Below the pieces are notes generated by a model. It did not search any database, had not been told where the DNA came from, and was given only the letters and a program-made list of their open reading frames with translations. Positions 1 through 58,163 of a stretch of 58,163 nucleotides of DNA are shown here, in pieces. Each line of letters starts with the position of its first letter. The first letter of the stretch is position 1. Source of the stretch: an uncultured Woeseiaceae bacterium (GTDB lineage Bacteria > Pseudomonadota > Gammaproteobacteria > Steroidobacterales > Woeseiaceae); assembly GCA_905480215.1 (NCBI GenBank), contig CAJQPL010000020.1:1-58163 (forward strand), written 5' to 3'. Position numbers and translations under genes: made by a program.

Positions 1-22
1 TTACGAACTAACAGGAGCTACT

Positions 23-328
23 GTGGATACTAATGCTCGAATTGAAGAACAACTAAAAGCCCATGATGTTTTGCTCTACATGAAGGGCACGCCAGACTTT
101 CCTCAATGTGGCTTTTCGGGTCAAACCGTTGCAGCGCTAAACGCAATTGGCAAGCCGTTTTCTTTTGTTAACATTTTTGAGGACCAGGAAGTTCGCGAAG
201 GACTCAAGACGTATTCAAACTGGCCGACGTTTCCACAACTTTACGTCAAGGGTGAACTGGTAGGCGGCTGTGATATTGTCATCGAGATGTATCATTCTGG
301 CGAACTCAAAGCGTTGCTGGACAGCTAG
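23..328 (+). CDS. grxD: Monothiol glutaredoxin, Grx4/GrxD family
   Basis: Small cytosolic thioredoxin-fold protein of 101 residues, the usual length for single-domain monothiol glutaredoxins. These bind a [2Fe-2S] cluster with glutathione and pass it on in iron-sulfur assembly, often with BolA. The family signature CGFS is at residues 29-32, preceded by the conserved Lys-Gly-Thr-Pro (21-24). The cis-proline segment NWPTFPQLY (66-74) and the glutathione-contacting GGCD (81-84) are also present. Translation starts at GTG with AGGAG six bases upstream. It converges on the RNase T gene with only two bases between them. The assignment is firm. Confidence 0.95.
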   Translation: MDTNARIEEQLKAHDVLLYMKGTPDFPQCGFSGQTVAALNAIGKPFSFVNIFEDQEVREGLKTYSNWPTFPQLYVKGELVGGCDIVIEMYHSGELKALLDS

Positions 329-330
329 CG

Positions 331-972
331 TCAATTCTGCCGGGGCGCATTCGCGAACGATTTTTCGAATATGTCGCGATAACGGTTGACCACTTCGCAG
401 AACACATCTGCGGTCATCTCCGCATCATACGATGCGGAATGTGCTTGTGTTTCATCCCACTCCAGGCCGGCTGCAACCACGGCACGCGCAAGCACCGTTT
501 GTCCAAACCCGATTCCGCAGGCAGTGGCTGTGTCAAAGCAGCTGAACGGGTGAAAGGGATTTCGTTTGATTTCGGAACGTGCAATGGCTTCGTTAATGAA
601 GCCCAAATCAAAATGCGCGTTGTGTCCAACCAGGACCGCTCGACTGCATTTATTTTCACGAACGGCTCGTCGCACCTCGCGGAACACTCGCTGCAGAGCA
701 TCGCGCTCATCAATAGCAGGCCGTAACGGATGGTGCGGATCGATGCCATTCACGGCAAGCGAGGCGGGCTCCATGTTTGCGCCCTCGAATGGCTTGACGT
801 GATAGCGGATAGTTTCCGTTCGCGCGATCAGGCCTTCGCCATCCATTTTGAGTAGAACGGCAGCTACTTCAAGCAGCGCATCGGTCTTTGAGTTAAATCC
901 GCCTGTCTCGACATCGATGACAACAGGCAGGAAACCGCGAAAGCGGTTTGCCATTGTGACTTCAGCGCTCAC
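331..972 (-). CDS. rnt: Ribonuclease T
   Basis: A 3'-5' exoribonuclease of the DEDDh superfamily that trims the 3' ends of tRNA and other stable RNAs. The acidic residues are visible: Asp20 and Glu22 in VVIDVETGG, Asp122 in GHNAHFDLGF, and His178 with Asp183 in the HSASYDAEM segment. The length (213 residues) matches the family. The longest frame begins at GTG (972), directly abutting the stop of the upstream M17 peptidase. An ATG six codons in (954) is an alternative start and gives a more typical N-terminus. The abutting genes suggest co-transcription with the peptidase. Confidence 0.93.
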   Translation of the reverse strand: MSAEVTMANRFRGFLPVVIDVETGGFNSKTDALLEVAAVLLKMDGEGLIARTETIRYHVKPFEGANMEPASLAVNGIDPHHPLRPAIDERDALQRVFREVRRAVRENKCSRAVLVGHNAHFDLGFINEAIARSEIKRNPFHPFSCFDTATACGIGFGQTVLARAVVAAGLEWDETQAHSASYDAEMTADVFCEVVNRYRDIFEKSFANAPRQN

Positions 973-2475
973 TTAGTCGGTTGCCTTAAATAGATCTTCG
1001 TCGAGAATGACACTCATCGTATAGCGCACGCCAAATCCAGTGAATTTGGAGGCAACGTGCCCCAAACCGCCCTCGTTGTCACCCGCGCTCAAGTCCATAT
1101 GTACCCACGGTGTATCGTTTTCAACAAACTCTGACAAAAAGCTCGCTGCCAGAATATGATCACCGGCGCCCTTCGGCGAGCACTGCATGAAATCGGCTGT
1201 ATCACTCTTTAAAGCATGCATGAACTCTTCCCCAATCGGGAATGGCCAAACGCGCTCGCCACAGTTCTGCCCGGTCCGTTTTAGCCAGGGGTGAAGGTCG
1301 ACCCGATTTGTGAAGACACCGGAATAGTGAGTTGTTATTGCGCTGACGCAGGTACCCGTGAGTGTTGCGTAGTCAAACAGCAGGGCGGGTTTGTCGCGGC
1401 TCGCGAGCACTAGTGCATCCGCCAACGCCATGCGGCCTTCTGCATCCGTGTGCACGGTCTGAATGGTTTTGCCATTTGCCGCTGTAACGACATCCTGCGA
1501 CTTGTAGGCATTTGGGCCGGTCCGGTTTTCGGTCAAAGCGAGCCAGCAGTCGACTGCGATCGGTAACTGCAACTCGGAAATCGCGAGCAGGGTACCCAGC
1601 GCGACTGCGCTGCCTTGCATATCACCGTGCATATCGAGCATAGATTGGAACGGCTTGAGGTTGGTGCCGCCTGTATCAAAAATAATACCTTTGCCAACCA
1701 GACCGAGATCTGCGGTGGCATTTTTATTGCCAGGTCGATAGCGGATTCGGACGATGCTGGCGCTGTCGTTGTCATTACCCTGTGCTACAGCGAGGAACGC
1801 ACCAGCACCCAGTTCTTGCAGAGCCTTAACGTCAAATCGGGTGTACGACCAAGCGTGAGACTTCGCCAACGTTTTTGCGAGGTCTGCGTAGTCGACCGCA
1901 TCCATCTTGTTCGGTGGCATTGTGGTTAGCCAGCGTGCGAGGTTATTGCCTTTTGCTTCCGCTTCGGTTCTGGATGTATCCAGCTTTGCAGCAACACCGA
2001 GCAATCGCACGCTCTTGATTACGGCCTTTGCAGGTTTGGTCTTGAAGGTGGGAAGCTGGAATGCCGCCGCGAGGGTGGCGGCCAGAATATTGTTGAAGAT
2101 CGTTGCTTGTTCGTCGTCAGCAAAGCCAATGACACTGATTCCGAGACTGCCGGCCTTTTCGCTGCAAGCGGCCTGGACCAATTGCCTGCCCAGTGTCAGT
2201 TGCTCAAAGGCGCTGCTGTCCTTCGTTAGCAGGCCGGCGACGACCAGAGTCTGTTTCTGGTTGCTGAGTCGAGACCTTAGCGCGGGCGTTGACCCTGGCG
2301 CTGAGGCTCGCAGTATTTGTTGCAGTTTCTTACCCTGCGGTAACTGTTTGAAGTGTTTTACCGAGGGTTTCTTCGGTAGCACCAGAAGCAGTTGATCACA
2401 GGCCGCCATCGACTTCGTGTCGACGTTACCAAGTTTTTGAAAAATACGGATGTTTTTGAGGTCTGGTGGGTTCAT
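973..2475 (-). CDS. M17 family leucyl aminopeptidase (PepB-like branch)
   Basis: Predicted two-metal cytosolic aminopeptidase of 500 residues. The catalytic half carries the M17 landmarks: Lys262 and Asp267 in LVGKGIIFDTGG, and the signature HTDAEGR at 342-348, followed by the DYATLTGTC segment. In most M17 enzymes the first signature residue is Asn; here it is His. The metal-ligand Asp344 and Glu346 remain, so activity is plausible. The N-terminal ~170 residues are divergent. A second, more canonical M17 enzyme (pepA) lies at 48487-49983, so this is a paralogue. Its stop codon touches the rnt GTG start. Substrate preference cannot be read from the sequence. Confidence 0.88.
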   Translation of the reverse strand: MNPPDLKNIRIFQKLGNVDTKSMAACDQLLLVLPKKPSVKHFKQLPQGKKLQQILRASAPGSTPALRSRLSNQKQTLVVAGLLTKDSSAFEQLTLGRQLVQAACSEKAGSLGISVIGFADDEQATIFNNILAATLAAAFQLPTFKTKPAKAVIKSVRLLGVAAKLDTSRTEAEAKGNNLARWLTTMPPNKMDAVDYADLAKTLAKSHAWSYTRFDVKALQELGAGAFLAVAQGNDNDSASIVRIRYRPGNKNATADLGLVGKGIIFDTGGTNLKPFQSMLDMHGDMQGSAVALGTLLAISELQLPIAVDCWLALTENRTGPNAYKSQDVVTAANGKTIQTVHTDAEGRMALADALVLASRDKPALLFDYATLTGTCVSAITTHYSGVFTNRVDLHPWLKRTGQNCGERVWPFPIGEEFMHALKSDTADFMQCSPKGAGDHILAASFLSEFVENDTPWVHMDLSAGDNEGGLGHVASKFTGFGVRYTMSVILDEDLFKATD

Positions 2476-2655
2476 TTTGATACCTTTTGAGAGGCCGCAT
2501 TAGATTTGACCCTAAGGGTACAAACACGGAAGATGTCGCTCGCGGCGGCAATCGCACGGCCCGGTGCAATAGAGCGGTGATCCTAGCAGGAGACCCCAAC
2601 TAATTCACGCGACGAGTCAATTATAGAACCGACTTGCGCTTTGAAGAGCGAATGT

Positions 2656-5319
2656 ATGAGCAAGTTCAACCCTTTCGATGATATTGACCCAATCGAAACC
2701 AAGGAATGGCTGGAGTCGATAGGCTCAGTTTTGGCGCAACACGGGCCTGAGAGAGCGCACTTCCTGCTTAATCAGATGATCGATTATTCACGGCGATCCG
2801 GTGCCTACCTGCCATACACGCCAAACACGGCTTACCTGAATACAATTTCCACTGCTCGACAGCCGGAATACCCGGGCGATCGTTCTTTAGAGCGACGAAT
2901 TGAGGCCTATATTCGCTGGAACGCGATGGCAATGGTGGTACAGGCGAATCGGCAGAGCACGGAATACGGCGGTCATATTTCGAGCTACGCTTCCGCGGCG
3001 ACATTGTATGAAGTGGGCTTCAATCATTTTTGGCGCGCCGATTCAAAGGATCAGGCGGGTGACATGATCTTTGTGCAGGGACATGCGTCTCCTGGCATCT
3101 ACGCACGCGCTTTTCTTGAGGGTCGGTTCGACGAAAATCAATTGAATCGTTTCCGTAAAGAAGTCGGCGGCGGCGGATTATCGTCCTACCCGCATCCCTG
3201 GCTCATGCCGGACTTCTGGCAATTCCCGACTGTCTCAATGGGTCTGGGCCCGATGATGGCGATCTACCAGGCACGCTTCATGCGCTACATGGAGAATCGC
3301 GGCATGGTTGCTGCCAGTGACCGCAAGGTCTGGGCATTCCTTGGCGACGGTGAAATGGATGAACCGGAATCAATGGGCGCCATCACGATGCCGGTTCGTG
3401 AAGGCCTGGATAACCTGGTGTTCGTCATTAACTGTAATTTGCAGCGGCTCGATGGGCCAGTGCGCGGCAATGGCAAGATTATTCAAGAGTTGGAGGCTGC
3501 TTTCGGTGGCGCTGGCTGGAACGTTGTCAAAGTTGTCTGGGGTTCTAAATGGGATCCTCTATTGGCCAAAGATCAGGGCGGTCATTTGCGGCAGATTATG
3601 GAAGAGACTGTCGATGGCGAGTACCAAAAAATCAAATCAATGGATGGTAAGTATGTTCGCGACACATTCTTTGGCAAGCACCCCGAAGCGGCAGCGATGG
3701 TTGCGAACATGTCGGACGATGAAATTTGGCGTCTGAATCGCGGCGGCCATGATCCGCAAAAAGTCTACGCCGCGTATGAAGCTGCAACGAATCACAAAGG
3801 TGGACCGACCGTTATTCTGGCGAAGACTGTGAAAGGTTTTGGCATGGGCTCGGCAGGCGAGGGGCAGAACACGGCGCATCAGCAAAAGAAACTCGATATT
3901 AATGAGCTGAAGAGGTTTAGGGATCGGTTCAATATTCCAGTGTCAGATAAGGACATTGATGACGTGCCGTATTACAAACCGGCGACCGATAGCGCAGAAC
4001 TCGAATACATGCTCGAGCGGCGGCATTCACTGGGCGGTTTCTTACCGGCGCGACGCTCGGTGTCGACAGCATTGCCAGTGCCACCGCTAGAAACCTTTAA
4101 AACACAATTGGAGGGAACCGGCGAGCGCGAAGCATCAACGACGATGGCCTTTGTGCGAATTCTGACGGCTTTGGCGCGTGACAAGAAAATTGGCAAACAT
4201 ATCGTGCCGATTGTTCCTGATGAGGCACGTACCTTTGGTATGGAAGGCATGTTCCGACAAATTGGTATCTATGCATCGAAGGGGCAGTTATACGATCCGC
4301 AGGATTCTGGTGAATTGATGTACTACCGCGAGGATAAGAAGGGGCAAATTCTCGAGGAAGGTATTAATGAAGGCGGCGCGTTTTGCTCTTGGGCAGCAGC
4401 AGGTACCGCGTACTCAAATCACGATGTGCAAATGCTGCCGTTCTACATTTACTATTCAATGTTTGGCTTCCAGCGCATAGGTGACTTTATTTGGGCGGGT
4501 GGTGATCAGCAAACACGCGGCTTCCTGATTGGTGGGACCGCTGGCCGCACCACTCTGGCGGGAGAGGGACTGCAGCATCAGGACGGACATAGCTTGATTA
4601 GTGCGTCTACAGTACCGAATTGTCGCTCCTATGATCCAACCTACGCCTACGAATTGGCGGTCATTATTCATGATGGCATGCGGCGCATGGTTGGTGAGCA
4701 AGAGAATATTTTCTATTACATCACTTGCATGAACGAAAACTATGTTCATCCACCGATGCCGGCGGGCGTTGAAGATGGCATTTTGCGCGGCATGTATTTG
4801 CTGAATGCTGGTGGGCAAGGAAAAGTTCGCGCCCAATTATTGGGGGCTGGAACTATTCTTCGAGAAGTTCTGGACGCGGCTGAATTGTTGATGGAAGACT
4901 TTGGTATTCCCACGGATGTTTGGTCAGTGACGAGCTTTAATGAATTGCGCCGTGAAGCTTTGGAAGTCGATCGGTGGAATCAGCTGCATCCCGGTGAGAC
5001 ACCTCGCAAGTGCTACGTCGAAAAGTGTTTTGATGATCGACCGGGACCGTATGTTGCGGCAACCGACTACATGAAGATCGTAGCCGATCAAATTCAAGGC
5101 TGGGTGCCGGGTCGTTTCGTTTCACTGGGCACCGATGGTTATGGCCGCAGTGATGCGAGGAAGGCATTGCGCCAACACTTTGAAGTTGATAAACATTATA
5201 TTGCTGTTACGACGCTCAAGGCGCTGGCCGATGACGGCATGCTGGATGTAAAAACGGTGAGCGAAGCAATTAAGAAGTATGGCATTGATCCGGATCGACC
5301 TGATCCGGTGACGTTGTAA
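2656..5319 (+). CDS. aceE: Pyruvate dehydrogenase E1 component, homodimeric
   Basis: Thiamine-diphosphate enzyme that decarboxylates pyruvate and passes the acetyl group to lipoyl-E2, feeding acetyl-CoA into the TCA cycle. From ATG 2656 it is 887 residues, the same as typical gammaproteobacterial AceE. It starts MSKFNPFDDIDPIET, like its homologues, and contains the ThDP-binding GDGEMDEPES block about a quarter of the way in. The frame opens earlier at TTG 2641. ATG 2656 is preferred because it gives the conserved N-terminus and has AAGAG at seven bases. It leads a compact aceE-aceF-lpdA operon (12-base gap to aceF). No pdhR regulator lies alongside. Confidence 0.97.
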   Translation: MSKFNPFDDIDPIETKEWLESIGSVLAQHGPERAHFLLNQMIDYSRRSGAYLPYTPNTAYLNTISTARQPEYPGDRSLERRIEAYIRWNAMAMVVQANRQSTEYGGHISSYASAATLYEVGFNHFWRADSKDQAGDMIFVQGHASPGIYARAFLEGRFDENQLNRFRKEVGGGGLSSYPHPWLMPDFWQFPTVSMGLGPMMAIYQARFMRYMENRGMVAASDRKVWAFLGDGEMDEPESMGAITMPVREGLDNLVFVINCNLQRLDGPVRGNGKIIQELEAAFGGAGWNVVKVVWGSKWDPLLAKDQGGHLRQIMEETVDGEYQKIKSMDGKYVRDTFFGKHPEAAAMVANMSDDEIWRLNRGGHDPQKVYAAYEAATNHKGGPTVILAKTVKGFGMGSAGEGQNTAHQQKKLDINELKRFRDRFNIPVSDKDIDDVPYYKPATDSAELEYMLERRHSLGGFLPARRSVSTALPVPPLETFKTQLEGTGEREASTTMAFVRILTALARDKKIGKHIVPIVPDEARTFGMEGMFRQIGIYASKGQLYDPQDSGELMYYREDKKGQILEEGINEGGAFCSWAAAGTAYSNHDVQMLPFYIYYSMFGFQRIGDFIWAGGDQQTRGFLIGGTAGRTTLAGEGLQHQDGHSLISASTVPNCRSYDPTYAYELAVIIHDGMRRMVGEQENIFYYITCMNENYVHPPMPAGVEDGILRGMYLLNAGGQGKVRAQLLGAGTILREVLDAAELLMEDFGIPTDVWSVTSFNELRREALEVDRWNQLHPGETPRKCYVEKCFDDRPGPYVAATDYMKIVADQIQGWVPGRFVSLGTDGYGRSDARKALRQHFEVDKHYIAVTTLKALADDGMLDVKTVSEAIKKYGIDPDRPDPVTL

Positions 5320-5331
5320 GGTCGAGCGCAT

Positions 5332-6972
5332 ATGGCAACGACAATCGATATAGTAGTACCCGATCTCGGCGATTTCGAGAACGTTGAAGTTATTGAAATA
5401 CTGGTAACTGCCGGCGATACAGTTGAACGTGAAGATGGTTTGATTACCGTTGAGACTGACAAGGCGTCGATGGATATTCCCGCGCCCGAGAATGGGGTGA
5501 TTGAAGCGATTGGCGTCGCTGTCGGTGACAGCATATCAAGCGGCGACATTATCGGTCAGCTGACCATGATGGTGAGCGACACCGTCGTCATTACACCGGC
5601 TATCCGCGTTCCCGAACAAGCTGATGAGCCTGCAGCAACGGCGAGCAAAGAGCCGCAATTGAAATCCGGCGGAAAGCAAACCCTGACGGTTCCGGCTCTG
5701 GGTGATTTCGGCGATGTTGAAGTTATCGAAGTGCATATTGCGCCGGGTGACAAGGTTGAAGTAGAGGATTCGCTGGTGACCCTGGAGACGGACAAAGCGG
5801 CGATGGATGTGCCGGCCGTCGTTGCCGGTACGATTGAATCGGTGCTCGTTAAGGTAGGCGACACGGTTTCGGAAGGGCACTCATTAGCGATTATCGATGC
5901 AGTTGAAGCGCTTGTAACGAGCGAAGCTATCGCGCCTGAAGCAGCGCCGGCAGCTAAGACCGTGCCTGAACCTGCAGTGACTCCACCAGCGGCTCCTGCA
6001 GCGACTCCCCCAGCAGCGCCCGCCAAAGCACGAACATTGCCGGCTATTGACGAGTCCGGATTTTCCAAAGCGCATGCAAGTCCATCAGTCAGGAAGCTGG
6101 CTCGCGAGCTTGGTGTCAACTTGATCCAGGTCACGGGTAGTGGCACCAAGAAGCGGATATTGCACGACGATATCAAAGCATTCGTTAAGGCTATTCTTAG
6201 TGGCCAGGCTGTGGCTACAGCTGCTGTTGGATTGCCGAAGATACCTAGTATCGATTTCTCGAAATTTGGCGAGATAGATATTCAGCCCTTAACTCGAATT
6301 CAGAAAATTTCGGGACCGCGTCTGCAGGCGAGCTGGATCAACCTGCCGCATGTTACGCAACATGATGTATGCGATATCACTGAGCTTGAGGCGAAACGTC
6401 AGGAGCTAAAAGGTCCGGCGAAGGAACGTGGAATTTCTCTGACGCCGCTGGCGTTCGTGATGAAGGCTTGTGTCACCGCGTTGCAGAAATTTCCAAATAT
6501 GAATTCTTCTTTGGCGGATGATGGTAAGAGCCTGGTTCTCAAGAAGTACTGTCATCTTGGTTTTGCGGCTGACACGCCGCAGGGATTGATGGTGCCGGTA
6601 ATTCGTGATGCAGATAAGAAGGACGTCTACGAAATCGCAGCGGAGCTTGCGGAGCTTTCGGCGCTAGCACGTGAAGGCAAGTTGAAAGCGCCGCAGTTGC
6701 AGGGCGCCAGCTTCACAGTATCGAGTCTTGGTGGTATCGGCGGCACAGCTTTTACGCCGATCGTTAATGCACCAGAAGTCGCCATACTTGGCGTATCCCG
6801 TTCCAGTATGCAGCCGGTATGGAATCAATCAGAATTTGTACCGCGATTGATGTTGCCGCTGTCTTTATCGTATGACCATCGTGTCATTGATGGTGCACAA
6901 GGAGTGCGTTTTACCAGCTTTCTTGGTGAGGCACTGGCGGATGTCGATTCGTTGCTCAAGGCGATTCCATAG
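5332..6972 (+). CDS. aceF: Dihydrolipoyllysine acetyltransferase (PDH E2), two lipoyl domains
   Basis: Core subunit of pyruvate dehydrogenase, moving acetyl groups from E1 to CoA. Domain order over 546 residues: lipoyl domain 1 (Lys44 in ETDKASMD), lipoyl domain 2 (Lys155 in ETDKAAMD), a flexible Ala/Pro linker (~200-235), the peripheral subunit-binding domain (~249-285), then the catalytic domain. The catalytic domain ends in SYDHRVIDG, with the active-site His516 and Asp520. E. coli has three lipoyl domains here; this protein has two, and the partner E3 carries another. Its stop codon shares one base with the lpdA start (TAGTG), indicating translational coupling. Confidence 0.97.
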   Translation: MATTIDIVVPDLGDFENVEVIEILVTAGDTVEREDGLITVETDKASMDIPAPENGVIEAIGVAVGDSISSGDIIGQLTMMVSDTVVITPAIRVPEQADEPAATASKEPQLKSGGKQTLTVPALGDFGDVEVIEVHIAPGDKVEVEDSLVTLETDKAAMDVPAVVAGTIESVLVKVGDTVSEGHSLAIIDAVEALVTSEAIAPEAAPAAKTVPEPAVTPPAAPAATPPAAPAKARTLPAIDESGFSKAHASPSVRKLARELGVNLIQVTGSGTKKRILHDDIKAFVKAILSGQAVATAAVGLPKIPSIDFSKFGEIDIQPLTRIQKISGPRLQASWINLPHVTQHDVCDITELEAKRQELKGPAKERGISLTPLAFVMKACVTALQKFPNMNSSLADDGKSLVLKKYCHLGFAADTPQGLMVPVIRDADKKDVYEIAAELAELSALAREGKLKAPQLQGASFTVSSLGGIGGTAFTPIVNAPEVAILGVSRSSMQPVWNQSEFVPRLMLPLSLSYDHRVIDGAQGVRFTSFLGEALADVDSLLKAIP

Positions 6973-8711
6973 TGGTCGATATTAGTAAGCTTCTCGTTCC
7001 GGACCTGGGCGAGTTCGAAGATGTAGAAATTATTGATGTGCTGGTGTCAGTTGGTGACTCAGTGGCTGTTGAAGATCCGTTGGTTACGATCGAGACGGAC
7101 AAGGCATCGATGGACGTGCCGGCTGAGATTGCCGGCAAAATTGTGTCGCTGGATGTGGCGGTCGGTGACAAGGTTTCAACCGGATCTCTGCTGGCGACAG
7201 TCGAAGCGAGCGAACAAACTTCAGACGCAGCCATACAGCCAGTGGAAGAAACGCAAGAAGTGACGCCGACGGAAGTTGCTGCGGCGAGTCAGGTGGTGCC
7301 AGAAGGCGCTGCGACACACTCGACTCAGCTGGTGGTTATCGGCTCGGGTCCAGGCGGTTACACCGCAGCATTTCGGGCGGCCGACCTTGGCGTAGACACA
7401 ATTCTGATTGAGCGCTATCCGGTACTCGGCGGCGTTTGCCTGAATGTAGGTTGCATACCCTCGAAAGCCTTGTTGCACGCCGCGAAAATTATCGATGATG
7501 CTGCCGCTATGGCTGATCATGGTGTCACCTTTGGTGAGCCGCAAATTGATGCGGAAAAACTTCGCGACTGGAAGAGCTCGGTCGTAGGTAAACTGACCGG
7601 CGGTTTGGCAACAATGGCGAAGCAACGCAAAGTTCGCGTGCTAACCGCCAGCGCGAAGTTCGAGTCCGCCAATCGTCTACGACTGGATAATGGCGAAACT
7701 GTCGATTTTAAAAATTGCATCATCGCCGCGGGTTCTGAGCCTATGATGCTGCCGGACTTGCCCGACGATCGGCGCATCATCGATTCAACCGGGGCGCTCG
7801 AATTGGCGCCATTGCCGCAGCGCTTGTTGGTGGTTGGCGGCGGAATTATCGGCTTGGAAATGGCCTGTGTATACAGCGCCTTGGGCACCGACGTGAGTGT
7901 CGTCGAGTTAACAGATTCGCTAATGCCGGGAACAGATAAAGACCTGTTGCGGCCATTCATGAAGATTGTAAAGAAGCGTTACGAATCGATAATGTTGTCG
8001 ACCAAGGTTACGGCAATGCGGGCAACGGCGCCTGGTATTGAAGTCACGTTTGAAGGCGATAAGTCGCCGTCCATTGGCGTTTATGACCGGGTATTGGTTG
8101 CCATCGGTCGCCGGGCAAATGGCGGTAAGCTTGATGCAGACAAGGCCGGTGTTGCGGTTGATCAACGCGGTATTATTGAAGTCGATAAACAAATGCGTAC
8201 TAATGTTTCACATATTTTCGCAATCGGTGATTTGGCAGGAGGGCCCATGCTGGCCCATAAGGCGACTCATGAAGCCAAAGTAGCCGCTGAGGTTGTGGCA
8301 GGTGAGAAGAGTTACTTTGATGCACGCACGATTCCGTCGGTTGCCTATACGGATCCCGAGGTTGCTTGGGTCGGTCTGACAGAGCTCGAGGCCAAAGCAC
8401 AGGGTATCGATTATGAGAAAGCTCAATTTCCCTGGGCAGCCAGTGGCAGAGCGTTAGCGCTCGGCCGTTCGGAAGGCTTTACGAAACTCCTATTCGACAA
8501 AAAGTCCAAGCGAGTGCTGGGTGGTGCAATTGTTGGCCAAAGCGCGGGTGATCTGATCGCGGAGATTGGATTGGCGATTGAGATGGGGGCTGATGCGTCG
8601 GATATCAGTCTGACCATTCATCCGCACCCAACTCTGTCGGAAACAGTAGCATTCACAGCGGAAGCCTTCGAAGGCACGTTGACAGATCTGTATATGCCAA
8701 AGAAAGCGTAG
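6972..8711 (+). CDS. lpdA: Dihydrolipoyl dehydrogenase (PDH E3) with N-terminal lipoyl domain
   Basis: Flavoprotein that reoxidises dihydrolipoamide with NAD+ in the pyruvate dehydrogenase complex. At 579 residues it is about 100 longer than plain E3 because a lipoyl domain precedes it (Lys44 in ETDKASMD, then a Glu/Thr/Ala linker to ~115). The E3 body shows the FAD loop GSGPGG (124-129), the redox disulfide in CLNVGC (Cys156, Cys161), the NAD loop VVGGGIIG, and the catalytic His552-Glu557 pair in HPHPTLSE. The GTG start overlaps the aceF stop by one base. Lipoyl-E3 fusions are known in several proteobacteria, usually in the dedicated PDH operon, as here. Confidence 0.96.
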   Translation: MVDISKLLVPDLGEFEDVEIIDVLVSVGDSVAVEDPLVTIETDKASMDVPAEIAGKIVSLDVAVGDKVSTGSLLATVEASEQTSDAAIQPVEETQEVTPTEVAAASQVVPEGAATHSTQLVVIGSGPGGYTAAFRAADLGVDTILIERYPVLGGVCLNVGCIPSKALLHAAKIIDDAAAMADHGVTFGEPQIDAEKLRDWKSSVVGKLTGGLATMAKQRKVRVLTASAKFESANRLRLDNGETVDFKNCIIAAGSEPMMLPDLPDDRRIIDSTGALELAPLPQRLLVVGGGIIGLEMACVYSALGTDVSVVELTDSLMPGTDKDLLRPFMKIVKKRYESIMLSTKVTAMRATAPGIEVTFEGDKSPSIGVYDRVLVAIGRRANGGKLDADKAGVAVDQRGIIEVDKQMRTNVSHIFAIGDLAGGPMLAHKATHEAKVAAEVVAGEKSYFDARTIPSVAYTDPEVAWVGLTELEAKAQGIDYEKAQFPWAASGRALALGRSEGFTKLLFDKKSKRVLGGAIVGQSAGDLIAEIGLAIEMGADASDISLTIHPHPTLSETVAFTAEAFEGTLTDLYMPKKA

Positions 8712-8761
8712 CGATAAGCGCTAGCGCTATTTGAATAATTCTCGGTGCTGGCAGATGCTAT

Positions 8762-10252
8762 TTACTGGGCTGAACTGACGTTCGGATAGAGTTCGTCCAA
8801 TGGCTTCGAGCGCCCATCATCCTGTACAACCCGGCAGTGAAAACGCCGCAATTCTCTGGGTTCCGAAACCCCGCAGGAGTGAGCTATTATGCCAATCTCC
8901 TTACGCATGGTTTCCGAGTAACGCTGCACACGTTTCGCTTTGTCTTCCGGTACCAGACCACGCTGCAGACGCCGACTGTGTGTTGTTATCCCGGTTGGGC
9001 AGGTGTTCTTGTTGCACTGCAGTGCCTGAATGCAGCCCAAGGCCAACATGAAACCGCGAGCCGTGTTGACAAAGTCTGCACCAATACACAATGCGGCGGC
9101 GGCTTCTGAAGGGTTAATCAATTTGCCACTGGCAATAACCCGAATGCGATCACGCAGTCCATGCCGACACAGCATGTCGACGACCAACGGCAGACTTTCC
9201 TTGATCGGCAGTCCTACATGGTCGATAAGACTCATTGGTGCTGCACCTGTGCCACCATCGCCACTGTCTACAGTGATGAAGTCAGGCGCGGACTCTATAC
9301 CGCGCTGATTAATTTCCTCGAACAACTCGTCCAGCCAGCCGTAAGCGCCGATGACAGACTTGAATCCGACCGGTAGACCGCTGACGTCACGAATTCGATT
9401 GAGCGTGTCCAGCAAATCTGCCGCTGAGTTGATTTCAGGATGTCGATTCGGACTGATCGATGCTTCGCCGACTTTGATGCCGCGTATGTCGGCGATCTCT
9501 TTTGTGACCTTTTCCGCCGGCAATATGCCGCCCTTACCCGGTTTCGCACCCTGGCTGAGTTTAAGCTCGATCATCTTGACCTGCTCAATTTCGCCTGCTT
9601 CGCGAAGTTTTTCGTCGCTTAAATTTCCGTCGTTATCACGCGCGCCGTATTTGGCTGTGCCAATTTGAAAGATCAGATCGCCGCCACCTTCGAGATGCCA
9701 TGGTGATATTCCACCCTCACCCGTATTCATCCAATTGCCGGCCATACGCGAGCCATTTGACAGAGCAAGTACCGCAGGTTTCGAAAGTGCCCCAAAACTC
9801 ATCGCCGAGACATTGACGATCGATTTAGCGTAATAGGGTTTCTTGGCGTATGGGCCGATTAGCATCGGCTTTGTCTCGGAAGCATCTTCCTCAAGCTTGG
9901 GGTAGGGACAGTTGACAAATATAGCCGTGCCGGGGCGTGCGAGACTTAGCGTCGAACCGAACGCGACAGTACTGTCGACGCCTTTTGCAGCCTGATATAC
10001 CCATGACCGTTGCGCCCGGTTAAACGGCATCTCTTCGCGATCTTGTGCGAAGAAATATTGTCGAAAAAATTCGCCCATATGTTCGAAAACATATCGGAAC
10101 CGACCGACGACAGGGAAATTTCTGCGAACTGTATGCTTCGTTTGAGTTATGTCGACGATGAACATCACGATGATGGCTAAAATCAACAGGCCAATGGCGA
10201 AAACGAATACCGACGAGAGGGCTTGTACCCAATTAAACGCATAATCAATCAT
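8762..10252 (-). CDS. FMN-binding glutamate synthase-domain protein, membrane-anchored
   Basis: A 496-residue protein with one hydrophobic segment near the N-terminus (~12-33). This is followed by the FMN-binding TIM-barrel domain of glutamate synthase large subunits. Visible marks are VDSGDGGTGAAP, the glycine-rich ASGKLINP strand, and the cysteine cluster CNKNTCPTGI that in glutamate synthase holds a [3Fe-4S] cluster. It has no N-terminal glutaminase domain, so it cannot release ammonia from glutamine by itself; its reaction is unknown. Its ATG overlaps the end of the DoxX gene by four bases (ATGA). This ties it translationally to the DoxX/HvfC/MNIO genes upstream. Family assignment is sure, function is not. 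Confidence 0.88.
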   Translation of the reverse strand: MIDYAFNWVQALSSVFVFAIGLLILAIIVMFIVDITQTKHTVRRNFPVVGRFRYVFEHMGEFFRQYFFAQDREEMPFNRAQRSWVYQAAKGVDSTVAFGSTLSLARPGTAIFVNCPYPKLEEDASETKPMLIGPYAKKPYYAKSIVNVSAMSFGALSKPAVLALSNGSRMAGNWMNTGEGGISPWHLEGGGDLIFQIGTAKYGARDNDGNLSDEKLREAGEIEQVKMIELKLSQGAKPGKGGILPAEKVTKEIADIRGIKVGEASISPNRHPEINSAADLLDTLNRIRDVSGLPVGFKSVIGAYGWLDELFEEINQRGIESAPDFITVDSGDGGTGAAPMSLIDHVGLPIKESLPLVVDMLCRHGLRDRIRVIASGKLINPSEAAAALCIGADFVNTARGFMLALGCIQALQCNKNTCPTGITTHSRRLQRGLVPEDKAKRVQRYSETMRKEIGIIAHSCGVSEPRELRRFHCRVVQDDGRSKPLDELYPNVSSAQ

Positions 10253-10746
10253 GAAAATTTCTTCGCAAGGATGTTATCGAGGCTGATCTTGCCGGCACCG
10301 CTGAATATCAGCGGGAATAACATGGCAATAAACAATAGCGGAACTCGGTAGTTACCAAATCCTTTGTCCGTTATCGCATAGCCTTTCCATAGCTCGGACA
10401 AGCTACTCCAATCGTCAGGCCAGTGAACGCCGGATATAGCAACGATCGAGACGATCACGAGGCTGAATGCCCAGAAGCGTGTAAAAAGACCAAAGAACAG
10501 GCACAGCGCGCCTATCAGTTCGGCCCAGGTGGCCATGAACCAGCTAATCTCCACCGGAACATAGTTGAATGGAAAGATAAAGTTGTCCTGAAATCGTTCA
10601 AACCAGTTTGTACCGTTGAACTTTGTCATGCCAGCGGTCCAGAATTCATAGGCCATAAGCAAGCGGATTGGCAACAAAGCTAGGTAGTCACTCATTGGGT
10701 TCAAGATGTCTATGACCTGATTCTTTAATTGATTTAACTTGTCCAT
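10249..10746 (-). CDS. DoxX-family membrane protein
   Basis: A 165-residue inner-membrane protein with about four hydrophobic segments, matching the DoxX/DoxD-like fold. The conserved RLLMAYEFWTAGMTKF stretch lies at the start of the first membrane segment. DoxX proteins are often found with MNIO (DUF692) enzymes, as HvfD/BufD, and with redox or sulfur genes. Their biochemical role is poorly defined. It sits 11 bases after the HvfC-like gene and overlaps the FMN glutamate synthase-domain gene by four bases. The context suggests a membrane redox or quinone-linked partner for the cluster; this is inference. Confidence 0.85.
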   Translation of the reverse strand: MDKLNQLKNQVIDILNPMSDYLALLPIRLLMAYEFWTAGMTKFNGTNWFERFQDNFIFPFNYVPVEISWFMATWAELIGALCLFFGLFTRFWAFSLVIVSIVAISGVHWPDDWSSLSELWKGYAITDKGFGNYRVPLLFIAMLFPLIFSGAGKISLDNILAKKFS

Positions 10747-10757
10747 TGTTTTCTCCG

Positions 10758-11534
10758 CTACCCAGTTCGGCGTGTGCCAACAAGTATTTGTAGTTGTCTC
10801 ATTTCCTTAAGGGCATCGGCGCCATGTTTTATCAAGGCAACGACATCCGGGTAATTTATTTCTTTCGCCAGCTTACGTAACAAATCTTCGCCACTAACAG
10901 CATTATCATTGTTCTCGATGGCATCGAGTAATGCTGCGGTCACGGCATTGAGTTCGAGGAAGCGAACGATGTCATCATCTTGCCGGTAAACCGCAAGGTA
11001 GACAGGTTGTTGTAGTGCTTCGGTGGGAATAAAGTCGGCAGTGATTCGATGTACAGGGTAGTGATAAGCGAATGCCCATGCCAATTCTGACTTAATCGGA
11101 CAATTACTCAACAGATCGCCATCTGTGTCTACGCCACTAAGATCGTTTTCATTTGTCGATACGCGCAGTGCGAGATCGGCGTATTCGTAGTGCGCGAGTT
11201 CGGTAATGAACGGGAAATCGTCATCAAGTTCGCGGTACTCGCCTTGTAAAAAGGCTAGAAATTCTTCGGGCAACTGCAGAAAGTAGGGCGTCTTGGCACG
11301 GTGCACTTTCATGAAGCCACGTATTGTCGCTTGCCATTGCTGCTTTGATAAAACCGTTTTGATTACCGGGAAGAAGGTGCTGAGGAGGTTGGACAAGTTA
11401 TTAAAGAATAACTTGCGATAGATAGCCATGCGACGATCTTCGATTTCCACAGGTGCAATCGTATTATCCGGGTCACGGATGTGTGCCGCGAACGCATATT
11501 GCTTATCCTGAAAACTGCGATCGTCCTCATCCAT
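10758..11534 (-). CDS. HvfC/BufC-type protein (DUF2063, putative DNA-binding domain)
   Basis: A 258-residue soluble protein of the DUF2063 family, the usual partner of MNIO (DUF692) enzymes. The N-terminal ~95 residues form the conserved helical region (RRMAIYRKLFFNNLSNLL). It was originally labelled DNA-binding by similarity but is now regarded as a recognition partner that brings a precursor peptide to the MNIO enzyme. The C-terminal half is more variable. It overlaps the MNIO gene by eight bases, so the two are probably made together as a complex. No HTH motif convincing enough to claim DNA binding was seen. Confidence 0.85.
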   Translation of the reverse strand: MDEDDRSFQDKQYAFAAHIRDPDNTIAPVEIEDRRMAIYRKLFFNNLSNLLSTFFPVIKTVLSKQQWQATIRGFMKVHRAKTPYFLQLPEEFLAFLQGEYRELDDDFPFITELAHYEYADLALRVSTNENDLSGVDTDGDLLSNCPIKSELAWAFAYHYPVHRITADFIPTEALQQPVYLAVYRQDDDIVRFLELNAVTAALLDAIENNDNAVSGEDLLRKLAKEINYPDVVALIKHGADALKEMRQLQILVGTRRTG

Positions 11535-12381
11535 GTGCAGAACTTAGCGCTTTAGTTTCTTGCTGCAGTTGTTTGATGTGGCGTACTTCGTCCAGCAAAT
11601 CTTCTATTGGTGGAAAGTTGAAGTCGCGCTCGAGTAGCGTTGGAACTGGCCCGAAACGTTCGTAAGCAGCTTGTAGCAAAGCCCAGGATTGTTGGTCCAC
11701 GGCGCTGCCATGGGTATCTATACGCAGATCCGGTGCCTCTACGTGATGGCCGGCAAGATGAAAGTAACGAATTCGCTCGGCAGGCATGGAGTTAAGGAAG
11801 TCGCCAGTATCGTATTCATGATTGATGCTGTTAACCACGATGTTATTGATGTCCAGCATCAAATCGCAGTCTGACTCTTCGAGGACAGCCAGCAGAAATT
11901 CTTTTTCGCTCATCGTCGAATCAGTCGGTGCGTAGTAAGAAACATTTTCAAGCGCTATGCGCTGCTGCAGAATATCCTGTACACGCCGCACACGACCGGC
12001 CACGTAGCGAACAGCCTCTGCGGTGAAGGGAATCGGCATCAAGTCGTAGAGATGACCATCATCGCCACAGTAGCTCAAGTGTTCCGAGTACAGGCGAATG
12101 TTGTGCTCCGACATGAAATCCTTGATGTCGCGAACCAACTGCTCGTCCAATGGTGCGGGGGAGCCGATTGACAATGACAAGCCGTGGATCAGGAACGGAT
12201 AACGTTCGGTAAAAAAGCGTAGCTTCTTGCCGAGCGCGCCGCCCACATGAATCCAGTTCTCGGGCGCAACCTCCATGAAATCGACTTCTTCCGGCGGCTC
12301 ATCCATAAGCTTATTCACCAGAGCACGCCGTAGGCCAAGGCCTGCGCCCTGTACTGGATACTGTGAATGTGAATCGCTCAT
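11527..12381 (-). CDS. MNIO family (DUF692) iron-dependent peptide-modifying enzyme
   Basis: TIM-barrel enzyme of the multinuclear non-heme iron oxidative family (HvfB/BufB/MbnB relatives). These modify cysteine residues of small peptides, giving copper- or metal-binding products. The family landmarks are present in order: GAGLGLR near the start, EVAPENW, LYSEHLSYCG, ALENVSYY, LMLDINNIVVNS, YFHLAGH, DTHGSAV and LLERDFNFPP. These supply the His, Asp and Glu ligands of the iron site. The frame opens at 12417, but ATG 12381 is chosen: it has AGGA upstream and yields 284 residues, the normal size. No small cysteine-rich precursor gene sits next to it, which is unusual for bufferin-type operons. 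Confidence 0.92.
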   Translation of the reverse strand: MSDSHSQYPVQGAGLGLRRALVNKLMDEPPEEVDFMEVAPENWIHVGGALGKKLRFFTERYPFLIHGLSLSIGSPAPLDEQLVRDIKDFMSEHNIRLYSEHLSYCGDDGHLYDLMPIPFTAEAVRYVAGRVRRVQDILQQRIALENVSYYAPTDSTMSEKEFLLAVLEESDCDLMLDINNIVVNSINHEYDTGDFLNSMPAERIRYFHLAGHHVEAPDLRIDTHGSAVDQQSWALLQAAYERFGPVPTLLERDFNFPPIEDLLDEVRHIKQLQQETKALSSAHG

Positions 12382-12439
12382 AATCGTCCTGTTCCGAGTT
12401 ATCAGAGAGACCTGCAAAGTGCTTTTTTTATTACAAGAC

Positions 12440-12865
12440 TTAGAGAGTTAGGTGTTGCAGACGCTCCAGGTATTTTTTTTCGTCAGGGGCGCTATTTTGA
12501 CTTTGCGCCTCCCATAGAGTTTCTGCAAGGCAATCAATCATTTGATGTTCTGCGGCATGCGGGTCGCCCACTTTGTTGCTTAGAGTTGTGAATACGCTGC
12601 GTATACCGGCCGGGCGATTAGTTGAAACCTGCTCACGGATTCCAAGATGCAGGCCCATGTGCAGAAACGGATTGCTTTGCCCGCCCTCCGGTGTGTAATC
12701 CTTGCCGAGGTCATCGCCAGAGACTTCAGCATGGTATTCGGGGTGCCATTCGACAACCGCGACAATCTGCGACTCCAATGGTGTGAGTGGACGAGCATCG
12801 CAGGATTTCGACCAGGCGTCCTGGTACATCTGGCGGAGTTCGTCTCTGTCCTGTCCAAAGATCAT
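12440..12865 (-). CDS. DUF1841 family protein
   Basis: A 141-residue soluble protein of unknown function, recognised as the DUF1841 family of beta- and gammaproteobacteria. Recognition rests on the N-terminal MIFGQDRDELRQMY and the central NPFLHMGLHLGIREQ. The family often lies next to nth, and here its ATG overlaps the nth stop by four bases, so it belongs to the rnf-nth transcript. No catalytic motif or membrane segment is visible. A gap of 58 bases separates it from the MNIO gene that follows. It could mark the end of the rnf-nth operon, although no clear terminator is there. Confidence 0.85.
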   Translation of the reverse strand: MIFGQDRDELRQMYQDAWSKSCDARPLTPLESQIVAVVEWHPEYHAEVSGDDLGKDYTPEGGQSNPFLHMGLHLGIREQVSTNRPAGIRSVFTTLSNKVGDPHAAEHQMIDCLAETLWEAQSQNSAPDEKKYLERLQHLTL

Positions 12866-13497
12866 GCGCTTACCTTTTTCGTAAATTCACACCACTCAAT
12901 TATCGGACACTCGAAGCACAGCGGTTTCCTGGCCTTACACACATATCGTCCGTGCAGTATGAGCCAGTGATGTGCGTCGAGCTTAAACTCATCAGGCGTC
13001 ATTTTGAGCAAGCGCTTTTCAACCTCGAGTGGCGTTTTGCCTTTCGCAAGGCCCGTCCGGTTCGAGACGCGAAAAATATGCGTATCGACAGCAATGGTAG
13101 GCTCACCAAACGCGGTATTCAAAATGACATTTGCAGTTTTTCTGCCAACTCCCGGCAGGGCTTCGAGTGCTTCCCGAGTGTTCGGGACGACGCCATCGTG
13201 CTGCTCAATCAGGATGCGACAGGTCTTGATAATATTTTCAGCTTTGCTGTTATACAAGCCGATCGTCCGGATGTATTGCTTCAGGCCGCTAACGCCGAGC
13301 TTTAAAATCGCGGCAGGTGTATTGGCAACCGGATATAACTTATCGGTCGCCTTGTTGACGCCAATGTCCGTCGCCTGTGCAGATAGAATCACAGCGATGA
13401 GCAGTTCAAAGTTACTCGCATAATTGAGTTCGGTTGTTGGTGCGGGCATTTTGTCGCGAAGTACCCGGTAAATTGCTGTGCGTTTTTCCCTATTCAT
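12862..13497 (-). CDS. nth: Endonuclease III, DNA glycosylase/AP lyase
   Basis: Base-excision repair enzyme removing oxidised pyrimidines and nicking the abasic site. The helix-hairpin-helix LPGVGRKTANV includes the catalytic Lys120, and Asp138 (VDTH) is the second catalytic residue. The [4Fe-4S] cluster cysteines are Cys187, 194, 197 and 203, in the exact C-x6-C-x2-C-x5-C spacing of the family. The length of 211 residues matches E. coli Nth. It follows rnfE by eight bases, reproducing the common rnfABCDGE-nth order, and overlaps the DUF1841 gene by four bases. Confidence 0.97.
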   Translation of the reverse strand: MNREKRTAIYRVLRDKMPAPTTELNYASNFELLIAVILSAQATDIGVNKATDKLYPVANTPAAILKLGVSGLKQYIRTIGLYNSKAENIIKTCRILIEQHDGVVPNTREALEALPGVGRKTANVILNTAFGEPTIAVDTHIFRVSNRTGLAKGKTPLEVEKRLLKMTPDEFKLDAHHWLILHGRYVCKARKPLCFECPIIEWCEFTKKVSA

Positions 13498-13505
13498 TGC
13501 AAGCT

Positions 13506-14177
13506 CTAACGATCCAGTCGGCGCGCAAGTCGGGAAGTGGGTGCATTGACGTTATACCTGCGCCGGTCAATCGCGTTTTTTGCCGCTATTGCCAGAGCGA
13601 GGCAAAAGAAAGCGCCGGGTGGCAAGAGCATCAATAACCAACCTTGATCAACGAAAACAATGCCGCGCACGGGTTCGCCGCCGAGCAACATGTCCATGCG
13701 CGAAAATAGACTTCCCTGGCCAATAATTTCGCGAAATGCGCCAATTGCCATCAACAGTAGCGCAAATCCCAGGCCCATTGTCAGCCCGTCGATAATGCTC
13801 GCGCCTACCGGGTTTCGTGACGCGAATACCTCGGCTCTGGCGACAATCGCACAGTTGGTGACAATCAGCGGAATGAATATTCCCAGCGTTCGATCGAGTT
13901 CCGGGAACCACGCCTTGAAAACCAACTCGGTGCAGGTCACCAGGCTGGCGATGATGACGACATATATCGGTACGCGAATCTCAGTCTGAATCCAACGTCG
14001 AGTTGCGGACACTAAAGCGTTCGAGGCCACAAGGACACCAAGGGTTGCGAGACCGAGTCCAAGCCCGTTGACGAAGCTCGCTGTGACGGCGAGCAGCGGG
14101 CAAAGCCCAAGAAGCTGTACCAGACCCGGATTATCTCTCCACAAACCATTCTTGAATCGTTCTGCCAGGTCAGACAT
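13506..14177 (-). CDS. rnfE: Rnf complex subunit E (membrane)
   Basis: Integral membrane subunit of the Rnf/Rsx ion-translocating ferredoxin:NAD+ oxidoreductase, homologous to RnfA and NqrD, with about six membrane segments. The start (FKNGLWRDNPGLVQLLGLCPLLAV) and the LIVTNCA membrane motif are characteristic; a conserved cysteine lies in each. With RnfA it holds an iron-sulfur centre between the subunits in the membrane. The length of 223 is typical. Its ATG shares one base with the rnfG stop codon. Confidence 0.95.
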   Translation of the reverse strand: MSDLAERFKNGLWRDNPGLVQLLGLCPLLAVTASFVNGLGLGLATLGVLVASNALVSATRRWIQTEIRVPIYVVIIASLVTCTELVFKAWFPELDRTLGIFIPLIVTNCAIVARAEVFASRNPVGASIIDGLTMGLGFALLLMAIGAFREIIGQGSLFSRMDMLLGGEPVRGIVFVDQGWLLMLLPPGAFFCLALAIAAKNAIDRRRYNVNAPTSRLARRLDR

Positions 14178-14809
14178 CAGCTGGCATCCTCGCTGGCTGC
14201 GGCAAAGATGGCGTCGCGGTTTGCACTAAAATAGATAAGAGTTTCCTTGATCGCCTTTATGACTGCGCGCGGCGTCACGGAGGCACCGGTAAGTTGATCA
14301 AAGTCGCCGCCATCACGCTTGATGGCCCACTGTGCAACGTCCGGATCACTCAGCGAATGACCATCGAACTGCAGGACCCAATCGGACTTCAAGATATCTA
14401 TTCGATCGCCGAGTCCTGGCGTTTCTCGATGCTCGATGACGCGCACGCCGGAAACCTTGCCATCCATTGCAATTCCGACCAGCATTCGAATGGGCCCGGC
14501 GTAACCGTCCCTGGCTGTAATATCAAACAATGCGGCCACCGGCATATCGCCAGCATAAACGCGATAAACAACCACGGCATCTGTTCCCGGCAGGCCATGC
14601 GGCGGAGGGATTGTGAGCACCGATTCGGTCACCGGGCTATCGAAAAACAAACCGGCGAGAGCCGGTTGCAAGCTCCGTTCAAGCCAAAGCTTCTTGTTCA
14701 ATTCAATGCGTTCGGCCGTAAGTTGCCAAGTCAATGCGACCAGCGCCGTGCACACGGCAGCGATGCTGCCCAGAGTAACGCCACTTTTCCAAATAGGACG
14801 ATCACTCAT
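14177..14809 (-). CDS. rnfG: Rnf complex subunit G, covalent FMN-binding
   Basis: Periplasm-facing subunit with one N-terminal membrane helix and an FMN-binding domain. The flavinylation site fits the pattern D-x-x-(S/T)-G-A-(S/T). In this protein it reads DQLTGAS, with Ser177 (counted from ATG 14809) where most RnfG proteins have Thr. ApbE-type transferases can use Ser in some proteins, so the site may still work. The open frame reaches 14827; ATG 14809 is preferred because it shortens the overlap with rnfD to eight bases and starts just before the membrane helix. Confidence 0.94.
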   Translation of the reverse strand: MSDRPIWKSGVTLGSIAAVCTALVALTWQLTAERIELNKKLWLERSLQPALAGLFFDSPVTESVLTIPPPHGLPGTDAVVVYRVYAGDMPVAALFDITARDGYAGPIRMLVGIAMDGKVSGVRVIEHRETPGLGDRIDILKSDWVLQFDGHSLSDPDVAQWAIKRDGGDFDQLTGASVTPRAVIKAIKETLIYFSANRDAIFAAASEDAS

Positions 14810-15866
14810 TGCCAGCATCCTGAGCATCGCTACGACGATGTCCGACGATATGTGGGCGCGTCAGATAGTCGATTGCCGGAACCGCCATATTCATGATCAA
14901 AACCGCAAATGCGACGCCATCTGCATAGCTGCCGTACTTGCGAATGAAAAAGATCAAAAAGCCTATACCCAAGCCATAAATTATCCGACCCTTGGGACTG
15001 GTAGCGGCTGAAACCGGATCTGTGGCGATAAAGAATGCGCACAAAATCGTGCCGCCACCGAAGAGATGAAAGCCGGGACTCGCGTTAGTGCCCTGTTCAA
15101 TAAAATACATGATTGTGGTGGGAACGAAGACACCGATGCCGATAGCCACGGGTATTTGCCAGCGGATGATTTTCTTGATCAGTAACCAGAGGCCGCCTAG
15201 GGCCAGAAAGTTGCCGATCCATTCCCAGCCACGGCCGCCAAAGTCGCCCATTATCGGGATGGCACGAATTTCGGCTACGGTACGCGCATTGTTGAGGCCT
15301 GACTTCATCACATCCAGCGGTGTAGCACGGCTAATGGCGTCAAATGAGATAGCGTCTGGCAAATTTCCCGTTAAGGTGAATTGCAAGGTCTGCAAAATGC
15401 TTAATGTCTGGTAATCGAGGTCGCCCATGCGCGGCGCGACCCAAAGGTTCAGATGCATCGGAAACGCAACCAAAATAACAACATAGCCAGCCATAGCAGG
15501 ATTGAAGATGTTGAAGCCCAACCCGCCATAGAGATGCTTGGCAACAATAATTGCGAATAGGGCACCGGTCGCAGTGACCCACCATGGCGTTAACGAAGGT
15601 AGTGCAAACGCCAGCAGGGCCGCGGTTACCAGGGCGCTAAAGTCGCGCAGCCCGGTTTCTGGCTTACGGTTTCGAAGGCTCAGCATGAATACTTCGCCAC
15701 CCGCTGCGAAGACGGCGGCCACCAGGAAATTGAATATAAGGCCAGGTCCGAAATACCATACGTGTGCGATGGCTGCGGGTATCAATGCTGCGAGAACTTG
15801 CAACATTAGCGACGACACACTGACTTGCGGTGTCAGGAATGGTGCTTCCCTGCGTTCGAACTCCAT
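14802..15866 (-). CDS. rnfD: Rnf complex subunit D, covalent FMN-binding (membrane)
   Basis: Membrane subunit of 354 residues, homologous to NqrB, with about eight to nine hydrophobic segments. It carries a covalently bound FMN. The predicted attachment segment is DAISRATPLD, with Thr182 as acceptor and an Arg where the common motif has Gly. A conserved FNPAMAGY motif lies near residue 121. Its ATG shares one base with the rnfC stop (TAATG). It forms the membrane electron path with RnfG, A and E. Confidence 0.95.
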   Translation of the reverse strand: MEFERREAPFLTPQVSVSSLMLQVLAALIPAAIAHVWYFGPGLIFNFLVAAVFAAGGEVFMLSLRNRKPETGLRDFSALVTAALLAFALPSLTPWWVTATGALFAIIVAKHLYGGLGFNIFNPAMAGYVVILVAFPMHLNLWVAPRMGDLDYQTLSILQTLQFTLTGNLPDAISFDAISRATPLDVMKSGLNNARTVAEIRAIPIMGDFGGRGWEWIGNFLALGGLWLLIKKIIRWQIPVAIGIGVFVPTTIMYFIEQGTNASPGFHLFGGGTILCAFFIATDPVSAATSPKGRIIYGLGIGFLIFFIRKYGSYADGVAFAVLIMNMAVPAIDYLTRPHIVGHRRSDAQDAGNE

Positions 15867-17386
15867 TACTTGTCGTCCTCCGCTTTTTGTTTCTTGCGCT
15901 TTAGAATCTCTGCGATCGCTGCTGGTCCGGCAGATTTTGCGGTGACCTTTTGTTGCGCGAGTTCTGCATCGCGTTCCTTCTGATCTTGTTGCAATCGATC
16001 GTTTCGCGCCTCATAGCGTTGGCGTGCGCGAGCAGCACGTGCTTTTTCATCCGCCAATTCGCGAATACGCCCCTTCGCGACTCGGAAGTCGGCGGTGAGC
16101 GGTATATGACTAGGGCAGACAACGTCGCAGCAACCGCATTCGATGCAGTCCATAAGGCCGAAATCACGGAGCTTTGCCTCATTGTCGGCACAGGCATACC
16201 AAAATAGCTGCTGTGGCAGAAGTTGCACCGGACACACTGACGCACAGTCGCCGCAGCGTATACAGGGTAGTTCTGGGCTGATTGACGGCGCCTGTGAAGA
16301 GACCAGAACGCAATTGGTTGCTTTCACGACCGGGACTCGATCAGTAGTCACTGATTTGCCTGTCATTGGGCCGCCAATAATCAGTTGCTGTGCGTGTTCG
16401 GTATAGCCGCCAGTGAACTCAATAATGTCAGCGACTGTAGTGCCCAGTCTGGCGCGAACGTTGACGGGATTCTTGACCCCATCACCCGTGATGGTTGTTA
16501 CCCTGGAAATAAGCGCTTCACCGTCGATGATCCAGTCGTGGATTGCCGCCGCTGTGCCAACATTTTGTACCAGGCAACCGATATCGGATGGCAAGCCACC
16601 ACTAGGCACTTCACGATTGGTAACAAGTTGAACAAGCTGGTCTTCACCGCCTGACGGATAAATTGTAGGTACTTGCTTGAGAACGATTCGCTCGTCGTTG
16701 ATGCGACCGAGTACCTCGCCTAAACACCGTATTGCCTCCGGTTTGTCGCTTTCGACGGCGATAAAACAGACCTCGATTTGCAATGCGTGCATCAGAATTT
16801 GCGCGCCACTTATAATTTCAGCGGGGCGGTCTCGCATCAGCATGTCGTCGCAGCTGATATACGATTCGCATTCAACACCATTCAATATGAGGTGATTGAT
16901 ATCGGTCGTCCGCGCTTGCATTAGTTTCTGTGCAGTGGGGAAAACGGCGCCGCCCAGGCCGACTATGCCACCCAGAATGATTTTCTCGAGCAGTTGTTTG
17001 GGCTGCAGCGATGTAAAGTTCTGCGCTGCGTCACGCGGCTGTATCGCTTCGTCCTTACCGTCGCATTCGATAACGACGCACGGTGCGTTGTCACCGAGGC
17101 GTCGCGATACCGGTAACGACTCAATGGCAATAACAGTACCTGACGATGATGCATGGATTACGGCACCGAGCGTGCCATCGGGCTCAGCAATTAGCTGTCC
17201 TTTCAGGACTCTCTCACCAATGCTGACAATGGGTTGCGCGGGATCACCGACGTGCTGCGTAATTGGCAGGATTAGCTGAGCAGGTATTGGCACTTCTTGA
17301 ATAGCCTGTTGCGTCGACATTTGCTTGTTCGCAGTTAAACGCAGTCCACCGTGCAAGGTGCCCAGATCATAGGTAGGCGCACTCAT
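15866..17386 (-). CDS. rnfC: Rnf complex subunit C, NADH/FMN and 2x[4Fe-4S]
   Basis: Cytoplasmic subunit that exchanges electrons with NAD(H). It has an N-terminal RnfC domain with a lipoyl-like fold and the FMN/NADH-binding centre (GGIVGLGGAVFPT). Two [4Fe-4S] motifs follow: CIRCGDCASVCP, then CIECGCCDVVCP. The Lys/Gln/Ala-rich tail (~435-506) is a short version of the variable C-terminal extension seen in gammaproteobacterial RnfC. The frame opens at 17410, but ATG 17386 overlaps the rnfB stop by four bases (ATGA) and gives the conserved MSAPTYDLGTLHGG start, so it is preferred. Confidence 0.95.
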   Translation of the reverse strand: MSAPTYDLGTLHGGLRLTANKQMSTQQAIQEVPIPAQLILPITQHVGDPAQPIVSIGERVLKGQLIAEPDGTLGAVIHASSSGTVIAIESLPVSRRLGDNAPCVVIECDGKDEAIQPRDAAQNFTSLQPKQLLEKIILGGIVGLGGAVFPTAQKLMQARTTDINHLILNGVECESYISCDDMLMRDRPAEIISGAQILMHALQIEVCFIAVESDKPEAIRCLGEVLGRINDERIVLKQVPTIYPSGGEDQLVQLVTNREVPSGGLPSDIGCLVQNVGTAAAIHDWIIDGEALISRVTTITGDGVKNPVNVRARLGTTVADIIEFTGGYTEHAQQLIIGGPMTGKSVTTDRVPVVKATNCVLVSSQAPSISPELPCIRCGDCASVCPVQLLPQQLFWYACADNEAKLRDFGLMDCIECGCCDVVCPSHIPLTADFRVAKGRIRELADEKARAARARQRYEARNDRLQQDQKERDAELAQQKVTAKSAGPAAIAEILKRKKQKAEDDK

Positions 17387-17865
17387 GTCAGTGGCACCAT
17401 GCTGATGCAATCGACTGGGCAGGGCTCAACACAAAGCTCGCAGCCGGTGCATTCACTCTCGATTACGGTATGCATTAGCTGGTGGGCGCCAACAATCGCA
17501 TCCACCGGACAGGCGCTGCGACAATGTGTGCAGCCGATGCAAAGTGATTCATCAATGACGGCTACTGATAGTTCCACTGATGCGGCTAAAGGAATGCGCT
17601 CGCGTCCTAACAGTGCCGCCAGGCGCCGCACCGTTTCGTCGCCGCCTGGCGGACACAAATTAATGGCGGCATCGCCGCCGACGACAGCCGCCGCGTACGG
17701 ACGGCAGCCCGCATACCCACACTGCGCGCATTGTGTCTGCGGCAACATTTCATTGACCACCTCAACAATATCGCCATCCTTTGATGGCAGCTTGCGGGAG
17801 GCTAAACTGAGGCCGAGTCCGGCAAGCAGAGCGATGGCAGCGATTGTTATGATTGCGATCCACAT
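17383..17865 (-). CDS. rnfB: Rnf complex subunit B, ferredoxin-like
   Basis: Electron-entry subunit of 160 residues. It has an N-terminal membrane anchor (~1-22) and then the four-cysteine CAQCGYAGC...C centre shared with Fe-S reductases. Two ferredoxin-type [4Fe-4S] motifs follow: CIGCTHCRSACP and CTGCELCVEPCP. It accepts electrons from ferredoxin, or in the Rsx role delivers them to keep SoxR reduced. Nine bases separate it from rnfA; it overlaps rnfC by four. It is the shorter gammaproteobacterial type. Confidence 0.95.
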   Translation of the reverse strand: MWIAIITIAAIALLAGLGLSLASRKLPSKDGDIVEVVNEMLPQTQCAQCGYAGCRPYAAAVVGGDAAINLCPPGGDETVRRLAALLGRERIPLAASVELSVAVIDESLCIGCTHCRSACPVDAIVGAHQLMHTVIESECTGCELCVEPCPVDCISMVPLT

Positions 17866-17874
17866 ATTGTGTTG

Positions 17875-18456
17875 CTACGGTCTCGCCATGCCGGAAAAGC
17901 CCATAAAGGCCAGCGACATGATTCCTGCTGTTACCAGCGCAATGGCGGTGCCGCGAAAAGCGGACGGTACATCGGCGGCCTCAAGTCTTTCACGCATTGC
18001 CGCGAACATTACCAGTACCAGCGCAAATCCAATCGATGCGCCAAGGCCGAAGAAAACCGACTCGACGAATCCGTTGGATTCCTGAACATTCAGAAGAGCA
18101 ACGCCCAGAACCGCGCAATTGGTCGCAATGAGCGGAATATAAATTCCCAGGACCTGATGGAGCATGGGGCTCAGGCGGCGCACCATGATTTCAGTGAGCT
18201 GAACGCTTGCCGCGATGACTAAGATGAAGCCGACGGTTCGCAAGTACTCGAGATGCAGTGGCACCAACAGATATTCGTGCAGCAAATAGGCGCTTGCGGA
18301 TGACAGGGTCAACACAAAACCCGTAGCCAGGGACATGCCGGTCGCTGCTTCAAGATTTCTGGACACGCCGAGAAATGGACACAGGCCCAGAAACCGGACC
18401 AACACAAAATTGTTGACCAGAACGGTACTGATAAGAATGACGATGAGGTCGGTCAT
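17875..18456 (-). CDS. rnfA: Rnf complex subunit A (membrane)
   Basis: Integral membrane subunit with six hydrophobic segments, paralogous to RnfE. From ATG 18456 it is 193 residues, the same as E. coli RsxA, and begins [20 protein letters not shown]. The open frame extends upstream to 18606, but that stretch lies inside metG and is not hydrophobic, so the internal ATG is used. Conserved cysteines occur in FLGLCPFLG and the ATNCAVLGV membrane motif. It is the first gene of rnfABCDGE and starts 16 bases after the metG stop, so metG and rnf may share a transcript. Confidence 0.95.
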
Positions 18457-18472
18457 ACCTCTATTGTAAGGA

Positions 18473-20479
18473 TTACTTGACGCGCATGCCCGGTTTTGCG
18501 CCTTCATCGGGCGATAACAGGTAAATATCTTCGCCGCCCGGGCCGGAAGCCAGAACCATCCCCTCGGACACGCCGAAGCGCATCTTTCTTGGCGCCAGAT
18601 TGGCAACGACGACTACGTGGCGCCCGATGAGTGTTTGCGGGTCATATGCGGCTTTGATCCCGGCAAAAACCTGTCGCTTCGATTCGCCCAGGTCGAGGCT
18701 CAGTGCCAGCAATTTATCGGCACCTTCGACCGGCTCAGCATTGTCAATACGAGCAATTCTAAGATCCACTTTCATGAAATCGTCGATGCTAATGATGTCG
18801 TCTTGCTGTTCTTTCTCGGCCACGGCCGTACTCTCCCTGGATTGTTCGACGATACGTTCGACCTGTTCGGTTTCGACGCGTGTCAACAATGGTTTGAATT
18901 TGTTTAATGTTGCAGCCAACAGCGGCGTTGACGCGCTACTCCATTGCCACGATGTCTCGTTAAGGAAGGAACGCGCATCTTGGGCAACTGTCGGGATAAC
19001 CGGGGCAAGATAAATCATCAGGCTGCGGAACATGTTCAGGCCTTGTGTGCAGACCAGCTGAACTTCGGCCACTTGCTCCTCATTCTTGATCATCAGCCAT
19101 GGCTTTTTCTCATCGATGTATCGATTCGCCTGGTCGGCAAGCGCCATGATGTGTCGCATGGCCTTTGAATACTCGCGGCGCTCGAAGTGCTGCGCAATAA
19201 TTTCAGATGCAGCGGTAAACTCGGCAAATAATTTCTCGTCAGGCAGCGAGTCCGCTAACTGGCCGTCGAAGCGCTTGCTGATAAAGCCCGCACAGCGACT
19301 GGCGATGTTGATCAACTTGCCAACCAGATCGGAGTTGACGCGGGCAGTGAAATCCTCAAGGTTCAGGTCGATATCTTCAATCGTCGGTCCGAGCTTCGCT
19401 GCATAGTAATAGCGAAGAAACTCTGGATTCAGATTGTCGAGGTAAGTACGCGCTTGTATGAATGTGCCACGTGACTTGGACATTTTTTGACCGTTGACTG
19501 TCAGAAAGCCGTGCGCAAACACACTCGTTGGTGCGCGATAGCCGGCACCTTTCAAAACAGCCGGCCAAAACAGTGTGTGGAAGTACATGATGTCTTTGCC
19601 GATAAAGTGGTACATCTCTGCTTCACTATCGGCCTTCCAGTATTCGTCAAAATCCAGACCGTCAGTTCGATCGCATAAATTCTTGAAACTCGCCATGTAG
19701 CCGACAGGCGCGTCCAGCCAAACGTAAAAATACTTGTCATCTGTGCCGGGAATCTTGAAGCCAAAATAGGGCGCGTCACGTGAAATGTCCCAGTCGTGCA
19801 GACCGGCGTCGAACCACTCATCGAGTTTGGAGACAACATTCTTATCGAGCTTGGCGTCTGTCATCCATTGGCGCAGATGTTGCTCATACTGCCCGAGTCG
19901 AAAAAAGTAATGCTCCGACTCGCGCTGGACAGGCGTGCTGCCAGAAAGTACCGACACTGGATCGATTAGGCTTTCGGGCGTGTTTGTGGTGCCACACACT
20001 TCGCAGGCATCGCCGGGCTGGTCATCACTTTTGCACTTTGGGCAGGTGCCGCGAACAAAACGATCTGGAAGAAACATGCCTTCTTTTTCATCATAGGATT
20101 GCTCGATGGTTCGCGAATAGACGTCGCCCGCATCCTTTAATGTCGTAAATATCTGGCTGACAAACGCCTCATTTTCTGCAGAGTGCGTGGTGTAATAGTT
20201 ATCAAAATCGACACCAAAGTCGGAAAAATCCCGTATGAACTCCGCCGAGACTTTTTCTGTCAGTTCCTCAGGTGCAATGCCGAGCTCTCGCGCCTTAAGC
20301 ATAATGGGTGTGCCGTGTGCGTCAGACGCACAAACATAAGTGCACTGGTGGCCACGGAGTTTTTGAAAGCGCACCCAAATGTCGGTTTGCAAATACTCAA
20401 CCAAATGGCCCATATGGATTGGCCCATTAGCATAGGGAAGAGCACTAGTGACGAGTATTTTGCGTTGTTGCTGGGACAT
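18473..20479 (-). CDS. metG: Methionyl-tRNA synthetase, with C-terminal tRNA-binding domain
   Basis: Class I aminoacyl-tRNA synthetase charging tRNA-Met. The HIGH-type motif is HMGH (22-25). The zinc knuckle has Cys146, 149, 159 and 162, and KMSKS is at 332-336. The last ~100 residues form a Trbp111-like dimerisation and tRNA-binding domain (starting near [12 protein letters not shown]). At 668 residues it is full length. The nearest upstream gene on the same strand is a PilT-family ATPase, 54 bases away; that gap contains a possible promoter. Confidence 0.97.
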
Positions 20480-20511
20480 TGTGGCGGAGATTCGTGAAGC
20501 TGTTTGGCGCG

Positions 20512-20517
20512 ATTATG
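20512..20517 (-). promoter_or_regulatory. Candidate -10 element upstream of metG
   Basis: Read on the minus strand, CATAAT preceded by TGG lies about 33 bases before the metG ATG, in the only gap between the PilT-family gene and metG. No good -35 hexamer is seen at the proper distance, so the extended -10 would have to carry the promoter. This would let metG be expressed independently of the kinase/PilT genes. Confidence 0.28.
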
Positions 20518-20533
20518 CCACGGCGGGCGAAAA

Positions 20534-21595
20534 TTAATCGATGTCTTTAACCTTCTCGAACTTATGTTTGTTGCTGGCTTGCTGGTAGGCCTCTTTGCCA
20601 GACACCCAGCCTTTATCAACCAGCTCCATTAAGGCACTGTCCATAGTCTTCATGCCAACACGGCCGCCACTCTGTATGGCGGTTTCAAGCTGATCAAGTT
20701 TGCCTTGTCGAATGAGGTTCGAAACGGCTGGCGTATTGATCATGATCTCGAGCGCTGCAGCGCGTCCTGGACGATGTGTTGTCGGCAACAATTGTTGCGA
20801 TACGACGCCTCGAAGCGAAGTCGAAATCATGGTGCGAATATGACTTTGTTTGTCCGCTGGGAACGAGTTGATGATGCGATCAATGGTCTGCGCGGCGCCA
20901 TTTGTGTGCAAGGTGCCCATAACAAGGATACCCATCTCGGCCGCGGTAACGGCAATGCTGATGGTTTCCAGGTCGCGCATTTCGCCGACCAGGATTACAT
21001 CCGGATCTTCGCGCAACGCTGAATGCAGCGCATCTGCAAAACTCGCGCTATGTACTCCGATTTCGCGTTGGCTTATGAGGCATTTTTTCGCACCATGCAC
21101 AAACTCAATAGGGTCTTCGATGGTGAGAATATGTCCCTTCAGTCGCCGGTTCATTTCATCAATCATCGCTGCCAGCGTGGTTGACTTTCCTGAGCCGGTT
21201 TTGCCGGTAACAAGAATCATGCCTTGTGTGTGTCGACACAGCCGCCTGACCACATCGGGCATTTTGAGCTCGTCCAGAGACATCGCTTTTGACGGAATCG
21301 CTCTGAAGATTGCACCAATGCCGTTTAGATGGCGAAAGACATTGACGCGAAATCGCGAGACATCCTCAATTTCGTAGGCAAAATCCGCCGAGTCATGCTC
21401 CTCAAAGGTGTTCTGCGTCGTGCCGTCCATTATTTCTATCATCGCGTCTTGAACAACTTCGATGCTTAGCTTTTCTTCCATAATGGTTTCTAAGCCGCCA
21501 TGTACGCGCGCGCGTGGTGGGTCGCCAGAAACGAAGTGCAGGTCGGACGCGTTCTGCTCAAGGGCCGCCTTCAGGAATTTGTCGATTAATTTCAT
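20534..21595 (-). CDS. PilT/PilU-family type IV pilus retraction ATPase (second copy)
   Basis: Hexameric secretion-type ATPase of 353 residues from ATG 21595; the frame opens at 21625 but the conserved MKLIDKFLKAAL start is at the ATG. The N-terminal PAS-like domain is followed by Walker A GKTGSGKSTT (131-140), the Asp box around TIEDPIEF, Walker B DVILVGEMRD (199-208) and the His box around GTLHTNG. The PilT-like AIRNLI-type element near the C-terminus is PAVSNLI. It depolymerises pilin during twitching. It lies five bases after another PilT-family gene, so the pair resembles pilT-pilU. Which copy is the true PilT cannot be decided by eye. Confidence 0.9.
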   Translation of the reverse strand: MKLIDKFLKAALEQNASDLHFVSGDPPRARVHGGLETIMEEKLSIEVVQDAMIEIMDGTTQNTFEEHDSADFAYEIEDVSRFRVNVFRHLNGIGAIFRAIPSKAMSLDELKMPDVVRRLCRHTQGMILVTGKTGSGKSTTLAAMIDEMNRRLKGHILTIEDPIEFVHGAKKCLISQREIGVHSASFADALHSALREDPDVILVGEMRDLETISIAVTAAEMGILVMGTLHTNGAAQTIDRIINSFPADKQSHIRTMISTSLRGVVSQQLLPTTHRPGRAAALEIMINTPAVSNLIRQGKLDQLETAIQSGGRVGMKTMDSALMELVDKGWVSGKEAYQQASNKHKFEKVKDID

Positions 21596-21599
21596 GGCA

Positions 21600-22703
21600 T
21601 TACAACTTTTTCTCTTCACCGGCATCGATAATGGAAGCCAGATCAGTGTCGGTTACAAACCGCTCGAATTTTTTCTTGTCATGCGCAAAGCGAATGGCAT
21701 CGTCAGGGTCAATTTCTTTTGCATTGATGGCGTCAAGCAAAGTCTGATCCAGCATTTGCATGCCACGGTCGCGACCGGTTTGCATCTGTGACGGAATTTG
21801 ATGGGTTTGGTCCGTCGTTATGAGTTTTGCTATAGCGCGAGAATTGACCAGTATTTCGAGCATTGCTCTACGTCCACGCCCGTCGGGTGTCTTGACCAGT
21901 ACCTGCGTAATAACCGCCTTGAGACTCATAGCCAGAAAGCCCTTTGTCTGCTCACGCAGTTCGCCCGGGAGTGCATCGATAATTCTATCGATTGTTTTGA
22001 CAGCACCGGTTGTATGCAATGTGCCAAGCACAAGGTGACCGGTCTCGGCCGCTGTCATAGCCATGGAAATTGTTTCTGCATCGCGCAGCTCGCCAACAAG
22101 GATAACGTCCGGGTCTTCGCGCATCGCCGCGCGAACACCGTCGGCAAACGACGTTACGTGCGTACCTAACTCACGCTGAATCACCTGACTTTGTTTGCTT
22201 GGATGAACAAACTCGATCGGATCTTCGAGGCTAATGATGTTCAGGGATCGAGTGGAGTTCAGGTGGTCGACCATTGCTGCAAGCGTTGTCGATTTACCGG
22301 TACCCGTCGATCCAGTGACCAGTACCATGCCCTGATGGTAGTCACAGAATTTCTTCAGAATAGGCGGCACGTTGAGTTGATCCAGCGTGGGTACTTCGCC
22401 GGGAATAAAACGAAATACAGCGCCGTATCCGGTTGCCTTGCGGAACACATTGACACGAAAACGACCACCCTCATCAGCAACGTAGGAAAAGTCGAGGTCG
22501 ACACCTTGGTGCAACATTTCTTTTTGTTTGGCGGTGAGTATTTCGAGTATGTAGGCTTCCAGCTCTGTATCGGACAGCTCGCGAAATTTGATCGGCATCA
22601 AGTCGCCGTTCATACGCAACATTGGCGGTACACCGACCGCGAGGTGAATGTCTGAGCATCCCTGTGCAAGTCCGAGCTTGAGAAAGGCGTCTATTCGTGC
22701 CAT
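21600..22703 (-). CDS. PilT/PilU-family type IV pilus retraction ATPase (first copy)
   Basis: Paralogue of the following gene, 367 residues. Walker A GSTGTGKSTT is at 131-140, the Asp box is around SLEDPIEF, Walker B DVILVGELRD is at 199-208, and the His box is around GTLHTTG. All ATPase residues appear intact. The C-terminal element equivalent to AIRNLI reads SRAIAKLI. It starts eight bases after the stop of a HEAT-repeat protein kinase and ends five bases before the second PilT-family gene. The three therefore look like one operon. The intact Walker motifs suggest both motors hydrolyse ATP. Confidence 0.9.
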   Translation of the reverse strand: MARIDAFLKLGLAQGCSDIHLAVGVPPMLRMNGDLMPIKFRELSDTELEAYILEILTAKQKEMLHQGVDLDFSYVADEGGRFRVNVFRKATGYGAVFRFIPGEVPTLDQLNVPPILKKFCDYHQGMVLVTGSTGTGKSTTLAAMVDHLNSTRSLNIISLEDPIEFVHPSKQSQVIQRELGTHVTSFADGVRAAMREDPDVILVGELRDAETISMAMTAAETGHLVLGTLHTTGAVKTIDRIIDALPGELREQTKGFLAMSLKAVITQVLVKTPDGRGRRAMLEILVNSRAIAKLITTDQTHQIPSQMQTGRDRGMQMLDQTLLDAINAKEIDPDDAIRFAHDKKKFERFVTDTDLASIIDAGEEKKL

Positions 22704-22711
22704 TGCGTGCC

Positions 22712-25306
22712 TTACAGGTTAATGGAGTTCAGGGCTTCCGTTAATTCTTCCATTGATTGGAAGCGCTTAGTCTTATCAACTGACATGGCCTTGACAATAA
22801 GATTTGCGTAGTCGTCTGGCAAGTTCTCATTAATTTCCTGACAATGCTTGGCCTTGCCTTGTACGTGCTGGTACATGACTGACATATGGTCGCCACGACT
22901 GTAGGGAGGAATGCCTGTCACCATTTCGTACATGATCACGCCAATGCTATAGACATCGGCTGTCTGATCGACTTTCTTGCCCAGAATTTGTTCAGGCGCC
23001 ATGTACTTTGGCGAGCCAATGACATAACCGGTCTTGGTCAGCTGCGTGTCGCCACTACTGGCCGCGGCGGCGACGCCGAAATCCACAATTTTCAACAGGC
23101 CGTCGCTGTTCACCAGAATATTGGCCGGCTTCAAATCGCGGTGAATAACTCCGGCTTGGTGTGCGACGGTCATACCGGTTGCCATATCTTTCGAGTACTT
23201 CAGCGCCTTATTTAGATCCATCGGCTTACTGTCGGGCATTTCGCCGGACAGCGTGTGCGACGGAAAGTATTCCATCGAAATGGCATAGCAGCCCTGCAGG
23301 TGCAGGAAGTCATAAATTCGGATCACGTTGCGGTGAGTGATTTTTCTCGAATAGCGCAACTCGTGAACAAAGCGCTTCATCATCTCCTCATCCGAAGAAA
23401 CATTCGGATTCAAGAATTTGAGAATCAGCTGCTCTTCAACTACCTCGTCTTCCATTAGCAGGACGGTGCCGAAGGCGCCTTTACCAATCTTCTCAATGTA
23501 TTTGTAGCGCCCGTCAATGACGTCGCCAGGAGTGAGCTTCGAAATGTCGAGTATAGCTGCCGCTGTTGGGGCTGCTTTCGCTGCCGACGCAGGGGCCTCG
23601 GCGGTCACGTCGTCTGTTTGTTGTGCGGCCTGTGCACCCAGCAATTTCTCGAGATCCGCGTTATCAAGCAGCAAGGTCTTGGTGTGAACACCAAGTTTTT
23701 CAGCACGTGCGTTCTCTTCGATGACGGTTTCAGAATATCGGTCATCCAGGCTTTTCAGCGCTGTATCCGCGGCATTGATGATCGTGTGCTCGTCTGATTG
23801 TTTGATCTGTTTTAAGACTTTGCGAATTGTCTCGACATGACTTTCATTTGCCAGTGATGACAATGCCTTGATCGCTTCGATCTGAATAGCTCGATCTTGG
23901 CGCTGCAACATCGGTACGATGGCCGCGATATGCTTGTGATTACCCAGCTTGCCCAACGCGCGAATGATGACTGTATCGGTCTTCGGATTGTCGCCAAGCA
24001 TTTTTTCAAGTTTTGGCAGCGCCTTTGTGCTTCCAATTTTTGACAAGGCATCAACGGCGCGTTCACGCACCCACCAATCGGTGTCGTCGGTCGCCGCTAT
24101 CAATCCATCTTCAGCACGTTCGTCTTTTGCCGAATTTAAGATTTCAATGGCGGAGCGGCGAATATCTTCGTCTTTGGAAGTAATTAGCTTTAACACTGAG
24201 TCGACAACTTTCGGTCCGCCGATTTCGCCGAGGGCATCACCGGCACGCGAACGTACCCACCAATCATCGTCTTTTATTGCGCCTAACAAATCTTTCACCG
24301 AGTTTTCATTGCCGACTGCATTGAGAACCTCAACGGCCGCTCGGCGCGAGTACTCAGATTCGTCTTTTAATGGCGCTATCAAATAACGCACCGTGTCCGG
24401 ATGATTCATTTTCACCAACACATCGACGGCTTTGCCCTGCACATCGAGATCCGGATCCATCAGCATGCCGGCCACTTTTTCGATACTGATTCCCGAGTTG
24501 TCGCGTGTCGACAGCGCTGACAATGCTGCACCGCGAACCATCTTGTTGCTATCGCCGAGTTGCATCTCGAGCGCGTTAGTGATCTCTGCTTTATCGAATT
24601 TTGACAAAAGTTGCATCAAATGGATTTTGATTACCGGATCCTTACCGCCCATACGCGCGATCAGGTCAGGAATCATCTCGGGTTTGATGGTTTCCTGAAT
24701 AATCTTGAATATGGCTGCTTTTTCTTTGGGTTCACACTCGTAGGCGTGGCGCAGCAGTTCATGTACGCTTAGGTCGCCTTTGTGCACGCGCAAAATTTCA
24801 ATCAAAGCTGCTTTGGATACTTCGGGGTCTTCAAAAAAATCCAGCAAGCCATTGGCGTTGTAGCTGGTACTGCTGGATAAGGCCCAGGAGGTACCTTTGA
24901 CGACGCGCTCATTGCCGTCCGCCAAGCCTTCTTTGTACAGCAGTAGATTTTTGTCGTTGATCATCGAGCTGAGAATGTCGACCAGCACCATGGTATGCGT
25001 TTTGTCGGACATGGCCAGGGCATCGATAATTTTCGGCACAGCCTTGTTGCCGGCGCCCTTCAATTTATTGACCGCTTTCTGCGCAGCCGGGGACGAGGGA
25101 TCTTGCTCAGCGATGAGCTGTCCTATCCATTGATCTGAGCGAAACGTTGCGAGAAAGCCCACGTATTTAGCTCGTTTTTCTTGTTGTGTTATGTAATACC
25201 AATAGTTTTTTCGCTTTTGCCCAAGCAGTTCGACCTGAATCTTATCCAGACCGCGACGCACCAACTCGGCATTATGCCACATTGGCCCCAGCACATCGCG
25301 CGCCAA
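22712..25306 (-). CDS. HEAT-repeat Ser/Thr protein kinase
   Basis: An 864-residue soluble protein with two parts. Residues ~60-520 are a long array of HEAT-like helical repeats, two of which carry the striking DWWVR sequence (348-352 and 410-414). After an Ala-rich linker (~555-590) comes an apparently complete Hanks-type kinase. It has glycine loop GKGAFG (608-613), ATP lysine Lys630, catalytic HRDLKPAN (722-729), DFG (742-744) and APE (770-772). There is no membrane segment or signal peptide. It starts at TTG 25306 (GAAAG six bases upstream); ATG 25282 is an alternative. It stands directly ahead of two PilT-family ATPase genes, suggesting phosphorylation control of pilus retraction, which is inference. 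Confidence 0.9.
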   Translation of the reverse strand: MARDVLGPMWHNAELVRRGLDKIQVELLGQKRKNYWYYITQQEKRAKYVGFLATFRSDQWIGQLIAEQDPSSPAAQKAVNKLKGAGNKAVPKIIDALAMSDKTHTMVLVDILSSMINDKNLLLYKEGLADGNERVVKGTSWALSSSTSYNANGLLDFFEDPEVSKAALIEILRVHKGDLSVHELLRHAYECEPKEKAAIFKIIQETIKPEMIPDLIARMGGKDPVIKIHLMQLLSKFDKAEITNALEMQLGDSNKMVRGAALSALSTRDNSGISIEKVAGMLMDPDLDVQGKAVDVLVKMNHPDTVRYLIAPLKDESEYSRRAAVEVLNAVGNENSVKDLLGAIKDDDWWVRSRAGDALGEIGGPKVVDSVLKLITSKDEDIRRSAIEILNSAKDERAEDGLIAATDDTDWWVRERAVDALSKIGSTKALPKLEKMLGDNPKTDTVIIRALGKLGNHKHIAAIVPMLQRQDRAIQIEAIKALSSLANESHVETIRKVLKQIKQSDEHTIINAADTALKSLDDRYSETVIEENARAEKLGVHTKTLLLDNADLEKLLGAQAAQQTDDVTAEAPASAAKAAPTAAAILDISKLTPGDVIDGRYKYIEKIGKGAFGTVLLMEDEVVEEQLILKFLNPNVSSDEEMMKRFVHELRYSRKITHRNVIRIYDFLHLQGCYAISMEYFPSHTLSGEMPDSKPMDLNKALKYSKDMATGMTVAHQAGVIHRDLKPANILVNSDGLLKIVDFGVAAAASSGDTQLTKTGYVIGSPKYMAPEQILGKKVDQTADVYSIGVIMYEMVTGIPPYSRGDHMSVMYQHVQGKAKHCQEINENLPDDYANLIVKAMSVDKTKRFQSMEELTEALNSINL

Positions 25307-25415
25307 TACTAGCTTTCAGCGGCATGCTTGCTCCGCTACAATGCGCTTGCGAATTACCGGCGGGCCGATCCTTCGCAGTCAAATTTTACCTAATGCCAGC
25401 CAGCGAAGTGTGACG

Positions 25416-26507
25416 GTGTCAACAGAAACGGATGTAAATAAGTTCCTCAAATCCATTGAGTTAGCCGCTATCGGCCAGCCTTTGGGCGCGATTGGAAAGG
25501 TCTTGAAATTGGACGTGGGCGGTGAAGTCGCTCGCGCGACAATCGAGCTGTCGATTCCATTGGCGACGCTGCTGCCGGATATTCGTGCGCAAATCGCTGC
25601 GGATCTTTGTGCGGAGACGGGTGCGAAGTCCGCGGAAATTGAGATTTCCACGAAAATCTCCTCGCACTCCGTTCAAGGCAATTTGAAGCCCGTTCCGGGT
25701 ATCAAGAACATTATTGCCATTGCGTCGGGGAAGGGCGGAGTCGGAAAATCGACAGTGGCTGTGAACGTCGCGCTCGCGCTTGCCGCTGAAGGGGCGTCGG
25801 TTGGTATGTTAGACGCTGATATTTACGGGCCCAGCCAGCCGCATATGCTGGGAATAGCGGGCGAACAACCGGTCAGCGAGGACGGCAAGACGATGCTGCC
25901 GTTGTATGCGCACGGCTTGCAGGTCATGTCGATCGGATTTCTGGTGAAACAGGACCAGCCGATGGTCTGGCGTGGGCCGATGGTGACGTCGGCCTTAAAT
26001 CAGCTCATGCATCAAACAAATTGGGAAGCGATGGACTACCTGATTGTGGATATGCCGCCCGGAACCGGTGATATTCAATTGACCTTGTCGCAAAAAGTCC
26101 CGGTATCGGGCGCTGTTATAATCACTACGCCACAAAATATCGCGACATTAGACGCCCGCAAGGGACTTGCCATGTTCCGCAAGGTATCGATCCCTGTTCT
26201 TGGGGTCGTTGAAAATATGAGTACTCACGTATGTTCTGCCTGTGGGCATGAAGAGGCTATTTTCGGCGAAGGAGGCGCGGATGGGATTGTTGCGGACTTC
26301 GATATCCCCTTGCTCGGCCAGTTGCCATTGGCCGCAAGTATTCGCGAGCAAACTGATAGTGGTATTCCGACGGTTCGTACCGACCCGAAGTCCGCTACGG
26401 CTCTGGCGTATCGCGATACGGCCATCAGAATAGCGGCCGCACAGGCGGCGCAAAAAACAGATTACAGTTCAAAATTTGGCAATATCGTTGTTGAGGGCAC
26501 GCAATGA
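25416..26507 (+). CDS. mrp: Mrp/ApbC iron-sulfur cluster carrier ATPase
   Basis: P-loop NTPase that carries [4Fe-4S] clusters to apo-proteins. It has an N-terminal MIP18/DUF59-like domain (~1-90), then the deviant Walker [10 protein letters not shown] typical of MinD/Mrp proteins, the [14 protein letters not shown] block, and a CxxC (CSAC) for the bridging cluster. The open frame begins at 25341. GTG 25416 is preferred because GAAG lies seven bases upstream and the family start [11 protein letters not shown] follows. It is divergent from the HEAT-kinase gene, about 110 bases away, and overlaps dcd by four bases. Confidence 0.95.
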
Positions 26508-27070
26508 GCATCAAGTCAGATCGCTGGATTCGCCGCATGGCGGCTGAGCAAGGCATGATTGAGCCATTTGAGCCAGGGCAGGTTCGCGAAAATGCGAGTG
26601 GTCGTATCGTTTCATACGGAACCTCGAGCTATGGCTACGATGTGCGCTGCGCCGACGAGTTCAAGATTTTCACGAATATCAATTCGGCGATTGTGGATCC
26701 AAAGGCATTCGACGAGACCAGCTTTGTCGATTTAAAGAGCGATGTTTGCGTTATCCCACCTAATTCCTTTGCGTTGGCGCGGACGGTGGAGTTTTTCCGC
26801 ATACCTCGAACCGTTCTTACGATCTGCCTCGGAAAGTCCACCTACGCGCGCTGTGGAATTATCGTCAATGTCACGCCGTTGGAGCCTGAATGGGAAGGGC
26901 ACGTGACGCTCGAGTTCTCGAACACGACCACCTTGCCGGCAAAAATTTATGCCAACGAGGGCGTTGCGCAAATGCTGTTTCTGGAGTCCGATGAGGCCTG
27001 TGAAATGTCTTACAAGGACCGTGGTGGCAAGTATCAGGGACAGACCGGCGTTACTCTGCCGAAAGCATAA
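26504..27070 (+). CDS. dcd: dCTP deaminase
   Basis: Converts dCTP to dUTP, the main source of dUMP for thymidylate synthesis in many proteobacteria. The 188-residue trimeric enzyme shows the conserved SSYGYDVRC near the start, GKSTYARCG, and [16 protein letters not shown] with the catalytic Glu, then the [10 protein letters not shown] segment. Its ATG overlaps the mrp stop (ATGA); mrp-dcd adjacency is common in gammaproteobacteria. It converges on purN across a 39-base AT-rich gap without a convincing terminator. Confidence 0.97.
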
Positions 27071-27109
27071 TAGAAAAATTCTAGAAATATCTTTTAAGGT
27101 ATTGAATAT

Positions 27110-27757
27110 TCAGTATTTATTAACTATTGGATTCAGCATTACTCGGCCTTCTGAGCAGCTTTTTCCGTCTCGGAGTTGTACCTTTCCTGATCCTACCCAG
27201 TCGGCTGCCACGCAATAAATCTGGTGCTCTACCGCTTGCACCCGTGCTTCGAGCTCTTTGGCGCTCTCCTCGGGCACAACGGCAATCCGCCCCTGCAAAA
27301 TCCGCGGCCCGGCATCGAGCTCCTCCGTAACGAAGTGCACCGTGCTGCCGTGCCATTCGTCGCCGGCATCCAGTACCCGTTGGTGAGTGTTCAATCCCGG
27401 GTACGAGGGAAGCAACGCGGGATGGATGTTGAGAATTTTACCGCGGAAGTGAGCGACAAACTCGCGCGTCAGGATGCGCATGAAGCCGGCGAGAATGACT
27501 AACTCGGGATTGAAGCGATCTAGCTCTGCAATGACAGCAGCATCAAAGGACTCGCGATCGGGAAAGTCACCGTGCTGCACGCAGGCAGTCGGTATGCCGG
27601 CCTTTTTGGCACGCTGCAAGCCGTAAGCGTCAGGGTTGTTGCTAAAGACGACGCACAGCTCGAGATTAATCGCACCCTTGTCTACGGCGTCTATAAAGGC
27701 CTGTAAATTCGATCCTGACCCGGAGATTAGAATCGCCGTTTTACAGGCCTGGGCCAT
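27110..27757 (-). CDS. purN: Phosphoribosylglycinamide formyltransferase (PurN)
   Basis: Third step of purine synthesis, transferring formyl from 10-formyl-tetrahydrofolate to GAR. Visible motifs are the phosphate loop ISGSGSNLQ near the start, the catalytic Asn/His region NIHPALLPSYPG, and the HGSTVHFVTEELDAG block with the catalytic Asp. The length of 215 is normal. Its ATG shares one base with the purM stop (TGATG), so the two are coupled. Confidence 0.97.
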   Translation of the reverse strand: MAQACKTAILISGSGSNLQAFIDAVDKGAINLELCVVFSNNPDAYGLQRAKKAGIPTACVQHGDFPDRESFDAAVIAELDRFNPELVILAGFMRILTREFVAHFRGKILNIHPALLPSYPGLNTHQRVLDAGDEWHGSTVHFVTEELDAGPRILQGRIAVVPEESAKELEARVQAVEHQIYCVAADWVGSGKVQLRDGKSCSEGRVMLNPIVNKY

Positions 27758-28788
27758 CAGATGTAGTGGACAGCTCTGGGCGAGGCGGCGTCGCCGCTTA
27801 CAATTCGACCAATTTGCCAGGCCGATTCGCCGTTTTCGGCTAGCTTCGCAATGCTTGCCGCTGCATCCGCGGAATCAACGATAACAACCATGCCTACGCC
27901 ACAGTTAAAGGTTCGACGCATCTCGTCGACCTCAATGTTGCCGGTGGCCGCAAGCCAGTCGAATACGGCACCTTGCGACCAACTGCTGCTATCGATCTCG
28001 GCATCGAGCGCTCCTTGCAAGACGCGCGGGATGTTTTCAGTGATGCCGCCTCCCGTGATATGTGCGAGACCTTTGATATTGACGGATTGGAGCAACGCCA
28101 GGACAGGTTTGACGTATATGCGCGTTGGCGCCAGCAAACGCTCGCTCGCGGGGATGTTTTCGATGCTGTCGTCAGGCGCGCGTTCAAGAACTTTGCGAAT
28201 CAGCGAGTACCCATTGGAATGCGGACCGCTAGAGGCGATGCCAATGATCGCGTCTCCTACTGCAATCTTGCTGCCATCAATGATGGCCTCACGCTCAACC
28301 GCGCCGACGGTAAAGCCGGCTAGATCGTACTCTCCATCCGCGTACATGTCGGGCATTTCGGCAGTTTCGCCACCGATAAGCGCCGCATCGGCTTGTATAC
28401 AGCCTTCGGCTATTCCGGCGATCACCTCGGTCGCGACGGCCGTATCGAGTTTTCCACAGGCGAAATAATCGAGAAAAAACAAGGGCTCGGCGCCCTGAAC
28501 GAGCACATCATTAACGCACATCGCCACGAGGTCGATGCCGATCGTGTCATGCCGCCCCAATTGCTGAGCGAGCATCAATTTAGTTCCGACGCCGTCGGTG
28601 CCGGAAACCAGCACGGGTTCTCGATAACGTCCGGGTGGCAGCGCGAACATTCCGCCGAAGCCACCCAGGCCTGCCAGCACCTCGGCACGTCGTGTTTGTT
28701 TTACGAGTGGTTTAATTCGCTCGACGAGCTCTGTGCCCGCATCGATATCGACGCCTGCATCTTTGTAGGTAAGGGGTTTATTGGTCAT
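27757..28788 (-). CDS. purM: Phosphoribosylformylglycinamidine cyclo-ligase (AIR synthetase)
   Basis: ATP-dependent ring closure forming aminoimidazole ribotide in purine synthesis. The protein of 343 residues shows DAGVDIDAG near the N-terminus, the nucleotide-binding GTDGVGTKL, the [11 protein letters not shown] motif and [13 protein letters not shown]. It leads the purM-purN operon. Divergent from it, after a gap of 64 bases, is the DUF2066 gene; this arrangement is common in Pseudomonas relatives. Confidence 0.97.
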
Positions 28789-28816
28789 TAGGGGGTGGCA
28801 TACTCCGTGAGGGCGA

Positions 28817-28822
28817 TATAAT
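28817..28822 (+). promoter_or_regulatory. Candidate -10 (TATAAT) for the DUF2066-hda run
   Basis: A perfect TATAAT sits in the 64-base gap between purM and the DUF2066 gene, about 30 bases before the latter's start. The only -35-like hexamer at workable spacing is GTGGCA (28795-28800), a poor match. The position is right for a sigma-70 promoter driving the downstream operon. The leader before the TTG start would be about 25 bases. Confidence 0.35.
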
Positions 28823-28852
28823 AATGCTTGGCGACGGATCGGGAAACTACCC

Positions 28853-29977
28853 TTGTTAAAAACTCGAAAAAAATTGCTTGCTGGTCAGATCCAGCATCCT
28901 CTCATTTGTACGCTGTCGGCGTTGCTACTCGCTGTTTTGTTGCCGCCGGTAGCCGAAGCTGTTGACGTGCCAACGCTCTACACGGCGCAGGTATTATTAG
29001 ACGAGGATGCCGACGATCCGCGCGAAGATGCTTACAAGCTTGCGCTGATTTCAGTTTTGGCGCGCGTTTCGGGTTCGCAATTGAGTAGCAACGAAGCGGC
29101 CGTCGATGAATTGTTCCCGGTCCCGGCTGCCTACGTTACGCAGTTTCGTCCGGGTGCTGACGACACGCTTTGGGTATCGTTTGATGAGAAGGCAATTGAG
29201 CGCATTCTGAAGAGCTCCGGCGAGACGGTATGGGGGCGTGATCGTCCGTTGACGCTGGTCTGGCTGGCCGTTGATTGGGGTAACGGCGATCGAGAAGTGA
29301 TCGCGGCCGGTGATCCGGAACCAGACCAAGGGCAGGGGCGATCAATTGATCCCAATCAGCTGCTTCGTGAGCGGGTTCTGGAAATAGCACAGCAGCGTGG
29401 CTTACCCATCGCATTTCCCTTGCTCGATACGACTGATCTTCAAAAGGTCACATTCAGCGACATTTGGGGTGGCTTTGATGAACGCGTTGTTGAAGCTTCG
29501 AAACGATACGATGCTAATTCAGTTCTTATAGGCCGGGTGCGACCGTCCAGCAGTCAGCGCAATCGCTGGACTTATACATTCGGTAAAGAGAGCCGCAGCT
29601 GGACTGGCGATGTCGAGCAGGTAGTCAGACAAATTGCGGACCTGCTAGCAGATGAGTTCGCTGTTGGTGGTGATGCGCCCCTGGAAATGCTGACACTGCG
29701 CGTCTCGGGCATTAATTCTGTAGATGCTTACGGGTCCGTGCAAAAAATGCTCGCTGAGATCAGTTTGATTGAGGGTATTTCGATATCTTCGGTGTCTGGA
29801 GACTCGGTTGACTATCAAATCGAGGCGCGCGGCGGGATGCAAAGACTGCGGAGTGCCTTGCTTTTTGCCGGGCTTGTTGAGGTAGAGTCGCGACCGATGA
29901 ATGATGAATTTGCAGACTTGCCGACACTGGAGTTTTTCTTCGCTACTAACGAGCCCAATGCCGCACATGTCCCTTAG
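28853..29977 (+). CDS. DUF2066 family exported protein
   Basis: A 374-residue protein of unknown function, recognised as DUF2066 by context and by the [17 protein letters not shown] region. It has an N-terminal signal sequence: a basic start, then a hydrophobic stretch at about 18-33 ending near AEA. It is therefore probably periplasmic. Start is TTG at 28853; no ATG is available nearby that would keep the signal peptide. The gene lies between purM and a CDP-alcohol phosphatidyltransferase, whose 5' end it overlaps by about 20 bases, and belongs to the run ending in hda. No catalytic motif was identified. Confidence 0.85.
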
Positions 29978-30512
29978 CTGGATACCCAATGCGATCACAC
30001 TATTTCGCATAGTGCTGATCATGCCAATTCTGATGTTAATCCTGGCAGGGAGCTTCGGCTGGGCAATGTCGCTTTTCTGGCTCGCAGGTTTTTCTGATGG
30101 CGTCGATGGCTATCTCGCTAAGCGTTATGACTGGGGTTCGCGAATCGGTGCATTGCTGGATCCGATTGCTGACAAACTTCTGGTGGTCGGCATGTTTGCG
30201 ACACTGGCCTATTTGCAGCACATTCCGCTATGGCTTGCGGCGCTGGTGATTTTACGCGACGTCGTAATTATCTCTGGTGCTACCGCTTACAATTTTCTGG
30301 TTCGGCCGGTAGAAGGCGAGCCAACTCGCGTGAGTAAACTCAATACGGCTTTGCAGTTGTTGTTCTTGATGGTCGTCATGAGTCGCGCTGGGTTCGGCTG
30401 GCCCGACGAAATTTCCGTTACCGTACTGGGTGCATCCATCCTTATAACCGTAGTTATTAGCGGTGTCGATTACGTTTGGTCATGGTCGCAGCGCGCGCGC
30501 AAGGGAGAATAG
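29958..30512 (+). CDS. CDP-alcohol phosphatidyltransferase family protein (PgsA-like)
   Basis: Integral membrane enzyme of about 184 residues that would join a CDP-activated lipid or alcohol to an acceptor in phospholipid synthesis. The family motif D-x2-DG-x2-A-(R/K)-x8-G-x3-D-x3-D is visible in DGVDGYLAKR followed by GALLDPIADK, with Lys in place of the usual Arg after the Ala. About five hydrophobic segments are present. The frame opens at 29901, but ATG 29958 (or 29967) gives the normal WIPNAITLFRI start. Whether it makes phosphatidylglycerophosphate or another product cannot be told. Confidence 0.86.
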   Translation: MPHMSLSWIPNAITLFRIVLIMPILMLILAGSFGWAMSLFWLAGFSDGVDGYLAKRYDWGSRIGALLDPIADKLLVVGMFATLAYLQHIPLWLAALVILRDVVIISGATAYNFLVRPVEGEPTRVSKLNTALQLLFLMVVMSRAGFGWPDEISVTVLGASILITVVISGVDYVWSWSQRARKGE

Positions 30513-30515
30513 AGA

Positions 30516-31574
30516 ATGCAGCCTGACTTGCGCTTGAACTGGCTCATCGCCATCGGAATTTTCGGTTGGTTGATATATTTGCTGGCGCCAGTGTTAACGC
30601 CATTCATTGCGGCCGGATTACTGGCCTATATTTGCGATCCAATAGCTGATCGACTGCAAAAATACAAAATGCCAAGGACTGTGGCGGTCGTGATTGTATT
30701 TCTCCTGACCTTCCTGGTGCTGGGCTCACTGATATTACTGATTGGGCCGCTGGTTAGGACGCAAATAGGCGCGTTGTTCGATGCGCTGCCCGAAATCACA
30801 CTTCGTGTCGAGCAGGTTTGGTTACCAACGATATTGGATTGGCTTAACGTTGATGCTGAAGGTGATGTCGGGCTAAGTGCATTTCTGGCGCGCTACGGCG
30901 ACATGGTCGGTAGTTGGAGCGGTAAATTTTTGCTGGGTGTGGGCAAGTCGGGAAGTGTCCTCGCGGCTGCTGTACTCAGCCTGTTTCTAATTCCTATCCT
31001 TACTTTTTACATGTTGCGCGATTGGGATTCGTTTATCGCCCATGTTGGTGCTTTGGTTCCGCACAGTCAGCGCGACACGGTGTTTGGCCTGGCACGGGAA
31101 ACCAATGACGTCCTGGGCGCTTTCTTGCGTGGCCAGGTGCTGGTCATGCTGGCGCTGTCTGCGATCTATTGTCTGGGTTTGTGGCTGGTGGGTCTCGAAT
31201 TCGCCATTGCAATTGGCGTCGTTGCCGGGCTGGTGAGTTTTGTACCTTATCTCGGTTTCGTGATTGGCATAGGGCTGGCTGCCCTCACGGTAATTCTTGA
31301 ACCAAATCCTTTGTGGAATCTCGTCGGCGTTGTTGCGACCTTTACGATTGCACAGGTCATAGAAGGCTCCTTGTTGACTCCGAACCTGGTCGGTGACCGC
31401 ATCGGTTTACACCCTGTTTTAGTGATTTTCGCTGTAGCTGCAGGCGGCCAGTTATTTGGTTTTTTCGGCATCTTGTTGGCTCTGCCAGCCGCTGCAGTAC
31501 TTTCCGTACTAATTCGATTCACCTACCACCGCTATCTCAAAGAGAATCCTGAATTGCTTACGGAGGATCAATGA
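30516..31574 (+). CDS. AI-2E family transporter (PerM-like)
   Basis: A 352-residue membrane protein with about eight hydrophobic segments of the PerM/AI-2E exporter family. The C-terminal half has conserved GVVAGLVSFVPYLGF and the GDRIGLHPVLVIFAV block. Substrates are mostly unknown; some members act as Na+/H+ or signal exporters. It lies three bases after the phosphatidyltransferase and overlaps hda by four bases. PerM next to hda is a conserved pairing. Confidence 0.9.
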   Translation: MQPDLRLNWLIAIGIFGWLIYLLAPVLTPFIAAGLLAYICDPIADRLQKYKMPRTVAVVIVFLLTFLVLGSLILLIGPLVRTQIGALFDALPEITLRVEQVWLPTILDWLNVDAEGDVGLSAFLARYGDMVGSWSGKFLLGVGKSGSVLAAAVLSLFLIPILTFYMLRDWDSFIAHVGALVPHSQRDTVFGLARETNDVLGAFLRGQVLVMLALSAIYCLGLWLVGLEFAIAIGVVAGLVSFVPYLGFVIGIGLAALTVILEPNPLWNLVGVVATFTIAQVIEGSLLTPNLVGDRIGLHPVLVIFAVAAGGQLFGFFGILLALPAAAVLSVLIRFTYHRYLKENPELLTEDQ

Positions 31575-32266
31575 GCCAACTGGCATTGCCGTTGCAGCTC
31601 CTGGATCACGCTGTATTCGAAAGTTTTTATGAACCGGGTAACGAAGCTTTGCTGGCGACGCTGAGGAGTATCGCAGACGGTCAGGAGAATCACGGCTGTT
31701 GGGTCTGGGGCGCTCCAGCGAGTGGCAAAAGCCACTTATTGCAGGCGCTTTGCGAGTCTGCCGGTGACCGCTCGATTTACGTACCGCTAGGCATTTTTTC
31801 GAGCGCCGGCACTGCGATTCTCGACGGGCTTTCCAGTCGAGAAATTGTGTGTATCGACGATCTCGACGAAGTGGCGGGCGAGCCCGCCTGGGAATCGGCG
31901 CTATTCGAATTGTGTAACCAGATTCTGGATGCCGGTGCACAACTGGTCGTTGCCGCTGCCACATCGCCACGCGCGAGTCATTTTGAGCTTGCCGATCTCA
32001 AAAGTCGACTAACGAAATTGCCTGTTTTTCAAGTTCATACACTTGCTGAAGAGGAGCGCGCATCGGCTTTGCAGTTACGAGCGCGGCACCGCGGTCTTGA
32101 GCTACCAGACGAGACGGCGCAGTACTTGTTGAGGCGCAGTCGCCGCGATATGGCTAGTCTGTATGCGCTGCTCGACACCTTGGACAAAGAAGCATTACGG
32201 GCCAAACGGCGTTTGACGATACCGTTTGTTGGTAGCGTCATCGCTAACGATTCTGGCCATAGCTAA
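31571..32266 (+). CDS. hda: DnaA regulatory inactivator Hda
   Basis: DnaA-like AAA+ protein that, with the DNA-loaded sliding clamp, promotes hydrolysis of DnaA-bound ATP and so prevents re-initiation. The N-terminal SQLALPLQL is the clamp-binding motif. Walker A is degenerate in the Hda manner (WGAPASGKSHLL), followed by the sensor region VCIDDLDEV. The length of 231 is typical. ATG overlaps the PerM-like gene stop (ATGA). It converges on wrbA with only seven bases between. Confidence 0.94.
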   Translation: MSQLALPLQLLDHAVFESFYEPGNEALLATLRSIADGQENHGCWVWGAPASGKSHLLQALCESAGDRSIYVPLGIFSSAGTAILDGLSSREIVCIDDLDEVAGEPAWESALFELCNQILDAGAQLVVAAATSPRASHFELADLKSRLTKLPVFQVHTLAEEERASALQLRARHRGLELPDETAQYLLRRSRRDMASLYALLDTLDKEALRAKRRLTIPFVGSVIANDSGHS

Positions 32267-32273
32267 ACGATCG

Positions 32274-32867
32274 CTAGTCGACGAGTTTTGTAGCTATTTC
32301 GGCAACTCGTTTGCCGAGCGCAATGGCCAGACGCTTTTCGTCATCGGAAAGAGTATCCGGTTTCTTGTTCCAGCTAACGTGTGATGCGCCGTAGGGTGAG
32401 CCGCCCGTCGTTGTGCTCGATAAGGATTCTTCTGAAAACGGCAGGCCAACGTAGAGCATGCCGTGATGCAGCAGTGGTATCGCCATTGTCAGTAAAGTGG
32501 ATTCATTGCCGCCGTGGAGCGTGCTTGTTGATGTGAAGACGCCCGCTGGTTTTCCTGTGAGCGTTCCCTTGACCCAATCCGTCCCGGTTGTATCCAGAAA
32601 ATACTTTAGCGCGGCGCTCATGTTTCCGAAGCGGGTCGGGCTGCCCATGACGATGCCACTGCACTGTCCGAGATCGTCAAGCGTGGCATAGGGAGGACCG
32701 GATTCCGGTACGGAATTTTCAGTTGATTCGGTAACTGCGCTCACTGCGGGCACGGTTCTCAGCCGCGCAGAACAGTTCTTAACTGAATCTACCCCCTTGC
32801 AAACCTCTCTTGCCAGCGCCTCTGTGGCACCGTAACGAGAGTAGTAAAGGACCAGGACCTCGATCAT
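32274..32867 (-). CDS. wrbA: NAD(P)H:quinone oxidoreductase, WrbA type
   Basis: Flavodoxin-fold FMN protein that reduces quinones by two electrons. From ATG 32867 it is 197 residues, the standard WrbA size, with the FMN phosphate loop YYSRYGATEAL at the N-terminus, GSPTRFGNM, and the STSTLHGGNEST loop. The open frame reaches 32978, but that extension lies within the upstream gene. The ATG overlaps that gene's stop by four bases, forming an arsC-like/wrbA pair that recurs in gammaproteobacteria. Confidence 0.93.
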   Translation of the reverse strand: MIEVLVLYYSRYGATEALAREVCKGVDSVKNCSARLRTVPAVSAVTESTENSVPESGPPYATLDDLGQCSGIVMGSPTRFGNMSAALKYFLDTTGTDWVKGTLTGKPAGVFTSTSTLHGGNESTLLTMAIPLLHHGMLYVGLPFSEESLSSTTTGGSPYGASHVSWNKKPDTLSDDEKRLAIALGKRVAEIATKLVD

Positions 32868-33223
32868 TTTGAAAGCAGAGCCAGTACGTTTTCGGCGGGG
32901 CGACCGACGACCGCTGCACCGCATTCGTCGTCTACAATGATCGGCCGCTGCAGAACGATCGGGTGGGCAGAGAGCCACTGAGCGAGTTTCTCATCGTCCT
33001 CAAGCGCTGGCAGATCTGAGGCTTCTTTGAACTCGCTTTCACCGCGCCGCAATAACTCGGCCAGAGGCATATCGAGCTTGTCAGCGAGACTCAGTAGAGT
33101 TGCTGCGTCTGGAGCGTCTTGAAGGTATTCAACGATGCTATGGGCGACGCCGGACTCGCTAATAAACGCGAGTGCTTGCCGTGATTTGGAGCAGCGTGGG
33201 TTGTGGTAAATAGTGACAGCCAT
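32864..33223 (-). CDS. ArsC/Spx-family arsenate reductase-like protein (YfgD type)
   Basis: A 119-residue thioredoxin-fold protein of the glutaredoxin-dependent ArsC family. The active-site Cys11 is in NPRCSKSR, the conserved Arg in LQRPIIV, and the C-terminal GRPAENVLALL is a family mark. It could reduce arsenate, but the context holds no arsR, arsB or acr3 gene. It sits in an operon with wrbA, which fits the YfgD-like branch whose physiological role is unsettled. A resistance function should not be assumed. Confidence 0.9.
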   Translation of the reverse strand: MAVTIYHNPRCSKSRQALAFISESGVAHSIVEYLQDAPDAATLLSLADKLDMPLAELLRRGESEFKEASDLPALEDDEKLAQWLSAHPIVLQRPIIVDDECGAAVVGRPAENVLALLSK

Positions 33224-33400
33224 GGATTTCTCGCGCGGGTTGATTGATGCTGGTAAATCGGACTCTAACAGGAGCCGCGCTTGGCGTCAGCGTTGCTGAT
33301 TAAGCTTGACTCGAAGAGTCGCGAATTGTAAGTTTTGGCGAACTCCACGCACTATAAAAAACAAGAATAAATGGGTGGCTATGCAAATATTGAAAGTCGA

Positions 33401-33715
33401 ATGAAGAACCTATTGCTGGTTTGCTTGCTGGCAGCGGTCGCCAGCGCGGCTGGCTGCGAAACAGCGCCGCCCGTTCAGGAAATGAGCGACGCTCGTCAGG
33501 CAATTGCCGTCGCGAAAGAGGCCGGCGCTGCAAGCTCCGCCGCTTTTCATCTGCAGGCCGCAGAAGACTATCTTGCCAGTGCCGAGAAAAGCCTCGGCAA
33601 GCGTGCCTATCAAGAGGCACGACGCGATGCCTGGCAAGCGAAGATGAAGGCTTTGGATGCGCTGAAGGCCGCTGAGGATGCGGCGGAGCAAGATGGTACT
33701 GCAGGTGACGACTAG
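33401..33715 (+). CDS. Small DUF4398-type lipoprotein
   Basis: A 104-residue predicted outer- or inner-membrane lipoprotein. The signal peptide ends in SAAGC, a plausible lipobox, with Cys19 as the lipidation site. The rest is alanine/lysine-rich and helical (AIAVAKEAGAASSAAFHL, then heptad-like repeats), matching the DUF4398 family of small helical lipoproteins. The frame opens at 33371; ATG 33401 is chosen since it begins the signal peptide. Its stop codon overlaps the stop of the convergent transglycosylase gene. Function unknown. Confidence 0.8.
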   Translation: MKNLLLVCLLAAVASAAGCETAPPVQEMSDARQAIAVAKEAGAASSAAFHLQAAEDYLASAEKSLGKRAYQEARRDAWQAKMKALDALKAAEDAAEQDGTAGDD

Positions 33716-34305
33716 CCCTGAAACCACTTCTTACTGAGTTTATCGATCACCTTATTCGGGTATTTTCTTTTCCCCAGACTGCCGTTATAACGTCCCAGAG
33801 CCCGCCTTAGATCGCCGTTTTCTTTATCCAGGTAGAATTTCAGGATGGTGCAGCCGTAGCGAAGGTTGGTATCAATATGCAGCAGATTGTCGTTAGGGCG
33901 ACCGATTTCATCGCGCCAGAACGGCATTATCTGCATTAAGCCGATCGCGCCAGCGCCAGAAATGGCGTAACGGTTAAAGTTACTCTCGGTTTCGATGAGG
34001 GCCAGTATCAGCTCGGGCGACAATTCGGCCCGCTTTGCTTCCATGTGGACCAGTTTTAGTATTTTGATGCGCTCTTCGGGGTCCTTGACCTGGCGCTCAA
34101 GGCGCCGTGACATGTCGGTCAACCAAACCTCAGCATCGAAGCGATCGATAAAGCTGGCCGTATCACTGGCTGCTGCGCGCAGGGCATCACGCAATTCTGG
34201 CGACGGGGTGCCCTGTGCCAGAACATTGCCGGAACCCGGGAAAAAGAACATCAGAGCGATCGCGAGAAGCGCTGGGTATGATTTAAATAGGAGTATATAT
34301 CTCAT
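33712..34305 (-). CDS. Lytic transglycosylase, SLT domain
   Basis: A 197-residue exported murein-cleaving enzyme with a hydrophobic signal sequence (~10-31). The SLT/lysozyme-like domain contains the catalytic Glu107 in IETESNFN, followed by GLMQIMP (122-128) and LRYGCTILKFYL. It cleaves the MurNAc-GlcNAc bond with 1,6-anhydro ring formation. The domain is minimal, as in small PilT/IagB- or MltE/EmtA-like members. It lies 26 bases downstream of proS on the same strand. Confidence 0.9.
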   Translation of the reverse strand: MRYILLFKSYPALLAIALMFFFPGSGNVLAQGTPSPELRDALRAAASDTASFIDRFDAEVWLTDMSRRLERQVKDPEERIKILKLVHMEAKRAELSPELILALIETESNFNRYAISGAGAIGLMQIMPFWRDEIGRPNDNLLHIDTNLRYGCTILKFYLDKENGDLRRALGRYNGSLGKRKYPNKVIDKLSKKWFQG

Positions 34306-34331
34306 AATAATTATGAGCTTAAAGCCTTTTC

Positions 34332-36020
34332 CTAAAGTTGTTTAAGAGCTTCTTCACGGTCTAGATTTCGCGATTCAGAATCCCTTCGATAGCGATATTC
34401 GAGCTGACCCGCGGCAAGACCGCGCTCACTGATGACCAAGCGATGCGGAATGCCGATCAGCTCAGCGTCAGCAAACTTTACGCCCGGTCGCACATCCCGG
34501 TCATCGAGCAAGACCTCGTGTCCTGCCGCCTTGAGTTCCAGATACAGTATTTCAGCCGCGTCCTTAACCTCGTCTGAACGGTGCATATTGATCGGCACCA
34601 GGACGACGTCGAACGGAGCCAGCGGCGCTGGCCATATGATGCCGGCGTCATCATGGTTTTGCTCTATCGCCGCGCCTACGATGCGGGTAATGCCGATGCC
34701 GTAGCAACCCATTGCCATCACCTGGTTCTGGCCGTCAGGATTTTGAACCGTGGCACCCATTGCCTCACTGTATTTCGTACCAAGCTGAAATATGTGGCCG
34801 ACTTCGATGCCACGCGTGATGCTCAAGCGGCCTTTGCCACCTGGGGTCGGATCGCCTTCGATCACGTTCCGAATGTCGACGGTTTGCGGAGTCGGCAGAT
34901 CGCGGCCGAAATTGATGCCGACGTAGTGCATGTTTTTTTCCATGCCGCCGCAGACGAAGTCACTCATGCCCACAGTGGCGTGATCGTAGAATGTGGGTAT
35001 ATCCATCCCGATCGGGCCGACAAATCCGGGCCCGCATCCGGTTACTTTGACCACAGCTTCCGGACTGGCCAGCGTCAGGGGACTAGCCACACCGGGAATT
35101 TTCTGTGCTTTCACCGAATTTAGCTCGTGGTCACCTCTAAGTAGCAGCGCAACGGGTCCGTCTGAGCCTTCAACTATTAGCGTCTTGAGTGTTTGTTTTG
35201 GCTCGATGTCGAGGAATTTGCAAAGCGCTTCAATGGTTTTGACCCCTGGGGTTGCGAGCTTTTCGAGCTCACTGCTTGGCTCAGGGTAGCCGCTGGCCGT
35301 TGGCGTGGTGGCCGCCGATTCGATATTCGAGGCGTAATCATCAGCGTCGGAATATGCGATCGCATCTTCGCCAGAATCAGCCAACACATGGAATTCCTGC
35401 GAGCGACTGCCGCCGATCTCGCCAGAATCGGCATCAACAACCCGAAACTCTAGTCCGAGGCGTTCGAAAATGGCGGTATAGGCGGTATGCATTCGCGCAT
35501 AGGAGGCATCCAGGCCGCTTTGATCCGCGTCAAAAGAGTAGGCGTCCTTCATGATGAATTCGCGCGACCGCATTACGCCAAATCGCGGTCGAATCTCATC
35601 TCGAAATTTGGTCTGAATCTGATAGTAGTTTATTGGTAGCTGCTTGTAGCTACGCAGTTCCTTGCGCGCTACGTCGGTAATGACCTCTTCATGGGTCGGC
35701 CCGAAACAATAGTCACGCGCGTGGCGATCCTGCATGCGCAGTAATAACGGACCGTACTTATCCCAACGCCCTGATTCTTGCCAAAGTTCCGCGGGCTGGA
35801 CGGCCGGCATAAGCAGCTCCAATGCGCCGGCGCGGTCCATTTCTTCACGCACAACGGCTTCAACTCGGCGCAATACGCGCAGACCCAAAGGCATCCATGT
35901 GAACAGGCCCGAGGCCAGCCGGCGGATCAGGCCAGCCCTTAACATCAGTTTGTGGCTGACGATCTCGGCGTCTGCAGGTACTTCCTTGAGGGTTGTCAGG
36001 CCAAACTCTGAAAAACGCAT
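34332..36020 (-). CDS. proS: Prolyl-tRNA synthetase, bacterial type with editing domain
   Basis: Class II synthetase for tRNA-Pro, 562 residues. Motif 2 is around [11 protein letters not shown], motif 3 around [13 protein letters not shown], and a YbaK-like editing insertion fills roughly residues 225-400, removing mischarged alanine. The start [15 protein letters not shown] is conserved. The promoter should lie in the 100-base gap up to 36121, which is shared with the divergent phosphatidylserine-decarboxylase-like gene. Confidence 0.97.
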
Positions 36021-36120
36021 TGCTGATTTACCATTAGTGTAGGAGCGCGCATTCTAACCGTATTGACAGATAAGCCAAAGCAGAGGAAGGTCCGCAATCC
36101 TTTGTTCGAGGTTTAGCGCG

Positions 36121-36717
36121 TTGCACGGTCGTAGAAATCCGTTTGTTGCTCAGGAAGGGGTGCCGGCGCTGCTGCTTTTATTAGCAGTGGCCATAGCGCT
36201 AATTCGCTTTTCCGATCCGCTGTTTGCGCTGCTACCCGCAACGCTGTTTGTCATCACCTATTTGCTATTTCGCGACCCGCATCGCTCTGTTCCATCCGTT
36301 GCGCTCGGTGTATTTAGCCCGGTGGACGGCGAGGTCATGGAAGTTGGCAAGATTGACGTTGGCGCAACGGGTACCCCGGCTATACGCGTCACGATTGCAA
36401 TCAACAGTTTCGGGACCTACACGGCACGGGCGCCGGTCGAAGGCAATATCAAGGACCTGGGCAAAAAGGCTTTGTGGATTCAAACAGACGAAGGTGATGA
36501 CATCGTCGTCTTGTTTCGTGGCTATCGATTAGGACTGCCGCCGAAGGCCTTGGCGCAATTTGGGGAACGCTTTGGGCAAGGTCAGCGCTGTGCTTACTTG
36601 CGATTGACGCGATTCGTAGATGTTCAATGGCCCGTCGATGGCAAGATTCTGGTTGCGGTTGGAGATAGGGTGAGCGCGGGTATCGACCTGCTGGGAAATG
36701 TTCCGAGTCCGCGCTAG
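36121..36717 (+). CDS. Phosphatidylserine decarboxylase-like protein lacking catalytic residues
   Basis: A 198-residue protein with two hydrophobic N-terminal segments (~14-28 and 33-50). It is then similar to small proenzyme-type phosphatidylserine decarboxylases: RDPHR (51-55), SPVDGEV (66-72) and the C-terminal VGDRVSAG. In active members the C-terminal region reads close to RFGSRVD, where Gly-Ser self-cleaves to make the pyruvoyl group. Here the aligned stretch is YLRLTRFVDV (159-168), with Thr-Arg in place of Gly-Ser. The usual HVNR is also missing (GTYTAR, 98-103). It is probably enzymatically inactive and may bind lipid or regulate. Start is TTG 36121 with GAGG upstream. Confidence 0.72.
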   Translation: MHGRRNPFVAQEGVPALLLLLAVAIALIRFSDPLFALLPATLFVITYLLFRDPHRSVPSVALGVFSPVDGEVMEVGKIDVGATGTPAIRVTIAINSFGTYTARAPVEGNIKDLGKKALWIQTDEGDDIVVLFRGYRLGLPPKALAQFGERFGQGQRCAYLRLTRFVDVQWPVDGKILVAVGDRVSAGIDLLGNVPSPR

Positions 36718-36774
36718 TTCGCTTAATATTCTGGCAACCGTGAAATGCGGCCGACTCCGTGGCAAAATTGACGC

Positions 36775-37452
36775 ATGATCCATCCTGAACATCAACGTCG
36801 CGCCTACCTGCAGGCGATGGGTATCGACGTCTGGCTACCTCGAGGTGCAGACGAGCCCGGCGTTTCTGATGTCGAATCAGGCGCATTCGAGGCTGCGGAC
36901 CTGGACTGGAATGAACTGCGACAATGCGTGACGGATTGCACTCGCTGCGCATTGGCCAGCAGTCGTACACAAACCGTCTTCGGCGTTGGCAACCCAGAGG
37001 CGAGCTGGATGATCATCGGTGAAGCACCCGGCGCGGAGGAAGATAGACAGGGTGAGCCCTTTGTCGGCCGTGCCGGACAGATGCTCAACGAAATGTTGCG
37101 CGCCATTGGCCAGAGTCGTGAATCGGTTTTTATCGCTAATATATTGAAGTGCCGGCCACCGAATAATCGTGACCCTAAACCTGAGGAGGCAGCAGCATGT
37201 CGGGCGTATCTGCAGCGTCAGATCTCGCTCGTTGGTCCCGATATAATTCTTGCCGTTGGCAAGATCGCAGCGCAAAACTTGCTACAGACCGATGAACCTG
37301 TCGGTAGTATGCGCGGCCGCCAACACGATCTTGACGGTGTACCGCTGGTCGTTACGTACCACCCGGCCTATTTACTCAGAAGTCCTTCGCAAAAATCCAA
37401 AGCCTGGAGTGACCTTTGCCTCGCGAATCGATTGTCGGTAGCGGCGGCGTGA
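36775..37452 (+). CDS. Uracil-DNA glycosylase, family 4 (iron-sulfur)
   Basis: Removes uracil from DNA. It has 225 residues; the UDG domain starts near residue 50. The [4Fe-4S] ligands are Cys55, Cys58, Cys126 and Cys142. Motif A is GEAPGAEED and motif B is YHPAYLLRS, matching family 4 (UdgA) rather than family 1 Ung. The N-terminal ~50 residues are variable, as in gammaproteobacterial members that are sometimes annotated as a DNA polymerase-related protein. Its stop overlaps the preferred rimI GTG start. Confidence 0.93.
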
Positions 37453-37925
37453 TAACGCCTTTGGCTGAACCGCCGGCGATTATCCGTGACATGGTTCACG
37501 ACGACTTGTCGATGGTTTCGGATATTGAGCGACGTAGCTACGATTTTCCTTGGAGTCATGGCGTATTTCGCGATTGTTTACTTGCTGGCTATCAGTGTGT
37601 GACGCTGATTCGTGACCAGCGGGTGTCGGGATACTCGATTCTTTCTGTGGCGGCCGGTGAGGCGCACATCTTGAATCTGTGTATCGACCCGGAATTCCGA
37701 GCACTTGGTTATGGCGAGAAAATGCTCGACGAACTGCTTTACCGGGCACGTGCTGCGAACGTTAGAGATGTTTTTCTGGAGGTCCGGCCGTCCAATTCCA
37801 CGGCGCTAGGTCTATACAGGAAGAAGGGATTTCATCAAATAGCCGAGCGCCCCGCCTATTACCAGGCCAGCGATGGGCGCGAGGATGCGGCTGTACTGGT
37901 GAAGAAACTCGTCATCACAAGCTGA
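37449..37925 (+). CDS. rimI: Ribosomal protein S18 alanine N-acetyltransferase
   Basis: GNAT acetyltransferase of about 158 residues. The acetyl-CoA-binding motif is around RALGYGEKMLDELL, preceded by the conserved AHILNLCIDPEFR strand and followed by FLEVRPSNSTALGLYRKKGF, which is typical of RimI. The open frame begins at TTG 37416. GTG 37449 overlaps the glycosylase stop (GTGA) and is preferred. RimI often lies near tsaB or a UDG in gammaproteobacteria. Confidence 0.92.
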   Translation: MITPLAEPPAIIRDMVHDDLSMVSDIERRSYDFPWSHGVFRDCLLAGYQCVTLIRDQRVSGYSILSVAAGEAHILNLCIDPEFRALGYGEKMLDELLYRARAANVRDVFLEVRPSNSTALGLYRKKGFHQIAERPAYYQASDGREDAAVLVKKLVITS

Positions 37926-38001
37926 GTAGCGGTTCCCCGCAGCGCTCTATTCGGCTAGACTGCGCCGCCTCTTAAGCCGAAGCCACTCAACAGCTCTTGC
38001 C

Positions 38002-39582
38002 ATGGCCAATCTGGATCAACAAGTCAGCAAGCGTCGTACTTTTGCGATTATCTCGCATCCCGACGCTGGCAAAACGACACTCACCGAAAAGTTGCTGCTG
38101 TACGGCGGTGCGATTCAACTCGCCGGTACGGTCAAAGGTCGCAAAGCAAGTCGGCACGCGACATCGGACTGGATGGCGTTGGAGCAACAACGCGGTATCT
38201 CAGTAACCTCGTCGGTTATGCAGTTCCCCTATGACGGTCATGTCATTAACTTGCTGGATACGCCGGGTCACGAAGACTTCTCGGAGGATACCTACCGTAC
38301 CCTGACGGCAGTTGATTCTGCGCTGATGGTTATCGATTGCGCCAAAGGGGTTGAGAATCGCACGATCAAATTGATGGAGGTATGTCGACTTCGTGATACG
38401 CCGATCATGACCTTTATCAATAAACTCGATCGCGACGGCCAGGAACCGATCGAGCTGCTGGATGAGATTGAGTCGGTGTTGAAAATTCAATGTTCCCCGG
38501 TCACATGGCCAATAGGAATGGGGCGTTCGCTAAGGGGTGTTTATCATCTGGCGCAGGATAAGATTTACCTGCACGAACGTGTGGGCCGCCAGGAAACGTC
38601 TTCTCGAGAGGTAATTGATGGCCTGGATTCGGACGCGGCAAGTGTCGCGCTGGGCGATCTCGCGGATGAGTTTCGCGAAGAAGTTGAACTCGTCAAAGGC
38701 GCCTGCCCAGAGTTGTCTATAGAGGACTATCTTGCTGGCAAGCAGACGCCAGTCTTTTTTGGCTCTGCAATTAGTAACTTCGGTGTAAAGGAATTACTCG
38801 ACGAGTTCATCAATTACGCTCCGGCGCCGTTGGTTCGCGAGACGGAACAGCGTGAGGTTGCACCGAATGAAGACAAGCTGACTGGTTTCATCTTCAAGAT
38901 TCAAGCCAACATGGATCCAGGACATCGTGATCGCATTGCATTCATGCGCATATGTTCAGGTGAATATCGCAAGGGTATTCGTGCGCTGCACGTGCGCTCC
39001 GGCAAAGAGATGAAGATTCCCGATGCTATTACGTTCATGGCGGCCGATCGACAGCACGCGGAAACTGCCTATGCCGGCGACATTATTGGTATTCATAATC
39101 ACGGCACAATTAACATCGGTGACAGTTTTTCGGAAGGCGAAAGCCTTCGGTTCACGGGTATTCCGAATTTTGCGCCGGAAATATTCCGTCGCGCGGTTCT
39201 TAAGGATCCACTGCGGTTGAAGGCATTACAGAAGGGTCTGGCACAGCTTTGTGAGGAAGGCGCAACGCAATTATTCAAGCCGATGCGTAATAATGATCTC
39301 ATTCTTGGTGCAGTGGGACCGCTGCAGTTTGAGGTTGTGGCGCATCGATTGCGCGACGAATACAACGTTGAGTGTCAGTTCGAGGCGATCAATGTTGCCA
39401 CCGCACGTTGGGTTGAGTGTACTGACAGCAAGATGCTTGAAGAGTTTGAACGCAAGGCGCACGACAATCTCGCACTAGATCATGGCGGCAGACTGGTCTA
39501 CATTGCTCCTACGCGGGTTAACCTCAATTTGACTGAGGAACGTTGGCCAGAGATTGCATTTAGAAAAACTCGCGAGCACTAG
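38002..39582 (+). CDS. prfC: Peptide chain release factor 3
   Basis: Translational GTPase that removes RF1/RF2 from the ribosome after termination. The G1 loop [12 protein letters not shown] is at the N-terminus, G3 is in [16 protein letters not shown], and G4 in NKLDRDG. The length of 526 residues and the C-terminal domain closely follow E. coli RF3. It is monocistronic or first before the UMF1 transporter, 28 bases downstream. Confidence 0.97.
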
Positions 39583-39610
39583 CGGCCAATTCCTTGTCTG
39601 AGGCGGGACT

Positions 39611-40879
39611 TTGCCGAAGTCTGTAATTTTCAATAAAAAGGTTATTACCTGGGCGCTTTATGACTGGGCAAATTCTGCGTTTGCCCTAAGCGTGCTCGCC
39701 GTTTTGTTTCCGTTGGTGTTGGGTAACTATTGGGGTGCTGCCGACGGCGGTGCTGTTGCGACCGTCAGGCTGGGATTGATAACCTTTCTGGCTAGCCTGT
39801 TTGTTTTTTTGTCTGCACCGATTCTGGGAACCGTTGCGGATGCTGGCGGCTATCGGAAACGATTTCTTTCATTTTTCGCAATTGCAGGCGCGCTCGCGAC
39901 TGCAGGTTTAGGTTTTGTAGGCTCCGGCAACTGGCCGTTGGCGTTGGCTTTGTACCTCGTCGCTTCAATTGGTTTCTACTCTTCCGTGGTTTTTTATGAT
40001 TCGCTCTTGATTGATGTAACCGAGCCGCGAAACTTCAGTATGGTCTCAACGTTTGGATACTCGATCGGCTATCTTGGTGGGGCACTGCTGCTCGGGCTGC
40101 ATTTATGGATGTTGAAGTCGCCGCAGACATTTGGGCTTTCGAATATATCGGATGCATTCAGTATCGCGTTTATTTCAGTCGGTGCCTGGTGGTTGTTGTT
40201 TCTGCTGCCCTTGTTGTTTTTCGTTACAGAGCGTCATAGCGCGATTGAGGTTAGCGAACAGCCAATACGCGCCGCCTACAACGAGTTGCGCGCAACGATT
40301 CGACAAGTAAGCCAGTATCGCAATGTCACTATTTTTCTTACTGGTTACTGGCTTTATATTGGCGGTGTTTTCACCGTCATATTTATGGCCGTAAATTACG
40401 GACAACGTCTCGGTTTCGAGGATACAGATCTGGTCATGGCGTTAGTTATTTCCAACGGCGTCGGTTTCCCGGCAACGCTGTTGTATGGCGCACTCGCACA
40501 TAAGTTCGGTGCCAAGAAAGGCATTTACTTCGCACTGTTTACTTATGTTGGCGCATGCCTGTGGGGAATTCAGATGACGAATGTCGAGGAGTTTTATGCG
40601 ATGGCGGTAGTCATCGGTCTAGTGCAAGGTGGTGTGCAGGGTCTGAGTCGCTCAGTCTATGCAGCATTGATTCCACAAGACCAGCCGGGCGAGTTCTTCG
40701 GCTTTTATAGTATGACCACAAAATTTGCGCACATACTTGGACCTGCGATGGTGGCAATCGCGGCGTGGTTGTCGGATGACCCAAAGTGGGTGCTAATTGC
40801 ACTGATGCCATTATTCGTTGCAGGGGCCATGCTGCTTGCACTAGTTCGAGAACCGGAGATTGAGAGTGATGCAGATTAG
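39611..40879 (+). CDS. MFS transporter, UMF1 family
   Basis: A 422-residue membrane protein with about twelve hydrophobic segments. It matches the UMF1 (Atg22-like) branch of the major facilitator superfamily: the ALYDWANSAFALSV start and PQDQPGEFFGFYSMTTKFAHILGP near residue 355 are diagnostic. The substrate is unknown for bacterial members; the fungal relatives export amino acids from the vacuole. Start is TTG 39611, with GAGGCGGG upstream. The end overlaps the cupin gene's start by eleven bases. Confidence 0.9.
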   Translation: MPKSVIFNKKVITWALYDWANSAFALSVLAVLFPLVLGNYWGAADGGAVATVRLGLITFLASLFVFLSAPILGTVADAGGYRKRFLSFFAIAGALATAGLGFVGSGNWPLALALYLVASIGFYSSVVFYDSLLIDVTEPRNFSMVSTFGYSIGYLGGALLLGLHLWMLKSPQTFGLSNISDAFSIAFISVGAWWLLFLLPLLFFVTERHSAIEVSEQPIRAAYNELRATIRQVSQYRNVTIFLTGYWLYIGGVFTVIFMAVNYGQRLGFEDTDLVMALVISNGVGFPATLLYGALAHKFGAKKGIYFALFTYVGACLWGIQMTNVEEFYAMAVVIGLVQGGVQGLSRSVYAALIPQDQPGEFFGFYSMTTKFAHILGPAMVAIAAWLSDDPKWVLIALMPLFVAGAMLLALVREPEIESDAD

Positions 40880-41273
40880 AAAATTGATCAGTAGTGCGGC
40901 CGTTATGGTGTTGTCGGTTTTGTCATTGGGCGCCACTGGTGTGAATGCCGATGAAGTACCAAAAGCCGAATCACTACTGGTGTCAGAATTGCAAAGCGTG
41001 AGCGGTACCGAAGTCATTGTAAGTCGCGTAACGATTCCACCGAATACGACATTGCCAAAGCATTGGCATCCGGGCGAAGAGTTTGCCTATGTAATTGAGG
41101 GTGACGTTGTTCTGTGGCAAGAGGGCAAGTCAGATGTCGCGTCAACAACCGGAGATGTCAATATGATTCCACTGCAGCAGGTTCATACGGCGATAAGCGG
41201 CGACGATGGCGCTATCATTCTGGTATTTCGTGTGCATCCTCAAGGCGAGCCGGTGCGAGTGTTGGTCGACTAA
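40869..41273 (+). CDS. Exported single-domain cupin
   Basis: A 134-residue protein with a Sec-type signal peptide (hydrophobic ~8-24, cleavage near VNA) and one cupin domain. The metal-binding motif is recognisable: KHWHPGEEFAYVIEG (two His and a Glu), followed by the second motif around PLQQVHTAI. Activity is unknown. The open frame starts at TTG 40860, but ATG 40869 is used because GAGAG precedes it and it starts a proper signal peptide. It converges on the transglutaminase gene across 19 bases. Confidence 0.86.
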   Translation: MQIRKLISSAAVMVLSVLSLGATGVNADEVPKAESLLVSELQSVSGTEVIVSRVTIPPNTTLPKHWHPGEEFAYVIEGDVVLWQEGKSDVASTTGDVNMIPLQQVHTAISGDDGAIILVFRVHPQGEPVRVLVD

Positions 41274-41292
41274 GTCAGCATGCGCGCAAGCT

Positions 41293-43254
41293 CTACGGGA
41301 TCGAGCGTAGCGCGTCATTCAAGCGTATAACGGCCGCATCTTCTCTGACTCCGTAGCGGGCCTCCAGGTAAGCGTTTGTCACGGCGTCTATGGTTTCTTT
41401 CGGCAGCTTATTCTCTGCAGCGGCGCGTTTGGAAAACTTCTGCGCGGTTTCACCAATTTGTAATTCGAGTCCGGTTCGTTTTACGAACTTCAGGTACAGA
41501 CGCGATGCACGATCCTTTTTCGGCGGGCGATTGCGTAACATCATGAATCCGCTGATTGCGAGGATGAGTACGATCACAATGATGACCAGGCTTAGCAACA
41601 TCTTTCGCCAGTCAGGATCCTCCATGCCCAGCCATTTCATGAAGCTATTTTGCTTGTCTGGACCGTAGCCGAGTATCCAGTCATTCCAATTGGCGTTTAA
41701 GACGTCCCAGGCCATGGTCAGGTTCTGCAGCAATTCAGTAGGTGCGTTGAACCCCCAGGACTCGCCAAAGCCTTCGAAAGCGGCATCGCGCGCGCCGTAT
41801 TCAATGCGTTCCGGGGCAACCGCTGCGGTGGGGTCAACTCGACGCCAGCCTTTGCCCTCGAGCCAAACTTCAGTCCAGGCGTGGGCGTCTGACTGGCGCA
41901 CAATGAGGTGCCCACCCATGGGGTTTATTTCTCCGCCGTGATAACCCAAAACGATTCGCGCTGGTATGCCAGCACTACGCATCATGACGGCGAAGGCAGA
42001 CGCGTAGTGTTCGCAAAACCCCTGGCGCGTGTCGAACAAGAAGCGATCGACGGGATTACTGCCCAGAGCAGGGGGCTGCAAAGTGTAGAAGTATTCTTCG
42101 TTGTTAAATTTGGCGAGCACGGCATCAATAAAGGCTGCATCTGAACCCGCGAGCTCATGCATCGAGCGGGCGAGTTCCGCGGTGCGTTTGTTGCTGTTTT
42201 CCGGAACCGCCGTGTACCACCCTCGAAACAATTTTGCTAAAGATGCCTGTGCCCGATAGCTAGGGTAAGAGACAACGTTGTAGGCCACGCGCTGTTCAAT
42301 AGGTGTTATTCGCCAAAGTTGTTGCTGTGGGCCCATAAGGGTTCGCGACAGCGACCATTCACGTGGCATATCCATCGCGAATACCCATTGTTGTTGCGTT
42401 GGCTCCAGAGTGACTTCATAACTAAACGCATCTCCCGCGTATTCGATCTCGTCGGCCCGCAAGCGGGCATCTTGCGGCTCAGACCCTTGCCACGAACGAC
42501 CATTAAACTTGGTCATTACCAGACCGCGCCAATAGCGATCGCGTGGCTCCGGAATGTCGCCGTCGAAGCGCACTCGAAATGCGACTTCGTCTGACTGCGA
42601 CAAAGAACTGATGTCACCGGGACTCATGGTGTCGCTCAGGCCGGTCTTAGCTCGACTGCTGTCGATGGGTACCGCCCAAAATGGCGACGCCAGGCGTGGA
42701 AACAGAATCCACATAGCAATCGCCAGTGGCGCGGCGTACAGCAGCAGGCGCCCGCCAGTCGAGAAACTTCGCCTCGCTGTTTGACTTGCGCCCGCCGACA
42801 TTTGCAACCATGCCGTCATGATGATGAGCGTGCCAATGAGCAAGTACGGTAACGACCATAAATACTGCTCACGTAGTAGTGACGACATGACCAGGAAGAT
42901 GCTGATGAAAAGCAATACGAACTGGTCACGACGCCTGCGTGTCTCCAGTAGTTTTAGGGAGGCCATGATGGCGAGCAAGGCTGAACCGGGGCCGACGCCA
43001 CTTACAGAGGAGTAGGTGCCGAGAACGCCCAGAAAGCATAGCAACGCTAGCGCGCCGCGCACCCACCGCGAGGGCAGCATTTGGCGGCGCTTCTCGATCG
43101 CGTATCGCCACAGTCCGCATACCAGGAATGCAGCGCTTATCCAGACGGGCAGATAGAGAACATGTGGTGCCAGCGAAACGCCGAGCGCGCCCAAGGTCCA
43201 GGGCAGGCTGCTAAGCAGTCTGCCATCCGTTCCTCTGGGTTGCGCTTTAATCAT
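41293..43254 (-). CDS. TgpA-type transmembrane transglutaminase-like protein (DUF3488)
   Basis: A 653-residue membrane protein. N-terminal ~190 residues form several membrane segments (DUF3488), then a periplasmic transglutaminase-like domain with the catalytic Cys414 (QGFCEHYAS), His458 (DAHAW) and Asp474 (VDPTA). A further membrane helix lies near 555-575, followed by a cytoplasmic DUF4129 tail. This is the TgpA architecture known from Pseudomonas aeruginosa. Its ATG overlaps the DUF58 stop by four bases, forming a MoxR-DUF58-TgpA operon. Confidence 0.92.
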   Translation of the reverse strand: MIKAQPRGTDGRLLSSLPWTLGALGVSLAPHVLYLPVWISAAFLVCGLWRYAIEKRRQMLPSRWVRGALALLCFLGVLGTYSSVSGVGPGSALLAIMASLKLLETRRRRDQFVLLFISIFLVMSSLLREQYLWSLPYLLIGTLIIMTAWLQMSAGASQTARRSFSTGGRLLLYAAPLAIAMWILFPRLASPFWAVPIDSSRAKTGLSDTMSPGDISSLSQSDEVAFRVRFDGDIPEPRDRYWRGLVMTKFNGRSWQGSEPQDARLRADEIEYAGDAFSYEVTLEPTQQQWVFAMDMPREWSLSRTLMGPQQQLWRITPIEQRVAYNVVSYPSYRAQASLAKLFRGWYTAVPENSNKRTAELARSMHELAGSDAAFIDAVLAKFNNEEYFYTLQPPALGSNPVDRFLFDTRQGFCEHYASAFAVMMRSAGIPARIVLGYHGGEINPMGGHLIVRQSDAHAWTEVWLEGKGWRRVDPTAAVAPERIEYGARDAAFEGFGESWGFNAPTELLQNLTMAWDVLNANWNDWILGYGPDKQNSFMKWLGMEDPDWRKMLLSLVIIVIVLILAISGFMMLRNRPPKKDRASRLYLKFVKRTGLELQIGETAQKFSKRAAAENKLPKETIDAVTNAYLEARYGVREDAAVIRLNDALRSIP

Positions 43255-44276
43255 TTGTTCTTCTCAAACAGTGCCAGTACTTCGAGACATTGGCGCCGTT
43301 GCGAATCACCATGAGCCGGTGGGAACTCCGCAGCAGGCATTCGCAGGCCGTAGTCCTCAGATTTTCTGTCCGCATCGACTATCCAACGGGTCAGAATGGC
43401 GAGGCGTTCTTCAACGTCGCTAGATTCGAGCATGTCAAAGCTGAACCACTGGCTGCTGGTATCGGCGCCTGAAAATTGTTTCGATAGCAGCTGTCCGCTG
43501 CGAGCATAGGCCTTCCACGCGACATGCCGGGGTGAGTCACCTTCGATGTAGCGGCGCAGGCCAGCGAAATCCTCTTCGCCGCGAGCATCATGCTGCCGGT
43601 GTCCGTGAGCGGCTCTTGTCGGCGGCGGTTGTGGTGCGCTTTCACTTGGTGCGGGATAAACCAGGCCACGTAGATCCATATGCAGCCATGCCCAGGAGCG
43701 GAACAACTCGAATGGAAATAAGGTGCGAATACCGAAGCGATCGAGTTGCGTCCAACCGCGTTGATCGGTCGCGACCGGCAGTACGAAGATTTTGCTCTCG
43801 CCGGCCTGCAGGTCGTGAACTTCGCTACTCACTTCATCGTGGTAAATGCTAATGCCGTAGCGGGCACTCCTGGAGTGGTTTGTGATAGCAATCTGGAAAC
43901 GGATGGTCTGCCCGCAGAAAACCGCTTCGGTACCCGCGTACGTCAGCTCGAGGCCGACGAGATTGCGTTGGCACTGGTGCATGGCAACGAAGCCAATGCC
44001 GGCGAGAAGGAACGTCAGGACGAACGACAGATTGTTGTTGTAGTTCATTGAGCCCATCAGCATGGCAAACGCCATTAGGCCGAACATGATCCCAACTCCG
44101 GTGGGAAGTATGTAGACACGACCCGGTCCGAGTTTTGTTGTCGCCTCGTCCGTTCCCTGTCTACTGCGTGCCCAACGGCGTACTCGCGCCGTTGCGCTGC
44201 CTCGAATGCGGCTTGCTAAATGACCAGGCCCTAGACCCTTGAGGATATTAGGGGATCGCCACGGAATCGAGGACAT
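43251..44276 (-). CDS. DUF58 family protein
   Basis: A 341-residue protein with two hydrophobic segments near residues 55-95 and a VWA-like C-terminal region. The family motif FAGLRRYIEGDSPRHVAWKAYARSG is near residue 240, of which only part is quoted here. DUF58 proteins work with MoxR ATPases in an unknown envelope or metal-protein maturation role. It overlaps moxR by 29 bases and the transglutaminase gene by four. Confidence 0.9.
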   Translation of the reverse strand: MSSIPWRSPNILKGLGPGHLASRIRGSATARVRRWARSRQGTDEATTKLGPGRVYILPTGVGIMFGLMAFAMLMGSMNYNNNLSFVLTFLLAGIGFVAMHQCQRNLVGLELTYAGTEAVFCGQTIRFQIAITNHSRSARYGISIYHDEVSSEVHDLQAGESKIFVLPVATDQRGWTQLDRFGIRTLFPFELFRSWAWLHMDLRGLVYPAPSESAPQPPPTRAAHGHRQHDARGEEDFAGLRRYIEGDSPRHVAWKAYARSGQLLSKQFSGADTSSQWFSFDMLESSDVEERLAILTRWIVDADRKSEDYGLRMPAAEFPPAHGDSQRRQCLEVLALFEKNK

Positions 44277-45213
44277 GCTGACAAAGCTCGTGTGGGCTGC
44301 GGAATCGGGTGCTGCCGGCCGGCTTTAGTCGATGCCCGGCAACGGAAGGGAACACTGCTTGAATGTCGTCCGGGAATACGCCCGCGTGCTGTTCGATGAA
44401 GGAATGCGCCCGTGCCGCGGCTATCAGCGCCTGCGCACCGCGAGGCGAAAGCCCGATCTCAATATCCGCTGATTCGCGGGTAAAACGAACCAGCGCCTGA
44501 ACGTAGTCGATTAGCGCATCGCTTACCTTTTGTTTTCGAACCGATGTTTGCAATGCAAGCAGCGTTTCGGGATCCGTGACCGGTTCTATGTCATTCAGCA
44601 TCAGGCGACGATCTTCGCCGGCCAATAATTCGCGCTCGCTTTCCTGGTCGGGATAGCCGATCGTAACTCGCATGAGAAAGCGGTCCAGCTGCGACTCTGG
44701 CAGAGGAAACGTTCCAATTTGATCACCCGGATTTTGTGTAGCCACGACGAAAAAAGGATCGGGGAGGGCGCGAGTCTCGCCATCAACTGATACCTGGTGT
44801 TCCTCCATCGCTTCCAATAGTGCGCTTTGTGCCTTCGGTGTAGCGCGATTGACTTCGTCCGCGAGAATCAATTGTGAAAACACCGGACCCGGTTGAAATT
44901 CAAATTCACCGCGTTCCTGGCGAAATACAGATACACCGATTATGTCTGCGGGTAACAAGTCGCTGGTGAACTGAATACGTCGAAACGACAAGCCAAGCGT
45001 CTTCGCTAAGGATTGCGCCAGCATGGTTTTGCCAAGACCGGGTAAGTCTTCGATCAGCAGGTGACCGCGGGCCAGCAGGCAAGAGAGCGCCAATCTGATC
45101 TGCGACTGTTTGCCGAGAATGATGCTCCCTAAGGCCTTTTGTGCGCTCTCGATTGCCGCTCGCTGGGCGTCGACGCCGGTTGGTAGTTGTTCAAGTGTGC
45201 TGCCGCGCTGCAT
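44248..45213 (-). CDS. MoxR-family AAA+ ATPase
   Basis: Cytosolic AAA+ chaperone-like ATPase of 321 residues. Walker A is DLPGLGKTML, Walker B LILADEVNR, and sensor 1 VVATQNPGDQ; all are intact. The frame opens at 45228, but ATG 45213 has a strong Shine-Dalgarno GGAGG at 45222-45226, eight bases upstream, and is chosen. It starts the MoxR-DUF58-TgpA operon. It follows valS by about 95 bases on the same strand. Confidence 0.93.
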   Translation of the reverse strand: MQRGSTLEQLPTGVDAQRAAIESAQKALGSIILGKQSQIRLALSCLLARGHLLIEDLPGLGKTMLAQSLAKTLGLSFRRIQFTSDLLPADIIGVSVFRQERGEFEFQPGPVFSQLILADEVNRATPKAQSALLEAMEEHQVSVDGETRALPDPFFVVATQNPGDQIGTFPLPESQLDRFLMRVTIGYPDQESERELLAGEDRRLMLNDIEPVTDPETLLALQTSVRKQKVSDALIDYVQALVRFTRESADIEIGLSPRGAQALIAAARAHSFIEQHAGVFPDDIQAVFPSVAGHRLKPAGSTRFRSPHELCQHVLDSVAIP

Positions 45214-45308
45214 ACGGTGGTCCTCCAACCGTTATCGTTACTGATACGCGATTCTTTTGCACTAATCCAAGCTCAGAATGTGATGCAGTGCTCAGATTAT
45301 GATCAGTA

Positions 45309-48059
45309 TCAAGCGAGCTCGTTCAGTTTCTCAAGTTGTTCGGTCAGCTGCAGAATAGTTCTCTCAAATTCCGCAACACGCTGTCGCTCTTGTGTGACAA
45401 CTTCTGGCGGCGCGTTGTTCACAAATTTTTCGTTGACCAGTTTGGCGTTGCTGCGCTGCAAGTCTGTGTTGATCTTATCTTGTTGCCTCATGAGTCGAGT
45501 ACGTTCAGCTTCAATATCAATCAAGCCTTTCATCGGTACCAGAAGTCGCATATCGCCTAGCAAAGCCGTCGCACAGGTCGGTGGCTCATGGTCATCAACC
45601 AGTACGGTAACGGACTCGACGCGGCCGACTCGTTGCAACAACATCAATTGCTCATCAGCACGTTGCAAGTCTGATTTGCTCGCGTTCTGCAAAAGAACGG
45701 GCATAGGTTTACCCGGCGAAATATCCATCTCTCCGCGAATCTGACGTATACCGAGAATGAACTGCTGCACCCACTCGATATCGGCGATTGCGTCTTCGTC
45801 GGTCTCGTCTGAGATTGGCGGGTATGAACGCAACATGATGGTGTCGCCCGCGATGCCGGCGCGCTTGGCAACCTGTTGCCAGATTTCTTCAGTGACAAAT
45901 GGCATGAGTGGGTGAAGTAGTCGCAAGATAGTTTCGAGCACTTCTATCAATGTTTGTCGAGTACCGCGTTGCAACGCCTCGGAGGTGTCCTCGGACTGCA
46001 GAATTGGTTTCGAAAGTTCGAGATACCAGCTACAGAATTCGTGCCAGGTGAACTCATAAATAGACTGCACCGCGAGGTCGAGGCGGTAGGCATTGAAATG
46101 CTGGTGCATTTCGTTACCTGTTTGCGCCAATCGTGCTCTGATCCAACGATCAGCCGAGCTGTATTGGGTTTCGCCAGCGTCCAGTGTTTCAGTATTCATC
46201 AACACATAGCGAGCGGCATTCCAGAGTTTGTTGCAGAAGTTTTTGTAGCCTTCGATGCGCCCCAGGTCGAATCGAATATCACGTCCCGTGGTTGCCAGCG
46301 CAGCGAAAGTTAGCCGCAGGGCGTCGGTGCCAAACTGATCGATACCATCCGGGAAATGTTTGCGCGTGGCTTTCTCAATTTTTGGCGCGAGATGATCCTG
46401 CATCATGCCTTTGCTGCGCTTTTCGACCAGAGCATCAAGTTCGATGCCATCGATCAGGTCGATCGGATCCAGCACATTGCCCTTCGACTTCGACATTTTC
46501 TGGCCGTCCTGATCACGAATCAGGCCGTGGATATATACCTCTTTAAAGGGCACATCGCCCATGAACTTGAGGCCGAACATGATCATTCGAGCGACCCAAA
46601 AGAAAATAATGTCGAATCCGGTGACAAGAACGTTGCCGGGATAAAACTCGTCCAGTTCTTTGCTTTTGTCAGGCCAGCCCATGGTACTGAATGGCCACAA
46701 TGCGGACGAGAACCAGGTATCGAGAACATCGTCGTCCTGACGCAAAGGCTTGTCGCCCAGACCGTGCTTGGCGCGCGCTTCCTCTTCGGTGTGGGCGACG
46801 TATACGTTGCCGTCCTCGTCGTACCAGGCCGGAATTCTGTGCCCCCACCAAAGTTGCCGGCTGATGCACCAGTCCTGAATGTTATACATCCATTCGTAAT
46901 ACGTCTTCGACCAGTTTTCCGGAACGAACTTGATCTGTCCGGATTCAACCGCCGCAATCGCTGGCTTCGCTAAAGGCTCGATTTTTACGTACCACTGATC
47001 AGTCAGGTAAGGTTCTACGATGGCATTACTGCGATCGCCACGCGGAATCTTGACGACGTAGTCTTCGATCTTCTCCAACAAGCCGAGACTCTCGAACTCC
47101 GTGACAATTGCCTGGCGAGCATCGAAGCGATCCATGCCGCGATATTTCTCTGGCACTTCGTCATTCAACGCCGCATCGTCGGTGAAAATGTTAAGCATAG
47201 GCAGGTCGTGGCGCTTGCCAATGTCATAGTCATTAAAATCGTGCGCAGGTGTTATTTTTACGCAACCAGTACCAAATTCAGGGTCGACGTAATCATCCGC
47301 AATGATCGGAATGCGCCGAGCAACGATTGGCAATATGATTTCCTGGCCGATGAGGTGCTTATAGCGCTCATCATCCGGGTGCACGGCGACCGCACTATCG
47401 CCGAGCATGGTTTCGGGCCGCGTGGTCGCAACGACCAGATGCCCGTCGCCTGATGCCAGCGGATAACGAAAATTCCACAGGCTTCCATCTTCGTCGGCGG
47501 AGAGGACTTCGAGGTCCGACAACGCCGTGTGCAGCACGGGATCCCAGTTCACCAGCCGCTTGCCGCGGTAAATGAGTCCTTCGTCGTGGAGCTGTACAAA
47601 TACCTTACGGACGGCCTCGGAAAGACCCTCATCCATCGTAAATCGATCGCGTGTCCAGTCGACAGACGCACCGAGTCGACGCGTTTGATTGGCGATCTGT
47701 CCACCGGATTCTTCTTTCCAAGTCCAAACGCGCTCAATGAACTTGTCACGGCCTAGGTCGTGTTTTGACTTGCCTTCGTTGTTAAGGAGACGCTCCACAA
47801 CCATTTGCGTTGCGATACCGGCATGGTCCATGCCGGGTTGCCACAAGGTTCGATGACCTTGCATGCGGTGGTAGCGAGTTAGCGTGTCCATGATCGTGTC
47901 CTGGAACGCATGCCCCATATGCAAGGTGCCAGTGACATTCGGCGGTGGTATCACGATGCAATATGGTTCGCCGTCACCTTGCGGCGCAAAGTAGCCGTTC
48001 TCTTCCCAGCGTTTGTAGATACGCTGTTCGATGTCTTTTGGTTGGTAAGTCGTATCCAT
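45309..48059 (-). CDS. valS: Valyl-tRNA synthetase
   Basis: Class I synthetase for tRNA-Val, 916 residues. HIGH-type HMGH is at 47-50, KMSKS appears in [11 protein letters not shown], and the CP1 editing domain fills roughly 190-340. A C-terminal coiled coil (~850-916) binds tRNA. The ATG shares one base with the holC stop (TGATG), giving the conserved pepA-holC-valS operon. Confidence 0.98.
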
Positions 48060-48478
48060 CAGATTTTATGCGTTTCTATTTGGTGGCCCTGATCACGATA
48101 ACTCGCGTAGCGTTTGCGGCTCTTGAGTCTGCAATCCGCGTCGGAGCTTACAATCTCAGCGACGCGCGGAAAAGTTTCCGCAAATGGCGGGATTTCGTCA
48201 CACAGTGTAATGAGGAGGTCGCGTGGCGTCACGGTCGCATTGCCGTAGCCAATGCTTATTGGCGCCTCGTTGTTTTCGCTTGCTAATTCATGTGGTACGA
48301 AACTGCCGTCACGAAACGTCCACAACAGCTCATCCAGTCGTTTGGCATCAGTCTCAGACATCGTGTGAATGTGAATGCTGTTCTCAAGCCGCCACGCCTT
48401 TTCTGCGAGCCTGCAAGCCAGTGTGTTGCGTGCAAGTTCGTCGACCCGGTCGAGAACGTAAAAGTCGACCTGTGCCAC
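48059..48478 (-). CDS. holC: DNA polymerase III chi subunit
   Basis: A 139-residue clamp-loader accessory subunit that bridges the replisome to SSB. It begins VDFYVLD and contains RLAEKAWR and [18 protein letters not shown], both characteristic of HolC. It lies eight bases after pepA and overlaps valS by one base. The C-terminal ~15 residues are basic and variable. Confidence 0.94.
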
Positions 48479-48486
48479 GATATTCG

Positions 48487-49983
48487 CTAAGGCAACGCGC
48501 CGGCTCGGGATAACAGGTACTCAGACAGCATTGGCACCGGTCGACCGGTTGAACCTTTCTGAGCACCAGACTTCCATGCCACGCCTGCGATATCCAGATG
48601 CGCCCAATTCATGCCGCTCGTATACCTGCCAAGGAAACAGGCTGCAGTCACAGAACCGCCACCGGCTCCGCCGATGTTCGCCATGTCAGCAAAGTTGCTC
48701 TTGAGCTGTGCATCGTACTGAGGGCCCATCGGCATTGGCCAGCCAATGTCCTCTGAAGTCTTGCCGGCAGCGAATAGTGCATCTTGCAAGTCGTCATTGT
48801 TTGCGTAGATGGCGCTGCGATGATGTCCAAGTGCAACGACGCAGGCGCCGGTTAGCGTGGCAACGTCGATGATTGCTTCCGGTTTGAATCGCTTTGAGTA
48901 GGTGAGTGCGTCGCAAAGAATCAGGCGACCTTCCGCGTCGGTGTTAAGAACCTCGATGGTTTGGCCGGACATGCTCTTGACGATGTCGCCGGGTTTTGTC
49001 GCCGTACTGCTCGGCATATTTTCGACCGCGGGTACAACGACGTACAGGTTGATGGGTAGCTGCATGCGACTAATGGCCGCCATAGTGCCGATAACGCTTG
49101 CGGCGCCGCACATATCAAACTTCATTTCGTCCATGCCGGAGCCGGGCTTCAATGAGATTCCGCCAGTGTCGAATGTGACGCCCTTGCCGACCAAAACGTA
49201 CGGTCGCTTGCTGCCACCATTCTTGTACTTCATGACGATCATCTTGGCGGGTTCGGTTGAGCCGGCCGTTACTGACATAAGCGATCCCATGCCAAGGCGC
49301 TTCATGTCGGCCTCGCTCAGGATCTGCGTAGTTAGCTTGCCGTTGCCGCTGGCAAGCTTCTTCGCGATCCGTGTGAGATAAGACGGCGTACAGACATTTG
49401 ACGGCAAATTGCCGAGGTCTTTAGCAACAGCAACGCCATTTGCGATAGCGTCGCCGTGTTCCGCACCGCGAGCAGTTTTCGCCGCGGCACCGCTTTTGGC
49501 GATCGAGTGGCCGACGGTAGACAACGGCATCGGTTTTTTCTTGCGACCGCTTTTCAACTGATCGAATTTGTATAGGGCATCACCGATCGCTTCGACTGAG
49601 TGCCGTGCGAGGTAGTAGGAATCACTGTTCTTGACCGTTTCAAGAGTCAACGTATTAAGTATCTGCCGCGTCTTGCTGTTGCTCAGCGAACGAATACTGG
49701 CTGCCACGGCCTTTTTGAAGCCGATGGCGTCAAGCGCTCCGGACTTGCCGAGGCCAACGACGGCTACGCGAGCGGCCTTGACGCCTGCGACCTCAGTTAG
49801 AACTGTACAGCGGCCAATCTGGCTTGCGATGTCACCGGTCTTAATGAGCTTCTGAATGCGCCCATTGCTGGCTGTATCAATTTCAGCGGCACCAACGCCT
49901 AGTTTGCCGCGATTGTAGACGCCAACAATGACGCAATCTGTCGCACGCTTGGAGGCATTGCTTGTGGTTGTAAAGTATTTCAT
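48487..49983 (-). CDS. pepA: Leucyl aminopeptidase PepA (M17)
   Basis: Hexameric metal-dependent aminopeptidase; in E. coli it also binds DNA. From ATG 49983 it is 498 residues. The metal and catalytic motifs are canonical: LVGKGVTFDTGG and the intact signature NTDAEGRL. The frame extends upstream to 50091, but that part lies in the lptF intergenic region and is not conserved. It is divergent from lptF with 106 bases between, as in most gammaproteobacteria. Confidence 0.96.
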   Translation of the reverse strand: MKYFTTTSNASKRATDCVIVGVYNRGKLGVGAAEIDTASNGRIQKLIKTGDIASQIGRCTVLTEVAGVKAARVAVVGLGKSGALDAIGFKKAVAASIRSLSNSKTRQILNTLTLETVKNSDSYYLARHSVEAIGDALYKFDQLKSGRKKKPMPLSTVGHSIAKSGAAAKTARGAEHGDAIANGVAVAKDLGNLPSNVCTPSYLTRIAKKLASGNGKLTTQILSEADMKRLGMGSLMSVTAGSTEPAKMIVMKYKNGGSKRPYVLVGKGVTFDTGGISLKPGSGMDEMKFDMCGAASVIGTMAAISRMQLPINLYVVVPAVENMPSSTATKPGDIVKSMSGQTIEVLNTDAEGRLILCDALTYSKRFKPEAIIDVATLTGACVVALGHHRSAIYANNDDLQDALFAAGKTSEDIGWPMPMGPQYDAQLKSNFADMANIGGAGGGSVTAACFLGRYTSGMNWAHLDIAGVAWKSGAQKGSTGRPVPMLSEYLLSRAGALP

Positions 49984-50089
49984 GAATTTTGAGGCTGCCT
50001 TGGTTATTGTTCGAAGACTGTCACGGATAAAATAAAAACGGTAGTCTAACTGTTTCAGTACCCTACAGCTACGGCATTCCCAGACTCTC

Positions 50090-51172
50090 ATGATTCGAAT
50101 TTTGGACCGCTATATTTTCCGCGAAATCGCCACCAGTTGGGTGGGCGTAACCGCTGTGTTGCTGCTGATCCTGCTGACCAATCAGTTTGCCCGAGTCCTT
50201 GGTGATGTGGCAAAGGGCAAATTGCCGAAGAATGCGGTATTTGATGTAATTGGCCTGTCGGCGGTCCAGTACTTAACCATTTTAGTGCCGATTGGACTGT
50301 TTCTGGCCACGATGCTGGCTCTGGGCCGACTTTATCGTGACAGTGAGATGCCGGCGATGATGGCGTGTCGCGTCGGTCCGTCCGGAATTTACCGACCGCT
50401 TACCTGGTTGACCGTGCCGCTGGTGCTCGTTGTTGCCTGGCTTTCAATTCAAGGCGGACCCTGGGCCTTGACCGCTGTCGAGCGTATCGGCGCTGAGGCA
50501 CGGCGTGAGGCGGACCTCGCGAGCATTGAACCCGGCCGCTTTACGATGTTTGGTCCGGATCGGGCAGTTGTCTACGGTAATAACGTGACCGCCGAAGGCA
50601 ATATGGAAAACGTTTTCATGCAGCGGCGCGCGGCCGATGGCTCAATAGAGGTCGTCATCGCGGAGCTCGGAGAAATGGTGGAGTCTGACGACGTCAATGT
50701 TCGCCTGTTGGTGTTGCATAACGGCAGGCGCTACGAGGGCATCCCGGGCACGTCGGAGTTTCGGGTCATCGAATTTGCCGAACATGGGGTTCCGTATCGG
50801 CTGCCAAGCGTGGAGACACCGAAACTTAAACCGCGGGCGATGTCGTTTTCTGCCTTGCTACGCTCTGATGATCCCGAACATATCGCCGAATGGCAGTGGC
50901 GACTCAGCGTCCCGTTGTCCACGCTAATTCTTGCCATCCTTGCCGTACCTTTGAGCCGCAGTCGGCCCCGGGCAGGACGTTACGGTCGCATCACAGTCGG
51001 TCTGCTGTTTTTTATTATCTATCTGAACATGATGAGCGCGGCCAAGGCCTGGGTTGAGCAATCAACTATTTCACCGCTGATAGGGATTTGGTGGGTGCAT
51101 ATTGTTGTGCTGTCATTTGCGCTCGGGCTCTTGGCAATTCAGAACGGTATGCACAAAAGGATTTTTCGATGA
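50090..51172 (+). CDS. lptF: LPS export permease LptF
   Basis: Inner-membrane subunit of the LptB2FG transporter that extracts lipopolysaccharide from the inner membrane. The protein of 360 residues has three N-terminal and three C-terminal membrane segments flanking a periplasmic beta-jellyroll domain (~130-260). It begins MIRILDRYIFREIATSW, typical of LptF. Its stop overlaps the lptG ATG (ATGA). Confidence 0.96.
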   Translation: MIRILDRYIFREIATSWVGVTAVLLLILLTNQFARVLGDVAKGKLPKNAVFDVIGLSAVQYLTILVPIGLFLATMLALGRLYRDSEMPAMMACRVGPSGIYRPLTWLTVPLVLVVAWLSIQGGPWALTAVERIGAEARREADLASIEPGRFTMFGPDRAVVYGNNVTAEGNMENVFMQRRAADGSIEVVIAELGEMVESDDVNVRLLVLHNGRRYEGIPGTSEFRVIEFAEHGVPYRLPSVETPKLKPRAMSFSALLRSDDPEHIAEWQWRLSVPLSTLILAILAVPLSRSRPRAGRYGRITVGLLFFIIYLNMMSAAKAWVEQSTISPLIGIWWVHIVVLSFALGLLAIQNGMHKRIFR

Positions 51173-52233
51173 CCGGAATCCTGAGCCAGTACATGATGCG
51201 CACCATATTGATGAGCACGGGACTTGTGCTGGTGGTGCTGTTAGCGCTGGCGGGCTTGTTTGAGTTTATTGCAGAACTCGATGATACGCGTGGCGACTAT
51301 CAAACCGGGTTGGCCATCGTATACACCTTACTGCGCCTGCCGAATCTGGCATTTGAGATGTTGCCAGTAGCCGTTTTGCTTGGCTCTCTGCTTGGCTTGG
51401 GTGCGCTCGCAGGTAATAGCGAGATTATTGTTATGCGCTCAGCGGGACTGTCGGTGAAAGAATTGGCCGCAATGGTTGCACTGACGGGTGGTGTGCTGTT
51501 GGTGATCACCGGCTTGCTCGGTGAGTTTATCGGGCCGCCACTCGATTTCTACGCCCGCAACATGCGGATGGAGGCTCGCTATCAACAAGAGGATGATAGC
51601 TTCGGCAACGAAACCTGGGTCAAAGATGGTTCAACGTTTCTGCACCTTGAAAAAGTCAGTCCGGAGTTCGAATTCGGCAGTCTGTACTTGTATAAATTTA
51701 AGAATGGTCAGTTGGCGTCAATTTCGATCGCCGAAAATTCTGGAATTGATGAGAATGACAGCTGGATTCTGGAAAACCTTCGCGTGACGCATTTCGAGCA
51801 GGATGGGGTACAAGTGCAAACCTCGTCCCGGGCGATCGAATCATTCGAGGTTAACTCTGATCTGCTCGGTAGCTCCATGGCAAAACCTTTAAGTTTGTCG
51901 GCCCGAGAACTGCTTAGTTATATCGACTATCTAGAGCGAAACAGTCTCGACACGACCAAGTACAAAACAGAGTTTTGGTTTCGCGTTGCGCGAACATCTA
52001 CGGTTTTGATCATGCCGGTTCTTGCGCTCGCATTTGTGTTCGGCTCTTTGCGAACAGGGGGAGCAGGCGGGCGACTAATGATTGGTGTTGTTATTGGCCT
52101 TGCTTACTATCTGGCGAGTGAAACGCTTGCTAATTCAGGTCAGGTTTTTAACCTAAATCCAATTTTCGTAACCTGGTTGCCTACTGCGATATTGGCGTTT
52201 GTAACGCTATTCGCGCTGTCGCGGATTCGTTAG
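51169..52233 (+). CDS. lptG: LPS export permease LptG
   Basis: Partner of LptF in LPS extraction, 354 residues with the same six-helix plus periplasmic domain plan. The frame opens at 51088 inside lptF, but ATG 51169 begins the proper MTGILSQYMMRTI sequence and overlaps the lptF stop by four bases. The stop codon overlaps the stop of the convergent RDD gene. Confidence 0.96.
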   Translation: MTGILSQYMMRTILMSTGLVLVVLLALAGLFEFIAELDDTRGDYQTGLAIVYTLLRLPNLAFEMLPVAVLLGSLLGLGALAGNSEIIVMRSAGLSVKELAAMVALTGGVLLVITGLLGEFIGPPLDFYARNMRMEARYQQEDDSFGNETWVKDGSTFLHLEKVSPEFEFGSLYLYKFKNGQLASISIAENSGIDENDSWILENLRVTHFEQDGVQVQTSSRAIESFEVNSDLLGSSMAKPLSLSARELLSYIDYLERNSLDTTKYKTEFWFRVARTSTVLIMPVLALAFVFGSLRTGGAGGRLMIGVVIGLAYYLASETLANSGQVFNLNPIFVTWLPTAILAFVTLFALSRIR

Positions 52234-52652
52234 CTAGCGTCTTTCGGGTAGTGCACAATGCGCGTCTTGCTGATGCGATCGTGCCAGGTCAATCGATCCT
52301 TGCCCCACAATGACCAGAGGAAGCCGAGCCCCGCTGGTGCCCACGATAGCAGCGCCGCGAATAAACGAAGATTTAGTGCAGCGAACTTAAGCTCGGATCC
52401 ATCAATCGACTCGAGCTGCAATCGCCATGACTGCATGCCCAGGGTTCGGCCGGAGCGCATCCAGAATCCAATAAAGAAAATGTAGATAACAATCGCCAGC
52501 GAGAGCCTGAAGAAGTGGTCCGTCAGCGGCGGTACCGCCTCGCCGCCACGCGCAGCAATAAACGGAATGCTGGTGAGCATGAGTAGTGCAAAAAGCAATA
52601 AACCGTCGTAGATCATGGCGCCGATGCGGCGCAGTAGGGTGGTGTTTTGCAT
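52230..52652 (-). CDS. RDD family membrane protein
   Basis: A 140-residue protein with about three hydrophobic segments and the RDD-type start LLRRIGAMIYDGLLLFA, where the family Arg-Asp-Asp appears as Arg and Asp with changed spacing. Function unknown; some RDD proteins act as Na+/H+ antiporters. ATG 52652 is used; a TTG at 52667 could add five residues. Its stop (TAA) overlaps the lptG stop (TAG). Confidence 0.88.
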   Translation of the reverse strand: MQNTTLLRRIGAMIYDGLLLFALLMLTSIPFIAARGGEAVPPLTDHFFRLSLAIVIYIFFIGFWMRSGRTLGMQSWRLQLESIDGSELKFAALNLRLFAALLSWAPAGLGFLWSLWGKDRLTWHDRISKTRIVHYPKDAS

Positions 52653-52718
52653 TATGCTGTTCTGCAATTGTTATTGAATGGGTTCATGTAAGTTCGTCGT
52701 TACTTTGCGCGCGCTTCA

Positions 52719-54071
52719 TCAGGTGAGACCCTGATCCTTTAAAGCAATCGCCTTGCGTTTGTATTCTCTGCCGAGCCATAGCGCATAGAATAACCAAAGT
52801 GCTGCGAACGGTAGCATGACGACCGACACTCCCGCGATGCTCAAGCTAACTATCAGCTTACCGGCGATGCTCAGGCTCATCATTAATTTAACAGACCATG
52901 TGCCAACAATATCGCCGAAGCGGTATATCGCCGTATCGATGAAATTCTTGGCTTTGTACTTTTCTTCAGCTGTAACAACCGAATACAGCATGTCTGTTGG
53001 TGGCTTGCTAAATGCAAAGCCAAGACCACGGCGCGCGATTGTCAGAAGTGCCACAACGCCGAGAATTGGATCTATGGCGAGGTAAGCGAAACCTATGACA
53101 GAAATTATCGGCATGATCGCCAGCGAGCGACCAATGCCAAGTTTTGTGACGACATGTCGAACCAGGAACATCTGTCCGATCAGTGCGATCAGATTTGCCC
53201 AATTGTTGATGTTGGCGAAAAATGCGGTTCGTGCATTCTCGCCGGGAATGGCATCCGCAACCAGATTTGCTGCGAACATGTAGAGCGCGGTGCCGAGGAG
53301 ACTGGCAATAACCGAACACGCAGCGATTGCGAGGAAATAATTTGATTGAAAGACGTGCGTAATGCCGCTGAACGGATTGCCACCGAGAGGACGGTCTATC
53401 TCAACCGTTTTCTGCGCTTGTGATTCTTTCGTCTCAGTTATCCATTCGCGGAGTTTGCCGATACAGATAACGGCAACACTCAAAACCGCGGCCGCAATTG
53501 GGAACAGATTGGCATTACCAATGTCCTCGACAAAGGCCCGCGTCGCTCCACCGCCGACCAAAGCACCGACACTGCCACCGGCGGTAATCAGGCCAAATAG
53601 TCTCCGGCCTTGCACGCGAGTGTAGATATCCGCCATAAAGCTCCAAAATACAGAGACGACGAACAGATTGAACACACTTAGCCACAAAAAGAAGGTGCGA
53701 CCGAGCCAGATCGGACTAAATTCACCTTCGGTAAAAATCAGGAACAAAACCCAAAAAACAAGAATATTGCATATGAAGAAAAGGTAAATCCAGGGTAGGA
53801 ATGTCTGCCTCGGGTAACGCGAAGTAACCCAGCCAAAAATTGGCGTGGCAACCATCATCAAGGCGAACGTACCCATGAAAAGGTAAGGAATCGTGTCGGG
53901 TCCGCTGCCTACCGCCATCGACTCTCTGATAGGGCGCAGTATGTAATACGAAGCCAGTACGCAGAAGAAATAGGCCAGCGACCAGCCGACAGCCTTGTAT
54001 TCGTCTGCTTTGACATCAAAAAGGCTGCCGAACACAAATGTGCGAAACTTCAATATTAGGTTGCTGCCCAT
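52719..54071 (-). CDS. ATP/ADP translocase-like (NTT/MFS) carrier
   Basis: About 450 residues from ATG 54071, with roughly eleven to twelve hydrophobic segments. The LFDVKADEYKAVGWSLAYFF and YYILRPIRESM regions are typical of the Npt1/NTT-like carrier family, which includes obligate parasites' ATP/ADP exchangers and uncharacterised members in free-living proteobacteria. The substrate here is unknown. The frame opens as far as 54143, but that would run into the divergent MAPEG start (54118). ATG 54071 leaves a 46-base divergent gap. Start choice is moderately sure. Confidence 0.82.
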   Translation of the reverse strand: MGSNLILKFRTFVFGSLFDVKADEYKAVGWSLAYFFCVLASYYILRPIRESMAVGSGPDTIPYLFMGTFALMMVATPIFGWVTSRYPRQTFLPWIYLFFICNILVFWVLFLIFTEGEFSPIWLGRTFFLWLSVFNLFVVSVFWSFMADIYTRVQGRRLFGLITAGGSVGALVGGGATRAFVEDIGNANLFPIAAAVLSVAVICIGKLREWITETKESQAQKTVEIDRPLGGNPFSGITHVFQSNYFLAIAACSVIASLLGTALYMFAANLVADAIPGENARTAFFANINNWANLIALIGQMFLVRHVVTKLGIGRSLAIMPIISVIGFAYLAIDPILGVVALLTIARRGLGFAFSKPPTDMLYSVVTAEEKYKAKNFIDTAIYRFGDIVGTWSVKLMMSLSIAGKLIVSLSIAGVSVVMLPFAALWLFYALWLGREYKRKAIALKDQGLT

Positions 54072-54117
54072 AAGCAGTGCATAGTAATCATAAAAATAAC
54101 CAAAGGGTGGAAATATC

Positions 54118-54504
54118 ATGGAAGCAGTAGTAATTGTCACCATGCTGGCATTGATTCAGTACCTGTTCTTCGGCATTCAAGTCGGCTTAGCCAGGGCACG
54201 TTGTGACGTAAGTGCCCCATCAACTGGAGTCGGTAATTATGAGTTTGAGTGTGTGAACCGGGTTCACCAAAATACACTCGAGCAGTTGGTCTTTCTGCTC
54301 CCGGTTCTGTGGATTTTTGCCCACTATGTCGATCCGCTGTGGGGGGCGGGCTTTGGCGTCGTTTATTTGATCGGTCGACTAATTTATCGAGCGGCTTATA
54401 TAAAGGACCCCAAGAGCCGATCGCTGGGGTTCACGATTTCCGCTCTGCCGGGCATGATCATGGCGGCTTGGGTTTTGGTAGTAGCGATCATGTCGTACCT
54501 GTAA
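54118..54504 (+). CDS. MAPEG family membrane protein
   Basis: A 128-residue membrane protein with about four hydrophobic segments of the MAPEG family (glutathione- and eicosanoid-related membrane proteins). FECVNRVHQNTLEQLVFLLP is the family core and RLIYRAAYIKDPKSRSLGF the later conserved region. Bacterial members often have glutathione transferase activity, but the substrate is unknown. GGTGG lies eight bases before the ATG. It is divergent from the NTT-like carrier. Confidence 0.92.
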   Translation: MEAVVIVTMLALIQYLFFGIQVGLARARCDVSAPSTGVGNYEFECVNRVHQNTLEQLVFLLPVLWIFAHYVDPLWGAGFGVVYLIGRLIYRAAYIKDPKSRSLGFTISALPGMIMAAWVLVVAIMSYL

Positions 54505-54520
54505 CAGCTTTTGTATAAAG

Positions 54521-54552
54521 CGACGAGATTTGGCGCTGTTCAAATCTTGTCG
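54521..54552. terminator. Strong 12-bp hairpin after the MAPEG gene
   Basis: Arms 54521-54532 and 54541-54552 pair over twelve bases with one G-U wobble and an eight-base loop, starting 16 bases after the MAPEG stop. A small GCTTT/AAAGC stem directly precedes it. It is a good candidate end for MAPEG transcripts, but a continuous T-run does not follow on the plus strand, so intrinsic termination is uncertain. It may act as an RNA 3'-end stabiliser or in the leader of the next gene. Confidence 0.5.
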
Positions 54553-54594
54553 TTCGTCCGATGCTTTTGCTTCACTTAGGAAAGGAGAAGGACA

Positions 54595-55140
54595 ATGGCG
54601 AAATGGAGTTTTGCCACATTGGCAATGGCACTTTTGGTGGTGTTGCCGGCACAGCAATCAAACGCACAATTAAAGCCAATCAAGGTAGATGGCTGCGCAA
54701 AACTGGCGCGAGTAGTTTATTCCGAGGTCTCATCTTCCGCGATGTTCGGCACCGATCGGGCTGGCCCGTGGACAATAGATCTGGGGGAGGGTGACTTGGT
54801 GATATGCAGTCACACCGCCAAAACGGTTTCTCAGGCGTTTACGTCGGCAATGTTAAGGGCTGGTGTCGACGTATCGTGGGGGCGTGGCGATACGGACAGC
54901 GGAGACTTCTGCTGGAGTGGTTTTCTGTCGCAGTGTTATCCGGATCGTCAAAGACTTGCCTACTCAACGATCGGCAGCGATGCAGATTTTGTGCAAAAAA
55001 GTTGGTCAGTGGTTTCTCAGGCGGTGATGAGGGAAATGTATAACCCCTTTAGCAGTGACGAGATTCGATTTCGTGATTCTGACCTCAAGTTGCGGATGGG
55101 TTTGTCATTGCGATCGGTTAGCCGAGACGACAGGCGCTAG
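54595..55140 (+). CDS. Secreted protein of unknown function
   Basis: A 181-residue protein I do not recognise. It has a clear Sec signal peptide (hydrophobic 6-18, cleavage after SNA near 24). The mature part of about 157 residues contains four cysteines (in DGCAK, VICSH, DFCWS and SQCYP), an even number compatible with two disulfides in the periplasm. AGGAGAAGGA, a strong ribosome-binding site, precedes the ATG. It stands alone between the hairpin at 54521 and the convergent nhaA gene. Confidence 0.75.
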   Translation: MAKWSFATLAMALLVVLPAQQSNAQLKPIKVDGCAKLARVVYSEVSSSAMFGTDRAGPWTIDLGEGDLVICSHTAKTVSQAFTSAMLRAGVDVSWGRGDTDSGDFCWSGFLSQCYPDRQRLAYSTIGSDADFVQKSWSVVSQAVMREMYNPFSSDEIRFRDSDLKLRMGLSLRSVSRDDRR

Positions 55141-55261
55141 CCGGGACTCTGCTCGTCGACGAAAACTTCTTAGATGCCGCCGGCGAGTAGTTCCCCGCGA
55201 CTGCACCCGCAATATAATGCGGCTGTGCTTACAGATACTGAGGTGTCTGGCAAGCGGCAGT

Positions 55262-56461
55262 TCAGTCGCGCGGTGTCTTTGGCAAGCTGACATGAAACAG
55301 CGCATAGGCGACGACGGCTGACAATATCGAACCCACTAGAACGCCGAGGCGATCGCCACCAAAGTAGTCGCCGCTGCCGTGTTCAAATGCCAATCCTGCG
55401 ATAAAGAGGCTCATCGTAAATCCGATTCCGCAGGCGAACGCAACTCCGAGTAGTTGCAGCCAGTTAACGTTCATTGGAAGTTTGGCGATTCGCAGGCTAA
55501 TAGCGATCCAAACAAAGCTGAGAATACCCACCGGCTTACCGATGACTAGCCCGGCTGCGACGCCAAGTGTTACCGGATGAATCAGGCTTTCCATTGACAT
55601 GCCCGTCATCGACAGGCCGGCATTGGCGAACGCGAACATGGGTAAAATTGCGAAGGCGACCGGACCGTGCAGGTTATGCTCCAGCTCGCGCAGTGGCGAT
55701 CCTCCCTGAGCGTCACGCATTGGAATACAAAAAGCGATAAGAACGCCGGCCAAAGTCGCGTGAACGCCCGACTTGAGTACAGCGATCCACAGCACGATTC
55801 CTAACAAAATGTAGCTTGAGGTGCGAGTTACACCGAGCCTGTTCATTGTTACTGCGATCAGCAGGGCCGAAGCACCAATAGCAAGTGCGCTAAGTGATAG
55901 ATCACCGGAGTAGAACACGGCGATTATTACGATAGCGGCTAAGTCATCGAAAATGGCCAACGTCAGCAGAAAAACCTTTAATGAAGTTGGAGCGCGTGTT
56001 CCGAATGCACTCAACAAAGCCAATGCAAACGCGATATCGGTCGCTACCGGTATGGCCCAACCGTCCAACGCAATGGCGTCCCCCCAATTCAACCAGGCGT
56101 ATATTGCCGCCGGCACCACCATCCCCCCAAGAGCACCCATGCCCGGCAGAACAACTTGGGAAATCGACGATAATTCTCCTTCTGTCACTTCTCGTTTTAT
56201 CTCAAGTCCGACGAGAAAAAAGAAGACCGCCATTAGGCCGTCATTGACCCACAGCAGGAGTGGCTTGCCGATTGACAATGCGCCTACCTGAACCGCAACA
56301 GGAGTATTCAAAAGCGCGTCATAAAGGCCCGCAAGCGGCGAATTGGCGACAATCATCGCAAGTACAGCGGCGGCCAAGAGCAGAATTCCGCCAGCGGACT
56401 CGAGCTTGATGAAGTCAACGATGGCCGAAGACTTGGGCAATGATTTGTTTTGATCAGTCAT
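55262..56461 (-). CDS. nhaA: Na+/H+ antiporter NhaA
   Basis: Inner-membrane electrogenic antiporter that expels Na+ in exchange for protons. The 399 residues contain about twelve membrane segments, the ion-binding pair Asp172-Asp173 (AIFDDLAAI) and Asp142 (TDIAF), equivalent to E. coli Asp163/164 and Asp133. The FFFLVGLEIKRE pH-sensor region is intact. Expected in a marine or salt-exposed cell, though nhaA is widespread. Confidence 0.96.
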   Translation of the reverse strand: MTDQNKSLPKSSAIVDFIKLESAGGILLLAAAVLAMIVANSPLAGLYDALLNTPVAVQVGALSIGKPLLLWVNDGLMAVFFFLVGLEIKREVTEGELSSISQVVLPGMGALGGMVVPAAIYAWLNWGDAIALDGWAIPVATDIAFALALLSAFGTRAPTSLKVFLLTLAIFDDLAAIVIIAVFYSGDLSLSALAIGASALLIAVTMNRLGVTRTSSYILLGIVLWIAVLKSGVHATLAGVLIAFCIPMRDAQGGSPLRELEHNLHGPVAFAILPMFAFANAGLSMTGMSMESLIHPVTLGVAAGLVIGKPVGILSFVWIAISLRIAKLPMNVNWLQLLGVAFACGIGFTMSLFIAGLAFEHGSGDYFGGDRLGVLVGSILSAVVAYALFHVSLPKTPRD

Positions 56462-56501
56462 GGTTGTCTACAATTTCCAAAGCAAGCGCAGGTAATAAGG
56501 T

Positions 56502-56759
56502 CTAGCCGGTATCAATCGCTTCCCATTCAGCCACAACCAATTTGGCCTCTTCGAGGTCTTCTTCATCTACCATCACTCTCAGATTGCCGGCCGCGGCTAG
56601 CTCGCCAACACCTCCCTGCAGGTACTCGCCTTCAATTCTCGCCTCGATCCCGGCCTGCTGCAGCTGGTGCATGACCAAGTGAGCTTCGATATTGCTGGAG
56701 GCATCGTAGGCGACTTTAATGGGCGGGTTCGCTGTGTATGGTGGAGCAGGTGATGTTAT
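56502..56759 (-). CDS. DUF2007 (putative signal-transducing) protein
   Basis: A small protein of the DUF2007 family, recognised by IEAHLVMHQLQQAGIEAR, EGEYLQGG and VRVMV-type strand (NLRVMVDEEDLEEA). The family normally starts around residue KVAYDAS, but no ATG is near it. The start is therefore uncertain: TTG 56759 (CAGG upstream) is used here. The frame extends to an ATG at 56831, and a rare ATT start at 56720 would give the family-like length. The protein has no membrane segment. Function unknown. Confidence 0.7.
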   Translation of the reverse strand: MTSPAPPYTANPPIKVAYDASSNIEAHLVMHQLQQAGIEARIEGEYLQGGVGELAAAGNLRVMVDEEDLEEAKLVVAEWEAIDTG

Positions 56760-56891
56760 CAAACAAACCTGAAGTTTATTGTATGCGATGTGTAAAAATC
56801 GACGCAAGATTAAGGTGCATTGGTCGTCCATTCATCAGTTGGAACCATACACGCGGTTCTGGTCGACGTACTGGAATAACCTGGCGAATGT

Positions 56892-56910
56892 CCGCTTTCA
56901 CCCAAAGCGG
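56892..56910. repeat. Short perfect hairpin, possible dispersed element
   Basis: CCGCTTT (56892-56898) and AAAGCGG (56904-56910) form a seven-base perfect stem with a five-base loop, in the gap between the DUF2007 and patatin genes. No T-run follows on the minus strand, where the patatin transcript would end. The rest of this gap (56760-56941) shows nothing else recognisable. Confidence 0.35.
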
Positions 56911-56941
56911 TCGGTCAGTTTTGAACCCATCAAGCTGTTTC

Positions 56942-57826
56942 TTATGAATTGTCGAGAGACTGCGCGGCGGTTTCATAACCCAACGTAATCATCTCGTCGG
57001 CCCGATCAAACTCCAGCGTGCCGCATGCATCACGTGCGATCATGATTGTGTGATCGGGCGGATAGGCGGCAAGCTTCTGTCTGGCGATTGCTCCCTGCAT
57101 AGCGTCAAACGTCTGATCGGCAATGCTAAGCATTTTCCAACCGCCTGTGTTGTCGAGCGGAGCCTGGCTCTTCAGGTCCTCGATGAAGTTGTTGATTTTT
57201 GCGCGGACGCTGTCCGCCGGCAATTCATTCGCATTCTTTGACTCAACCTTCGGGACGGGATGCACATTTCCCATCGGGGGGCCGCCGAGATTAATGGCGA
57301 TCGTCAGATCAGTGGTGTCTTCAAACGTTGGCGCGATTGGCACCGGGTTCAAGATACCCCCGTCGAGCAGTTTCATGCCCTTCATCTCGAAGGGCGCGAA
57401 GAACAACGGCAGCGAGATCGATGCACGAATCGCGTCGAATAGAGAACCGCGCTTCAGCCAAACTTCCTTTTCCCGCTTAATATCAGCCGCAACGGCCGTA
57501 AATTGAATTGGTAGGTCCTCGATCCGGCGGTCGCCGATAAGCTCCTTGAGCGTCGTGATTATGCGTTCACCCTCGACGAGACCTTGTTTGCCCCATGAAA
57601 CGTCGAGCAGCCTGATAATGTCGACCTTCGAAATCGCACGTACCCATTCCTCATAAACATTGAGTTTGTCGCACGCATATATGCCCCCGATCAACGCCCC
57701 TATTGAACAGCCGCTGATTGAGCGAATATCGTAGCCATTATCCTCCAGCCAGTGAATGACGCCGATGTGTGCGATGCCACGTGCGCCACCGCTGCCGAGG
57801 ACGAGCGATACAGTCTTGTTCTTCAT
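56942..57826 (-). CDS. RssA-like patatin phospholipase
   Basis: Predicted cytosolic serine acyl hydrolase of 294 residues. The oxyanion loop GSGGARG is at 11-17, the nucleophile Ser41 is in GCSIG (39-43), and the catalytic Asp155 is in DGG. This catalytic dyad is complete. The order of motifs and length match bacterial patatin-like proteins of the RssA/YchK type. The Met start at 57826 is preceded by a gap of 173 bases to the IS30-type transposase fragment. No terminator was identified. Confidence 0.92.
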   Translation of the reverse strand: MKNKTVSLVLGSGGARGIAHIGVIHWLEDNGYDIRSISGCSIGALIGGIYACDKLNVYEEWVRAISKVDIIRLLDVSWGKQGLVEGERIITTLKELIGDRRIEDLPIQFTAVAADIKREKEVWLKRGSLFDAIRASISLPLFFAPFEMKGMKLLDGGILNPVPIAPTFEDTTDLTIAINLGGPPMGNVHPVPKVESKNANELPADSVRAKINNFIEDLKSQAPLDNTGGWKMLSIADQTFDAMQGAIARQKLAAYPPDHTIMIARDACGTLEFDRADEMITLGYETAAQSLDNS

Positions 57827-57959
57827 ATTTTTTGGTTGTATTTAGAGAGTAGAATTCGGCTGGATATTAATCTGTCTGTCCAGATGCATCTACCGCGAAA
57901 TACTTTTGGCCCTGCCCAATCGAACGTCCGCCTTGGGTTACGAGCTCAAAGGGTCGTTG

Positions 57960-57996
57960 CAACACCTAAACTCTCACTATAGGGATGGAGGTGTTG
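57960..57996 (+). promoter_or_regulatory. Possible RBS-sequestering inverted repeat before transposase
   Basis: CAACACCT (57960-57967) and AGGTGTTG (57989-57996) are perfect inverted repeats with a 21-base loop. The right arm contains part of the Shine-Dalgarno GGAGG (57987-57991) that would serve the ATG at 58000. In many insertion sequences such a 5' hairpin keeps read-through transcripts from being translated. Here it is seen in sequence only; no folding was calculated. Confidence 0.4.
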
Positions 57997-57999
57997 AAA

Positions 58000-58163
58000 A
58001 TGAAGTATCCAACAAGGATTTACTATACAGAAGCCGATAAGTCGTTGATGCGGGATCGTTGGGAGAGAGGCGCTCGCGGAATGCGAGAAAAGGAGCTAAA
58101 GAGGGTATTTTGCGACACCCTCTTTAGCCGCGATCTTGCCGTTGGATTTGAAGATCGTGGCTA
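58000..58163 (+). mobile_element. IS30-family transposase, 5' fragment at window edge
   Basis: From ATG 58000 (or ATG 57985 in frame) the first ~24 codons read MKYPTRIYYTEADKSLM and then RDRWERG, very like the start of IS30-family transposases. After about 58071 the similarity seems to stop: the usual continuation (Glu-Ser-Leu-Asn-Ser-Ile) is absent, although the frame stays open to the end of the window. Either the insertion sequence is truncated or interrupted here, or a divergent member continues beyond the edge. No terminal inverted repeat could be confirmed. Confidence 0.55.
58095..58128. repeat. Perfect 12-base inverted repeat at the window edge
   Basis: GCTAAAGAGGGT (58095-58106) and its exact complement (58117-58128) flank a ten-base loop. 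On the minus strand the hairpin is followed by TCCTTTTCT, and two minus-strand frames entering from the right edge stop within it (TAA at 58124-58126; TAG at 58096-58098). It therefore looks like the terminator of a minus-strand gene to the right of the window. It lies inside the open frame of the transposase-like fragment. Confidence 0.5.

Follow-up and report, generated by a model that had tools for sequence, protein, structure and literature searches.

Unlinked maturation and precursor operons of a putative captophorin pathway in Woeseiaceae, very probably rejoined by a shared ECF-type promoter

Among the closest described counterparts is hvfABCX, the oxazolin operon in nontypeable Haemophilus influenzae, which resembles the system described here in its three maturation proteins, the same by NCBIfam equivalogs, and in a precursor with an N-terminal signal-like region and CG repeats (PMC13419390, PMC13097082). 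By contrast, the Haemophilus hvfA gene lies within that operon and its product carries EGKCG motifs, whereas the precursor here is unlinked and has EGSCG (PMC13419390, PMC13097082). In the fontiphorin system fonABC the MNIO is of the Lys-Cys type; its specificity residues, Arg-Arg and Asp-Phe, are all kept here, but the precursor is in cis with Lys before Cys, rather than in trans with Ser before Cys (PMC13097082). A two-repeat fontiphorin substrate is reported to lose 8 Da on modification (PMC13097082). Bufferin (DUF2282) clusters with a sigma factor and NrsF have MNIO, DUF2063, DoxX and ECF sigma themes in common with our system, and precursors unlinked to an MNIO gene have been reported for bufferins (PMC12452194). 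Finally, the Neisseria rpoE operon (NMB2140-2145 / NGO1948-1943; gonophorin) contains an autoregulated ECF sigma gene, a ZAS-type anti-sigma gene and a DoxX gene (PMC2893595, PMC3240639, PMC13097082). That system has a second, unlinked target, msrA/msrB, and a promoter geometry similar to the motif described below; it differs in that sigma, anti-sigma and other genes form one operon instead of two, in having MseR where we find DUF3379, and in that the extra candidates in our relatives are redoxins and DsbD (PMC2893595, PMC3240639).

We analysed a stretch of 58,163 nucleotides from an uncultured Woeseiaceae bacterium, hereafter the window. Its minus strand encodes HvfB, HvfC and HvfX at 10249–12381, each above its NCBIfam cut-off, in agreement with the MNIO-HvfC-DoxX operon of the original prediction. 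HvfB (11527..12381; 284 aa from the ATG at 12381), an MNIO maturase and the single MNIO match in its genome, scored 420.9 bits to NF003818 in a profile search (cut-off 360) and 342 bits to PF05114. HvfC (10758..11534), a DUF2063/RRE partner protein of PME type 1 (PF09836, PF22106), scored 277.1 bits to NF050145 (cut-off 142), and HvfX (10249..10746), a DoxX-like membrane protein (PF07681), scored 133.7 bits to NF050144 (cut-off 80). The original prediction had allowed either a BufB/C/D or an HvfB/C/D order; because the MNIO_BufB score of 263.9 bits was under the cut-off of 310 while the Hvf models were over theirs, the operon is of the Hvf type. By sequence the closest solved structure to HvfB is 3bww, and HvfC resembles 3dee. 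HvfB residues R18, R19, D253 and F254 are invariant across 21 aligned homologues and align by eye with R15/R16/D249/F250 of FonB; the roles given to Arg-Arg and Asp-Phe in MNIO enzymes (substrate selectivity, base) are those of PMC13097082.

The span originally predicted, 8762..12381, takes in a fourth gene that was left unnamed there. It encodes a glutamate-synthase-domain protein (8762..10252, minus strand; PF01645, 282.7 bits), shares 4 bp with the hvfX end and is an optional member: among 32 genus relatives, 14 have a homologue at their hvfB locus. Upstream of hvfB, also on the minus strand, a 58-bp gap (12382..12439) is followed by the conserved DUF1841 gene (12440..12865; PF08897, 174.6 bits) and an nth-like gene (12862..13497), with rnf-like genes upstream of the latter. 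The order rnfC-D-G-E-nth-DUF1841-hvfB is kept across relatives, and DUF1841 and nth were used as synteny anchors; nth and rnfCDGE are what we take these genes to be from their sequences.

Two claims of absence held up in the window. The 58-bp gap has no ORF of its own, and no cysteine-rich short peptide was found nearby: no window ORF matched [EDQ]G[KR]C[GA] and, since this pattern would overlook Ser-Cys repeats, the window was rescanned with [EDGAKQ][GA]xC[GA], two copies of which occurred in no reading frame. A hidden precursor 3′ of hvfX was also rejected, as the genus loci contain no repeat ORF up to 4 kb from hvfB. Gap ORFs, scanned in two relatives' loci (L036 and L083), are amino-acid permeases (both) and a TPR protein (L036).

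DUF2282- or HvfA-like ORFs elsewhere in the genome had been suggested as candidates. Over the entire assembly (2.17 Mb, 87 contigs, 64.7% complete) the HvfA repeat model at E ≤ 10 had a sole match, on contig C28, and DUF2282 at E ≤ 0.1 had none, on which ground a DUF2282/bufferin precursor was rejected. This absence sets the genome apart from bufferin systems, as does an anti-sigma candidate of DUF3379 rather than NrsF type (PMC12452194). DUF2282 was above cut-off in five of 60 genomes (ours counted in), and in G014, G044, G045 and G055 it adjoins MNIO genes scoring under the HvfB cut-off. The C28 ORF, of 123 aa, has eight EGSCG repeats, with Ser before all eight Cys and Lys-Cys in 0/8; it scored 40.7 bits to the KCGExKCG repeat domain NF050137 (cut-off 19.5) and 24 bits to the full-length HvfA equivalog NF050188, under its cut-off of 95. 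It directly follows genes for an ECF sigma factor (PF04542 and PF08281, sigma-70 regions 2 and 4; NF009170, 206.2 bits, cut-off 197) and a DUF3379 protein. The latter, a candidate anti-sigma factor, contains HASNCADC (Hx3Cx2C) and a hydrophobic segment; Hx3Cx2C is absent from nine of 45 DUF3379-like ORFs. In the Neisseria operon, NMB2141-2143 are presumably the MNIO, partner and precursor genes. A leader, PFx4[LM]x2GY, is common to trans (44/46) and cis (35/42) precursors. Judged by sequence, then, the window enzymes have no adjoining target peptide because their substrate precursor is encoded elsewhere in the genome, on C28.

The same layout was found among relatives. No precursor lies within 4 kb of hvfB in any of 32 MNIO-positive genus relatives (one is cut upstream of hvfB), and in all 32 there is an HvfA match away from the hvfB locus. 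The sigma-DUF3379-hvfA trio is intact in 31 of 34 HvfA-positive genus relatives, the incomplete ones (G003, G028, G036) being cut by contig ends. The hvfA and hvfB loci are 0.7–2.4 Mb apart in the one-contig relatives G099, G114 and G094 and on contig C1 of G124; in a single-contig relative of 4.06 Mb the distance is 2.4 Mb. The co-occurrence in relatives that the original prediction proposed as a check was found: across 196 genomes of the order, our own included, 66 have HvfA and HvfB, 4 HvfA only (G002, G070, G189 and G200, with no HvfB-type match above cut-off), 12 HvfB only and 114 neither. In G024 HvfA is present and an MNIO match absent. Eight of the 12 HvfB-only genomes are still without a precursor (G053, G056, G061, G085, G088, G102, G120, G126), G056 having a weak HvfA match (E = 0.074) with no convincing ORF; in G043 the HvfA match was at E = 0.027.

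A precursor directly upstream in all relatives, raised at the outset as counter-evidence, is seen only at greater distance. In more distant gammaproteobacteria hvfA stands immediately before hvfB, at the site of the 58-bp gap, and the outgroup order is nth-DUF1841-hvfA-hvfB-hvfC (e.g. L212, L216, L225). A neighbouring hvfA was found at 42 of 80 named HvfB loci, and for 19 of these 42 the retrieved sequence also contains nth, DUF1841 or rnfE; L313 (G078) was scored as without one, its HvfA match lying 1.1 kb off at a contig edge. Since distant relatives keep this order, this lineage has probably either lost hvfA from the gap or moved it elsewhere.

What the original prediction did not see is a motif in the gap that is common to the precursor locus. 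GTAATAA-N15-GGTC at 12409..12434 (minus strand), a putative ECF promoter for hvfBCX, is the sole match in the window (0.03 expected). GTAATAW-N15-GGTC also stands before the sigma gene in all 44 aligned regions (45 were collected, one being dropped beforehand as too short), with a spacing of 15 in each when 10–18 was allowed. Of 32 genus relatives, 31 have the motif upstream of hvfB, and in the remaining one a contig end interrupts the region. Locus L079 stops 34 bases short of the anchor. Our own genome has two matches, one each at hvfB and sigma; as base composition predicts about 1.7 by chance, this count carries no weight and was set aside as evidence, which comes instead from position and conservation. 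In 12 relatives searched, the pattern matched 0 to 8 times per genome and its reverse 0 to 3 times. Among the other genes that follow the motif in relatives are those for AhpC/TSA redoxins, DsbD and a DoxX protein. A motif-guided search was tried in six genomes in which HvfA had been overlooked by HMM at E ≤ 0.01. In G044, G148 and G155 it recovered the sigma gene together with a DUF3379-like ORF and an HvfA ORF; G088, G053 and G061 had no exact match anywhere. We infer that the motif is the promoter of that ECF sigma factor at both loci. In G004, HvfX is kept behind the motif after loss of hvfB and hvfC, in a genome where HvfA was not found; such retention would give HvfX a role of its own.

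Motif and layout were compared across 149 HvfB loci, reduced to 134 by removing six under 300 bits to the window HvfB (BufB-like) and nine duplicates. The exact motif was present at 59 of the 134, none with a neighbouring precursor. A weight matrix trained on sigma sites only, at a threshold of 6.5 chosen after the scores were known, was positive at 63/134, none with a neighbouring hvfA; four of the 63 lack the exact pattern (L064, L065, L303, L318), and 0/49 loci with a neighbouring hvfA were positive. The top score among 100 shuffles of each of 107 regions was 18.9, and 53 of 54 motif rows outscored all their own shuffles. Five genomes have an unlinked HvfA yet no motif at hvfB (G049, G059, G043, G047, G094). 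Trans layout with motif is mostly found in related genomes, and a sign test on the HvfB tree (quick LG+G4, with many unsupported forks) was not significant, with 0 or 1 informative pairs of six and too few transitions. We give the association at the clade level only.

We consider it very probable that this is a split captophorin (oxazolin/HvfA-type RiPP metallophore) pathway whose two halves a shared promoter brings together again in an ECF regulon. The gene identities, the trans precursor, the conserved two-locus layout and the common motif form the sequence-based part of this proposal. The window would hold the maturation half (HvfB, HvfC, HvfX) and the other contig the precursor half, an operon of ECF sigma, DUF3379 anti-sigma candidate and hvfA, both operons beginning with the same ECF-type promoter motif. 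Under extracytoplasmic stress, from excess copper or thiol-oxidising, the membrane-anchored DUF3379 protein would release the sigma factor, which would transcribe its own operon, including hvfA, and also the unlinked hvfBCX, the latter from the promoter within the 58-bp gap. HvfC would then bind the HvfA leader, and HvfB would oxidise the EGSCG-repeat cysteines to copper-binding thiooxazoles, a chemistry presumed here for Ser-Cys-Gly repeats. The peptide would be exported via its predicted signal sequence and bind Cu(I) in the cell envelope, a copper role consistent with the family. Ancestrally, hvfA would have lain just before hvfB, and the common promoter would restore co-expression after hvfA was lost or moved from there.

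It is improbable, in our judgement, that the two loci, with the precursor in trans, do not form a single regulon and that the motif marks another regulator or a common housekeeping element. Extra matches in relatives do include likely chance matches, but our own genome holds just the two, and the motif stands directly before the ECF gene in every aligned region at constant spacing. Autoregulated ECF genes are expected to carry their own promoter directly upstream. The motif's GT-to-GTC distance of 23 nt also agrees with the Neisseria sigmaE consensus GTMAGBWTT-N12/13-CGTCTAAH (PMC2893595), from which 22–23 nt would follow.

Still less credible is that HvfB and HvfC act on some other protein, the second option of the original prediction, with the C28 ORF unrelated or unmodified. 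Ser does replace Lys before Cys there, and the ORF is on a different contig of an incomplete assembly; against this, FonBC tolerates Ala, Arg or Thr before Cys (PMC13097082), trans and cis precursors have the leader in common, HvfA and HvfB co-occur across the order, and the C28 layout is repeated in 31 genus relatives. The first option, a precursor elsewhere, is thus the one retained. An assembly or binning artefact, with a precursor gene dropped from the window contig or C28 foreign, might be suspected of so fragmented and partial a genome, but is contradicted by independent assemblies and scarcely conceivable: genus relatives have the motif upstream of hvfB without a neighbouring precursor, apart from the one cut by a contig end, and single-contig G099 has both this arrangement and the sigma-DUF3379-hvfA locus.

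For the split pathway that we favour, one residue may relate to repeat type. Position 256 of HvfB is two after the selectivity Phe. Lys is at least as frequent as Ser before Cys in 49 of 50 Ile256 rows, and Ser is more frequent in 32 of 35 Phe256 rows; Gln256 rows favour Ser (2/2) and Leu256 rows do not (4/5). As most Phe rows belong to one clade and nine rows disagree, we keep this possible link as a lead only.

Metallophore genome mining inspects few genes around the MNIO gene (five in PMC12452194), so split pathways would appear precursor-less. A common promoter offers a direct means of pairing maturases with substrates, as it did in half of the six genomes tried after the HMM had failed. 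The system would show cleanly how an operon can come apart and, seemingly, be reunited in function via a common promoter. It may also link HvfA-type peptides to a sigma regulon for envelope thiol redox in a marine group that includes the cultured Woeseia oceani; of the taxa identified in a biofilm on a marine copper surface, this species was the most abundant (PMC6917582). A broader reading, which we offer tentatively and at somewhat less than even odds, is that in Woeseiaceae and several related families the whole RiPP pathway was split when its enzyme operon lost the precursor gene, and was rewired so that hvfA, hvfBCX, redoxins and DsbD form an ECF-sigma regulon for extracytoplasmic thiol/copper defence, with the substrate repeats changing from Lys-Cys-Gly to Ser-Cys-Gly together with HvfB Ile256 to Phe, and HvfX having a role of its own.

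The minus strand at 8762–12381 carries four genes: hvfB, the MNIO maturase gene (11527–12381); hvfC, encoding its DUF2063/RRE partner (10758–11534); the DoxX-like hvfX (10249–10746); and a gene with a PF01645 glutamate-synthase domain (8762–10252), which overlaps the end of hvfX. The first three products score above cut-off on the NCBIfam equivalog models of HvfB, HvfC and HvfX, respectively; a BufB identity for the MNIO protein was rejected, its score to the BufB model lying below cut-off. HvfB is similar to the solved MNIO structure 3bww, and HvfC to the solved protein 3dee. The original prediction, of an MNIO-HvfC-DoxX operon with no precursor gene nearby, held up. In line with the original claim, inspection found no separate ORF in the 58-bp gap between hvfB and DUF1841; no EGKCG-like motif was found in the window ORFs, nor two copies of its wider form, [EDGAKQ][GA]xC[GA], in any one reading frame of the window. 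Homologs of the PF01645 protein, which has no mention in the main text of PMC12452194, accompany hvfB in its locus in 14 of 32 genus relatives and occur in at least 16 of the 80 named HvfB loci listed, distant lineages included (L223, L236, L239, L255); clusters of this kind may thus have it as a recurring accessory.

The precursor is encoded elsewhere in the genome, one of the two options originally offered. Searching the whole genome with an HvfA repeat model gave matches only on another contig, C28, in a 123-aa ORF (C28:13536–13907) that carries eight EGSCG units and the leader PFAMSNLTVGY and whose N-terminus looks signal-like by eye; the assembly (2.17 Mb, 64.7% complete) has a single MNIO match. 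Ahead of this hvfA, and apparently in the same operon, come genes for an ECF sigma factor and a DUF3379 protein; what we take to be hemB-, aroE- and gor-like genes flank the operon at one end and a tag-like gene at the other. Both an Hx3Cx2C stretch and a hydrophobic segment, features of membrane ZAS anti-sigma factors, are present in the DUF3379 protein; among 45 DUF3379-like ORFs, 36 have the motif and 43 the segment. The word DUF3379 was not found in the open-licence literature searched. In some other genomes, G040 (L134/L135) and G059 (L146/L177), a single HvfB match is accompanied by two HvfA precursors, each on its own contig.

The unlinked precursor is a conserved layout. In a set of 60 genomes, this one and 59 relatives, MNIO was matched in 50 and the HvfA repeat in 48 (E ≤ 0.1); the relatives divide into 45 with both, 4 with MNIO only, 2 with HvfA only and 8 with neither. 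The hvfB locus was fetched from all 32 MNIO-positive members of the 36 genus relatives. It had been considered that relatives with the same gene order might all carry the precursor directly upstream; in the genus no HvfA-like ORF lies closer than 4 kb to hvfB in any of the 32, one of these loci (L079) breaking off 34 bases upstream from the anchor. The order rnfC-D-G-E-nth-DUF1841-hvfB-hvfC-hvfX is maintained across the genus and in a large part of the sample from the order. Of the 34 genus relatives with HvfA, 31 have the complete sigma-DUF3379-hvfA trio, and contig ends cut it in the remaining three. An artefactual split was rejected, since the same layout is found across the genus relatives and in single-contig genomes: in G099 (4,059,891 bp) hvfB lies at 2.477 Mb and hvfA at 0.105 Mb, and the two are also far apart in one-contig G114 and G094 and on contig C1 of G124. 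The proposed co-occurrence of enzyme and precursor was examined in 196 genomes of the order, this one included (HvfB over cut-off, HvfA at E ≤ 0.01): 66 have both, 4 HvfA only, 12 HvfB only and 114 neither, counts given with no Fisher probability because the genomes are related.

In named genomes outside the genus, hvfA lies directly before hvfB in the same neighborhood, for example in Thiohalobacter (L212), Thiogranum (L225), HyVt-415 (L216) and Ectothiorhodospiraceae MAGs (L210, L215). Among the 80 named loci listed, at least 42 have a neighboring hvfA, and in at least 19 of these the retrieved sequence also includes nth, DUF1841 or rnfE. Family f15, inside the order, likewise has hvfA beside hvfB (L052, L309–L312, L314, L315). 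In an HvfB tree whose deeper forks are weak, a clade of 53 Woeseiaceae-type sequences (SH-aLRT 100) shows the split layout, with one of its rows cut. The simplest history is that hvfA was lost from, or relocated out of, the 58-bp gap.

The two loci share a putative ECF promoter motif, GTAATA(A/T)-N15-GGTC, present upstream of the sigma gene in 44 of 44 aligned regions, a 45th having been excluded as too short. The same block occurs at 12409–12434, 27 bases before the hvfB ATG, as the sole match in the window (0.03 expected), and the whole genome has two matches, one per locus. It is found at hvfB in 31 of 32 genus relatives, the remaining one being cut, and in at least 25 of the 80 named loci listed; none of the 42 listed loci with neighboring hvfA has it. 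We scored 134 distinct HvfB-type loci with a weight matrix trained on sigma sites only, its threshold chosen after the scores were seen: 63 had the motif without neighboring hvfA, 49 had hvfA without the motif, none had both, 21 had neither and one was cut. The exact pattern was found at 59 of the 134, none with neighboring hvfA. When 107 regions were each shuffled 100 times, 53 of 54 motif rows outscored every shuffle of themselves; the highest shuffle score for any region was 18.9.

The motif was then tried in six genomes with HvfB and without HvfA at E ≤ 0.01. A second match in G044, G148 and G155, all with the exact motif at hvfB, led to an HvfA ORF together with a sigma gene and an ORF that looks DUF3379-like by eye; G088, G053 and G061, which also lack the exact motif at hvfB, gave no match in the genome. 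In G211, searched beside the trial, a sigma gene follows the motif and the contig ends before hvfA.

Many further matches precede nothing coherent, with 0 to 8 per genome for the motif and 0 to 3 for the reversed pattern. In six relatives, with families assigned by Pfam for G099, G026, G029 and G014 and by eye for G148 and G155, further matches stand before recognizable genes. AhpC/TSA-type proteins lie behind such matches in all six. Other genes so placed encode DsbD (G026), DUF547 (G026, G148), DUF3179 (G026) and, in G099, a DoxX protein and a pyridine-nucleotide oxidoreductase with a VTT domain. Behind the motif at L324 (G026), L329 (G029), L343 (G099), L355 (G155) and L358 (G148) lie redoxin-like proteins that resemble one another, AhpC/TSA by Pfam in the first three and by eye in the last two; such a protein is likely a core regulon member. 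The reduced genome G004 (1.5 Mb) matches neither MNIO nor HvfA; in it the motif precedes hvfX (L356, G004:C33:11425–11450 onward), and of hvfB and hvfC nothing is left but a short hvfB-like stretch. HvfX may function in the absence of the peptide.

Precursor repeats differ between groups. Lys before Cys is largely supplanted by Ser in the genus (Ser in 209 of 245 units, Lys in 15), whereas the rest of the order sample has Lys in 93 of 107 and Ser in 9. FonBC accepts Ala, Arg and Thr at this position (PMC13097082), Ser not being among those named in the text consulted. The residues of HvfB to which selectivity has been ascribed are all conserved. Residue 256 is Ile in Lys-Cys-type systems and Phe (or Gln) in Ser-Cys-type systems, with nine rows disagreeing; it may be tied to the Ser versus Lys repeats, as a lead only. 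In the window HvfB it adjoins a published selectivity residue.

Related systems are already known. In Neisseria, an ECF operon that regulates itself includes a DoxX gene and encodes a ZAS anti-sigma factor, and msrA/msrB are a second target (PMC2893595, PMC3240639); the geometry of the promoter consensus there almost matches that of the motif here (PMC2893595). The gonococcal cluster makes a captophorin (PMC13097082), and bufferin precursor genes unlinked to MNIO genes are on record (PMC12452194). No description of an HvfA-type pathway divided between two loci under a common promoter was found in the portions of the open-licence literature searched. The components, the split layout and the shared motif are established at the level of sequence. 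Judging from the protein families, an envelope signal would release the sigma factor, which would transcribe both operons together; HvfC would bind the HvfA leader and HvfB would oxidize Cys to 5-thiooxazoles, chemistry that, like copper binding, is described for such peptides (PMC13097082, PMC13419390). The modified peptide would then be exported and bind Cu(I).
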